IMG/VR virus record: IMGVR_UViG_3300048927_000180 | Location: 1 to 39,783 of that record | Length of the DNA stretch: 39,783 nucleotides | Reading direction: 5' to 3' (one strand) | Origin: a virus | In this document: positions 1-39,783 of the stretch, piece by piece | How the letters are laid out: each line of letters begins with the position of its first letter | How positions within the stretch are numbered: position 1 is the stretch's first letter | Made by a program: the position numbers and the translations under genes | Notes under the pieces: generated by a model | Database searches by the model: none | What the model saw: only the letters and a program-made list of their open reading frames with translations | Told to the model about the DNA's origin: nothing

Positions 1-184
1 GAGCAAAGGCGCATCCGAGATCAACCACCGTCCAGTGAACTGGTATGATCGATGCCAGTGCGAGGTAGATGCTGGTGAACCCAAGGAACTCGTGGTCGAT
101 GTCGCAATCCTGCTGATCGAAAACGCGTGTCAGCTGATCCTTTGGCATCAGGTGGAAGGCTGGGTCGAGTGCTGCTCTGGTCAT
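1..184 (-). CDS. Partial methyltransferase-like protein (3' end off window)
   Basis: The first 61 codons of a gene run off the left edge. The ATG at 184 overlaps the stop of the upstream gene as ATGA, so it is translationally coupled at the distal end of the early-left operon. The visible residues end in a hydrophobic strand followed by VVDLGCAFA, which resembles motif I of class I SAM-dependent methyltransferases (the glycine-rich SAM-binding loop). The preceding stretch, FLGFTSIYLALASIIPVHW, fits a family of small phage proteins I associate with this fold. Only about 60 residues are visible and no catalytic motif can be checked, so the function is tentative. Its start region shares an 18-bp identical repeat with the gene at 370-555. 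Confidence 0.6.
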   Translation of the reverse strand, partial: MTRAALDPAFHLMPKDQLTRVFDQQDCDIDHEFLGFTSIYLALASIIPVHWTVVDLGCAFA

Positions 185-369
185 TCGTTGTCCTCCTGCA
201 TCGCCACAGGCGCCTTGCGCAGCGCGTTCCGGCTGGTGACCATCGTGTATCCGTCCGAGAACCGGACTAAGCAGCTATTCATGACTTTGGTGCGGATCAG
301 AACCTCGCAGGGTTGGCCTTTGCGGCCCTGGCGGTCCCAGCGGTAGATGTAGGGAAGTGGCGCGGTCAT
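181..369 (-). CDS. Small hypothetical phage protein (62 aa)
   Basis: A 62-residue basic protein. Its ATG abuts the stop of the upstream gene (TGA then ATG with no gap), and its own stop overlaps the next ATG by four bases, which marks it as a real member of the coupled left operon. The middle, with VLIRTKVMNSCLVRFSDGYTMVTSR, reads like a small beta-rich SH3- or Tudor-like barrel of the kind seen in phage accessory proteins. That is only a visual impression. No catalytic motif, signal peptide or membrane segment is present. I do not recognise the family and assign no function. Confidence 0.65.
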   Translation of the reverse strand: MTAPLPYIYRWDRQGRKGQPCEVLIRTKVMNSCLVRFSDGYTMVTSRNALRKAPVAMQEDNE

Positions 370-555
370 TCAGTTCACCTCGCGCTTGTCACGGGCCGGC
401 TGCTCATCGAGATACTCGGCGAGGCAATACCCTTCGCGTTGGAAGTCGAGGATCTGCTTGGCGCGATCGAGATTATCGTCGCAGCCCCATGCATCGAGGG
501 CGTCGAGGAAGTCGGCCAGCAGTTGTTCGAAGTCGGGCATTGCTGCTCTGGTCAT
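370..555 (-). CDS. Small acidic hypothetical phage protein (61 aa)
   Basis: A 61-residue acidic, probably helical protein starting MTRAAMPDFEQLL. It begins with an ATGA overlap with the end of the HNH gene upstream and stops directly before the ATG of the next gene. The first 18 bp around its start codon (541-558) are identical to those around the start of the left-edge gene (170-187), and both proteins begin MTRAA. This suggests that the coupled start region was duplicated or reused. No known domain is recognised. Confidence 0.65.
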   Translation of the reverse strand: MTRAAMPDFEQLLADFLDALDAWGCDDNLDRAKQILDFQREGYCLAEYLDEQPARDKREVN

Positions 556-1220
556 TCGCTGCCCTCCCTGTCCATCCGCTCGTTCTCTGCCTTCATCTTT
601 TCATGTAGGCGAGCAATGCCGCGTAGGCGGTCGCGTTCGTCGCTAAGCCAGCTCCATTTCTGGTAGGCAACTATCTTGCCGATGTGGCCATCGGAAACTC
701 CGAACCGCCTGGCGATCTCGGTATAGGGGATGCCTGCGCCGGCGAGTTGACGGATGTCTAGAACCTGATCTGCCGTGAGCTTGGCCTTCCACGAATGCTC
801 CCCGAGGGACATGGTGCCGTGCGCATACCGGTCGTTAGCGTTTTCGACGCGTGTTGCCCATCGGAGATGGTTCTTGTTCACACACCCCTGGTCTCCCTTG
901 CCGCATGTATGAGCCGCCTGCAATTCAGGATCGTCCGGCTTGCCGTAGGCCAAGGTGCACACGAGGCGGTGCGCGCGGATATGCCGCCCTTCATAGTGAG
1001 CCGATCCATACCCGCTACCGTCGTAACCGTATGGCCATATCAGGCAGTCGTCGCCTTCGTAGGAGAGCACGGTGGTCTGGATGTATCGAAGTGTTTCGCC
1101 TTTGGTGATTCCGCCGCCGAGCGGGTCACCATGTCGCTGCCAACGGCGATAGTGGCTCTTGCAATACCCTCGACCGTCTATCGGCTTTTCGCAACCTTCT
1201 ATGCTGCACGGTCCTCTCAT
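552..1220 (-). CDS. HNH endonuclease with C-terminal helix-turn-helix
   Basis: A 222-residue protein starting MRGPCSIEGCEKPI. The start at 1220 is chosen because it overlaps the upstream stop as ATGA, although the frame stays open to 1286. The N-terminus has a Cys/His cluster (CSIEGC...GYCKSH), a likely zinc ribbon. The centre has an HNH-type core: RAHRLVCTLAYG, then AHTCGKGDQGCVNKNHL, and RVENANDR. The C-terminal part, with LTADQVLDIRQLAGAGIPYTEIARRFGVSDGHIGKIV, is a clear helix-turn-helix. This arrangement is typical of free-standing phage HNH nucleases, which bind and nick DNA and may act as homing or packaging nucleases. Whether this copy is active is not known. Confidence 0.85.
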   Translation of the reverse strand: MRGPCSIEGCEKPIDGRGYCKSHYRRWQRHGDPLGGGITKGETLRYIQTTVLSYEGDDCLIWPYGYDGSGYGSAHYEGRHIRAHRLVCTLAYGKPDDPELQAAHTCGKGDQGCVNKNHLRWATRVENANDRYAHGTMSLGEHSWKAKLTADQVLDIRQLAGAGIPYTEIARRFGVSDGHIGKIVAYQKWSWLSDERDRLRGIARLHEKMKAENERMDREGSE

Positions 1221-2146
1221 CCCTGCACCTCCGAAGCACTGAGGGCGGCCAGGATGCGCTTCACTGCGAAATACGCCTGGATGCAATCTTCCGCAGACAG
1301 CAGCGGCACGGAGACGGTCATGTCGCCGTTGTCGTTGAAGACAGCGTCGGCAAGAGGGCTCAACGCTTCAGCAGCCTTTTCAAGTGCCAGCACATGCTCT
1401 GCGGATGCTGCCGGCAGGATGTCTGCAAGCTGCTTCATAGCCTCGCTCACGTTCACCGATCGGAAGCGTTCGGCCATGTCGGCGATCTCGGTGCGGTGAA
1501 GGCTTTCGAGGCGCTCGATCTCAGCGCGGCCTGCGACAACCGCATTGCGCACTGCCTCCTTGACCTGATGGTCGCGCCAGTTCCCGATTGGGTACTGACG
1601 GATTATTGGCTCGATGGCCGCTGATACGGCTTCCTCGACCCCAACCGAAAGCTCTGCGGGCGCTAGTGCCTCGCGGGCCGCCAACGCTCGCTCTACGCGG
1701 CGCTCTACCTCTGCCAGCATCTGCTCACGGGTAAAGGTCTCTCCTACCGAAAGCTCAGCGGGTGCGGCATACAGCTTCGTCCCAATCGGAATATCGCGCT
1801 GATCAACGAGGAACTTGATATCCCTACCGAACAGGATCTCGGCTGCTGGCGTCGTGGCTGTCACGATTTCGGCGACTGGCTCACCCCCAACCGAAAGCTC
1901 AGCGGGCTGAGTGTACACGGCAGATCGGGCTTCAAGCACGGCATCAATCACGCTTGCCTTGGTACCGTTCCAATCTATCAACCCAACTACCGTCCCCGCC
2001 GGTACCACATTATGAGTGGGCGGTGGGGCCTCATGTCGATTGATGACCGCATAGATATCCTCGATGACAGATGCGTCCTCGATAGCCCCGTCGAAAACCT
2101 CGTCTACGATCTTTCCGAGAAGCTCGCGGCTGATTGACTCGCTCAT
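1217..2146 (-). CDS. Modular phage accessory protein with three PAELSVG repeats
   Basis: About 309 residues starting MSESISRELLG. The ATG at 2146 has a GAAAGG ribosome site, whereas a GTG at 2194 has none, so 2146 is preferred. The acidic N-terminal helix region (LLGKIVDEVFDGAIEDASVIEDIYAVI) is followed by segments separated by three in-frame copies of PAELSVG. One segment, ending IPIGTKLYAAP, looks like the short '...GTxLYxxP' modules common in mosaic phage hypothetical proteins. The C-terminus is helical with coiled-coil tendency. DNA repeats encoding PAELSVG sit at 1644-1660, 1746-1762 and 1890-1906. There is no catalytic signature. The repeats may serve as recombination joints that shuffle modules (inference). 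Confidence 0.75.
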   Translation of the reverse strand: MSESISRELLGKIVDEVFDGAIEDASVIEDIYAVINRHEAPPPTHNVVPAGTVVGLIDWNGTKASVIDAVLEARSAVYTQPAELSVGGEPVAEIVTATTPAAEILFGRDIKFLVDQRDIPIGTKLYAAPAELSVGETFTREQMLAEVERRVERALAAREALAPAELSVGVEEAVSAAIEPIIRQYPIGNWRDHQVKEAVRNAVVAGRAEIERLESLHRTEIADMAERFRSVNVSEAMKQLADILPAASAEHVLALEKAAEALSPLADAVFNDNGDMTVSVPLLSAEDCIQAYFAVKRILAALSASEVQG

Positions 2147-2194
2147 ATCAGTTGCCTTTCTGGTGGGGAGGGGAGAGGCGGGCGGGTTCGGCAC

Positions 2195-2260
2195 TCAATC
2201 ATGACTCATCACCTTCCAGAGCGGCGGCGGGGCCTTGCTGATAGACTGCCAGTTTGTCAT
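2195..2260 (-). CDS. Possible 21-residue peptide, DUF551-like start
   Basis: A 21-codon frame reading MTNWQSISKAPPPLWKVMSHD. Its ATG overlaps the stop of the HNH gene at 2257 as ATGA, the same coupling used throughout the operon. The start 'W-x-S-I-x-x-A-P' is the hallmark opening of the DUF551 family of small phage proteins, which usually continues DG and runs to 60-100 residues. Here the frame stops early, so this may be a truncated remnant or a genuine micropeptide. It ends 48 bp before the ATG at 2146. Confidence 0.35.
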   Translation of the reverse strand: MTNWQSISKAPPPLWKVMSHD

Positions 2261-2667
2261 CGTCTCGTCTCCTGTATCGGCGCGTAAAGCTGGGCGGCGG
2301 GAAGTGCGGCTTTGGATGGGCGATCGGGCTTCGACCGCTTGGGGAAGCCGGCGCTGCGGATGGCCTGTTTCGGGGCAGCGATGCCGAGGTGCTTCTTGCG
2401 AACAGCCGCCACCTTGGCCTTTTCAGCCACGTCCTTGGCCGTCTTTTCCACATGGCACTTGCGGTGCGACGGGCGCAGGTTGCTTTCCCGGTTCTCTCCG
2501 CCGTTGATCAGCGCCTTAACGTGATCCAGATCCCATTTCTGGCCTATCTGGATGGGCTGGCCGCAAAGGTGGCAGCTGCTATCCCGGTCGAAGATGCGGG
2601 CTCTTACGCGCGGTGGCGCGCGTGTGTCGTCGGTCTGGCCGATCCATTCATCAACGGTTCGGCTCAT
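2257..2667 (-). CDS. HNH endonuclease
   Basis: A 136-residue protein starting MSRTVDEW. The ATG at 2667 shares one base with the stop of the upstream gene (TGATG). It has a compact classical HNH domain: RARIFDRDSSCHLCGQPI (first CxxC), WDLDHVKALINGGENRESNLRPSHRKCHVEKT. The DH pair, the asparagine of ESNL and the final HRKCH complete the metal and zinc sites. The tail is basic and Pro/Ala-rich. The family cleaves DNA; in phages it often sits near cos or terminase genes, but here it lies among recombination genes. It differs from the HNH protein at 552-1220, so the operon carries two unrelated HNH genes. Confidence 0.9.
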   Translation of the reverse strand: MSRTVDEWIGQTDDTRAPPRVRARIFDRDSSCHLCGQPIQIGQKWDLDHVKALINGGENRESNLRPSHRKCHVEKTAKDVAEKAKVAAVRKKHLGIAAPKQAIRSAGFPKRSKPDRPSKAALPAAQLYAPIQETRR

Positions 2668-2843
2668 CACACGCCTCCTAACCAGGCAACAAGCCATGCA
2701 AACCCGAGGAAGACGATAGCAGACCCAACCGCCTCCAGCTCCTTCCCGTTCGACCTACCAGAAATGAACACCAGCGCGCATCCGCCTCCGCAAACCATGA
2801 GAAAGGCGGCCAGAACATAGGCGATTACGTTTGCAAAGGTCAT
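2667..2843 (-). CDS. Small membrane protein, two TM segments (58 aa)
   Basis: A 58-residue protein starting MTFANVIAYVLAAFL. Residues about 3-25 (with MVCGGGCALVF) and about 38-56 (SAIVFLGFAWLVAWLGGV) are hydrophobic helices joined by a short charged loop, ISGRSNGKELEAV. The ATG at 2843 lies just after the RecT stop, and the distal end is coupled to the HNH gene. It should sit in the host inner membrane. Its role is unknown. Small membrane proteins in early-left operons can act in exclusion or host takeover, but nothing here shows that. Confidence 0.65.
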   Translation of the reverse strand: MTFANVIAYVLAAFLMVCGGGCALVFISGRSNGKELEAVGSAIVFLGFAWLVAWLGGV

Positions 2844-2844
2844 A

Positions 2845-3942
2845 TCAGCCTCGCAGATCGTCGACAGAGCAATCCAGCATCTCGGCGTAGTGCTCAATGA
2901 TGCCTTCCAGCTTCTCCGGATCGTTGAAGATCGATCTGGACGAGTTGTTGATCTGGCGAGCCTTCGACACGCCGGCCTCTGTCATCTTGCTGATCGGGCC
3001 TGCCCATTCCTTGTCGGTCACCTTCAGGGCGTCGAGCGAGATGTCTTTCTGGGCGGCCATGGGAAGGATGTCCCGAGCATACCGGATGAGGGTATCGCGG
3101 TCTGGGTCATCCTGATTGGTGGAGGGATCGGAGTAGGGCGGCTCCGATCCCTCTGCAGACGAAGCTGTGGGGGTCTGCGGCTCGTCTGCCTCCGGCTGGG
3201 CGCCGCCGGATTGGGTGGGTTCGATAATATCGCCAGAGAACGCGCCGTCGGTCTCGGAGTGGACGAATGCCTCATCAAAGCCCTCGCGCTCGCTGGTGGC
3301 CTCCTGTGTGGCGTTCTGGCGCAAACGCTCCATGACTGTCGGCTGCGGGGTGATGTCACGAGCGTTGTCGGGGCCGGCGAACTGCTCAGCCTCGTCCCGG
3401 TCGTAAATGCCGAGAATTACTTCTGGTGTGTAACGGCGAGCCCAGGAGCGCCCGGTGTAATAGCATTGCTGCTGATCAGGATCCGACTTCCAGAGAGACG
3501 AGTTCTTGGGTGTGATGTCCTTGAACTTAGGAGACCGCACTTCGAACTCCTCACCGTCGAGCTTGCCGACAGCGAAGCAGACACGATCACCGCCTTCGCC
3601 TTCGAAGCGGTAGCGGATGCGCCCTTCAATGCCGGATCGCGTGTTCACGACGGCGACGATAAGCTGAGCCTCGTAGGCGATCGTGCCATTGACCGAGTAT
3701 GACTTGCTGGCGACCGCGAATGGGTTCATCTGCCAGTCGAGGGCCTGAAGGGCGACGGCCATGCATGCGCCAGCATTGCCGCGCAGATGCTTCGGGAGCG
3801 CGATATCGGCTCGGCACATGACTTCGGCAAACTTGACCACCTCGCCAAGGTTCTGCGGGGCTATCTTAGCGCCAGCGCCCGTGGCGGAAAGGCCAACGGA
3901 TTCCATCGGCAGGCGTTCAGTGCGTTCTGCTAGCTGGTTCAT
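2845..3942 (-). CDS. recT: RecT-family single-strand annealing protein
   Basis: A 365-residue protein. The N-terminal two thirds carry the RecT signature: NLGEVVKFAEVMCRADIALPKHLRGN, then GACMAVALQALDWQMNPFAVASKSY and the IAYEAQLIVAVVNT segment, followed by DQQQCYYTGRSWARRYTPEVILG. RecT proteins coat single-stranded DNA and anneal complementary strands. The C-terminal 150 residues are acidic and Pro/Ser-rich, with a distal helical segment. The gene lies one small gene downstream of the PD-(D/E)XK exonuclease, forming the usual phage exonuclease/annealase recombination pair. The ATG overlaps the stop of the preceding 73-residue gene by one base. It probably acts on replicating phage DNA or at ends in the cytoplasm. 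Confidence 0.93.
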   Translation of the reverse strand: MNQLAERTERLPMESVGLSATGAGAKIAPQNLGEVVKFAEVMCRADIALPKHLRGNAGACMAVALQALDWQMNPFAVASKSYSVNGTIAYEAQLIVAVVNTRSGIEGRIRYRFEGEGGDRVCFAVGKLDGEEFEVRSPKFKDITPKNSSLWKSDPDQQQCYYTGRSWARRYTPEVILGIYDRDEAEQFAGPDNARDITPQPTVMERLRQNATQEATSEREGFDEAFVHSETDGAFSGDIIEPTQSGGAQPEADEPQTPTASSAEGSEPPYSDPSTNQDDPDRDTLIRYARDILPMAAQKDISLDALKVTDKEWAGPISKMTEAGVSKARQINNSSRSIFNDPEKLEGIIEHYAEMLDCSVDDLRG

Positions 3943-4163
3943 CAGAAAGGCATCCCTTGTTTAGCGTCACGGTCCAGTGCGCTCTTGAGCTTGATGTTGA
4001 TTTCGCGGGCGGCATGAATGCCCATCGGGCGGCGGTCATGGTCCTCGGAGGGCGAGAGAGCCGCGTTGAAGCCGGCCGCCCAGCAAAGAAGGTCTGACAG
4101 GCCGGAGGAGAGCCTGTCGGCGAATTCCCGATCGAGCGTGATGGTGATCGTCTCCTCGGCCAT
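3942..4163 (-). CDS. Small hypothetical protein between exonuclease and RecT (73 aa)
   Basis: A 73-residue protein starting MAEETITITLDREFADRL. The start at 4163 shares one base with the exonuclease stop, and the stop overlaps the RecT start by one base. The frame is open further upstream, but those codons overlap the exonuclease gene and are not needed. It is mildly acidic, with an amphipathic helix (FADRLSSGLSDLLCWAAGF), and ends KLKSALDRDAKQGMPF. Its position wedged between exonuclease and annealase suggests an accessory role in recombination, by location only. No family is recognised. Confidence 0.7.
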   Translation of the reverse strand: MAEETITITLDREFADRLSSGLSDLLCWAAGFNAALSPSEDHDRRPMGIHAAREINIKLKSALDRDAKQGMPF

Positions 4164-5149
4164 CACGCCGCTTCCAGTTGAGTCTTGATGCGAGTTTTCG
4201 ACCAAGACGGCATTTCCACGTAGGAGACTTCCTTTTCGAAGCCGTCGTATCCTGGCCACTTGCCTTCCTTCAGGCAGCGCTTCACCGTCTCGATCGCCAC
4301 GCGTGCCTGACGCTCGCCGAGGTCAATATCCTCGTCCTTGAGCTGCATAACGCGCACGTCGTATGGCGGGGCCTTCTCGACGAACACGAAGGTGAAGCTG
4401 GAGAAAGCATCGGCGCCGAGAACCTGGCGGACGATCATTCGGAGCAGGCCGGCCTGCACATGGTAGCCGTGGTTATAGATCGCCTTCGACAGGCTCTCGT
4501 CATCAACGGATGCGGCGGTCTTCAGGTCGACGAAATCGCCGCTATCGTTCGGAACGACGTCGGGACGGGCCTTGAGCCAGATGTCCCCGTCCTTGCAGAA
4601 GAGGCTTCGCTCGATGCGGCCATTGAGGATGCCCAGGCGGATTGCCTCCTTCTTCGCCAGCGCTGATGCGATCTGCCGAATATGGCCGATCTCCGTTTCC
4701 GTCATGACGACGCGGCCGGCTTTCTTCTGGTCGACAAGCCACTGCTTGCAGGCCGTGCGGTTCCCCTGCCATGCCTTGCCCTCGATCTCGTCAGGGCGGA
4801 GCACGTAGCGCTCCTTGAAGCCCTCTTCGCCCAACAGAAGCATGTGAGCGGCCTTGCCGAACTCCAGGCTGTCCTTTTCCGGCTTATCGAACGGCGTCGG
4901 ATTGTACGGAGAGAACCCCCAATAGAGCGACGGGCGATCGAGAACGGAGCGCAGACCGGAGCTAGAGATGGAGAAGCCGTCAAACAGATCGGTGTTGCCA
5001 TGGTAGTCGTCGATCGGAACGCCGCTGTAGACGCCGCGGCGGATGATCTGCTTCCCATTCCAGCGCTGCTCAGCCTTCAGTCCGGCGATGATGCCGCCTG
5101 CTATGGAACCCACGGACTGGAACGAGTCCTTGTCGATTATCTTGTCCAA
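4163..5149 (-). CDS. PD-(D/E)XK phage exonuclease (RecE/YqaJ-like)
   Basis: About 328 residues with a TTG start at 5149, preceded by AGGAG at a good distance. The nearby ATG is out of frame. Upstream in-frame codons overlap the membrane protein gene at 5137-5376. Key segments: SLEFGKAAHMLLLGEEGF (residues about 94-111) gives the conserved His region; LKARPDVV (192-199) and DFVDLKTAAS (205-214) give the acidic residues and the D-x-K of the catalytic core; GYHVQAGLLRMI follows. This matches the RecE-like exonuclease family (PDDEXK_12/DUF3799 type), which resects double-stranded DNA 5' to 3' for the partner RecT. Length is normal for the family. Confidence 0.9.
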   Translation of the reverse strand: MDKIIDKDSFQSVGSIAGGIIAGLKAEQRWNGKQIIRRGVYSGVPIDDYHGNTDLFDGFSISSSGLRSVLDRPSLYWGFSPYNPTPFDKPEKDSLEFGKAAHMLLLGEEGFKERYVLRPDEIEGKAWQGNRTACKQWLVDQKKAGRVVMTETEIGHIRQIASALAKKEAIRLGILNGRIERSLFCKDGDIWLKARPDVVPNDSGDFVDLKTAASVDDESLSKAIYNHGYHVQAGLLRMIVRQVLGADAFSSFTFVFVEKAPPYDVRVMQLKDEDIDLGERQARVAIETVKRCLKEGKWPGYDGFEKEVSYVEMPSWSKTRIKTQLEAA

Positions 5150-5376
5150 GCGACATTCTCCTGCTGATCGAGTGCTTGACGGTGTGAGGCTTCCATCGCT
5201 CTCGGCATGGAGACGAAGACGAAGAAGCTGATGATGGCGCCGCATACGATTGCGGCGGAGAAGGTGAGAGTGAGCGATGGCATCGACACCGGGGCGGTGA
5301 TAGCGCGGGGCCGCTGGTTGCACGCACCGGGCTGGCATCCGCACTCGCCGTGGGTTCTGAGGTCGCAGCGGGTCAT
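5137..5376 (-). CDS. Small membrane protein (79 aa)
   Basis: A 79-residue protein starting MTRCDLRTHGECGCQPGAC, a Cys-rich N-terminus. It continues with one membrane segment (residues about 34-56, LTLTFSAAIVCGAIISFFVFV). The ATG overlaps the upstream stop as ATGA. The final 13 bp overlap the TTG start of the exonuclease, whose ribosome site lies inside this gene. The four N-terminal cysteines and nearby His could bind metal (CDLRTHGECGCQPGAC). There is no secretion signal. Function unknown. Confidence 0.6.
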   Translation of the reverse strand: MTRCDLRTHGECGCQPGACNQRPRAITAPVSMPSLTLTFSAAIVCGAIISFFVFVSMPRAMEASHRQALDQQENVAWTR

Positions 5377-5870
5377 GCTTCACCTGCCTTCGCCAGAGCG
5401 GCGCTCAAGGTGTCCTTTGCCCAGGCGATGTTCTCGCCGTAGACACGCTCCATAGCCCGTTCCCAGCCGTGGTACATGGCGTCGTATCGGTCGGTGATGC
5501 CGCGATCCTCAAGGCCGCAGCCCATGCCCTGATCGTGGTATTCAGGCTCGCCTTCGAGGTGCTTCACGGCTTCCGACAGCGCCTCGCGAAGCTTGGCTAT
5601 CTCAGCGTCCTTGGCGGCGATCTGGTCATGAAGGTCACGGAACTTGAGAGAGGAACGGGTAGCTTTGTCACACCAAAACCGCCACAGATTACCTTTACTG
5701 GTAAGGCCGTGTTCGATCTCGATGGCATCGAGAACCTTGCCCTTGTCTTCTGCCTCCTCTCGAAGTGCAGTGATGAGGTCAGCGGCCTCTTTCAACATTG
5801 TGCGACGCGAGTAGAGCAATCCTGTCTCGATGCCGGCGACTTCCCGCAGGCGGTCAACGATATCACCCAT
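5373..5870 (-). CDS. Coiled-coil hypothetical phage protein (165 aa)
   Basis: 165 residues starting MGDIVDRLREVAG. The ATG at 5870 shares a base with the upstream stop; a GTG one codon earlier is possible. Residues about 70-110, with LHDQIAAKDAEIAKLREALSEAVKHLEGE, form a strong heptad coiled coil. The opening (DIVDRLRE...RRTMLKEAADLITALREE) is a pattern seen in many phage early hypothetical proteins, typically 'DRLR...EAAD.I..LR.E'. The C-terminal half contains a His/Trp-rich segment (DAMYHGWERAMERVYGENIAWAKDTL). It is probably a cytoplasmic oligomer. Function unknown. Confidence 0.75.
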   Translation of the reverse strand: MGDIVDRLREVAGIETGLLYSRRTMLKEAADLITALREEAEDKGKVLDAIEIEHGLTSKGNLWRFWCDKATRSSLKFRDLHDQIAAKDAEIAKLREALSEAVKHLEGEPEYHDQGMGCGLEDRGITDRYDAMYHGWERAMERVYGENIAWAKDTLSAALAKAGEA

Positions 5871-6058
5871 CACAGCACCGCCGATCTAAGCGCCGGGACT
5901 TCACCCCGGAAATCAGCGCCTTGCTCTTCAGCGATACGGCGTTCCCAGTAGGCCTTTGCATGTTCAGCAGCACGAAGGGCGACGTTTGCCTTGATGATGT
6001 TGTCTTCGGCTTCGGAGAGCTTGATGGAGAAACGGGAGGTGAGGCGGTTGTCGTTCAT
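5870..6058 (-). CDS. Small helical hypothetical protein (62 aa)
   Basis: 62 residues starting MNDNRLTSRFSIKLSEAEDNIIKANVAL. The ATG at 6058 overlaps the upstream stop as ATGA. Almost the whole chain is predicted helix with heptad spacing (EAEDNIIKANVALRAAEHAKAYWERRIAEEQ). No known domain is recognised. It is probably a small dimeric coiled-coil protein. It is kept as a gene because both ends are coupled to neighbours and its codon use matches them. Confidence 0.65.
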   Translation of the reverse strand: MNDNRLTSRFSIKLSEAEDNIIKANVALRAAEHAKAYWERRIAEEQGADFRGEVPALRSAVL

Positions 6059-6402
6059 GACCGGCCCTCCGCATTGGCAACGGCTTCCATCCATTCGCGG
6101 ATTGCCTGGCAGTCTTTCGGGCTCTGGCCGGCGGCGCGATAAACCTCGGCGAGCTTGACGGCGAGATGCTTGCCCTTCTGGAGCATATCGGGAGCGGCGG
6201 CGATCAAGCGGGCATTCGCATCCCGCTCCTCAACGGTTATACCGCCGATGTTCTCAGAAGCGTGGACGGAAGCAATGTCTCCACGATAGTCTTCACCATC
6301 CTTTCGGACGGGCTCGATATCCCAGTACATGACCTTCGGCGGGCTTGAGCGGTCTAGGCACGTAGCCTTCCACGGACCGGGTGTGTGCTTGCTGTAGGTC
6401 AT
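6055..6402 (-). CDS. Conserved phage hypothetical protein with TPGPW motif
   Basis: 115 residues. It shows the signature of a very common phage family of unknown function: an N-terminal HTPGPWKA motif, a central beta region (DIASVHASENIGG), and EERDANARLIAAAPDMLQ followed by a helical tail. The motif pair TPGPW...ANARLIAAAPD is usual for these proteins, which are found in early operons of siphoviruses and podoviruses. It starts at 6402, overlapping the upstream stop as ATGA. Length is typical. No enzymatic residues can be assigned. Confidence 0.85.
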   Translation of the reverse strand: MTYSKHTPGPWKATCLDRSSPPKVMYWDIEPVRKDGEDYRGDIASVHASENIGGITVEERDANARLIAAAPDMLQKGKHLAVKLAEVYRAAGQSPKDCQAIREWMEAVANAEGRS

Positions 6403-7031
6403 GCCGCACCTGTCGTCTTGGCGAGAGCTTCGCGGAACCGAGCCTTCTCAGCTTCGATAAACGCCTTGTGCTGGGCTTCGAAAGCCGCACGCACCTCGAC
6501 GATGGCGGAATTTGTGGCCGCTGTGATTTCCTTCTTGAAGGCCGCGTTCATGTTCTGCTCGACGATGTACTGAACACGGGTCTTCTGATCCCGAGCGTTC
6601 CATGTGTCCTTGCTGGGGGCGCCGTTGTAGTCGACACGTTCGGAAAGGAATGCCCGACCTGTGAGGCCGATGAATTCCCGCATGGTCACAGGGTCTTTGG
6701 TGGTGTGTCCGACCGGGATAATTGGCTGGTCGATGATTTCGGCCGTCACCTTCGCGAGGTGTTCGTTGCACTTCTGGCTGACGAGCTCGATGCACTTGGC
6801 TTCGATCATCTTTGCCAACGGCTCTTTGCCCATCCGGCCGATGAGCTGCTGTGCCGCAGCCTGGACGATCAGGTCTTCCATGTCACGAAGCGTCCAGTCC
6901 GTCATAGCGACGTGGAACTCGATGCCTTTGCCTTCCGGCTCCTTGCGGGCTTCCATGCTGCTTTCCGGCGCGTCTTCATCCGTGCCGAGCAGTTCGGCAA
7001 CATCGCCGGAATCCATGATTACATTTGTCAT
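6399..7031 (-). CDS. Hypothetical early protein (210 aa)
   Basis: 210 residues starting MTNVIMDSGDVAELLGTDEDAP. The ATG at 7031 has GGAGTAG upstream and follows the stop of the previous gene by 4 bp. The N-terminus is acidic. The middle and C-terminus are alternating helices, with FIGLTGRAFLSERVDYNG in the centre and a long Ala/Glu/Lys helix at the end (RAAFEAQHKAFIEAEKARFREALAKT). No catalytic or DNA-binding motif stands out. It could be a scaffold or adaptor in the recombination module, but there is no direct support. Confidence 0.7.
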   Translation of the reverse strand: MTNVIMDSGDVAELLGTDEDAPESSMEARKEPEGKGIEFHVAMTDWTLRDMEDLIVQAAAQQLIGRMGKEPLAKMIEAKCIELVSQKCNEHLAKVTAEIIDQPIIPVGHTTKDPVTMREFIGLTGRAFLSERVDYNGAPSKDTWNARDQKTRVQYIVEQNMNAAFKKEITAATNSAIVEVRAAFEAQHKAFIEAEKARFREALAKTTGAA

Positions 7032-7035
7032 CGGT

Positions 7036-7329
7036 CTACTCCGCAGCTTGGGAAAAGTGACGCTCAAGACGAGCGGCAGCGCTATGGCCTACCCGTCTGG
7101 CGTTCATGGAAAGGAAGCAGCGATCGATGTCGTCGGACACGCCTTCGACCCACGGCTCGAGATAGTCGTTGTCCCCGCCGGCGCTCCACACGAGGCCGGC
7201 GATGGCCTTCACCAGCTCCGCCGAAAGCTCCTTGAGGACTTCGGCATTGTCGGACTGTCGGCCGAGAACCGAGAACTGTGAGCGGGCTTTATTCGCCGCC
7301 TCGATGATGTCGTCGAAATGGGATGCCAT
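7036..7329 (-). CDS. Hypothetical early protein (97 aa)
   Basis: 97 residues, MASHFDDIIEAANKARSQF onwards, mostly helical. A central Gly/Asp-rich linker (SAGGDNDYLEPW) separates two helical halves. It is the second gene of the early-left operon, 32 bp after the stop of the first gene and 4 bp before the next start. No recognised family, membrane segment or Cys/His cluster. Confidence 0.7.
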   Translation of the reverse strand: MASHFDDIIEAANKARSQFSVLGRQSDNAEVLKELSAELVKAIAGLVWSAGGDNDYLEPWVEGVSDDIDRCFLSMNARRVGHSAAARLERHFSQAAE

Positions 7330-7361
7330 TGCACTGATCCTTCGATCTGGTGATACCCGCC

Positions 7362-7706
7362 TCAGTACCGGCCCTTGACGCCTAGCAGCGCCTTGAAGAC
7401 TTCCTCGGCCTTGTAGCTGTCCATGTTCTTGACGCAGGTCTCGAACATCTTCTTGGCCAGCTCATCCGAGAGTGCGGCGGCCGATGCCTTCGCGGCTTCG
7501 AGGATCGGGCCCTTCTGGTCAGCCAGGTACTTCGAAACCTCTGGGACGATCTCGTCGGTGAAGAACTTGTTGATCGTGGTCTGCACACTGTCAGGCAGGT
7601 TCCACTTGATCGTCTGCTGGATCTTGTCGACGATGGCGGCTTGCGCGGCCTGTTTGATCGACTCCGCATTTTCCGACATGAATTTTGCGAGATCTTCCTC
7701 GGTCAT
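7362..7706 (-). CDS. First gene of early-left operon, helical hypothetical (114 aa)
   Basis: 114 residues starting MTEEDLAKFMSENAES, with a strong GAGGACGG ribosome site. It is the promoter-proximal gene of the left operon, about 65 bp from the operator-bearing promoter region. The sequence is helical and Ala/Lys-rich (QAAQAAIVDKIQQTIKW, ILEAAKASAAALSDELAKKMFETCVKN). In lambdoid phages this position holds the antiterminator N, but this protein lacks the arginine-rich RNA-binding start typical of N. Function is therefore unknown. Expression should be high and immediate-early. Confidence 0.72.
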   Translation of the reverse strand: MTEEDLAKFMSENAESIKQAAQAAIVDKIQQTIKWNLPDSVQTTINKFFTDEIVPEVSKYLADQKGPILEAAKASAAALSDELAKKMFETCVKNMDSYKAEEVFKALLGVKGRY

Positions 7707-7769
7707 TTTCCGTCCTCATCCTCGTTAGAGCAGATCTGCCGGAGGCGTCTTCGTGCTCGGTTGATGAGG

Positions 7770-7790
7770 ATTATGAAAGCACATCTTTCA
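7770..7790 (-). promoter_or_regulatory. Left operator OL1 overlapping a -10-like box
   Basis: A perfect inverted repeat TGAAAG-CACAT-CTTTCA lies at 7774-7790. A CATAAT box, read on the minus strand at 7775-7770, overlaps its edge and could be the -10 of the early-left promoter. The same half-sites recur at 7810-7824 and at three sites between cI and cro. Repressor bound here would cover the -10 and shut off the left operon. The -35 is not clear. Confidence 0.75.
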
Positions 7791-7809
7791 AAAAGGCGCA
7801 ACAAGAAAA

Positions 7810-7824
7810 GAAAGGATTGCTTTC
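7810..7824. promoter_or_regulatory. Left operator OL2
   Basis: GAAAG-GATTG-CTTTC, a perfect 5-5-5 inverted repeat. Its centre is 35 bp upstream of the OL1 centre with respect to leftward transcription. It shares the half-site and 5-bp spacer with OL1 and the right operators. A pair of left operators next to a repressed early promoter is the expected lambda-type arrangement. Confidence 0.7.
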
Positions 7825-7840
7825 AATTTTGCATTTGGGT

Positions 7841-7878
7841 AAAAGAAAAGCGCCGGCGGGATGATCCGACCGGCGCTT
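7841..7878 (-). terminator. Intrinsic terminator upstream of early-left promoter
   Basis: A 9-bp inverted repeat AAGCGCCGG (7848-7856) and CCGGCGCTT (7870-7878). On the minus strand it is followed by CTTTTCTTTT. It would stop leftward transcripts from the repressor unit before they enter the early-left operon, isolating the two. Confidence 0.75.
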
Positions 7879-7879
7879 G

Positions 7880-8590
7880 AACAGCTATTCGTGATAGAAA
7901 ACGCCTAACACATCACAACAATTGATGAAATAGGGCAGGCTGCTTCAAGGTGCTGAAAAGCGCGAAATCTTGGGTCTGATCGGAGGTTCCCGCCAAGATA
8001 AAGCGTTCAGAGGTGCAAAGGCAGCGGTTTTCAAAGGGCTTGTCCCGCGCCGCCGATCATTCCGGCAAATCAATCCCAACGCGGTTGCCGATTCCCAGTC
8101 TGGATCGGACAGTCAGGACGGGTAGACGCCGTCTGAATGGCTTGGATGCGGCTTGAAGAGTAAACGTGACAACATGGCCTCAAGGTATTGAGACGGGTTG
8201 GCCCACCGGTGAATACGGGCAGTCACGGATATCCTGGCTTGATAGCATCCCGACCTGTCGTCATAGGGCAGGGCGAAAAGGACGGAAGGCCTCTCACTTG
8301 AGGTAGAACGTCTTGATAGCTAGAAGTGTGTCTATGACAAAGAAAAACCCCGCCGGAGCGGGGCTTCCGTACGCCTGGGCGCCAACTACCCAGAAACTCT
8401 ACACCCTTGCGGGGAGGACGGCCTTGGCTGATTACCGCGTCTCACGTACGGGACTGATATTGAGACCTCTCCACAGACTGTCAACGGGCCGTTGGGCTTG
8501 ATGGTTAATGGTTTTCATGCTATCAGCTTTGCAGCTTCTTCGCTGAAGAGACGCTGTATAGCGCTTCAAAATGGCATCTAATTTTTTAAA
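7880..8590. other. Roughly 0.7 kb without a credible gene
   Basis: No reading frame here has a convincing start with ribosome site or a recognisable product. The longest forward frame (8313-8501) begins inside a terminator hairpin and has no good ribosome site. On the minus strand there are only short broken frames, including a 28-codon one from 8517 (MKTINHQAQRPVD...) that stops before the hairpin at 8348-8363. The region lies downstream of the repressor unit, where accessory lysogeny genes are often found. It could hold a decayed gene or a small RNA. Which of these is right cannot be decided by eye. Confidence 0.5.
8343..8363 (-). terminator. Intrinsic terminator, minus strand
   Basis: CCCCGC-CGGA-GCGGGG (8348-8363) forms a 6-bp GC stem. 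Read on the minus strand it is followed directly by TTTTT (complement of 8343-8347). It could end the leftward cI transcript, or a small RNA made from the 8365-8590 region. Confidence 0.7.
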
Positions 8591-8591
8591 T

Positions 8592-8613
8592 GGCTCGCCT
8601 TGGCGGGCCTTTA
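8592..8613 (+). terminator. Hairpin just downstream of the repressor unit
   Basis: GGCTCGCC-TT-GGCGGGCC (8592-8609) forms a strong stem with one U-G wobble when read on the plus strand, followed by TTTAT. On the minus strand the same stem contains an A-C mismatch and lacks a U-run. It therefore terminates rightward transcription better than the cI transcript. It touches the stop codon of the gene at 8611. Confidence 0.45.
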
Positions 8614-9006
8614 TCGTATCCGGTTCATTTTCTTAAGCCGCCGGCGCGCTTCCGATTCTCCGATGTAATGAAAGGTTGATACCCAAATCTCGTTCGAGAG
8701 CGGTATCCCTTTGAGCACCAGGCGATACGTCTTCCCATCAATCTCGTGGTAGATTTGAAGGCAGTTACCGTCGCGAGCGTCCACATAGGCAGCGCCAGTT
8801 CTTATCACAGTCGGGATATGCTGAAACAGGTCAGGCGGCGTCCCGTGCTTGAACCGGATCTTTTGCACGTACTCAGGGCGGATCCAGACCGATACCGTTC
8901 CTACGCCCATGCGCACCGATAAGGTGGGATCGATAGTGATGATCCGCACCGGAGTAGCAAAAGCACCGGTCGCGAGAAGGTGCCATTGCTCCTCCGACAA
9001 TGTCAT
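8611..9006 (-). CDS. Putative phage BECR-fold (PBECR-like) nuclease
   Basis: 131 residues with no signal peptide or membrane segment. After an N-terminal region come a beta-rich core, WIRPEYVQKIRFKHGTPPDLFQHIPTVI, then LQIYHEIDGKTYRLVLKG and IWVSTFHYIGESEARRRLKK. The order strand, KH-containing helix start, two strands with Y/R, and a final STFHYI strand resembles the Barnase-EndoU-ColicinE5/RelE-like domains found in phage and toxin proteins. In that family the His, Lys/Arg and Thr/Ser positions form the RNase site. The gene starts 6 bp after the cI stop, so it should be transcribed with the repressor in lysogens. No partner antitoxin is evident. The fold call is by eye and moderately confident. 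Confidence 0.5.
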   Translation of the reverse strand: MTLSEEQWHLLATGAFATPVRIITIDPTLSVRMGVGTVSVWIRPEYVQKIRFKHGTPPDLFQHIPTVIRTGAAYVDARDGNCLQIYHEIDGKTYRLVLKGIPLSNEIWVSTFHYIGESEARRRLKKMNRIR

Positions 9007-9012
9007 GTGGCT

Positions 9013-9867
9013 CTACATCCGCGTGAAGCGGCCGACGACGCGGCCGACGATGCGGAACTCATCATGACGTCTTTTGATAGGCTGCGCTGCCACGTTGGCT
9101 TCAGAGACAATTTCGAAGACCGGCGGGAATGAAGACATCACCTTCCTTAGGGTCTTAGCCTGGAACACCCCGTCGCCATCGTCGATGACATAGACAGCTT
9201 CACCGGCGTAAGCATTCTGCGACACGTCAACCATGATGCGGTCGTTCGAGGCTAGAATTGGCAGCATCGAATTCCCGACCACAGGTAAGATGATTATCTG
9301 CGTCGGTGAAGCATCTAGAGCATTCCGAACATACGATGGCGGGATCACCCACTCATTGACGACAGGATGCCCAGAAGCGATTCCGTTGGAATTGACACGG
9401 GCCATTCGATCATCGGTCTGGCCCTCGCCGAGGCCCGGCTTGTTAGAGAACTCAGGCCGCCCGCCTTCAAGCTTAGCGTCGAATATGATTTGGCCATCAA
9501 CATAGCCAGCGCCTTCACCGTCCCAATCGGGGTCGATCTCTTCAGGAGGAACATCGGCATCATCGAAGGAGCTGATCAACGGACGCTTGATGCCGGTCTC
9601 TGCTATGGTTTCGATGACTGGAGCTTCACCTTTGTTGTAAGCCAGCCAGTTCAAATCAACCCCAGAAAGCTCGCAGATGGCTGTCAGGCTATCGAGCGAC
9701 ACCTCTTTTCCTAACTCCCAATTGCCTACAGCGCCGCGGGTGATGACTTTCCCGAGGGCGCTTATCGCTTCGGCGAATTTCTCTTGTGACTTCATATGCA
9801 TGACTTTGGTGCGAACCAATTTGATCCGCTCACCACGAGCCACGTCTATTTCTCGTTTCGATGCCAT
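9013..9867 (-). CDS. cI: CI-type repressor with S24 (LexA-like) peptidase domain
   Basis: 284 residues if started at ATG 9867 (MASKREIDVARGERI). ATG 9882 and GTG 9885 are alternatives. None has a ribosome site, so a leaderless or near-leaderless message is possible. Residues about 10-75 form a helix-turn-helix of the XRE type (GAVGNWELGKEVSLDSLTAICELSGVDLNWLA). The C-terminal domain has VVGNSMLPI with the catalytic Ser (about S200) and VFQAKTL with the catalytic Lys (about K238). RecA-stimulated self-cleavage on DNA damage is expected; an AG pair near residue 120 in the linker is a possible cleavage site. It should bind the GAAAG-N5-CTTTC operators, repress both early promoters and control its own synthesis. 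Confidence 0.92.
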   Translation of the reverse strand: MASKREIDVARGERIKLVRTKVMHMKSQEKFAEAISALGKVITRGAVGNWELGKEVSLDSLTAICELSGVDLNWLAYNKGEAPVIETIAETGIKRPLISSFDDADVPPEEIDPDWDGEGAGYVDGQIIFDAKLEGGRPEFSNKPGLGEGQTDDRMARVNSNGIASGHPVVNEWVIPPSYVRNALDASPTQIIILPVVGNSMLPILASNDRIMVDVSQNAYAGEAVYVIDDGDGVFQAKTLRKVMSSFPPVFEIVSEANVAAQPIKRRHDEFRIVGRVVGRFTRM

Positions 9868-9885
9868 TGCGCGACTATGCATCAC

Positions 9886-9943
9886 GAAAGTCGTTCTTTC
9901 ACCGAAAGAGATGCTTGCACTTTGTTGAAAGATATGCTTTCAA
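9886..9943. promoter_or_regulatory. Right operator region, three sites between cI and cro
   Basis: Three related inverted repeats: GAAAG-TCGTT-CTTTC (9886-9900), GAAAG-AGATG-CTTGC (9904-9918, one mismatch) and TTGAAAG-ATATG-CTTTCAA (9925-9943, perfect 7-5-7). Centres are spaced 18 and 23 bp. The rightmost and best site lies 7 bp before the cro ATG, and the leftmost touches the cI start region. TTGCAC at 9915-9920 could be a rightward -35, with a weak -10 within the last operator. This is a lambda-like three-operator switch with divergent promoters. Confidence 0.82.
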
Positions 9944-9950
9944 TTGGCGC

Positions 9951-10154
9951 ATGGAAAACATCTGCGAAACAGCCAAAGAGAAAGCCGGTGGCCCTGCCGC
10001 CCTAGCAAAGGCACTGGGTGGAGTGACCTCCCAGGCCGTATCACAGTGGAAGAAGGTCCCGGCAGAGCGCGTTCTCGATGTCGAGCGCATCACTGGCATT
10101 TCGCGGCATGATTTGCGCCCGGATGTTTTCGGAGACGCGGAGACCGCAGCATGA
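9951..10154 (+). CDS. cro: Cro/YdaS-like regulator
   Basis: 67 residues starting MENICETAKEKAGGPAALAKALGG. The ATG at 9951 is 7 bp after the last operator, with no ribosome site, so the message may be leaderless. The chain is a single helix-turn-helix, VTSQAVSQWKKVPAERVLDVERITGISRHDLRPDVFG, matching the YdaS/Cro-like phage family in pattern and length. Divergent placement from cI across shared operators makes it the lytic-side repressor. Its stop overlaps the next gene as ATGA, which begins the early-right operon. Confidence 0.9.
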   Translation: MENICETAKEKAGGPAALAKALGGVTSQAVSQWKKVPAERVLDVERITGISRHDLRPDVFGDAETAA

Positions 10155-10657
10155 GCGCGCCCCGTCTGTATCTCGACCTCGATGGCGTGATGGCTGACTT
10201 CGACGCCCACTTCCCGGCGATGTTCGGTGTCGACCACAAGAGCATGCTCGACGATGACATGTGGTCGCAGATCAATTCCCATCCGAGCTACTTTCGCGAC
10301 ATGCCGGTTTGCCCCGGCGCTCTGAATTTCTTCAAGAGCATCGAGGCGCTGAACCCGATCGTTCTGACGGCTTGCCCGAGGACGAACTACGCGCACGCTG
10401 CGCAGCAGAAGCGGGAATGGGTGAGGGAACACCTCGGGCGTCACGTTCACGTCCTGCCGGTCATTGGAGGCACCAGCAAGCCGCTGTTCATGCATGCCGC
10501 TGGGGACATCCTCATCGACGACTTCGAACGCAACACCACCGCATGGGCCAAGGCCGGCGGCGTGGCGATCCTCCATCGGAACTTCGAAGACACGAAGAAG
10601 GCTCTCAGCTTGGCCTTCAGGGCCGCTTGCATGCAGCAAGAAGAGGAGAACGCATGA
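10151..10657 (+). CDS. HAD-family 5'-(deoxy)nucleotidase-like protein
   Basis: 168 residues. Motif I is YLDLDGVMADFD (nucleophile and acid aspartates), motif II VLTACP, a conserved Lys in TSKPLF for motif III, and ILIDDFERN for motif IV. Together these match the NT5C-type 5'-nucleotidase branch of the HAD superfamily, which dephosphorylates (deoxy)nucleoside monophosphates. Being coupled directly to cro (ATGA) means early expression. It probably adjusts nucleotide pools or removes particular nucleotides during infection. Length is typical for phage members. Confidence 0.85.
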   Translation: MSAPRLYLDLDGVMADFDAHFPAMFGVDHKSMLDDDMWSQINSHPSYFRDMPVCPGALNFFKSIEALNPIVLTACPRTNYAHAAQQKREWVREHLGRHVHVLPVIGGTSKPLFMHAAGDILIDDFERNTTAWAKAGGVAILHRNFEDTKKALSLAFRAACMQQEEENA

Positions 10658-10809
10658 GCTATTTCCTGACAGGCCTTCTCTCCGCAATGATTGGTGGCTC
10701 TTTCGCCGCTCTGTCTATGGCGGCCCTGCAGATCAATCGCCGCGAGATACGCGACGAAGACAGGTCTGGCGCGCCTGAGGGCGCTCAGCGGCTTCCAGAG
10801 GTCCGGTAA
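10654..10809 (+). CDS. Small single-TM protein (51 aa)
   Basis: 51 residues, MSYFLTGLLSAMIGGSFAALSMAAL then a charged tail (NRREIRDEDRSGAPEGAQRLPEVR). The N-terminal 25 residues form one membrane helix, and the tail should face the cytoplasm. The ATG overlaps the nucleotidase stop as ATGA and the stop overlaps the next start as TAATG, so it is embedded in the operon. No family recognised. Confidence 0.62.
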   Translation: MSYFLTGLLSAMIGGSFAALSMAALQINRREIRDEDRSGAPEGAQRLPEVR

Positions 10810-11048
10810 TGGCAAGCACTCTCACACGCGGCCACCACGATCCCTCTGACGCCTTGGCAATGTTCCGCTCCGGTATGGATACCTCGGACATCGCCCGTCT
10901 TTTCAACATTCACGAGAGTGAAGCGCTTCGTCTCGTCGCCAAACAGCGAAGCGCCAATCTCGGTCTTCCATCGCCTTACCCGGATGCATCGGTTCGCAGC
11001 CTCAGCATCCGCAATATTCGAGTTGTTCAGTCGTCGGGCGGCGGCTGA
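10809..11048 (+). CDS. Small HTH-like protein (79 aa)
   Basis: 79 residues starting MASTLTRGHHDPSDALAMFRSGMDTSDIARLFNIHESEALRLVAKQRS. The segment from ALAMF to VAKQ has the spacing of a helix-turn-helix (helix, turn at GMDTSDIARLF-NI, recognition helix ESEALRLV). It is coupled to the preceding gene by a one-base overlap. The tail is Ser/Gly-rich. It is probably a DNA-binding regulator of early functions, though no specific family can be named. Confidence 0.65.
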   Translation: MASTLTRGHHDPSDALAMFRSGMDTSDIARLFNIHESEALRLVAKQRSANLGLPSPYPDASVRSLSIRNIRVVQSSGGG

Positions 11049-11172
11049 ACTCAATACCTCCTATGCCGCAGCGCCTCTCTCACAAGGAGAAACCTAATCA
11101 GGGTGGCGATGCATGAACAGGAAAAGTTCTGACCGATTTTCGGCAAAAACAATCGAACAGGGAAAGACAACG

Positions 11173-11544
11173 ATGTTTGCAGTTGAAGTTTTCAGTCCCC
11201 AAGACGCCGACCAAATGGCGCGAAAAATGATTGAAAAAGTGAGCCGGGGGAACGGCGATCAGATGAACGCCTACGAGAAGGTTGCGGAGCGATGCGGCAT
11301 GTCTGCTCGGCAGCTTCGACGGTTCCTGTCGGGGGAAATCAAGAACCCAGGCTTCCGCCTCATGGAGGGCATCCGAGTTGGTTGGATCCGGCTCTGGATG
11401 GCGGAAGTCAATAAGCTCCAGAGAGAGCTTGAAGAGCAGAAAGCGAGGTTTGGGAGTGAGCATTTTATGGATCTTGAAGCTGAGATTCAAACTCTGGATC
11501 AGAAGCTGGAAATTGCGATGCAACGAGCAAAACAAGGAAGGTAG
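11173..11544 (+). CDS. DNA-binding protein with C-terminal coiled coil
   Basis: 123 residues starting MFAVEVFSPQDADQMARKMIEKVSR. The start at 11173 has AGGGAAAG at good spacing; ATG 11113 would add 20 residues and has a weaker site. The core, NAYEKVAERCGMSARQLRRFLSGEIKNPGFRLMEGIRVGW, looks like a helix-turn-helix family seen in rhizobial phages and genomes. The C-terminal 50 residues form a coiled coil (EVNKLQRELEEQKARF, LEAEIQTLDQKLEIAMQRA). A dimeric regulator is likely. It begins a second group of early-right genes after a 125-bp gap. Confidence 0.75.
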   Translation: MFAVEVFSPQDADQMARKMIEKVSRGNGDQMNAYEKVAERCGMSARQLRRFLSGEIKNPGFRLMEGIRVGWIRLWMAEVNKLQRELEEQKARFGSEHFMDLEAEIQTLDQKLEIAMQRAKQGR

Positions 11545-11550
11545 CAAACG

Positions 11551-12111
11551 ATGACAGCACCAGCAGTTGGAGACAACACCAAGGCAGAGCGCGACCGTCG
11601 TGTCACGCTGAGTTATTACCATCGTGCGGACCGAGATTTCGCCGCACAGTCGGCTCTGATTGCTGAGCGTAAGAAGGCGAACCGCCTGAACGCCAAGGCT
11701 GCGGGCATCCCGTCCTCGCAGCTCGACCACCTGCTGTCCTCCTTTAAGGCCGAAGACCAGCAGAAGCCCGTCGACAAGCTGAAGCGCGACATGGAGAACC
11801 TGGCCTATCTCGGCCTCATCCCTGATCCCACGATCAAGGGCGACCTGTTCAACCGTGTCGATCGCGTCAATCAGGAAGACATGGTTCGCGCCAAGGGCTT
11901 CTTCGCCGGTCTGAATGGTCTGGATCGGGTTTCCAACTACGACGGCGGTTCGTCTGACGACAAGATCTGGCTGGAATCCTACGACGCAGGCAAGGCCGAA
12001 TACGAGGCAACCATTCCCGACATTATGGCTCGCATCAACGCCGAGGCGAAGAACGCCAAGAACGAAGAACCGCCGGCGCCGATCGGCTCCGACCCGTTCG
12101 CCACCGCCTGA
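11551..12111 (+). CDS. Early protein with RMF/CrpP-like C-terminal motif
   Basis: 186 residues. The N-terminal half is charged and helical (RADRDFAAQSALIAERKKANRLNAKAAGI, then KLKRDMENLAYLGLI) and vaguely resembles GapR-type proteins that bind overtwisted DNA. The segment RAKGFFAGLNGLDRVSNYDGGSSDDKIWLESYDAGKAEYEA has the G-x(2)-AG...W-x(3)-Y-x-AG layout of the ribosome modulation factor/CrpP fold found in alphaproteobacterial phages. The end is Pro-rich. The gene lies 6 bp after the previous one and is followed by two hairpins. The domain assignment is by pattern only and the function is open. Confidence 0.7.
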   Translation: MTAPAVGDNTKAERDRRVTLSYYHRADRDFAAQSALIAERKKANRLNAKAAGIPSSQLDHLLSSFKAEDQQKPVDKLKRDMENLAYLGLIPDPTIKGDLFNRVDRVNQEDMVRAKGFFAGLNGLDRVSNYDGGSSDDKIWLESYDAGKAEYEATIPDIMARINAEAKNAKNEEPPAPIGSDPFATA

Positions 12112-12119
12112 CGTTCCCA

Positions 12120-12155
12120 AGGCGGCTCGCCCTCTCCTCCCGGCTTGAGCCGCCT
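12120..12155 (+). terminator. Long hairpin after early gene
   Basis: AGGCGGCTC (12120-12128) pairs with GAGCCGCCT (12147-12155): a 9-bp perfect stem with an 18-nt loop, 8 bp after the preceding stop. There is no U-run directly after it. It could be an attenuator or RNA-stability element rather than a strong terminator. Confidence 0.45.
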
Positions 12156-12161
12156 CAACTA

Positions 12162-12188
12162 CCCAGCGCGAATGCTGGGGCTTTCTCC
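12162..12188 (+). terminator. Hairpin with short U-rich tail
   Basis: CCCAGC (12162-12167) and GCTGGG (12174-12179) form a 6-bp stem with a 6-nt loop, followed by GCTTTCTCC. It stands directly before the ribosome site of the next gene. Together with the preceding hairpin it probably reduces read-through between two parts of the early-right operon, as lambda tR terminators do. Confidence 0.5.
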
Positions 12189-12199
12189 AAGAGGTTTCA

Positions 12200-12544
12200 A
12201 TGTCACTGTTAGCCATCATCAAATCACAGACAGCGGCGAAGCTCGAAAAGGAAGGCACGGCACTAGGTGTTTCGGGTGCTGCCGTAGCCAGAGCGATAAT
12301 CGAGACTGTCGCCAACGAAAACCTCGTCCAGACCATCCTTGCAGGCGTCGATGTCAAGTCGATGGAGCCGCGAGGTAAGCAGCGCCACTATGCGCGTGTC
12401 GACTATCGGGGCGGCTCCTACAGTGTCGACGAGCTGGCCGAGATGACCGGCATTGCTCCATCCACCATCCGCAATCGTCTCAACCGCGGCATGCCGATCG
12501 AGCGTGTTCTCTCGGGTGCTGATCTTCGGAGGGCAAGCGTATGA
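12200..12544 (+). CDS. HTH protein (114 aa)
   Basis: 114 residues. The C-terminal 45 residues, RVDYRGGSYSVDELAEMTGIAPSTIRNRLNRGMPIERVLSG, are a convincing helix-turn-helix with a short following helix. This is common in phage proteins where a SPP1- or MerR-like HTH recognises a site. The N-terminal half is helical (ALGVSGAAVARAIIETVANENLVQTI). It has an AAGAGG ribosome site and its stop overlaps the RuvC-like gene as ATGA, so it starts the replication block. It is probably a regulator or replication accessory protein. Confidence 0.75.
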   Translation: MSLLAIIKSQTAAKLEKEGTALGVSGAAVARAIIETVANENLVQTILAGVDVKSMEPRGKQRHYARVDYRGGSYSVDELAEMTGIAPSTIRNRLNRGMPIERVLSGADLRRASV

Positions 12545-13146
12545 CCCTCATCTTCGGCTTCGATCCTTCCAAGTCCACCGGCTGGTGCGTCTATGACCCA
12601 GAGCAGCAGAAGCGGGACCACAACTATTCCCACATCAAATGCGGCGTCCTGCAGATGCCCGACAAGGCCGACCACTACTACACGGGCGATCAGATTGGTC
12701 TCAAGGTCGCGGCGCTGATCCGCGAGCACGGCAAACCTGATTGGGTGGTCCTCGAAGAGCAGTCTCTTGCCAAGATCGGCAACACCAGCGCCGACGCCAT
12801 GCTCTACCCATGGATCGCCACTACGGCCATTGTCTCGACGATCGCCAACTTCGGCATTCCCTACGGCACACTTCCCCCAGGCACATGGCGCAAGGCCTTC
12901 TACGGCCAGACGTTCAAGCCTCCGCTCGACAACAAGGGCAAGAAGGACTGGAAGGCCGCAGCCGTTTCCGAATGCGAGCGCCTCGGCATCAAGCTCCCGC
13001 CTCAGAAGGCTCTCGGGCACAACGCGGCCGAAGCTTGCGCGCTGGCGATCTGCTGGGGCGTCCGAGAGATGAAGGTTCACGCCGGCCGATATCAGGAACC
13101 ACTTATGGCGCTCCGCATGGGCAGGAACGAGAGGACGGCAGCATGA
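12541..13146 (+). CDS. RuvC-like Holliday-junction resolvase
   Basis: 201 residues with an RNase H-like layout. IFGFDPSKSTGWCVYD gives the first catalytic Asp (D8). DWVVLEEQ gives the Glu pair (E72/E73) at the end of a strand. The C-terminal LGHNAAEACALAICWG occupies the place of the last acidic motif, with Glu (E164) rather than the usual Asp. This family resolves branched phage DNA before packaging. The gene is coupled on both sides by ATGA overlaps, with the HTH protein before it and the helicase after it. Confidence 0.85.
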   Translation: MTLIFGFDPSKSTGWCVYDPEQQKRDHNYSHIKCGVLQMPDKADHYYTGDQIGLKVAALIREHGKPDWVVLEEQSLAKIGNTSADAMLYPWIATTAIVSTIANFGIPYGTLPPGTWRKAFYGQTFKPPLDNKGKKDWKAAAVSECERLGIKLPPQKALGHNAAEACALAICWGVREMKVHAGRYQEPLMALRMGRNERTAA

Positions 13147-14600
13147 ACGCCCATTTCACCCCAGACGCGCGCCTGATGGACGGGATTACCGAAGACGACA
13201 TCTTCGCCGCTGAAGAGGGAATCCTCGCCAGCATCCTCAACAAGAACGAATTGCTCGGCCAATGCGGGCTAGAGCCGTCCGACTTCTCCGAGGAGCTTCA
13301 CCGCACGATCTTCGCATCCATCCAGCAGCTTTGCGCCGGCCATCAGATCGCGGATGCTTCGACGATCAAGCCGTTCATGCCGAGGGTATGGCAAGGCCTT
13401 GATATCTCCCCGGCGGAATATCTCAACCGCCTGCAGAAAGCCGGCTTTTACACCATCCAGCAAGACCATGAGGGCAGGCTGCAGCTCGTCAAGGGCGCGG
13501 CCATGTCTCGCCAGCTTGCTCGAGAGGCCGAATTCATAGCCGCGCTTGCGAAGGAAGGACATTCGCTCCTCACCCTTGGGGATGAAATCGAGGGCGTTGA
13601 AAAGCGCCTGAAGGAATTGCAGGGCAGGTTCTCCGAGACCCGAGCCATCAAAGCACCCGGCTCGTCCTATCTGGCGGCCTTCCAGGCGTCCTCCAAGCGC
13701 GATGGTGTCATTGGAGTACCCATTGCCCTGCCTGAGATAGCGAAGGTGCTCTCAGAGCCTGTATTCGAAGCAGGGAACCTCTACGGCCTGCTGTCGTCGA
13801 GTGGAGAGGGAAAAACGAGCCTCACGGTTCAGCTCATCCTCCACGCCATCAAGGAAGGCCACCCGGTTCTCTTCTTCTCATACGACGAGTCCTCAGTGCA
13901 GATCATCCGCCGCATGATCGCCATGGAATACGGGATCGAAATGCGCCAGCAGCGCGACCCAATGCGCATGATGAGCGAACGGGAACGCGACCAGTGCGTC
14001 GCCTTTGCCTCTTGGATCGATCAGCAGTTCTTCGAGGTCATCCGCTGCCAGCGGGAAGGGATCGAGCAGCTCATCGCCTACGCCCGTCGCTTCGTGAAGA
14101 AGGTACGCAAGGCTGGCTGCAAGAAGACACCGCTCGTCGTGCTCGATCACGTCGGCAAGGTGAAGCCAAGAGACCCGAAGCTCTCGGCCGACCGCATCAG
14201 CGGCGACATCACGGTAGAGGCCAAGTCCTGCGCTGATGAAACGGGATCTGCCTGGCTGGCTCTGAACCAGAGAAACGGTTTCGGCGACAAGCGTGACAAC
14301 CCGCGGCCGATCGCTGCCGACCTCTACGGCGGCACTGGGGCCCGAGCCGATTATGATGCGGTTCTCTACCTCTATTCCGCCGAGAAATACAAAGCCGAGC
14401 GGGTGAAGGTGGCCGCGTCTGATGCCGATTGGAAGAAGATCAACCGTGTTTTCGGCTCCGACATCGAGGGAATTCGCGAGCTGGGCGCAATCAAGGTTCG
14501 CTTCGGAGATCCCACCATCACGGAGACGGTGAAATTTGAGCCCCGGTATGCCCGGTATGGTTCCAATGCGCCAGCGCGCCCAGCGGAGTTGGATTTCTGA
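13143..14600 (+). CDS. DnaB-like replicative helicase
   Basis: 485 residues starting MNAHFTPDARLM. The ATG at 13143 overlaps the RuvC-like stop; a longer open frame upstream is only a shadow of that gene. Residues 20-110 resemble the DnaB N-terminal domain (EEGILASILNKNELLGQ...FSEELHRTIFASIQQL). The RecA-like ATPase core has Walker A SSSGEGKTS (about 218-226), PVLFFSYDES, Walker B PLVVLDHVGKV (about 330-340) and ALNQRNGFGDKR...LYGGTGARADYDAVLYLY. It unwinds the phage replication fork. No helicase loader or primase was recognised, so primase may come from the host. Confidence 0.9.
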   Translation: MNAHFTPDARLMDGITEDDIFAAEEGILASILNKNELLGQCGLEPSDFSEELHRTIFASIQQLCAGHQIADASTIKPFMPRVWQGLDISPAEYLNRLQKAGFYTIQQDHEGRLQLVKGAAMSRQLAREAEFIAALAKEGHSLLTLGDEIEGVEKRLKELQGRFSETRAIKAPGSSYLAAFQASSKRDGVIGVPIALPEIAKVLSEPVFEAGNLYGLLSSSGEGKTSLTVQLILHAIKEGHPVLFFSYDESSVQIIRRMIAMEYGIEMRQQRDPMRMMSERERDQCVAFASWIDQQFFEVIRCQREGIEQLIAYARRFVKKVRKAGCKKTPLVVLDHVGKVKPRDPKLSADRISGDITVEAKSCADETGSAWLALNQRNGFGDKRDNPRPIAADLYGGTGARADYDAVLYLYSAEKYKAERVKVAASDADWKKINRVFGSDIEGIRELGAIKVRFGDPTITETVKFEPRYARYGSNAPARPAELDF

Positions 14601-15649
14601 TGGAAGTTCTCGATCTCTTCAGCGCTGCGGCGGGTGGCTGGTCTCTCGGCATGCACCGTGCTGGCTTCAAGACCATAGCCGCCTGCGAGTTCGTCGACTG
14701 GCGCCGCGCACTCTACCAGGAAAACAATCCAGGGGTTCTCATCTATGACGATGTCCGCACGCTCACAGCAGATCAGCTTGTTCGAGATCTTGGGCGACTT
14801 CCATCCGTCATCGTTGGAAGCCCGCCCTGTCAGGACATCAGCAGCGCCAACACCAAGGGCAAAGGCGTCGAAGGCGAGCGGAGCGGCCTCTATTTCGAAG
14901 CCGTCCGCATCATCGGAGAGTGCCGCCCTCGTTGGTTCGCTCTTGAAAACAGCTCTAATCTCAGAACTCGGGGCGCTGACGCCGTCCTCGCTGCACTGGA
15001 AGCACTCGGCTACGCCTGCTGGTCGTTTGTGGTGCGTGCTGGCGACATCGGAGCCAACCATGAGCGCCCTCGATGCTGGATTATCGGTTGCGATGTCGAG
15101 CAAGCTACCAACACCGATGGCATCGGATGGAATGAAGGATGGAGCCGGGGGAGGAGCGGGATCGACATATCCATTCCGAATGATCCTCTCGACGCCCAGG
15201 GCATCGGACATGAAGGCGGGAGGCCACGGCGCGCCGGGGAGAACCGGAACGGTGCGCCATATGTTGCACGAATCCTACCTGCCGACGCCGAGAGCTTCGG
15301 AAGCGCACCACGGGCCGGATATGACCTCGCACAGCCCCAACATCAAAGCGCGGATGCAAAACGACGACCCGCGGTGGTCGGGAGCGAGGGCGCTTGCGGA
15401 TATCCTTCAGAGCCATGGTCTGAGTGGAACCACGGCATTGCCGGTCACTTACGGATGGATGATGGGCTTTCCGCCTGGTTGGCTGGCACGCGCGTTGCGC
15501 TCGGCACTCCAAAAGGGACATGTGCGGCAAGTCTCATCGTCGAAGCGTTCGGTGACGCCGTCGTCCCCCAAATCCCCGAGGCAATAGGCCTCGCAATCCT
15601 CCGTACAGAACGAGCGCTGGCCGCGATTTATGGAAAGGCAGCAGCATGA
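14600..15649 (+). CDS. dcm: DNA C5-cytosine methyltransferase
   Basis: 349 residues. Motif I is DLFSAAAGGWSLGM (SAM site); motif IV is VGSPPCQDISSAN with the catalytic Cys (C77); motif VI is ALENSSN (catalytic Glu 116); motif VIII is NHERPRCWII; and motif X is FGDAVVPQIPEAIGLAI at the end. Between VIII and X the chain is Gly/Arg/Ala-rich and low in structure, which is the target-recognition region. It transfers a methyl group from SAM to cytosine C5, probably protecting phage DNA from host restriction; no paired endonuclease is seen. The start shares one base with the helicase stop. A second long frame is nested in its 3' four fifths. Confidence 0.9.
   Translation: MEVLDLFSAAAGGWSLGMHRAGFKTIAACEFVDWRRALYQENNPGVLIYDDVRTLTADQLVRDLGRLPSVIVGSPPCQDISSANTKGKGVEGERSGLYFEAVRIIGECRPRWFALENSSNLRTRGADAVLAALEALGYACWSFVVRAGDIGANHERPRCWIIGCDVEQATNTDGIGWNEGWSRGRSGIDISIPNDPLDAQGIGHEGGRPRRAGENRNGAPYVARILPADAESFGSAPRAGYDLAQPQHQSADAKRRPAVVGSEGACGYPSEPWSEWNHGIAGHLRMDDGLSAWLAGTRVALGTPKGTCAASLIVEAFGDAVVPQIPEAIGLAILRTERALAAIYGKAAA
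14745..15587 (+). CDS. Nested overlapping gene inside the methyltransferase
   Basis: A 280-codon open frame, offset by +1 from the methyltransferase and contained wholly within it. Its translation contains motifs I recognise from phage proteins usually found beside cytosine methyltransferases. These are SLHWKHSATPAGRLWCVLATSEP (residues about 82-104), repeated LPTPxASD-type stretches (KLPTPMASDG, LSTPRASDMK, LPTPRASEAH) with GRTGTVRHML, and a C-terminal TYGWMMGFPPGWL. These positions sit over the weakly conserved recognition region of the host gene. AGGGG lies 11 nt before ATG 14745; ATG 14751 is an alternative. Function unknown, possibly linked to the methyltransferase. It may be a genuine overprinted gene, or a frame left by an ancestral fusion. 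Confidence 0.6.
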   Translation: MTMSARSQQISLFEILGDFHPSSLEARPVRTSAAPTPRAKASKASGAASISKPSASSESAALVGSLLKTALISELGALTPSSLHWKHSATPAGRLWCVLATSEPTMSALDAGLSVAMSSKLPTPMASDGMKDGAGGGAGSTYPFRMILSTPRASDMKAGGHGAPGRTGTVRHMLHESYLPTPRASEAHHGPDMTSHSPNIKARMQNDDPRWSGARALADILQSHGLSGTTALPVTYGWMMGFPPGWLARALRSALQKGHVRQVSSSKRSVTPSSPKSPRQ

Positions 15650-15942
15650 GCAACCGTTTCGATGTAGGCGCGATCAAAACCCCTGCAGGTTTCGTGGCCT
15701 ATTACCGCCAGGTCCACCGCTCCACCAACTTCATCCTTCGCGATGGAAAGCGCGACATCATCTTCTCGACGAAGGAAGAGGCGGAGAAGGCGGCGCTTCA
15801 GGCTTTCCTCGAATACCTCAACACGCCGATCGTCGCGGAATCCATGACGGGCCCGACCACGAAGCGCGCGGCAGCGAGGAAAACCGCCGAGGCCATATTC
15901 CGAAAGGGCAAACGCATTCCGATCGAGAGGGCAACAGCATGA
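15646..15942 (+). CDS. Hypothetical early protein (98 aa)
   Basis: 98 residues starting MSNRFDVGAIKTPAGFVAYYRQVHRSTNF. It has a beta-strand-rich first half and a helical, basic second half (EEAEKAALQAFLEYLN..., TTKRAAARKTAEAIFRKGKR). Both ends overlap neighbours as ATGA, so it is part of the coupled replication/modification block. The basic C-terminus suggests nucleic-acid contact. Not recognised as a known family. Confidence 0.72.
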   Translation: MSNRFDVGAIKTPAGFVAYYRQVHRSTNFILRDGKRDIIFSTKEEAEKAALQAFLEYLNTPIVAESMTGPTTKRAAARKTAEAIFRKGKRIPIERATA

Positions 15943-16724
15943 ACGTCTCAGCCCGCCATTACGCCACAGGCGCCGAGATCATCGCCAGCGCGCACGCCAT
16001 CAGACAGCGCCTCATGGCCCCGAAGAACGCTTTCAAGCCGTCCAAGCCTCAACTTGCCTTGGTGACAGTCAACCTCGCTGCTGAGCCTCCTCTGTGGCAA
16101 AGACAGGACATCCACTTCGACGAGCACGTCAAGGCATGGCAATGGAACTTCACTTCCAGCCACGCCAACAAGGCGAAAGCCTACATTGTCGCCAGATGCG
16201 TTCAGATCGGCGTTGATTTCAACGAAATCATGGGCAGATCGCATCAGCGCCATATCGCAGGGCCTCGGCAGTTGCTCATGTACGAGCTGAAAACCAAGTT
16301 TGGCCTGTCCTACCCACGCATCGGCAAGGAATTCAACCGCGATTCATCTACTGCCGTGCATGCGGTTCAGAACATAGCCAAGCGCCGCGGCGAGCAGACG
16401 CCGGAATGCTTGACTGCTGAAGTGAAGCTGCTCACCGATCACGTTCTAAAAGCAGCCGTCCGAAAGGAATACCAGCAAGGCGCGTCGATCTCTGATCTCA
16501 ATCTAAAATACAACCTCTCCACTCGCGCCATCTCGGCTGTGATCAAGCTGGAGAACTGGGTTAGGGATTATCGCGGAGACAAGCCGCCCAGGTTCCGGCA
16601 GGTGAAGGTCAATCTCGCTATGCTTCGCAGCGAATACCAAGATGGATACCCGCTGAAGCGCCTTGCTGAGCGACACGGAATATCCAGCCGCACGATCGCT
16701 CGCATGGCAGTGGCTCACGGATAG
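15939..16724 (+). CDS. DnaA domain IV-containing replication initiator-like protein
   Basis: 261 residues. Residues about 92-148 (VDFNEIMGRSHQRHIAGPRQLLMYELKTKFGLSYPRIGKEF, then RDSSTAVHAVQNIAKR) match DnaA domain IV closely: the basic loop, the PRQ/MY helix and the S-TAVHA signature that contacts the DnaA box. There is no AAA+ domain, so this is a stand-alone binding domain. Two further HTH-like units follow: DLNLKYNLSTRAISAVI (about 187-203) and KRLAERHGISSRTIARMAV (about 240-258). Next to helicase and resolvase genes, it is a good candidate for the origin-binding or host-DnaA-competing protein. Starting at 15939 gives an ATGA overlap; the frame is open upstream but that is shadow. Confidence 0.87.
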   Translation: MNVSARHYATGAEIIASAHAIRQRLMAPKNAFKPSKPQLALVTVNLAAEPPLWQRQDIHFDEHVKAWQWNFTSSHANKAKAYIVARCVQIGVDFNEIMGRSHQRHIAGPRQLLMYELKTKFGLSYPRIGKEFNRDSSTAVHAVQNIAKRRGEQTPECLTAEVKLLTDHVLKAAVRKEYQQGASISDLNLKYNLSTRAISAVIKLENWVRDYRGDKPPRFRQVKVNLAMLRSEYQDGYPLKRLAERHGISSRTIARMAVAHG

Positions 16725-16740
16725 GAGAGGCCTTAGACAT

Positions 16741-17160
16741 ATGATCGACCAGCGCGTGATAGCACTCTGCAGCGAGTTCGGGATCGAAGTCATCGAAAGC
16801 ACCTCCTATCCCAAGCTCGGCCAGACACGCGCACATGGCACGATAAGGAACATGATAGACACCTTGGGGGAGGGACATGCTCGAATGGTCCTGATGACCC
16901 TTGCAGAGACCGCCAACAACAAGTGTCTCCTCGACGAGGTTGGCCTGTGGATGGCGTCGGACATGGTGAAGCGGTTCTCCCCCGAAATTGAGAAGGACGC
17001 CTCTCTGTGGCTCAATACGTGGGATCGGTTGCCGATCGGGTTCCTACAGTCGAGAGCCCACGAGCTGAGAGGCGCTGTGAAGCCGAGATTTGCCCTTGGG
17101 GGCATGGTATATCTGATGCTGCGGCAGGTTTACGGGCAGCCCGAGATGGTGGAGATGTGA
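16741..17160 (+). CDS. Hypothetical early protein (139 aa)
   Basis: 139 residues starting MIDQRVIALCSEFGIEV, with GGAGAGG upstream. It is largely helical, with hydrophobic and Trp-containing segments (LGEGHARMVLMTLAETANNKCLLDEVGLWMASDMVKRF; LWLNTWDRLPIGFLQSRAHELRG). The C-terminus ALGGMVYLMLRQVYG is helical but not convincingly a membrane segment. Similar proteins occur beside DnaA-like genes in rhizobial phages to my knowledge, but I cannot name the family. It is separated from the DnaA-like gene by 16 bp and from the next gene by 2 bp. Confidence 0.7.
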   Translation: MIDQRVIALCSEFGIEVIESTSYPKLGQTRAHGTIRNMIDTLGEGHARMVLMTLAETANNKCLLDEVGLWMASDMVKRFSPEIEKDASLWLNTWDRLPIGFLQSRAHELRGAVKPRFALGGMVYLMLRQVYGQPEMVEM

Positions 17161-17162
17161 AG

Positions 17163-17795
17163 ATGTTGCACAAGGAAATAGCCGAACTGTTCATCCACGC
17201 GGCCGAGGTGGACAGACGCTTGCCCGATACGGCTCGACCGGCACGGCTAAAAGCCCAGAGCCTTCCCTACGTTCATGACTATCTCGATCAGGCAGGGTGG
17301 GGCGGGCAACGCTACGAGGAAGAGCGTTTGGCGTTCTGGGAAGCTAGATCCATCCGCCTACAGACGAGCGATGTAGCCGACTGGGAGAAGGCGAACGATC
17401 TCATCATCCATGTGCAGCGAGAGCGAGACCGGCGCTGCCTATGGGCTTGGGCCTCATCGAAGGCTGGAGGGATGTCCTTCAGCAAGTGGTGCAAGAGCCG
17501 CGAACACATCCACAGGAACTATGCAAAGCAGTGCGCGGAGCGGGCAATTCATCAAATAGAGGAATATTTCATTCGAAACGCATCAATCGATGTGATGGGA
17601 GGCGGTTTCGCCACCTTGCAGACCGAGCCTCAAATCAGCGATATTCCGGTCATCATCGAAGAAGCGCGTCGTTGGGCATGGATGGCCCCCGGAGCCTTCG
17701 TCGAAGCTGCAGATATAGAAGCCAGAGACTTCTCCTGGGCCGAGACGCAGAACGAGCGCAGGCGCCAGAGACTGGCAAGGCAGAAAGCAGCATAG
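17163..17795 (+). CDS. DUF6362-like protein at the end of the early-right operon
   Basis: 210 residues starting MLHKEIAELFIHAAEVDRRLPDTARP two bases after the previous stop. The pattern EAxxVDRRLPDTARPARLKAQSLPYVHDYLD, followed by ADWEKANDLIIHVQRERDRRCLWAWASSKAGGMSFSKWCKSREHIHRNYAKQCAERAIHQIEEYF, resembles the DUF6362-type family of phage proteins with a C-terminal helix-turn-helix-like region. It is the last gene before the structured 17796-18126 region and the late genes. That is the position of antiterminator Q or a late activator in lambdoid phages, so a late-regulator role is inferred from location. Confidence 0.7.
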   Translation: MLHKEIAELFIHAAEVDRRLPDTARPARLKAQSLPYVHDYLDQAGWGGQRYEEERLAFWEARSIRLQTSDVADWEKANDLIIHVQRERDRRCLWAWASSKAGGMSFSKWCKSREHIHRNYAKQCAERAIHQIEEYFIRNASIDVMGGGFATLQTEPQISDIPVIIEEARRWAWMAPGAFVEAADIEARDFSWAETQNERRRQRLARQKAA

Positions 17796-18126
17796 GCGAC
17801 GGCCGCCGAAGATAGCCGTAGTCGGTTAAGGGTGGCTGCAAAGTCCTCGTGAGAGCCTCGCCCGAAAGGGTCCGACTAGGGCAGAAACGTACCCGCCACG
17901 CCTCTCCACGATGCGCATCAGGTGGGTCTCTAATCGGGAAGGCGGGCAATAGCTCGTGAAGGTCGGGGTTCGTGCCTGGCCGTTCCTTCCCGGCGATATC
18001 GGGAAGCATCTTCGGTCGATGCCGAGCGCCCCTGACTGATACTCAGCTGGCGTGAGGATAGAGCTGCTAGCTAGGTGCTTCCCGACCACACAGCCCGCCC
18101 GGTTCGCCGAGGCGGGCTTTCTATTT
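17796..18126 (+). ncRNA. Structured intergenic RNA candidate / late leader
   Basis: A 330-bp gene-free region ending in a terminator. Perfect complementary pairs: TAGTCGG 17819-17825 with CCGACTA 17872-17878, enclosing a GAAA tetraloop hairpin CCC-GAAA-GGG at 17861-17870; stem A CGGGAAGG 17935-17942 with CCTTCCCG 17985-17992; stem B CTTCCCG 17986-17992 with CGGGAAG 18000-18006; and stem C TCGGGAAGC 17999-18007 with GCTTCCCGA 18077-18085. Stem B excludes both A and C, so two alternative folds exist. Inside C are the hairpins CTGA/TCAG (18032-18046) and CAGCT/AGCTG (18044-18066). Its location between the last early gene and the first late gene suggests a late-operon leader controlling termination. 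Confidence 0.55.
18093..18126 (+). terminator. Terminator before late genes
   Basis: GCCCGCC (18093-18099) and GGCGGGC (18111-18117) with an 11-nt loop, followed by TTTCTATTT. It is a classical intrinsic terminator. It stands 10 bp before the ribosome site of the first late gene, so late expression must read through it or start within the hairpin region. Confidence 0.8.
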
Positions 18127-18136
18127 GGAGAGAGCG

Positions 18137-18406
18137 ATGCATGTGAGCGAGCGCATCAACAAGCTGATCAGCGCTGCATCTACCGTGACGCTCTACAATC
18201 TGAATGGTGTTGGCAATCGAAAGGGCATCGAAGCGGGCCTCGCTTCTGCCCAGCAAGATCTCGCCGATTACGTGGAGACGCTTGAGGACAAGGTTGAAGG
18301 CCTCTCTTCCGACCTTGATAGTGCGATCGAGGTCGCCTTCAAGCGCGGCGCCACTGAGTGGACGCGCCTGAACTACCCCGAACATTACAAGCGCTTCACC
18401 GCCTAA
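18137..18406 (+). CDS. Hypothetical protein (89 aa), first gene after the leader
   Basis: 89 residues starting MHVSERINKLISAASTVTLYNLNG. ATG 18137 follows GGAGAG by four bases. The TTG at 18125 would put the ribosome site inside the gene and is rejected. The middle, GLASAQQDLADYVETLEDKVEGLSSDLDSAIEVAFKRGATEW, is a coiled coil ending in a segment common in small phage proteins (FKRGATEWTRLNYPEHY). It has no known function. It is the first gene beyond the late terminator. Confidence 0.72.
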   Translation: MHVSERINKLISAASTVTLYNLNGVGNRKGIEAGLASAQQDLADYVETLEDKVEGLSSDLDSAIEVAFKRGATEWTRLNYPEHYKRFTA

Positions 18407-18447
18407 CCCCTCCGCCACCCATGGGCGCGATACAATGGAGAACTGGG

Positions 18448-19023
18448 ATGAGTGAGGCGCAAGCCCCTGAGGTCGCGATCTACCGCCGGCCAATATTCCG
18501 CATGCCGTCGTGGCGGAGCATCAAGCGCCGCATTGGCGCCAAGCTCGTTCGGTGGGGTCTCGACCTTCAGCCGGAAGACAACCTCGTTGACCACGCCCGC
18601 AGAGAACTGCGTATCGCTGGATATTTCAAGGATGAAGGGCTTTATGGCGGCATGCTCGGCAACGCCGTTGTCGATATGCGGAAGATCTTTGCGATGGAGG
18701 GGCATTCTGGCATGTCGGCGTCAATCGCCACATCGCTGTTCGAGCGTGTCTCTCGCTTCGAGCCGTTGACGCCGCTGACAGGTGAAGAGGACGAGTGGGT
18801 CTATCACGATGGGTTCGGCGGCCCCGGTTACGCTCAGAACAAGCGCTGCTCTCACGTCTTCAAAGAGAATGGCGAGGCATACGACATCAACGGGCGCGTT
18901 TTCAGAGAACCCTCGGGCGCTTGCTACACGTCTCGCGATAGCCGAGTCCCGGTCACCTTCCCATACACGCCGACGACTGAGTATGTGGACGTGAAGCCGG
19001 ATGCTGGCGCCAACGAGGCATGA
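18448..19023 (+). CDS. Conserved phage hypothetical protein (191 aa)
   Basis: 191 residues starting MSEAQAPEVAIYRRPIFRMPSW. The ATG at 18448 has GGAG upstream; the frame is open from 18358. It has the conserved blocks of a widespread phage family: FAMEGHSGMSASIATSLFERVSRFEPLTPLTGEEDEWV, QNKRCSHVFKENGEAYDINGRVFREPSGACYTSRDSRVPVTFPYTP. These are usually called hypothetical and are found near packaging genes. No catalytic signature is known to me. Its stop overlaps the next small gene as ATGA. Confidence 0.85.
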   Translation: MSEAQAPEVAIYRRPIFRMPSWRSIKRRIGAKLVRWGLDLQPEDNLVDHARRELRIAGYFKDEGLYGGMLGNAVVDMRKIFAMEGHSGMSASIATSLFERVSRFEPLTPLTGEEDEWVYHDGFGGPGYAQNKRCSHVFKENGEAYDINGRVFREPSGACYTSRDSRVPVTFPYTPTTEYVDVKPDAGANEA

Positions 19024-19139
19024 CCCGCCCTCTGATCATCCTGGCCCTCATCCTCATAGGCGCCATCCTCCTCTCTTCTCTACTCCAGTCCTGCACTGCT
19101 CCTCAGGTGTGCAGGTACTGCTGGGTGGGTGGGGAGTAG
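19020..19139 (+). CDS. Small membrane or lipoprotein-like peptide (39 aa)
   Basis: 39 residues reading MTRPLIILALILIGAILLSS, then LLQSCTAPQVCRYCWVGGE. The ATG overlaps the preceding stop as ATGA. A strongly hydrophobic N-terminus (residues 4-22) is followed by LLQSC, a weak lipobox, and three more cysteines. It could be a membrane peptide or a tiny lipoprotein. It is too short for family assignment, but the coupling and the hydrophobic start argue for expression. Confidence 0.5.
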   Translation: MTRPLIILALILIGAILLSSLLQSCTAPQVCRYCWVGGE

Positions 19140-19166
19140 AACAAACACTCAAACACGGTAGGCCTG

Positions 19167-19379
19167 ATGGAAACTGTTGATGTTGAGCTTCGCGGCACCG
19201 TGAAGGTACCGGCCAAGTATGCTCCATTGATCGAGGCATTCTTTGCGGCATCGCCCGAGACATTCCAGGAGATAGCTAACGGCATCATCTCGTCCACTCG
19301 CATGGCTGCCGCAAAGGCTGGTTGTGAAGTTGATGACCTGATCGTTGCCGCGGTCAAGGAAGCTGCGAGCAATGGCTAA
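19167..19379 (+). CDS. Hypothetical protein upstream of terminase (70 aa)
   Basis: 70 residues, METVDVELRGTVKVPAKYAPLIEAFFAASPETFQEIANGIISSTRMAAAKAGCEVDDLIVAAVKEA, a beta strand followed by helices. Its stop lies inside the start of the small terminase gene (8-bp overlap). No known domain is recognised. It may be a packaging accessory protein by location. A weak ribosome site (GTAGG) lies 14 bp before the ATG. Confidence 0.7.
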   Translation: METVDVELRGTVKVPAKYAPLIEAFFAASPETFQEIANGIISSTRMAAAKAGCEVDDLIVAAVKEAASNG

Positions 19380-19665
19380 GGCCAAGGGTAGGCAAGCTGG
19401 ATTCCGGATGTCGGACGAGCACCGGGTTAAAATCCAGAACAGCAATATCCTCAATGCGTTGATCGAGCACGTCGAAGGTAAGCGCGAGATGAGCGCTACG
19501 CAGGTCACGGCCGGGGTGTCTCTGCTTCGCAAAGTGCTGCCTGACCTACAAACAACGCAGCACATCGGAGACCCGGAAAACCCGATCGAGCTTAACCACA
19601 CAGTCAAAGCCCGCGAGATGAGCGACGATGAACTTGCACGTATCGCCAAGCGCGGCAGCAAATGA
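19372..19665 (+). CDS. terS: Terminase small subunit-like protein
   Basis: 97 residues starting MAKAKGRQAGFRMSDEHRVKIQ. It contains the block NSNILNALIEHVEGKREMSATQVTAGVSLLRKVLPDLQTTQHIGDPENPIE, which is the usual pattern of small terminase subunits preceding P22-like and related large terminases. Small subunits recognise the packaging site and regulate the motor. The C-terminus ends MSDDELARIAKRGSK, a typical feature. The start overlaps the preceding gene by 8 bp and the gene overlaps the large terminase by 38 bp. Confidence 0.82.
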   Translation: MAKAKGRQAGFRMSDEHRVKIQNSNILNALIEHVEGKREMSATQVTAGVSLLRKVLPDLQTTQHIGDPENPIELNHTVKAREMSDDELARIAKRGSK

Positions 19666-21178
19666 GCTTTTACGGCGCAGGCAGGGCAGGACATCGCTCG
19701 AAGGTTTTGCCAAATACATCGAAGTGCCTGGCGCGCCGATGGTGGAAGACGAAGACACGGAAGATTTCCAGCCGGTCGAGACATCGCTGGCTGATCATCA
19801 CAAGCTGATCCTAGAGGCGGCTGATCGGTGCATAGCCAAGCGTTACGGCCGGCTGATGCTGTTTATGCCTCCGGGCTCCGCGAAATCGACCTACGGCTCG
19901 GTGGTGGTGCCAAGCTATGCAATGGGCAAGATCCCCGGCTATCGCGTAATCGCGGCCAGCTATGGTGATGACCTAGCACGCAAGATGGGTCGCCGCACTC
20001 GATCGGTCGTTAGGCAGCGAGCGTTTCAGAACCTGTTCGGCACGGCGATATCGAAAGATGCCAGCGCTGCCAATGAATGGAACCTCGACAACGGCAGCGA
20101 ATACATGTCGGGGGGCATCCTATCGGGGATCACCGGCAACCGCGCCAACCTTGTGGTGATCGACGATCCAATTAAGGGTCGCCGCGACGCGGACTCTGAA
20201 GCGGTGCGCAAAAGCACGCTCGACGCCTACGAGGATGATCTGAAGACCCGCCTGCTTCCCGGCGGCTCGATCCTGCTCATTCAGACGCGTTGGCATGAAG
20301 GTGATTTGGCCGGGTCGATCCTGCCGGAGAACTACGCAGGAGAAAGCGGCATCATCGAATGCCGAGACGGGCAAGACTGGGAAGTCATATGCCTGCCGGC
20401 CAAAGCTGAACGCCTCGATGATCCTCTAGGCCGCGCTCCTGGTGAATACCTGTGGCCCGAGTGGTTCGATCGCAAGCACTGGGCTCAGTTCGAGCGTAAC
20501 CCGCGCACGTGGTCAGCGCTGTATCAGCAGCGGCCGGCGCCGGAGGAAGGCGACTTCTTCAAGCGGGAGTGGATCAGGACCGTACCGACGCTCCCACCAC
20601 GAGAGAGCCTGAACGTCTACGGCGCGTCCGACTATGCGGTTACCAGCGACGGCGGAGACTTCACCGTCCACGTCATCGTAGGGATCGACACAGAAGGGCG
20701 CATCTATTTGCTCGACATGTGGCGCAAGCAATCGGCCTCCGATGAGTGGATCGACGCGTTCTGCGACCTCGTCCTGAAATGGAAGCCGATCGGCTGGGCA
20801 GAGGAAAACGGACAGATCAAGTCTGGTGTTGGCCCTCATCTAACGGCAATGCAGCGCAAGCGTAAGGCGTTTGTGTATCGCGAATCCTTCCCGACGCGTG
20901 GCGACAAGGCGGTGCGAGCACAGTCGATTAGAGGTCGCATGGCGCTGGATGGTCTCTACGTGAAAGCCGATGCGCCGTTCTTGGCCGAATTCATTCGCGA
21001 GGTGCTGACGTTCCCGGCCGGGGTCCATGATGACCAGGTAGACGCGATCGGCCTTGCCGGCCAGCTTCTCGACAAGATGTTCGCCCCGACCGCCGGAGAG
21101 CCTGAAGAGGCCAAGAAGACGAATGACTACAAGACACGATCCGACACAGCAACCGCAGGCGATTGGGTAAGCTACTGA
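19628..21178 (+). CDS. terL: Terminase large subunit
   Basis: 516 residues. Walker A is PPGSAKST (about 81-88), Walker B NLVVIDDP (about 174-181), and coupling motif QTRWHEGD. The RNase H-like nuclease acidic residues are in YGASDYAVTSDGGD, WAEENG and HDDQVDAI. The protein cuts concatemeric DNA and pumps it into the prohead through the portal at the next gene. The ATG at 19628 lies inside the small-subunit gene; no other start fits. Length is normal. Confidence 0.95.
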   Translation: MNLHVSPSAAANELLRRRQGRTSLEGFAKYIEVPGAPMVEDEDTEDFQPVETSLADHHKLILEAADRCIAKRYGRLMLFMPPGSAKSTYGSVVVPSYAMGKIPGYRVIAASYGDDLARKMGRRTRSVVRQRAFQNLFGTAISKDASAANEWNLDNGSEYMSGGILSGITGNRANLVVIDDPIKGRRDADSEAVRKSTLDAYEDDLKTRLLPGGSILLIQTRWHEGDLAGSILPENYAGESGIIECRDGQDWEVICLPAKAERLDDPLGRAPGEYLWPEWFDRKHWAQFERNPRTWSALYQQRPAPEEGDFFKREWIRTVPTLPPRESLNVYGASDYAVTSDGGDFTVHVIVGIDTEGRIYLLDMWRKQSASDEWIDAFCDLVLKWKPIGWAEENGQIKSGVGPHLTAMQRKRKAFVYRESFPTRGDKAVRAQSIRGRMALDGLYVKADAPFLAEFIREVLTFPAGVHDDQVDAIGLAGQLLDKMFAPTAGEPEEAKKTNDYKTRSDTATAGDWVSY

Positions 21179-23157
21179 TGGCAAATCAAATGGGATACGC
21201 TGCGGTCGCGCCAGAGGCCGAGCCGGCGGTTGTTGACGTGGATCATGCCAAGCGCAAGCGCGAATTCCTGCTCTATCTGAGCGTGAAGGATGCGGAGATC
21301 CGCGAGCAGCAGAATGCACGGCGCTACTATCACGGCGTCCAGTACACTGCCGAGCAGATCAAGGTGCTCAACAAGCGCAAGCAGCCCGTCGTCACCTACA
21401 ATCGCATCGGGCGCAAGATCAACGCGCTGGTGGGGCTGCTGGAGCGCCAGAAGCAGGATCCTCGTGGCTATCCTCGTACGCCGAAGCATGAAGAGGGCGC
21501 CGAAGTCGCTACCGCCACGCTCCGCTACGTCACGGATGAGCAGCGCTGGCCGGAGAAGTCCCTGACGGCTGGTCTTAATGGCGGCGTGGATGGGCTGGCT
21601 GGCGTCGAACTCAACCTCGTACCTGGTGATACTGGCGATGTTGATATCGGCCTTGAGGATGTCGACCCCTCGTCGTTCTTCTACGATCCGCGCTCGCTCA
21701 AGCCTGATTTCTCCGATGCCCGGTATATGGGCGTTGGCAAGTGGGCTGATGTCGAAGCCACCGTTGCTATGTTCCCTGACAAGGAAGCCGAGATCCGCGC
21801 TTCCGTCGACACGGGCGCCGAGCTGACCAGCGACCCGGATAGCGACCAGAAGCAGTGGTATAGCTCGAGCGAGACGCGCGGCAATCGCTTGCGGCTCGTC
21901 GATCACTGGTATCTCGTCGGCAATGATTGGTTCTGGTGCATCTACACCGGATTCACGGTGCTTGCGTCCGGCTCGTCATACCTGCGGGACGAAAAGAACC
22001 GCTCTATCTGCAAATACCTGATGTTCTCGGCCAACGTGGACCAGGACGGCGACCGCTACGGCTTTGTGCGCAACATGAAGTCCAGTCAGGACGAGATAAA
22101 TCAACGCCGCTCCAAGGGACTGCACACGCTTAACAGCCGGCGCATTTTCATCGAGCAAGGGTCCGGCAACGATGTGGAGCACGTCCGCAAGGAGATGGCG
22201 CGACCAGACGGTGTGATCGAGTACATCGGCCAGCCTCCAACGCCAGATGACGGTGCCAAGGGGCAGGAATTGCAGGGCCACCTCGCGTTCCTCGAAGACG
22301 CCAAGAACGAGATCGAGAACTACGGTTTCAACCCGGCGCTCGTCGGGCAGGGAACGGATCAGCTTTCCGGCCGCGCCATGCAGTTCCAGCAGCAGGCCGG
22401 GATTGCCGAGCTTGGCCCATATCTGTCGGCGTTCAAGAACTGGAAGCTTCGCGTCTATCGGGCGATCTGGGGCGCCATCCAGCAGCACTGGACGGGGGAG
22501 CGTTGGATTCGCGTCACTGATGATCAGGATCTCGCGCAGTTCTTCGCCGTCAACCAGATGGGCATTGATCCGAATACGGGCATGCCGGCACTCGTCAACG
22601 CTCTGGGCTCGCTCGACGTCGACATCATCATTGATGAAGGCCCCGACACAATCAACATGCAGCAAGACGCTTATGACACGCTGTCTCTGATGGCACAGAA
22701 GGGCGTTCAGGTTCCGCCGCAGTTGCTGATCGAGCTTTCGCCGCTTCCGGGCAGCGTGAAGAAGAAGGCCAACGACATTCTGGAGAAGGCCCAGCAGCAG
22801 GCCGCGCAGCCAGATCCGATGGCGCAGGCAGGCCAGCAGGCCGAAATCAACGACATCAATGCCTCTGCCAAACTCAAGGAAGCGCAAACGGTGAAGGCGC
22901 TAGCGGATGCTAACGCTGCCGCGCAGCCACAACCGGGTTCTCCCGGTCCGACCATGCTCGACTCCGAGGAGACGCTTGCCAACATCCGGAACAAGGATGC
23001 GAACACGGCGAAGACGATAGCAGAGACGCGTCGAACGCAAGTCGAGACCATGCTGAAGCCCGCCGAGGTGGCGCATCAGCAGCGTGAGGCGGACCTGAGC
23101 CGCCAAGAGAGATTTGCGATGCACAGGGATCAACTGTCCCACGCATCGCAAGAGTGA
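21178..23157 (+). CDS. P22-like portal protein
   Basis: 659 residues starting MANQMGYAAVAPEAEP; the ATG shares a base with the terminase stop. Typical portal features: YHGVQYTAEQIKVLNKRKQPVVTYNRIGRKINALVGLLERQKQDPRGYPRTP in the N-terminal part, the wing with LEDVDPSSFFYDPRS, and the stem/crown region with NDIMNASAKLKEAQ-like coiled stretches near the C-terminus. It forms the dodecameric ring at the unique vertex for DNA entry and exit. The Gln/Ala-rich C-terminal 90 residues resemble the P22 barrel extension. It is followed by a 138-bp gap. Confidence 0.92.
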   Translation: MANQMGYAAVAPEAEPAVVDVDHAKRKREFLLYLSVKDAEIREQQNARRYYHGVQYTAEQIKVLNKRKQPVVTYNRIGRKINALVGLLERQKQDPRGYPRTPKHEEGAEVATATLRYVTDEQRWPEKSLTAGLNGGVDGLAGVELNLVPGDTGDVDIGLEDVDPSSFFYDPRSLKPDFSDARYMGVGKWADVEATVAMFPDKEAEIRASVDTGAELTSDPDSDQKQWYSSSETRGNRLRLVDHWYLVGNDWFWCIYTGFTVLASGSSYLRDEKNRSICKYLMFSANVDQDGDRYGFVRNMKSSQDEINQRRSKGLHTLNSRRIFIEQGSGNDVEHVRKEMARPDGVIEYIGQPPTPDDGAKGQELQGHLAFLEDAKNEIENYGFNPALVGQGTDQLSGRAMQFQQQAGIAELGPYLSAFKNWKLRVYRAIWGAIQQHWTGERWIRVTDDQDLAQFFAVNQMGIDPNTGMPALVNALGSLDVDIIIDEGPDTINMQQDAYDTLSLMAQKGVQVPPQLLIELSPLPGSVKKKANDILEKAQQQAAQPDPMAQAGQQAEINDINASAKLKEAQTVKALADANAAAQPQPGSPGPTMLDSEETLANIRNKDANTAKTIAETRRTQVETMLKPAEVAHQQREADLSRQERFAMHRDQLSHASQE

Positions 23158-23295
23158 GAGCCGCCATCTTCAAGGGCGATTTCGGGCGCTGACCCCGTAA
23201 ATCAGCAGAGTGCCGCCGACTATTGACGGGCGAACGCCGCCGCCAGGCTCAAGGGCGATCCGTGAAACCTCCCACGACATTGGAGAAATACACAA

Positions 23296-24159
23296 ATGGC
23301 CGACGAACCATCGGACAACGACATCTTCGATTCCATCGTTTCTGGCGCACCCGCCATGGAACAACAGCAGGAGTCAGCACCGCAGCCGCGCGACGATAGC
23401 GGGCGCTTCGCAAGCCAGCAGGTCGAAAAACCCGCAGCGATCGAAGCACCAGCAGCAGAAGCGCAGCCAGCCGCAGAGCAGGCCGCCCCATCGGGTGGCA
23501 ATGTCCCTGTCGGTGCGGTGCAAGCCGAGCGAGAGAAGCGACAGCAGGCCCAGCAGGAAGCTGAAGCCCTTCGTCGTGAAGTCGCAGAGCTTCGCGGCAT
23601 GGTAACGGCCCAGCGCCAGCCAGCGCCGCAGCCACAGCAGGAACAGCAGCCGGTATCGATCTTCGAGAACCCGGAAGTCTTCCTGCAATCCCAGCTTTCG
23701 CCAGTCCAGCAGCAGATGCAGGAAACCCGTGAAATGTTGATGGAACTGCAGGCAACGCAGATCCATGGGGCAGAAGCAGTTGCAGCAGCCAAAGCGGCCA
23801 GCGAAGCGCTGTTCGGAACGCCTGAAGGTAAAGCCCTCGCCTCCAAGCCGGGGAATATCTTCGACAATCTGGTGAAGTGGCACAAGCAGCAGCAGACGTT
23901 CGCCAAGGTCGGCAACGATCCTGATGCATGGCTCAACTCGGAAATCGAAAAGCGACTTGCCGATCCCGCTTTCCTGGCTACCGCCATGGAGCGCGCTCGC
24001 GCAGGTGCAGTCGCACAGCCCCAGAATGGTCGGCCAACGCCCGTCACGAACTTTCCTCCCTCCCTCAGTCGTCTCCCAGCCGGTGGCAACGTGCCTCAGG
24101 CTGCGGGCGATCAAAGCGATGGAGCACTGTTCTCTTCCGTAACGTCAGGCCGTCGCTAA
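23296..24159 (+). CDS. Putative scaffolding protein
   Basis: 287 residues directly before the coat gene. It is rich in Gln, Ala, Pro and Glu. The N-terminal 130 residues are disordered, with coiled coil AEREKRQQAQQEAEALRREVAELRGM at about 76-101. The C-terminal part is helical (VKWHKQQQTFAKVGNDPDAWLNSEIEKRLADPAFLATAMERA) and ends in Gly/Ser-rich sequence. That composition and position are what is expected of the internal scaffold that directs prohead assembly and then leaves. Identification rests on context and composition, not on a motif. Confidence 0.8.
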   Translation: MADEPSDNDIFDSIVSGAPAMEQQQESAPQPRDDSGRFASQQVEKPAAIEAPAAEAQPAAEQAAPSGGNVPVGAVQAEREKRQQAQQEAEALRREVAELRGMVTAQRQPAPQPQQEQQPVSIFENPEVFLQSQLSPVQQQMQETREMLMELQATQIHGAEAVAAAKAASEALFGTPEGKALASKPGNIFDNLVKWHKQQQTFAKVGNDPDAWLNSEIEKRLADPAFLATAMERARAGAVAQPQNGRPTPVTNFPPSLSRLPAGGNVPQAAGDQSDGALFSSVTSGRR

Positions 24160-24188
24160 GCCGCGGCTGACAACTTGGAGCGAGCCTC

Positions 24189-25388
24189 ATGGCACTCACC
24201 GTCAACCACCCGAATAACGAACTCATCAAGTTTCGCACCGATGTCGCCTACGACTTCCTGCGAAGCTCGCGCTTCGATCCGTACATGGGCGCAGATTCCC
24301 AGTCGGTCATCGTGCGCATGTCTGACCTCGAGGCCGATGGCAAGGAAATCCGCGTTCCTCTCGTCACTCAGCTCTCGGGCGATGGCGTCGGCGCAGGCAC
24401 CCTGCGCGGCAACGAAGAGCAGATCGACAGCTACGGGATGCCTCTCTGGGCAGACTGGGCTCGTAACGCCGTGGCCAACAACCGCGCCGTTAACAAGGAA
24501 TCGTCCTTCAGCGTTCGCTCGACCGCTCGCAGCCTTCTGCGTGGCTGGTCCAAGCGTATCGTTCGCGATGACCTCGTCGATGCTCTGCTGTCCATTCCTT
24601 CGGCGTCAATCCAGCCCGGTCGCTTCGGCTCTCCCGGCAACCGCGTGAACGGTATCCGCTGGTCGGCAGCAACCGCCGCCAACAAGAACGCGTGGGTTAC
24701 CGCGAACTATGACCGCGTCGTCTTCGGCTCGCAGATGTCGAACTACTCCACGACTTTCGCCACTGCGGTTGCGAACGTGGACAGCACCAACGACAAGATG
24801 ACCGCGGCTGTCGGCTCTCTGGCGAAGGATGCCGCCAAGGCGTCTGGCGTCGATGCCAACAACCCCGGCACCTACAACGGCCGCCCGAAGATCAATCCTT
24901 GGATGATCGAGGAGCTGGATCAGGAATGGTATGTCTGCTTCCTCGGCAGCCGCGCATTCCGCGACCTGCAGGCCGACCCGGTCATGTACCAGGCCAACCG
25001 CGACGCCCGCGCTCGTGAAAACAGCCCGGAAAAGAAGAACCCGATCTTCACCGGCGGTGAACTCGTGTTCAACGGCATCATCTACAAGGAAATCCCCGAG
25101 ATCACGCAGCGCCTGCTCCTCAAGGGCGTCGGCGCGGCTTCGATCGACGTGGAGCCCTTCTTCCTTTGCGGCCAGGGCGCTCTTGCCTACGCAATGGGCC
25201 AGATGCCGCGTCCCACCCAGCTTGAAGACGGCGACTATGACTTCGTGACTGGCATGGGCATCGAAGCACAGTACGGCGTCGGCAAGATTGCCAAGGCCCC
25301 GCTGTCCGCTGGTGCTGGTGCAACGACGGGTCAGCTCGTCGATTGGGGCATGGTGACGGGCTTCGTCTCCGGCGTTGCCAACGCCTAA
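24189..25388 (+). CDS. Major capsid protein (N4 gp56/DUF4043-like)
   Basis: 399 residues starting MALTVNHPNNELIKFRTDVAYDFLRSS, with a GGAG site. The pattern SRFDPYMGADSQSVIVRMSDLEADGKEIRVPLVTQL, IDSYGMPLWADWARNAVANNRAVN and FSVRSTARSLLRGWSKRIVRDDLVDALLS matches the coat-protein family related to N4 gp56 (Phage_capsid_3). It forms the icosahedral shell. The C-terminal part (FFLCGQGALAYAMGQ, DFVTGMGIEAQYGVGKIAKAP) is also characteristic. Strongly biased, high-expression codon use fits an abundant structural protein. Confidence 0.92.
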   Translation: MALTVNHPNNELIKFRTDVAYDFLRSSRFDPYMGADSQSVIVRMSDLEADGKEIRVPLVTQLSGDGVGAGTLRGNEEQIDSYGMPLWADWARNAVANNRAVNKESSFSVRSTARSLLRGWSKRIVRDDLVDALLSIPSASIQPGRFGSPGNRVNGIRWSAATAANKNAWVTANYDRVVFGSQMSNYSTTFATAVANVDSTNDKMTAAVGSLAKDAAKASGVDANNPGTYNGRPKINPWMIEELDQEWYVCFLGSRAFRDLQADPVMYQANRDARARENSPEKKNPIFTGGELVFNGIIYKEIPEITQRLLLKGVGAASIDVEPFFLCGQGALAYAMGQMPRPTQLEDGDYDFVTGMGIEAQYGVGKIAKAPLSAGAGATTGQLVDWGMVTGFVSGVANA

Positions 25389-25395
25389 CAGCCGG

Positions 25396-25420
25396 GAGCC
25401 GGTTAGCGCCGGCTCTCCTC
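25396..25420 (+). terminator. Hairpin after major capsid gene
   Basis: GAGCCGG (25396-25402) and CCGGCTC (25409-25415) with a 6-nt loop, 8 bp after the capsid stop, followed by pyrimidine-rich TCCTCTCCC. It is probably a partial terminator or mRNA-stabilising hairpin that lets the capsid be made in excess over downstream genes. Confidence 0.5.
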
Positions 25421-25448
25421 TCCCTTCCATCAACAAAGGAGATCGGCA

Positions 25449-25868
25449 ATGGCTGATCGTGTTGCATATGTCCAGCCGCAGGTTGGCAATCAGGGGTTTT
25501 CCCGCACCATGAAGACGCTGGGCGGCGCTATCGCCCTTCTGGCTACCGATCCGGTGGCAACCAACACCGTGCAGGTCATGAAGGCGCCGAAGGGCTTCGT
25601 CGTGACCGGTGTCTATCTCGCTCTGACGGACATCGATACCAACGGCTCTCCGACCGTCCTCGCCACGCTAGGCGACGCCGGCGACGATGACCGCTTCGTT
25701 ACCTCGTCCAACATCGGCCAGGCCGGCGGTTCAACCACCACGCTTGCCGCAACCGGCTTGTACTACGAGTTCACTCAGGACACCGACATTGCCCTGAAGT
25801 TCCCGACAGGCTCGGCGACGGCGGTAGCGGGTACGGCGACCGTGTATCTCACCGGCTTCATGAAGTGA
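25449..25868 (+). CDS. Putative capsid decoration/head protein (139 aa)
   Basis: 139 residues with GGAGATCGG before the ATG. The translation is Gly/Thr/Ala-rich and beta-dominated (VMKAPKGFVVTGVYLALTDIDTNGSPTVLATLGDAGDDDRFVTS, TGLYYEFTQDTDIALKFPTGSATAVAGTATVYLTGFMK). Genes of this size and composition next to the coat gene usually encode decoration or head-fibre proteins on the outer capsid surface. That role is inferred from position and composition. Confidence 0.7.
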   Translation: MADRVAYVQPQVGNQGFSRTMKTLGGAIALLATDPVATNTVQVMKAPKGFVVTGVYLALTDIDTNGSPTVLATLGDAGDDDRFVTSSNIGQAGGSTTTLAATGLYYEFTQDTDIALKFPTGSATAVAGTATVYLTGFMK

Positions 25869-25879
25869 GGTAACCTGAC

Positions 25880-26233
25880 ATGACGAAGGTTACCTACAAG
25901 ATGCCAACCGAAGACGACAGCGCCGTGGTCACCATGGGCGGTGTCCGCTTCTTCGATGGCCAGTCTGTCGATCTGGATGAGGAGGAGCATGAGCACCTCT
26001 TTTCCAAGCTCCGCACCAACCAGCACTTCGAGGTTGCCGACAGCAAGCCCAAGGCTCCCAAGGCCGACAGCAAGCCCAAGGCTCCGGTCGAAGGCCTGCG
26101 TGCGGTTCATATCGCTGGCGGCCGGTTCAAGATCGTCGATGGCGATCGGCTGATCAAGGAAGGCCTGAATAAGGCCGAAGCGGACTCGTTCAACGCCCTG
26201 TCCGATGAGGACAAGGCAGCACTGGTCGACTGA
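25880..26233 (+). CDS. Head-associated protein with tandem ADSKPKAP linker (117 aa)
   Basis: 117 residues. The N-terminal 50 residues are beta-rich and acidic (MTKVTYKMPTEDDSAVVTMGGVRFFDGQSVDLDEEEHEHLFSKL). A linker with two copies of ADSKPKAP is followed by a second small domain (RAVHIAGGRFKIVDGDRLIKEGLNKAEADSFNALSDEDKAALV). The linker is encoded by a 27-bp tandem unit at 26036-26085, 23 bp identical between copies. It lies between the decoration protein and the connector, so a head or neck accessory role is likely. Family not recognised. Confidence 0.68.
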   Translation: MTKVTYKMPTEDDSAVVTMGGVRFFDGQSVDLDEEEHEHLFSKLRTNQHFEVADSKPKAPKADSKPKAPVEGLRAVHIAGGRFKIVDGDRLIKEGLNKAEADSFNALSDEDKAALVD

Positions 26234-26250
26234 AAACAGGAGCGGCGACA

Positions 26251-26589
26251 ATGAAATCTCGTCAAGACCTCATCGCCGCCGCTCTCAAGCTTCTGAATGT
26301 GCTGGGTGCAGGGCAAGACCCAGAGGCGGAAGATGCCGTCGAAGTTGACAACCTCATTGACGGGAAGATCCGTGAGCTGAACCAGCGCGACATCATCTTT
26401 TTCACCAACACCCAACAGTTCGAGGATGCCTATCTTGATCCTCTGTCGGTCATCATCGCCAATCAGGCTGCTCCCCTTTTCGGCCAGCCGCGCGACGCTG
26501 AGCGCGAAGGCGTTGCGATAGCCACGCTCTATGCCATGCGGCCTTCGACCTATGTCAAAGGCTCGGTGCTGTCGGTGGACTATTTCTGA
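26251..26589 (+). CDS. Head-tail connector, P22 gp4-like
   Basis: 112 residues starting MKSRQDLIAAALKLLNVLGAGQDPEAEDAVEVDNLIDGKIRELNQRDI. The opening (helix, LGxG, P-x-E-D, helix with LN) is the pattern of P22 gp4-like tail accessory/connector proteins, although the chain is shorter than P22 gp4. Such proteins bind below the portal and extend it. Its stop overlaps the gp10-like gene as TGATG. AGGAG lies upstream. Confidence 0.78.
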   Translation: MKSRQDLIAAALKLLNVLGAGQDPEAEDAVEVDNLIDGKIRELNQRDIIFFTNTQQFEDAYLDPLSVIIANQAAPLFGQPRDAEREGVAIATLYAMRPSTYVKGSVLSVDYF

Positions 26590-28013
26590 TGCCGGATATC
26601 CTCTTCCCGATCACCACAGCGCCAGGCGCTCGTCCCGGTGAAGGTGCCGGCCGGCTGATCAACTGCTATGCGGACAAGCTGGCTGACGGCGCTCGATCGA
26701 GCCATAGCCGCCGCAGGGCTCCCGGCTTGAAGAGCGTGGCGAAGACGACGCATGTCGGCGCGCGCGGCTTCCACTACTACAACGGCACGCTCTTCGTTGC
26801 GCAGGCTGAGCGCCTCATCCGTATCAACTGGTCTGGCACCGCCTATGTGGTGACGGACGTGGGCAATCTCCCCGGTACCGGCCGCGTGACGTTCGCCCGC
26901 AACAACAAGGCGCCGATTGCCGATATCCTTTGCACGACAGAGGATGACACCTTCGTCATCACCTCAGGTTCACCGCCGGCCAGCCTTGGCGACGGGGATC
27001 TACCACAGGCTCTGACGGTTGACTTCATCGACGGATACTTCGTCTGGGCCATTCGTGACGGCCGAGTGTTCTTCTCCGGCATCAACGACACGACGGTCTC
27101 GGCTCTCGACTTCGGTAAGGCGGAAAGCCACCCCGGCGGCATCTATCGCGCTGTTGCCTTCGGTGAGCTGCTGTATCTCTGCGGCCCGAACGCGATCGAG
27201 GTTTGGCAGAACGCCGGCAATGCGACGGGTTCGCCGTTTTCCCGCGCCTCGGTCATCAGCCGCGGTATCGCTGGCACGTTCGCCATTGCCGGGAATGAAT
27301 ATGGCTTCTCGGCCCTGATCTTCGTCGGCGATGACAGCGCCGTATATCGCCTTGACGGCGGATACCAGATCACGAAAATCTCGAGCCCTGATCTCGACCG
27401 CCTCATCTCCAAGGTGACCGACAAGACCAAGCTCGATGTCACCGTAGCCATCACAGAGGGCCACCAGTGGGCCACAGTGAGTGGTCCCGGCTTCTCGTGG
27501 ACATATGAGCTTGGCACCGGCCTTTGGCATGAGCGGGCGAGCTATCTGGGCAACCATTGGCGCGGCGTCTGCTCCACTCAGGCTTTCGACAAGTGGGTGA
27601 TCGGAGACCGTGAGACGGATGATGTGTGGTTTCTCGATCAGGACACCATGCGGGAAGGCACTGATCCTCTCGTCATGTCGGCTATCTCGCTTCCGGCTTC
27701 GAACTTTCCGAACCGGACCATCATCCCGCGTGCTGACTTCGATTTCATCGTGGGGCAAGGGCTTATTACCGGCGTCGAGCCGATCGAGACTGATCCTGTC
27801 TGCCTGATCTCGTGGTCGGACGATGGCGGGCAGACCTTCAAGCAGCCGCTCAAGCGCTCGCTGGGCAGGCTGGCAAAGCACAAAACGACGGTTTCGGTCA
27901 ATCGGACGGGGACGGCAGGGCGATATGCTCGTGTCTGGCGCGTCGATATCTCCGATCCCGTCTATGCCTCGCTACTCGCCGGCTTCATGGACGCACAAGG
28001 GCTCTCACGCTGA
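26589..28013 (+). CDS. Packaged-DNA stabilisation protein, P22 gp10-like
   Basis: 474 residues. The pattern is FPITTAPGARPGEGAGRLINCYADKLADGARSSHSRRRAPGLKSVAKT at the N-terminus, then repeated beta blades (RGFHYYNGTLFVAQAERLIRINWSG; VDFIDGYFVWAIRDGRVFFSGINDTTVSALDFGKAESHPGGIYR; GEHLYLCGPNAIEVWQNAGNATGSPFSR-type segment). This matches the gp10 family, whose members sit below gp4 and plug the packaged genome. It is followed directly by a 53-residue gene sharing one base. Confidence 0.9.
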   Translation: MPDILFPITTAPGARPGEGAGRLINCYADKLADGARSSHSRRRAPGLKSVAKTTHVGARGFHYYNGTLFVAQAERLIRINWSGTAYVVTDVGNLPGTGRVTFARNNKAPIADILCTTEDDTFVITSGSPPASLGDGDLPQALTVDFIDGYFVWAIRDGRVFFSGINDTTVSALDFGKAESHPGGIYRAVAFGELLYLCGPNAIEVWQNAGNATGSPFSRASVISRGIAGTFAIAGNEYGFSALIFVGDDSAVYRLDGGYQITKISSPDLDRLISKVTDKTKLDVTVAITEGHQWATVSGPGFSWTYELGTGLWHERASYLGNHWRGVCSTQAFDKWVIGDRETDDVWFLDQDTMREGTDPLVMSAISLPASNFPNRTIIPRADFDFIVGQGLITGVEPIETDPVCLISWSDDGGQTFKQPLKRSLGRLAKHKTTVSVNRTGTAGRYARVWRVDISDPVYASLLAGFMDAQGLSR

Positions 28014-28174
28014 TGGCAAGCACTCTGCAGCCTTTGACACCTCTGCCGCCGCCAACGCAGCCGGCAATCGACCCCAAGACCGGCCGCATCGATCGCGACT
28101 GGTATTTGTACCTTTCAAGGCTGGATCAGCACATTCGAGAAGTCGAGCAGCGCTTGACCACTGGAGGTTTGTAA
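28013..28174 (+). CDS. Small protein after gp10-like gene (53 aa)
   Basis: 53 residues, MASTLQPLTPLPPPTQPAID then PKTGRIDRDWYLYLSRLDQHIREVEQRLTTGGL. The Pro-rich start is followed by a charged helix. It occupies the usual slot of a tiny phage protein seen after gp10-like genes in podoviruses. Both ends overlap neighbours by one base (TGATG, TAATG). It probably participates in the tail-needle or ejection assembly by position. No known motif is present. Confidence 0.68.
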   Translation: MASTLQPLTPLPPPTQPAIDPKTGRIDRDWYLYLSRLDQHIREVEQRLTTGGL

Positions 28175-28848
28175 TGGGATTTCTTGGCGCGCTCACGGGC
28201 AGTGACGTTGGCAAGGCCACGAAAGAGGCAGCCAATCAAAACAAAGGCCTGATAAACAGCTTCCAGAACACCGGCAACAACATCATCAACACCGGTGAAG
28301 CAAAGTCGGAAGGCGCTCTCAACTCGGCAATCGGTGCCTATCAGCCTTGGGTGACCAGCGGAACCGCCGCGAACACGATGTACGGCAACGCCTTGGGTCT
28401 GAATGGCGCTGATGGCAACGCAGCGGCTACCGGCGCTTTTCAAGCTGGGCCTGGCTATCAGTTCGCGCTCGATCAGGGGACGCAGGCCGCACTTCGTGGA
28501 GCTTCGGCAGCCGGCATGCTCAACAGCGGCAATACGCTGACCGCCCTTGAGGGCTATGGGCAGGGGCTGGCTAACCAAGAGTTTGGCTCTTGGCTTGACC
28601 GCTTGAACGGACAGTCAACACAAGGCCTCCAGGCAGCAGCAGGGCAAGCTAGCGGCTACGGCGCTAAATCTGAGCTTTACCAGAACACGGCCGGCGATCG
28701 GCTCGGGCTCGAAAGCGGCGTCACTCAGGGCCTCCTCGGCGTCAACAACCAGATCGCGCAGGCCAAGGAAGCCAAGACGGCAGCGCAAGGCAGCTTCCTC
28801 GGCAATCTCATCGGCGGCGGTGCCAAACTCGCAGCGGGGCTCTTCTAA
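28174..28848 (+). CDS. Putative DNA ejection protein 1 (224 aa)
   Basis: 224 residues starting MGFLGALTGSDVGKATKEAANQ. The sequence is Gly/Ala/Asn/Gln-rich with repeated small-residue helices (GNNIINTGEAKSEGALNSAIGAYQPW; RGASAAGMLNSGNTLTALEGYGQGLANQEFGSWLDRL). The C-terminus has a hydrophobic Gly-rich helix (GSFLGNLIGGGAKLAAGLF). This is the profile of the first of three ejection proteins of podoviruses (gp7/gp20/gp16 order in P22), which leave the virion with the DNA. Two larger genes follow directly. Confidence 0.75.
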   Translation: MGFLGALTGSDVGKATKEAANQNKGLINSFQNTGNNIINTGEAKSEGALNSAIGAYQPWVTSGTAANTMYGNALGLNGADGNAAATGAFQAGPGYQFALDQGTQAALRGASAAGMLNSGNTLTALEGYGQGLANQEFGSWLDRLNGQSTQGLQAAAGQASGYGAKSELYQNTAGDRLGLESGVTQGLLGVNNQIAQAKEAKTAAQGSFLGNLIGGGAKLAAGLF

Positions 28849-30908
28849 TGGCTCAAATCGCAAGTCTCCTCGTCCCCAGCGCGGCTATCCCGCAGCCGGA
28901 TAGCTCTTGGCTGTCTAATCTCGGCGGCACGCTTGGGGGGATCGCGCAGAACATCAAGGCCGACCGGTCTTTCAATGCCTTCGCTGATCGCATCGGTGGC
29001 GCTCCAGCCTCACAGCCTCAGCAGGCGGGTTTTCTGTCTCGTCTGGTAGGTGGAGGCCAGCAGCAGGCGAGCGCGCCCATGACGGCCCCTGTCGTCCCTG
29101 TATCGCGCGGCCCAGCGCAGGGCAGCACCTACGCCCCGTTCATCGACACGGTGAAGCAGAAGATCACGAACCCATATGGCCTCGCTGCCGTCGCTGCCAC
29201 TGGCCGTTCGGAGAGCGGCTGGTCTGGCGACAAGGCGAACGCAACGTGGTCCGATCCTTCGCAGTCTGGGCAGGCCGGCACCTCGGGCGGCATCCTGTCG
29301 TGGCGCGCTGGTCGCTTGGCTAACCTGCAGGCCTATGCACGGGCGAAGGGTGAGCAGGGCAATGGCTCGCCGTCCACCCAGGCTGAATTCTTCCTCTCCG
29401 AAGATCCTACGCTGATCGATCGCCTCAACGCGGCTCAGTCTCCGGAGCAGGCCGCCGACATCATGGCAGGGGCGTGGGCCTTCGCTGGTCATGATGATCC
29501 GACCCGTGGCGAGGCAGCCCGTCGCCGCGCGCTGACGCAGAACTACTATGCCCAGGAGTTCCGAGACGCTGGGGGCGCTCCAGTTGCACCGCAAGCAGCC
29601 CCCCAGGCCGTTCCCACTGATCAGCCCGCCGCAGCACCTGCGCAGCGCGTTGCGGGAAACGTCGTCGCGAGCAATGATCCGTCCATCGGCATCCCTCTAC
29701 CTGGCTGGGCTGGCCCTATGCGCGCCAATGACCCCGGCAGGGCGCTGGAAGCCCCTCCGCAGGTCGCTGCGGCTCCACAGACAGCGGCAGCACCGCAAGC
29801 AGCTCCTGCGCCTTCTCCGAGCCCCGCGCCTATGCAGGTAGCCCAGCAGGGCAGCAACATCATAGCGCCGGGTGTGACGCCGATCGCTCGCGGCTCGGTC
29901 GACCCGTCGCTGATCCAGTACATGTTGCGAGACCGCAACCTTCGGGAAACTGGCTTGCAGCTCTGGGCGGCCAACGTGCAGGGGCAGAAGGCCTCCGAGC
30001 CCTGGCAGTTCGTCAACCTGCCTGACGGGACGCTAGCGCGAGCCAATCAGCAGACCGGCGCCGTCGAACGTCTGGGCAACTTCGCCAAGCCCAATCAGGA
30101 TGCTGTCACGGTCGGCGACAACCTCGTCGATCGCACGACGGGCCGTGTCATCTACGAGGGCAAGCCGAAGACACCGGCAAGCTATCAGGAATACCAGCTT
30201 GCCAAAGAGAACGGCTTCACTGGCACCTATGCCGATTGGGAGAAGGTCAAGGTTCCCGGCACGTCCGTCAACGTCAACACAGGCGAGGGCGACAAGTTCT
30301 ATGAGAAGCTCGACCAGAAGAACGCCGAGAACTTCGCCACCATCGGAGAGCAGGGCATCACAGCGCGCGCCAACACCGGCCAGGTTGACCGCCTCGAATC
30401 CCTCTTGGCAAACACGCCACAAGGGGCAGAAGGCGCGATCAAGCAATGGCTGGGCGATATCGGCGTGAACACGGATGGCCTTGATAACATCCAGGCAACC
30501 CGTGCACTGATCGAGAAGATGGTCCCCGAGCAGCGTGCGCCGGGCTCTGGCACCATGTCTGACGGTGACATTGCCATGTTCCGCAACTCTCTGCCTCGCG
30601 TCATTAACCAGCCTGGCGGTAACGCGCTGATCATCCAGACGCTTCGGGCGATCAACGATTATCAGATGAAGCAGGGCGAGATTGCTGATCAGGTCTCCGA
30701 TCGATCGATCACTCCCAGCGAGGGCCGCAAGCGCCTGCGCGAATTGGCCAATCCGCTGTCGACCTATCGCGATGCCGTCAAGGACTTCAAGGCGGCGCCG
30801 AAAAACAGCGGCATCAGCCGTCCGAAGACCGATGCCGACTTCAACGCTCTGCCGTCTGGCGCTCTCTATGTCGATCCAGACGATAACAAGACCTATAGGA
30901 AGCCCTGA
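28848..30908 (+). CDS. Ejection protein with phage lysozyme domain
   Basis: 686 residues. Residues about 95-235 (TVKQKITNPYGLAAVAATGRSESGWSGDKANATWSDPSQSGQAGTSGGILSWRAGRLANLQAYA) match the virion-associated phage lysozyme (Phage_lysozyme2) domain, with Glu in RSESGW as the likely catalytic acid. It is used to open peptidoglycan during DNA entry. The rest is Ala/Gln/Pro-rich linker followed by a helical C-terminal domain. It is the second of the ejection-protein genes. The start and stop overlap neighbours by one base. Confidence 0.85.
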   Translation: MAQIASLLVPSAAIPQPDSSWLSNLGGTLGGIAQNIKADRSFNAFADRIGGAPASQPQQAGFLSRLVGGGQQQASAPMTAPVVPVSRGPAQGSTYAPFIDTVKQKITNPYGLAAVAATGRSESGWSGDKANATWSDPSQSGQAGTSGGILSWRAGRLANLQAYARAKGEQGNGSPSTQAEFFLSEDPTLIDRLNAAQSPEQAADIMAGAWAFAGHDDPTRGEAARRRALTQNYYAQEFRDAGGAPVAPQAAPQAVPTDQPAAAPAQRVAGNVVASNDPSIGIPLPGWAGPMRANDPGRALEAPPQVAAAPQTAAAPQAAPAPSPSPAPMQVAQQGSNIIAPGVTPIARGSVDPSLIQYMLRDRNLRETGLQLWAANVQGQKASEPWQFVNLPDGTLARANQQTGAVERLGNFAKPNQDAVTVGDNLVDRTTGRVIYEGKPKTPASYQEYQLAKENGFTGTYADWEKVKVPGTSVNVNTGEGDKFYEKLDQKNAENFATIGEQGITARANTGQVDRLESLLANTPQGAEGAIKQWLGDIGVNTDGLDNIQATRALIEKMVPEQRAPGSGTMSDGDIAMFRNSLPRVINQPGGNALIIQTLRAINDYQMKQGEIADQVSDRSITPSEGRKRLRELANPLSTYRDAVKDFKAAPKNSGISRPKTDADFNALPSGALYVDPDDNKTYRKP

Positions 30909-32956
30909 TGCCACGGTTCAACGGTACTCTGGTCGATGAAGCCCCCGCGGCTGCTGGTCCGCGCTTCAAGGGCGAGCCTGTCATGCATCAAGGGCAGCAC
31001 CTGACCTTTGAGGAAGGACAGCGTCTTCTTGACCAGGAAGCGGCCGGCGGAGCGAACGGCAAAACCGGAGCGTTCTTATCCGGCGCCGTCGAAGGCATCC
31101 CGCTTGCCGGTCCCGCCATCATGGGAGGCATCAAGCGCGCTGCAGCTGGCATCTCATCGATGATCGACGGCGAGAGCTACGACACCAACCTGCAGCAAGC
31201 CCAGCAGATCACGCAGGATGCGCAGGAGCAGAACCCAAAGACCACGATTGCCGGGAATGTGACCGGCGCTGTGGTTGGCAGTCTGCCGATGATGGAAGCC
31301 GCGCCTGCCGCTTTCGGGATGGGCAACGGAACCGTAGCGGCTCGCACGGCCACTAGCATCCTTGGTCAAGTTCCTCTTGGGGCAGCCGATGGCTATATCC
31401 GCAACGGCCAAGAGGGCGCGATGTGGGGTGCTGGCGCTGGTCTCGTTGCTGGTGCTCTCGGACCCGCGATCGGGAATGCCGCGTCGAGCGCCTATCGAGG
31501 TGTAATGGGCAATCGCGCTCTATCCGAGGCCGCTCAAGCCGCCGGGACATCGCGCCCTGCCGTTGAGGTCGTTGCTCGTGCTCTTGGGGCAGACAATGCA
31601 GCCGCAGGTGCCACAAACGCCAATATCGCCGCTGCCGGCCCTCGGGCGATGCTTGCTGATGCCGGGCCCTCTACGCTCTCGGTGCTTGATACGGCTGTCC
31701 AGCGTGGCGGCCCGCAAGCAGGTGAGGCGGCTCAGCGCGTCGGGGCTCGCGCGGCTGGCGCTACGGATGACATCAACGCAGCCCTCGACGCTGGCCTAGG
31801 CCCTGCGCAAGGAATGGTGCGTCCGCTTGAAGAGCTTCGGACGGCTTCACAGCCCGCCCGCGCCGCGGCATATGACGCAGCATACTCGACGCCGATCAAC
31901 TATGCCGATCCGCGCGGCCAGGCTCTTGAGCAGATGGTGCGCAACCGCGTCCCGGCGTCCGTGATCAACCGCGCCAACAACCTGATGCGTGTGAACGGCG
32001 AGCAGTCCCGACAGATCATGGCGAATGTTGCCGAAGATGGCACCGTGACCTTTGAAACCCTTCCGGACGTTCGGCAGCTCGATTACATCACCCGCGCTTT
32101 GAATGACGTGTCCCGCGCTGGGGATGGTGCCGGAGCTCTGGGTGGCAACACGGCAGAGGGTAGAGCCTATGGCGGTCTTGCTCGCGAGATCCGCAACGTG
32201 CTTGGCGGGCTAGTCCCTGAGTACCGTACCGCCTTGAACACAGCGGCCGAGCCGATTGCGCAGCGCGAGGCAACACTCTTCGGGCAGCGCATCCTGTCTC
32301 CGACCGTGGCCCGGGATGAGGTGGAAGGCTTTGTCGCCGGCATGTCTGACGCCGAGCTTCGCAGCCTGCGCGGTGGTATCCGCTCGCAGATCTCGGAATC
32401 GCTTGCAAACGTCAAGCGCGCCGTTTCCGACCCGAACGTAGACGCTCGGCAGGGTATCGCGGCACTTCGCGACCTCTCCAGCGATGCTGCTCGTCAGAAG
32501 CTGGCAACGGTCATGGGGCAGCGCGAAGCCGATGCGATGTTGCGCACGATCGATGAGGCTGCTCGATCCTTCGAGGTGCGTGCCGGCGTGGCCACAAACA
32601 GCCGCACCTATGCCCGTCAAGCAGCGGAACGCTCGGTTGGCCAGGCAACGGGTTCGGGGGTTTTGGAGAAGGCAGCTCAGGGCAAGCCACTTGCCACCGT
32701 TCAGGGCTTCCTTGCAAACCTATTCGGCGCCGGTGAGGCAGCGCAGCTTGCCCGCCAGGATGCGGCTTGGGGCGACATTGCGAACATTCTCACTCAGCCA
32801 GCAGGGCAGGCAGGTGGCACGTTCTTGTCAGCAATGCAGGGCGCAGCAGGTCGGCTGCCGGTCATTGACAGCAACGCAGCTCGTTTGGCGGCCGGTGTAA
32901 CGCGAGGAAATGCTATCGCTTCGCGTCCATTCGGACAGCAGTTAGAATCCCGATAA
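30908..32956 (+). CDS. Large ejection/injection protein
   Basis: 682 residues starting MPRFNGTLVDEAPAAAGPRFKGEPV. It contains amphipathic and glycine-rich helices (AFLSGAVEGIPLAGPAIMGGIKRAAAGISSM; GAMWGAGAGLVAGALGPAIGNAASSAYRGVMG) typical of the transmembrane-channel-forming ejection proteins. Long Ala-rich helices follow. No enzymatic motif is visible, so it is probably the channel or pilot component (gp16-like). The 3' end overlaps the end of a minus-strand gene by 44 bp. Confidence 0.75.
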   Translation: MPRFNGTLVDEAPAAAGPRFKGEPVMHQGQHLTFEEGQRLLDQEAAGGANGKTGAFLSGAVEGIPLAGPAIMGGIKRAAAGISSMIDGESYDTNLQQAQQITQDAQEQNPKTTIAGNVTGAVVGSLPMMEAAPAAFGMGNGTVAARTATSILGQVPLGAADGYIRNGQEGAMWGAGAGLVAGALGPAIGNAASSAYRGVMGNRALSEAAQAAGTSRPAVEVVARALGADNAAAGATNANIAAAGPRAMLADAGPSTLSVLDTAVQRGGPQAGEAAQRVGARAAGATDDINAALDAGLGPAQGMVRPLEELRTASQPARAAAYDAAYSTPINYADPRGQALEQMVRNRVPASVINRANNLMRVNGEQSRQIMANVAEDGTVTFETLPDVRQLDYITRALNDVSRAGDGAGALGGNTAEGRAYGGLAREIRNVLGGLVPEYRTALNTAAEPIAQREATLFGQRILSPTVARDEVEGFVAGMSDAELRSLRGGIRSQISESLANVKRAVSDPNVDARQGIAALRDLSSDAARQKLATVMGQREADAMLRTIDEAARSFEVRAGVATNSRTYARQAAERSVGQATGSGVLEKAAQGKPLATVQGFLANLFGAGEAAQLARQDAAWGDIANILTQPAGQAGGTFLSAMQGAAGRLPVIDSNAARLAAGVTRGNAIASRPFGQQLESR

Positions 32957-33125
32957 CAGCGAGAGCAACGCAGACGACGCCAAAAAGGGTGTGGCTGTAA
33001 GCGAAGACGAACTTCAAGCCGAACATAATGGCTGACAGAACGACAGTTGTGACGATGGTGACGAACCAAGCTTCGCCCCGCAATGGGCGAGGCGGTTCAT
33101 TCGGGTTGTGGTCGATTTGTTTCAT
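32913..33125 (-). CDS. Minus-strand two-TM membrane protein (moron, 70 aa)
   Basis: 70 residues starting MKQIDHNPNEPPRPLRGEAWFVTIVTTVVLSAIMFGLKFVFAYSHTLFGVVCVALAVIGILTAV. The ATG at 33125 overlaps the lipoprotein stop as ATGA, so the two are a coupled pair. Two membrane helices lie at about 21-39 and 44-66. The gene runs against the late operon and its end overlaps the injection-protein gene tail to tail. Together with the lipoprotein it may form an envelope function expressed in the lysogen, such as exclusion (inference). Confidence 0.7.
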   Translation of the reverse strand: MKQIDHNPNEPPRPLRGEAWFVTIVTTVVLSAIMFGLKFVFAYSHTLFGVVCVALAVIGILTAVRMDAKR

Positions 33126-33463
33126 TGGCATGACGTGTTGACCATGTTCCCGTAGCGGGTGCTGGTGCAGTTGATGCGATTGCGCGCTTGGGCGGCTTGA
33201 ATATACGCGTTGCGATCGGCCTGGCGCTGCATGTCCTCTCCGGCCTCACTCAAGGCACGAGACATGTTTTGTCTCCGGCGCATGTTGTCCTGCTCCTGAA
33301 GGACAGTCAACTGCATCCGGCAATTCGCCATTTCAGTTGACCCCGGCTTGTAACCGAAGCCTTCGCATTTCTGCATGCTCATCTGCTGAAACTTAGGTGA
33401 CGAAGTGTCCACGCATCCCGCGAGGCACACCGACACGACTGCAACCACAAGCGAAACTTTCAT
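33122..33463 (-). CDS. Minus-strand lipoprotein (moron, 113 aa)
   Basis: 113 residues if started at ATG 33463 (MKVSLVVAVVSVCLAGC). The lipobox CLAGC places the lipidated Cys at about 17, and GGGGATGAGG lies before the ATG. Upstream in-frame ATGs at 33469 and 33475 exist. The mature part, SPKFQQMSMQKCEGFGYKPGSTEMANCRMQL, continues as a charged helix and ends INCTSTRYGNMVNTSC, a Cys-containing pattern common in small lipoproteins of prophages. Predicted location is the outer or inner membrane facing the periplasm. It is coupled to the two-TM gene below. Confidence 0.8.
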   Translation of the reverse strand: MKVSLVVAVVSVCLAGCVDTSSPKFQQMSMQKCEGFGYKPGSTEMANCRMQLTVLQEQDNMRRRQNMSRALSEAGEDMQRQADRNAYIQAAQARNRINCTSTRYGNMVNTSCQ

Positions 33464-33519
33464 CCTCATCCCCATGCTGGCGTTGAGCCACCATGCACGA
33501 ACTCGCGCGGGAAGTGAAT

Positions 33520-34386
33520 ATGTCTGGATACTGGCCATCATCTGCTCAACAGGTCAACGACCTGAACGGAAAGCCGATCGTCGGCGCCAAGGCATTTTTC
33601 TACCTGGGCGGCACGACGACACCGCTTCAGGTGTACCGTGACTATGGCTTGACTAATCCGCATCCTAACCCGTTGACGACGGATGGTTTCGGGCGTTTCC
33701 CTTCGGTTTTCTTCGACGAGGCAGACGGCTTTTACGATTTCCGCCTCACCACAGGCGGCGGCACGCTTCTCTATACCGCTTCACAGGTGCCGATCATCGG
33801 CCCATCTGGTGGCGGTGGCGGTCCTCCTCCGGCTCCTGTGGATCCGAACGGCGTGTTCAAGACTGGCGATATCAAGCCTCGCTATGGTAGCGGCTTCCAT
33901 GAAGGCTGGGTGCGCCTCAATGGCAGGACCATCGGTTCGGCCACCTCTGGCGCTTCCGAACGTGCTGCTGCCGATTGCCAAACCCTGTATGAGTTCCTGT
34001 GGAACGGTGATCCGAACCTCGTGGTGCTTGGCGGCCGCGGTGCAAGTTCATCCGCAGACTGGGGGGCTAATAAGCCTCTGACGCTTCCAACCGCACAGGG
34101 CCGAGCGCTTATCGGCCTCGATGACATGGGCAACACTGCTGCGGGTGTTGTTGCCGCTGCGGTCGTTCTCGGCTGGAAGGGTGGTGCCGAGACGCACAAG
34201 CTGACGATCGACGAGATGCCCGCGCACGATCACGACTTCGATGTCGGCGGGGGTGTAGGCGGGCCTCCATATCCTGGCCTGTTCCAGAGCCCGTCCGGCC
34301 AGAATAAGACCAAGCAGACCGGTGGCGGCGCGAACCACAACAACCTGCAGCCATCCTTGGCGATCACCGTTTACATGAGGCTGTAG
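33520..34386 (+). CDS. Tail fibre protein with collar domain
   Basis: 288 residues starting MSGYWPSSAQQVNDLNGKPIVGAKAFFYLGG, with GGGAAG upstream of ATG 33520. The first 90 residues form a capsid/tail-binding domain of the type that starts short fibres (TPLQVYRDYGLTNPHPNPLTTDGFGRFPSVFFDEADGFYDFRL). The C-terminal part holds a phage tail-collar domain: LPTAQGRALIGLDDMGNTAAG, and ETHKLTIDEMPAHDHDF, with the HxH pair that binds metal in related short fibres. It ends NLQPSLAITVYMRL. It should attach to the short tail and contact the host surface. Confidence 0.85.
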   Translation: MSGYWPSSAQQVNDLNGKPIVGAKAFFYLGGTTTPLQVYRDYGLTNPHPNPLTTDGFGRFPSVFFDEADGFYDFRLTTGGGTLLYTASQVPIIGPSGGGGGPPPAPVDPNGVFKTGDIKPRYGSGFHEGWVRLNGRTIGSATSGASERAAADCQTLYEFLWNGDPNLVVLGGRGASSSADWGANKPLTLPTAQGRALIGLDDMGNTAAGVVAAAVVLGWKGGAETHKLTIDEMPAHDHDFDVGGGVGGPPYPGLFQSPSGQNKTKQTGGGANHNNLQPSLAITVYMRL

Positions 34387-34387
34387 A

Positions 34388-34732
34388 ATGTATCAGGGAA
34401 CGCTCGACCCGGTATCCAATCGCGCCGACTGGTACGGCACGTTGCAGATGAAGAATGCCGACACAGGCGAGGTCATCACCGATCTCACCGGCGTAGGCCT
34501 CAAGGTGGAAGTGACAAAGGACCGTTGCGGGCCATATCTCACCGCCACTGTCGACAACGGCAAGGTCATCAACCAGGGCGGCGGCGTCCTTCAATGGCAC
34601 TTCACCGCCTCGGAAATGGCCCGCATGTGCGCTGACACCTATGCCATCGGCATCACCATGACCCGTGACGGTATCATTGAACAGGAACTTATCGGCGTCC
34701 TGCCGATCATTGACGGGGTTGTCAGCCGATGA
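34388..34732 (+). CDS. Hypothetical tail/fibre accessory (114 aa)
   Basis: 114 residues, MYQGTLDPVSNRADWYGTLQMKNADTGEVITDLTGVGLKVEVTKD followed by an Ig-like beta-strand alternation (LTATVDNGKVINQGGGVLQWHFTASEMARMCADTYAIGITMTRDG). A small beta-sandwich accessory of the fibre assembly is likely from composition and position between two fibre genes. The stop overlaps the next ATG as ATGA. Family not recognised. Confidence 0.65.
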   Translation: MYQGTLDPVSNRADWYGTLQMKNADTGEVITDLTGVGLKVEVTKDRCGPYLTATVDNGKVINQGGGVLQWHFTASEMARMCADTYAIGITMTRDGIIEQELIGVLPIIDGVVSR

Positions 34733-35763
34733 CGAATTTGATTTTCGAGGTTCTTCCTCGCTTCCCGGCGCATGTGGATGCCACGAATGGCCTCAAAGCT
34801 ACCGTCGATGGCGTCGATGTTGTGGTTACGCCGGATTATGGCGCCCTCGTTCCCGTTCCAGCCGTGACCAACCCGTCTTCGGTCTATCTGATGGCATGGG
34901 ACCAGAGTATTGACTATTACCAGTCGATCTCGTTCACCGACCTCGTTTCGAACGTTGGCGACTTCCTGCTTGTCGGCACGATCGGCGCGCTGAATGCGCT
35001 GACGATGGCTGCCAACCAAGGCATTTACTTTAGCGGCCCCACAACTGCGGTTGCCTACAGCCTCTCCTCGTTTGTCCGCGGTGTGTCCGGTTCTGCCGAT
35101 GCGGCAACGTTCCGGACGGGCATCGGGCTCGGCAATGTCGATAACACGTCCGACGCCAACAAGCCGGTCAGCACCGCGCAGCAGACGGCCTTGAACCTTA
35201 AGGCCAATCTAGCGTCTCCCACGTTCACCGGTTCGCCTGCCGCTCCCACCCCTGCCGGTGGCAACAATTCCACGCTGATTGCCACCACGGCCTATGTTCA
35301 GGGCGAACTGACTGCCAAGGCACCGCTTGCGTCTCCGACGTTCACAGGCGACCCCAAGGCGCCAACGCCTTCGCCGGGCGACAACGACACTTCGATCGCT
35401 ACCACCGCGTTTGTTGCTGCCGCCATTGCGGCGCTGTCGTCTGATGTCAAGGCGTGGGTGAACTTCAACGGCACTGGGACCGTCGCCATCAACGCCAGTA
35501 AGAATGTTTCGTCGATCACTGACAATGGCGTCGGCGACTATACCATCAACTTTACCTCCGCCCTGGCCAACGCAAACTATGGCGTCGTTTTCGGCGGCCT
35601 GTCTGTGACGACGACGAACCATGACGCCGCGGTGAGCATTCATGGTGCCATTGCTAGCGGGCCAACGACGAAGACGACATCCGCGCTTCGCATCTCAGTT
35701 GGCAACGTGACGACGGCGACGCTTGCCGACATGGCCAACATTTCAGCAGCAATCCTAGGGTGA
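34729..35763 (+). CDS. Tail fibre with repeated ASPTFTGxP modules
   Basis: 344 residues. Two repeats of about 38 residues, LASPTFTGSPAAPTPAGGNNSTLIATTAYVQGEL and PLASPTFTGDPKAPTPSPGDNDTSIATTAFVAAAI, are the hallmark of phage tail fibres of the P2/Mu and podovirus type. The repeats form the triple-stranded shaft. The N-terminal 110 residues are a structural head and the C-terminal 80 residues (VGDYTINFTSALANANYGVVFGGLSVTT) resemble a fibre knob. It is coupled to the gene before by ATGA. Confidence 0.85.
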   Translation: MTNLIFEVLPRFPAHVDATNGLKATVDGVDVVVTPDYGALVPVPAVTNPSSVYLMAWDQSIDYYQSISFTDLVSNVGDFLLVGTIGALNALTMAANQGIYFSGPTTAVAYSLSSFVRGVSGSADAATFRTGIGLGNVDNTSDANKPVSTAQQTALNLKANLASPTFTGSPAAPTPAGGNNSTLIATTAYVQGELTAKAPLASPTFTGDPKAPTPSPGDNDTSIATTAFVAAAIAALSSDVKAWVNFNGTGTVAINASKNVSSITDNGVGDYTINFTSALANANYGVVFGGLSVTTTNHDAAVSIHGAIASGPTTKTTSALRISVGNVTTATLADMANISAAILG

Positions 35764-35769
35764 TGTGAC

Positions 35770-35991
35770 ATGCAGGTAATCGTCTATTCTCAAGACAACG
35801 GCGTGGTTGCTGTCGTGCGGCCGACTGCCGAGGCGCTCGAACGCATGACCATTCAGCAGATCGCCGAGAAGGATGTCCCAACGGGAAAGCCTTTCGCGAT
35901 CGTCGATGCTTCGGATATTCCAACCGACCGATCGGAACGCATGGGCTGGCGGGTTGATAATGCCGATCTCAAGGATGGAGTAGGGGCATGA
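35770..35991 (+). CDS. Small fibre-associated protein (73 aa)
   Basis: 73 residues starting MQVIVYSQDNGVVAVVRPTAEALE. It resembles the small proteins that follow tail-fibre genes in several phages (beta strand, helix, then KPFAIVDASDIPTDRSERMGWRVD). A fibre-assembly chaperone or accessory is possible by position, but the family is not identified. It overlaps the next gene as ATGA. Confidence 0.65.
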   Translation: MQVIVYSQDNGVVAVVRPTAEALERMTIQQIAEKDVPTGKPFAIVDASDIPTDRSERMGWRVDNADLKDGVGA

Positions 35992-36248
35992 GCATCATCA
36001 AGATCGTCCCAACCGCCCCGCTGTCTTATACCATCGCTAAATCCACACCGTGGAAGCGGATGACAACCGATGAGGCCGAGTTGATCACCGGCGCCATGCA
36101 GCAAGCCGACGCCCGTCTCAAGGGCATCTATGACGCCTCCACCTATCTGAACTCGGGGGATCCAGAATGGACCACGCTTCACGACATGATCGCGACAACG
36201 CTCGGCTCTACCTCTCGTGCTGATGAACTTCTAGCCCCGGAGACCTGA
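35988..36248 (+). CDS. Small fibre-associated protein (86 aa)
   Basis: 86 residues, starting MSIIKIVPTAPLSYTIAKSTPWKRM and ending ATTLGSTSRADELLAPET. It has a mixed alpha/beta composition with a central acidic helix (TDEAELITGAMQQADARLKGIYDAS). It is coupled to the gene before by an ATGA overlap and precedes the collagen-like protein by one base. Probably a virion or assembly accessory; the family is not recognised. Confidence 0.65.
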   Translation: MSIIKIVPTAPLSYTIAKSTPWKRMTTDEAELITGAMQQADARLKGIYDASTYLNSGDPEWTTLHDMIATTLGSTSRADELLAPET

Positions 36249-36249
36249 C

Positions 36250-36756
36250 ATGCCTCCCAAGCTTCCACCTGCTGAAACATTGACTGGTAACGAAGTCGCT
36301 GTCGTCATTCAGGGCGGCAAGCCGGTGACGACGACGGTGCAGAAGATTGCCAATCGTGGTCCGGTCGCGAAGGGGGATAAGGGAGACAAAGGCGATCCGG
36401 GTGTCTCGGTCAAAGGTGACAAGGGCGACAAGGGAGATCCAGGCGTCGGCATCAAGGGCGATAAAGGTGATCCCGGCACGCCCAAGCGCATCGAGCGCTT
36501 CTCAGCTGTCAGCAATGCGAGCGGGATTGCGACGATTGTCTTCACCCCAGCCTTCGAGGCCGTTCCTGACATCGACGTCATCCAAGGCTGGATAGGCGAT
36601 CAAGAAGTCGGCGGCGGCGTTGTCGCGGGCTCAGCCACCAAAAACGGCTGCAACGTGCTGGTGAAGATATCCCGCCCCACGCTGCTTCTCTCCACCGGCC
36701 CATTCCAGACAGCAGGCGCTGGCGTATCCGTCACCGTCCGCGCGATCGGCAACTAA
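36250..36756 (+). CDS. Collagen-like virion protein (168 aa)
   Basis: 168 residues. Residues about 41-75 form a run of G-x-y collagen triplets with sequence like GDKGDKGDPGVSVKGDKGDKGDPGVG, flanked by an N-terminal helix (ETLTGNEVAVVIQGGKPVTTTVQKIA) and a C-terminal beta domain (RIERFSAVSNASGIATIVFTPAFEAVPDIDVIQGW). Phage collagen-like proteins form trimeric fibre stalks. It should be a fibre or head-appendage component. The repeat DNA is low-complexity and may vary in copy number. Confidence 0.82.
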   Translation: MPPKLPPAETLTGNEVAVVIQGGKPVTTTVQKIANRGPVAKGDKGDKGDPGVSVKGDKGDKGDPGVGIKGDKGDPGTPKRIERFSAVSNASGIATIVFTPAFEAVPDIDVIQGWIGDQEVGGGVVAGSATKNGCNVLVKISRPTLLLSTGPFQTAGAGVSVTVRAIGN

Positions 36757-36771
36757 TCCTTCGGAGCCTCC

Positions 36772-37269
36772 ATGTTCATGATGGTCTTTCGGCTGGCACC
36801 CGCCGCGGTGCTGGTCTACCCCTTGCTCGTGCCGATATCCTGGCTGATGACGCTGCTGTCCTATGTGATGTCACCGATCATCGCTGGCATCTCAATGGCC
36901 ACCGGCAGCAATCAGGTTCCGTGGCTTGGCTGGTTCTATACCCATGACGCCAGCCTCGACGGCGGGATCGAGCAGAGCAAGGACGGATACGACCCAACCG
37001 CCAAGGGCTTCAAGCTCTGGTGGCAGCGCGTCTGCTGGATCTGCAGGAACCCTGCATACCGGTTCAACGCCTATGTGCTGGGCTACTCGGCGGAGGCGTC
37101 GGCGCTGATCTTCGAATCCGGTTCGCCCTATCCTCCGGTCAAACACTGGGCGGTGATCGAGCTTGAGGGCGGCCGCCGCATCTTCGGCTATCGCAACGGC
37201 GGCAAATGGTTCGGGTGGAAGCACACAGCCATCGCCGGCCGGTACCAGCTCAAAAGCAAGCCTTTCTAA
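36772..37269 (+). CDS. Membrane protein of the lysis region (165 aa)
   Basis: 165 residues with GGAG before the ATG. The N-terminal 42 residues, VFRLAPAAVLVYPLLVPISWLMTLLSYVMSPIIAGISM, are strongly hydrophobic and probably one or two membrane segments. A soluble Trp/Tyr-rich domain follows (WWQRVCWICRNPAYRFNAYVLGY, RRIFGYRNGGKWFGWKHTAIAGRYQ). I believe it belongs to a phage membrane family (DUF7338-like) seen before endolysin genes. Its position directly before the endolysin allows a holin-associated or cell-envelope role, but the size is larger than most holins. Confidence 0.65.
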   Translation: MFMMVFRLAPAAVLVYPLLVPISWLMTLLSYVMSPIIAGISMATGSNQVPWLGWFYTHDASLDGGIEQSKDGYDPTAKGFKLWWQRVCWICRNPAYRFNAYVLGYSAEASALIFESGSPYPPVKHWAVIELEGGRRIFGYRNGGKWFGWKHTAIAGRYQLKSKPF

Positions 37270-37296
37270 CATCCATCGACAATCTGGAGCCTATCC

Positions 37297-38187
37297 ATGC
37301 AGGTCCTCGACCCCGCAAACGAATTCGCGCGTTCCCTCGCCAAGGTGCTGGTGCACGAGGGCGGCTACTCCGATCACCCGCAGGATCCCGGCGGCGCGAC
37401 GATGCGGGGGGTAACCCAACGCGTCTATGACGAATACCGGGCATCGATCAATATGGCGCCTCTCCCCGTCAAGAACATCAGCACCCCCGAGCTGCAGGCT
37501 ATCTACAAGCGCCGATACTGGGATCTCGCCAAGTGTGACAAGCTCGCCCCCGGCATCTCCTACGTCGTCTTTGACGGGTCGGTTAACTCCGGCGTCAGCC
37601 AATCGGTCAAGTGGCTGCAACGTGCGCTTCAGGCGCTCGGGCTCTATCAAGGCGCGATCGACGGCGTAATCGGGCAGGGGACGATCCTTGCCGCGGCTGG
37701 CGTCAACGACAACGACCGGCTGGTCGCTCTCATCTGCGAACGCCGCATGGCCTTCCTGCGGGCGCTGAAGACGTTCAAGACCTTCGGCAAGGGCTGGACA
37801 TCCCGCCTGGCCGGCGTGCTCGCTGTAGGGCAGGCATGGGCCACCGGCTCGGTCGGCCCTGAGATCCAGTATGCAGTTGGCGGCGATGCCAAGGCCTTCC
37901 TGTCGGATGCCAAGGCGGCCCCGACCATGGCGGCGGCCGATGCCTCGACCGGCGGCGGTGTTGGCTCTGGCGGTATCGCCGTGACGCTCGAACAGGTCCG
38001 CGACCAGCTGGCGCCGTATAGCATGGGCAGCGAACTGATCGGCAAGGTGGTGGCCGGCCTGATCATCGTGGGTGCTGTCCTGACGGTCGGCGGACTTGCC
38101 TATCGCTGGTACGCGAACCGCCGCAAGGCCGAACGCCTCGACGCCCTCGATCTCCAGGTGAAGACCGATGCTCAAGTTGCTGCCTGA
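37297..38187 (+). CDS. GH108 endolysin with peptidoglycan-binding domain and C-terminal TM
   Basis: 296 residues. The N-terminal domain has VLVHEGGYSDHPQDPGGATMRGVT, the GH108 active-site signature with the catalytic Glu at about 21. The ISYVVFDGSVNSGVSQSVKWLQRALQALGLYQGAIDGVIGQGTILAA region is a PG_binding_3-like domain. The C-terminus has one membrane helix at about 249-271 (GKVVAGLIIVGAVLTVGGLAYRW) followed by a basic tail, unusual for a soluble endolysin. It cleaves the glycan backbone at lysis. The TM may hold it at the inner membrane. Its 3' end overlaps the i-spanin start by 20 bp. Confidence 0.88.
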   Translation: MQVLDPANEFARSLAKVLVHEGGYSDHPQDPGGATMRGVTQRVYDEYRASINMAPLPVKNISTPELQAIYKRRYWDLAKCDKLAPGISYVVFDGSVNSGVSQSVKWLQRALQALGLYQGAIDGVIGQGTILAAAGVNDNDRLVALICERRMAFLRALKTFKTFGKGWTSRLAGVLAVGQAWATGSVGPEIQYAVGGDAKAFLSDAKAAPTMAAADASTGGGVGSGGIAVTLEQVRDQLAPYSMGSELIGKVVAGLIIVGAVLTVGGLAYRWYANRRKAERLDALDLQVKTDAQVAA

Positions 38188-38449
38188 ATGGCTGAAGATT
38201 GGCGGAGGCGTGGCCGTGGGCGCGCTTCTGACCGTCTACCCATCAATCCTCGTCGGCAGACACGAAGGCCGCCAGCAGGCCGCTACGGCTGCCCTTGAAC
38301 AGTCCGTCGAACTCCTCCGCAAAAGGAACGATATCAATGGCGAAGTCTCTGCTTCTGATTCCTCTGCTCTGTGCGCCGCTATGGGCTTGTCAGGCGACGA
38401 ACAAGCAGAATGCGTGCGACGGGTTCTCGCGCCTGACACCCAGCCTTGA
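38168..38449 (+). CDS. i-spanin (Rz-like)
   Basis: 93 residues starting MLKLLPEWLKIGGGVAVGALLTVYPSILVG. One N-terminal membrane helix (about 10-30) is followed by a charged coiled region (HEGRQQAATAALEQSVELLRKRND) and ends QAECVRRVLAPDTQP. That is the layout of an inner-membrane i-spanin. The o-spanin gene is nested +1 inside it, the classic Rz/Rz1 overlap. It should bridge the periplasm and fuse inner and outer membranes after endolysin action. The Cys pair near the C-terminus could help dimerise it. Confidence 0.85.
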   Translation: MLKLLPEWLKIGGGVAVGALLTVYPSILVGRHEGRQQAATAALEQSVELLRKRNDINGEVSASDSSALCAAMGLSGDEQAECVRRVLAPDTQP

Positions 38450-38543
38450 GACATCAGTGACCATCCTCAAGACAGACCGGCCCTTCGCCGATCAGGTCGC
38501 ATCGCATAACCGCTTTGGTGCCTCACAGGGGTGCTGGAAATAG
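38337..38543 (+). CDS. o-spanin lipoprotein (Rz1-like), nested in i-spanin
   Basis: 68 residues starting MAKSLLLIPLLCAPLWAC. LWAC forms the lipobox, so the lipidated Cys is at about 18. The ribosome site AAAAGGA lies 8 bp before ATG 38337 and inside the i-spanin gene. The mature part, QATNKQNACDGFSRLTPSLETSVTILKTDRPFADQVASHNRFGASQGCW, resembles Rz1-like lipoproteins with a terminal Cys. The first 113 bp overlap the i-spanin in another frame. It should sit on the outer membrane and pair with the i-spanin. Confidence 0.85.
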   Translation: MAKSLLLIPLLCAPLWACQATNKQNACDGFSRLTPSLETSVTILKTDRPFADQVASHNRFGASQGCWK

Positions 38544-38592
38544 CATTGCATCCGCATTGAAAGGGCATACGGGGTTGGCAGGGAACAGCGAC

Positions 38593-39225
38593 ATGAGCAA
38601 CAACGGCAACAGCTTCGACCCAATGGCCCAATACGCCCGATTATCGGAGCGGGTGGAGAACCAGGGCAAGGACATTGTGGACCTGAGGTCCAACATGAAC
38701 ACCGGGTTCCAGAGCGTCAACGCTAGCCTGGCGTCCCTGTCGAACGAGCTGCGCAGCAATAGCCGCACACAGTGGCCGGTGATCTGGGCTGCGGCAGGTG
38801 TCTGTTTCGCCATCATCGTGGCGTTGGGCTCTCAGGCGCTCAGCCCCATCAAGGACAGCATTGCCGAGACGAAGACCGATATCCGGGACATTTCGGCTGT
38901 CTCGCTATCGGTGGCGGCGTTCACCGACTTCAAGAGCACCTACGAGAATAACCGCATCGTCAGCCGAAACGAGAACATCGACAAGTTCAACAACTTGTCA
39001 GCCTCGATCGAGACGGTAAGGAAGGACCAGGTTCCCCGGGCCGAGCTCGAAAGGGTCTGGGCTTCGGAGGATTTGCAAAAGGCTCAGCTTCAAAAGCAGA
39101 TCGATGAACTGAAGCAGGCGCAGGCCAACACCTATTCTGCTCGCGACCTATTGCTTGACATGAGAGAGCGGCAAGACCGCCTTGAGCGGCAATTCTATGG
39201 GGCGAGGCCAGGGGCGGGCGGCTAG
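38593..39225 (+). CDS. Coiled-coil single-TM protein of lysis cassette (holin candidate)
   Basis: 210 residues starting MSNNGNSFDPMAQYARLSERVENQGKDIVDLRSNMNTGFQSVNASLASLSNELRSN. A membrane helix lies at about 60-78 (WPVIWAAAGVCFAIIVALG). The remainder is a long coiled coil (AFTDFKSTYENNRIVSRNENIDKFNNLSASIETVRKDQV; RAELERVWASEDLQKAQLQKQIDELKQAQ). Its start follows the o-spanin by 49 bp, with CAGGGAA as ribosome site. The single TM and lysis position make it a holin or membrane-anchor candidate. The large coil is unusual for a holin, so the role is uncertain. Confidence 0.68.
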   Translation: MSNNGNSFDPMAQYARLSERVENQGKDIVDLRSNMNTGFQSVNASLASLSNELRSNSRTQWPVIWAAAGVCFAIIVALGSQALSPIKDSIAETKTDIRDISAVSLSVAAFTDFKSTYENNRIVSRNENIDKFNNLSASIETVRKDQVPRAELERVWASEDLQKAQLQKQIDELKQAQANTYSARDLLLDMRERQDRLERQFYGARPGAGG

Positions 39226-39524
39226 TCCTGCCTGCTCCCCTTCATCCCATTCGCCGCCATCAGCGCGTGATAGTATTCCTCGACCTTCCGCATAGCCTCC
39301 CGGCCTTCCACTTCATATCCAGTGTGTGGTGTATGCCGGTGGCGGACGTGAGGACCATGCGCGGCCCAGAGCCACCGCCCCTTAGTCGGCCCATGCTCCT
39401 GCAACTGTATCCTCCCTATTCCGATATCCCCGTCATAGCCTGACCAGTCGGAATCGCTCGGCACGTCATTCTCGTCCAGCTTCGTGCGGCGCCAATGGTA
39501 GAGGGGTTGGTAGCGATCGGGCAT
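39222..39524 (-). CDS. Minus-strand hypothetical protein (100 aa)
   Basis: 100 residues starting MPDRYQPLYHWRRTKLDENDVPSDSDWSGYDGDIGIGRIQLQ. The His/Trp/Arg-rich centre (GPTKGRWLWAAHGPHVRHRHTPHTGYEVEGREAMRKVEEYY) shows no recognised domain. It ends by tail-to-tail overlap with the coiled-coil gene by 4 bp. Upstream on this strand lies the repeat-bearing region 39579-39750. It belongs to neither the late operon nor the visible early-left operon. A lysogeny or regulatory role is possible but not shown. Confidence 0.6.
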   Translation of the reverse strand: MPDRYQPLYHWRRTKLDENDVPSDSDWSGYDGDIGIGRIQLQEHGPTKGRWLWAAHGPHVRHRHTPHTGYEVEGREAMRKVEEYYHALMAANGMKGSRQD

Positions 39525-39578
39525 GCGATAAATTTCGCGTCGAATCGGTAGCTGTCAATTGGGCGAAACGGGAACGCA

Positions 39579-39605
39579 TTGCCACACCTCGATTTGGTGT
39601 GGCGG
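39579..39605. repeat. TTGCCACACC inverted repeat
   Basis: GCCACACC (39581-39588) and GGTGTGGC (39596-39603) form a perfect 8-bp inverted repeat with a 7-bp spacer. It is the first of a set of TTGCCACAC-type motifs in the last 210 bases; further direct copies start at 39623 and 39739, and a partial inverted copy lies at 39668-39676. It is a likely protein-binding site cluster upstream of the minus-strand gene, as operator or iterons. Confidence 0.6.
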
Positions 39606-39629
39606 AACGGTTCAAGTCCAAATTGCCAC

Positions 39630-39653
39630 ACCGGAAAAATTCCGGTGCTTTTT
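39630..39653 (+). terminator. Intrinsic terminator at the right end
   Basis: ACCGGAA (39630-39636) and TTCCGGT (39640-39646) form a 7-bp stem with a 3-nt loop, followed by GCTTTTT. It would end rightward late transcripts some 400 bp after the last late gene. It also overlaps the end of one TTGCCACACC copy, so a bound protein there could affect termination. Confidence 0.65.
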
Positions 39654-39783
39654 CAGCAAGATAAAAATGTGGTGTGAAGATATTGGAGGCCTCGCCCGGA
39701 ACCGGGAAAATGGGCCTTTTCAGTCGCTTATAGCAACATTGCCACACTTGAGCTTGGAATAATTCCCAAGCGATATCAAAGGC
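39654..39783. other. Right-edge region with repeated motifs and hairpins
   Basis: The last 130 bases carry no credible gene on either strand. There is a TTGCCACAC copy at 39739-39747, a partial inverted copy (TGTGGTGTG) at 39668-39676, and the small hairpin CTTGG-AATAATT-CCAAG near 39754-39770. Its meaning depends on what lies beyond the window. Confidence 0.4.

Follow-up and report, generated by a model that had tools for sequence, protein, structure and literature searches.

A long gene nested in a phage cytosine methyltransferase as the probable second chain of a two-chain C5 enzyme

C5-cytosine DNA methyltransferases of phages commonly protect against restriction. M.EcoHK31I is a two-polypeptide C5 methyltransferase with the target YGGCCR; Lee, Kam and Shaw are reported to have found in 1995 that the gene of its large chain also contains, in another reading frame, the coding sequence of its small chain, both chains reportedly being needed in vitro. 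The large chain comprises motifs I-VIII and X and has been described with a predicted target-recognition domain, the small chain bearing motif IX only (PMC3404938). M.AquI is naturally split in another way: motifs I-VIII lie on one chain, the distal variable region and motifs IX-X on the other (PMC3404938).

The present study analysed a window of 39783 bases, the whole stretch of viral DNA in record IMGVR_UViG_3300048927_000180, whose genes include a replicative helicase, terminase, portal and major head. The window holds a C5 methyltransferase gene, here termed alpha, and a long open reading frame nested in it, here termed beta. In the reading favoured here, to which we assign a probability of about 0.87, one DNA stretch encodes both chains of a two-chain C5 DNA methyltransferase, with beta supplying the small domain that alpha lacks.

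The two frames and their parts

Alpha was identified by a profile search (PF00145, 6.4e-32, residues 1-171) and by a sequence match of M.HaeIII to residues 2-167. Its AF2 model was confident for residues 1-170 (mean pLDDT about 92) and for a helix at residues 324-348 (mostly above 90), and foldseek returned M.HaeIII as the best solved-structure match (8.9e-15), M.HhaI also being matched. Among the features of the catalytic domain, motifs I, IV (PCQ), VI (ENS/ENV), VIII (RxR) and X were found in alpha, the last with F317, G318, D319, V321, P323 and Q324 invariant across 27 relatives. Residues 178-286, where the small domain normally sits, are predicted to be disordered. A preliminary description of this DNA had credited the methyltransferase with all main motifs, which does not hold for motif IX: the alpha frame lacks it at its usual place, after the variable region and ahead of motif X, and it was observed instead in the +1 frame, that is in beta. 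The start of alpha overlaps the stop codon of the upstream helicase (TGATG, 14598-14602) and its end overlaps the downstream start (ATGA, 15646-15649), an arrangement that suggests translational coupling across the operon.

Table 1. Features of the alpha and beta frames in the window.
Feature	Position	Strand	Details
Alpha chain, C5-cytosine DNA methyltransferase catalytic subunit	14600-15649	+	349 aa; motifs I-VIII and X, without motif IX
Shine-Dalgarno-like AGGGG	14731-14735	+	9 nt 5' of the beta ATG
Alpha codons YDDV; shifted reading gives beta start ATG ACG ATG	14744-14755	+	Sequence
Putative beta chain, nested gene, target-recognition region and motif IX	14745-15587	+	280 aa, ATG, +1 frame of the alpha ORF
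Beta residues 83-101 (LHWKHSATPAGRLWCVL region), predicted beta-hairpin	14991-15047	+	pLDDT about 85, blocks 81-100 (AF2)
Beta LPTP module 1 (LPTPMASD)	15105-15128	+	Sequence and relatives
Alpha passenger stretch, residues 178-286	15131-15457	+	AF2 pLDDT <50
Beta LPTP module 2 (LSTPRASD)	15186-15209	+	Sequence and relatives
Beta LPTP module 3 (LPTPRASE)	15279-15302	+	Sequence and relatives
Beta motif IX (LPVTYGWMMGFPPGWL)	15438-15485	+	hhalign to SPAFVEWLMGLP of single-chain relatives, immediately 5' of their motif X
Alpha motif X (EAFGDAVVPQIPEAIG)	15542-15589	+	AF2 pLDDT >90 for blocks 321-340

The 280-codon +1 frame with its ATG start inside the methyltransferase is present as first described, and the peptide blocks pointed out at that time (a WKHSATPAGR...W region, three LPTP-type stretches and a C-terminal WMMGFPPGWL) were recovered as WKHSATPAGRLW, as LPTPMASD, LSTPRASD and LPTPRASE, and as GWMMGFPPGWL. 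The statement that both frames are recognisable was also borne out, phrog_1008 ('DNA methyltransferase') giving a profile match of 1.8e-17 to the nested frame (3.1e-15 in the whole record) beside the PF00145 match to alpha. The predicted hairpin region of beta lies over the catalytic domain of alpha, ahead of motif VIII, and across 27 relatives W85, S88, T90, P91, A92 and W96 are invariant there, as are P233, W238, M239, G241, P243 and W246 in motif IX. Diverse beta C-termini take NPxWVEWLMGFPxGWTDL-like forms, with WLMGFPxGHT endings also occurring, and the number and order of LPTP modules vary from phage to phage. When beta was modelled alone by AF2, the mean pLDDT was 60.6, with the LPTP stretch largely below 50 and the hairpin at residues 83-101 and the C-terminal helices better predicted; foldseek with this weak model gave no match below E 1. 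Such a poor model of the lone chain fits a protein that would need its partner.

The candidate start of beta is preceded by a Shine-Dalgarno-like sequence, and the anti-SD duplex energy of the 14-nt stretch 14727-14740 is -6.0 kcal/mol, compared with -6.1 at the alpha start. Over 28 beta starts the mean anti-SD energy was -4.67, against -2.54 at same-phase positions. The beta ATG was found at the homologous place in all 28 relatives, at an offset of +145 from the alpha start in most. In Salmonella phage S9-5 (locus L370, from 1114), the ATG that opens the nested frame comes 4 nt behind the start of alpha, and the frame (247 aa) takes up nearly the entire gene.

Constraint on the nested frame

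The likelihood of a chance open frame was estimated by synonymous codon shuffling, which keeps the alpha protein, with 5000 trials per gene. A +1 run as long as that in the window was reached by 51 of the 5000 shuffles, and ORF length alone, in this GC-rich gene, is modest evidence for beta. In ten out of ten diverse phage methyltransferases, AT-richer ones included, the observed +1 run was reached by at most 51 of 5000 shuffles, and in three by none. An antisense ORF of 279 codons over the same place (14372-15211, minus strand) contains 3-6 stops in each of nine relatives, and it is probably a composition effect because it is broken in all nine.

Both frames are retained in more than 60 contigs, and their conservation was also seen in Rhizobium phages. 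The preliminary description had counted stops in the nested frame of homologous genes as evidence against it; the frame proved open in nearly all relatives, and the exceptions (L030, L031 and L033) look frameshifted. It had also proposed an analysis of synonymous and nonsynonymous change in both frames, which, carried out on six ungapped relatives, gave a dN/dS of 0.19 for beta overall, the +2 control frame being without constraint. Over the variable region dN/dS was 0.11-0.14 for beta and 0.48-0.63 for alpha, and over alpha motifs IV-VIII it was 0.07-0.14 for alpha and 0.26-0.49 for beta; the N-terminal half of beta is accordingly less clearly constrained, with the upper interval near 1. Difference rates in the variable region at catalytic-frame codon positions 1, 2 and 3 were.353,.141 and.096 in nested forms and.189,.114 and.401 in canonical ones, so that the varying position is 1 in nested enzymes and 3 in canonical enzymes, and is mixed in single-chain ones.

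Conservation of and selection on both frames were thus observed directly and, over the variable region, the beta frame carries the constraint and the alpha frame is a nearly unconstrained passenger. The nested frame had been placed over a weakly constrained recognition domain of the methyltransferase; dN/dS, codon-position rates and AF2 point to the reverse assignment, in which the nested frame is the recognition domain. A chance ORF was rejected on the frame-specific selection and the broken antisense control, and from these sequence data the nested +1 ORF appears to be real, conserved and selected.

Relatives, distribution and rival explanations

The frame of motif IX was surveyed with an HMM; the betas used to build it came from outside the survey sets. 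In the viral survey, a scan with alpha alone that covered the best 80 of more than 590 relatives, motif IX lay in the +1 frame in 72 of the 80, in the alpha frame in three, and in both frames or in +2 in none, with three unresolved and two truncated. Among 80 bacterial-genome loci it lay in +1 in 41 and in the alpha frame, with LPTP-type modules, in 11, again never in both or in +2; a further 17 had a canonical motif IX in the alpha frame without an LPTP-like match in +1, and the remaining 11 were unresolved, truncated or unanchored. Class labels in both surveys were assigned in part by regular expressions and HMM scores, with a check by eye for a part of the loci.

Some loci depart from these layouts. 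In L031 (2838-4031) and L030 the frames appear swapped part-way, L031 joining the N-terminus of alpha to the C-terminus of beta; either a genuine frameshift or a fault of assembly may be the cause. In Mycobacterium phages Llama, Ochi17 and others, the nested-frame match falls in two pieces over 592 nt, which suggests a one-base indel splitting the gene into two annotated methylases.

In single-chain relatives (L196, L210, L211, L214, L230 and L236, and L324, L326 and L327 of Streptomyces), the LPTP-type modules, then RxxPxFxEWxMGxxxGxVT and then motif X (GNGVV) were directly observed to follow one another in the catalytic frame, the LPTP forms being degenerate in L212, L230 and L236. The beta family aligned with these relatives over the LPTP-to-motif-IX region (hhalign probability 98.2, E 2.8e-14). 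Because single-chain relatives carry these parts in the catalytic frame, beta would be the recognition region and motif IX of the same methyltransferase. The earlier suggestion of overprinting therefore stands for two protein-coding, selected frames at one place, but not for a nested frame belonging to a second, different gene family. Homologues of the nested frame outside such overlaps, which the preliminary description had left to protein searches, were found in-frame in single-chain enzymes and, among the phrog_1008 loci considered below, in no free-standing form.

Intermediate layouts also exist. In a second actinobacterial class (e.g. L193, L216 and L232) the LPTP modules are in +1 but the alpha frame carries motifs IX and X; by blastp these +1 modules match the in-frame modules of single-chain enzymes with E down to 4.6e-26. 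A few peptide modules were found in either frame, in different phages. One gene of Saccharothrix (L306) has LPTP modules not only in the catalytic frame but also in +1. L270 and gp7/gp6 of Mycobacterium phage YungJamal look AquI-type, the second chain comprising the recognition region, IX and X.

A free-standing beta was not found among 37 phrog_1008 loci, 30 of which had alpha in the expected overlapping frame by regular expression; inspection of six of the other seven (all but L406) showed alpha also in L392 and L401 and apparent truncation in L378 and L405, and gave no verdict on beta for L402 and L404. A free-standing beta family was rejected, since nearly all checkable phrog_1008 loci lie in an alpha gene.

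Matches to phrog_1008 occurred in 28 of 399 sampled Pseudomonadota genomes, and nested genes are present in E. coli, where the A16 prophage has such a pair (L369, 1352-2380), and in a Salmonella phage. The catalytic-domain tree and its input set place the nested form in at least nine phyla, with nested rows from Pseudomonadota, Bacillota, Bacteroidota, Actinomycetota, Planctomycetota, Verrucomicrobiota, Nitrospirota, Myxococcota and Thermodesulfobacteriota. In this tree, which is quick and unrooted and has many weak branches, canonical enzymes formed one group (support 96), and single-chain, intermediate and AquI-type forms fell in one 20-row group inside the nested ones, actinobacterial where the host is named. 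The simplest reading would be that the interleaved form is older within the family and the single-chain LPTP form derived, the direction of change being only a suggestion because of the limits of the tree. Judged by sequence, the arrangement is a recurrent and largely unannotated one in phages and prophages of many bacterial phyla. Whether it ranks, with its at least nine phyla, among the most widespread overlapping gene pairs in bacterial viruses, with modules relocatable between frames, an older interleaved form and single chains re-formed in an actinobacterial lineage, is a proposition to which we give even odds.

For the two-chain reading, we infer translation of beta, its association with alpha, methylation, a target site and an anti-restriction role as follows. 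Alpha, starting at 14600, would fold as a catalytic domain with motifs I-VIII, to which motif X returns at the C-terminus. Beta would initiate independently at the ATG at 14745, most likely from the same message, and would contribute the missing small domain, consisting of the LPTP target-recognition modules and motif IX. Binding of the two chains would rebuild a complete C5 methyltransferase, with the LPTP modules setting the target site, and site-specific methylation of the phage genome by the rebuilt enzyme would most likely serve as an escape from host restriction.

Programmed ribosomal frameshifting could also reach the second frame, giving a single mosaic chain in place of independent initiation, and the actinobacterial relatives in which motifs IX and X are back in the alpha frame after +1 modules would suit it. 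The ATG at the homologous beta position in all 28 relatives, together with its SD-like signal, argues against this route; so does motif X, which follows the beta stretch but is read in the alpha frame, so that two shifts would be needed. We regard frameshifting as very unlikely. Beta might also be an independent protein with a role of its own (e.g. a regulator or an anti-defence protein) that happens to overprint the methyltransferase gene, but we consider this very unlikely. In its favour, beta has a start of its own and an N-terminal part that is partly folded and of which no counterpart was seen in single-chain L196. Against it, alpha lacks motif IX at the very place where beta has one, the parts of beta are those of the recognition region of single-chain relatives, and among the phrog_1008 loci beta was not found apart from an alpha gene.

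It is hardly credible that alpha is the sole product and that the +1 frame stays open as a by-product of GC-rich composition and conserved alpha motifs. The shuffles that equal the +1 run in the window, and the conserved alpha motifs that underlie the N-terminal part of beta, agree with a by-product; however, the free codon position over the variable region is the wobble position of beta and not that of alpha, the +2 frame shows no such effect, and in relatives stops interrupt the antisense ORF of matching length.

If the two-chain reading is true, the nested gene skipped by most phage annotations seen is half of a common enzyme, and specificity predictions made from alpha would read passenger sequence. 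The genes annotated as complete methyltransferases lack motif IX, so that alpha cloned by itself is expected to be inactive. The single-chain, split and interleaved forms provide a large natural series for studying the origin of long overlapping genes and the sharing of constraint between frames, and the shuffled recognition modules a set for working out target specificity.

Comparison with described enzymes

A general account of nested C5 methyltransferases was not found in the open literature, in which few subscription journals were covered and which yielded mentions of EcoHK31I and AquI only. What looks new is the breadth of the arrangement, target recognition in the nested frame, and the existence of relatives with recognition modules in different frames. 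The family of the window beta is already represented by phrog_1008, whose label is silent on nesting in another methyltransferase frame. The layout of the window is shared by gp62/gp63 of Paenibacillus phage Lily, gp63 being annotated 'g62 internal gene', although the recognition region is much shorter there and has a single LPTP module.

Unlike alpha, M.HaeIII and M.HhaI are single-chain enzymes that themselves carry motif IX and the recognition domain. M.AquI differs from the window in two respects, motif X lying here in the large chain and the small chain being nested inside alpha. The published precedent for motif IX being carried by a second chain of a C5 enzyme is M.EcoHK31I. The window shares with its description a large chain of motifs I-VIII and X, a small chain with motif IX and the reported encoding of the small chain in a second frame of the large-chain gene. 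The window departs from it in that, as judged by selection and single-chain homology, the recognition modules would lie in beta and not in the large chain.
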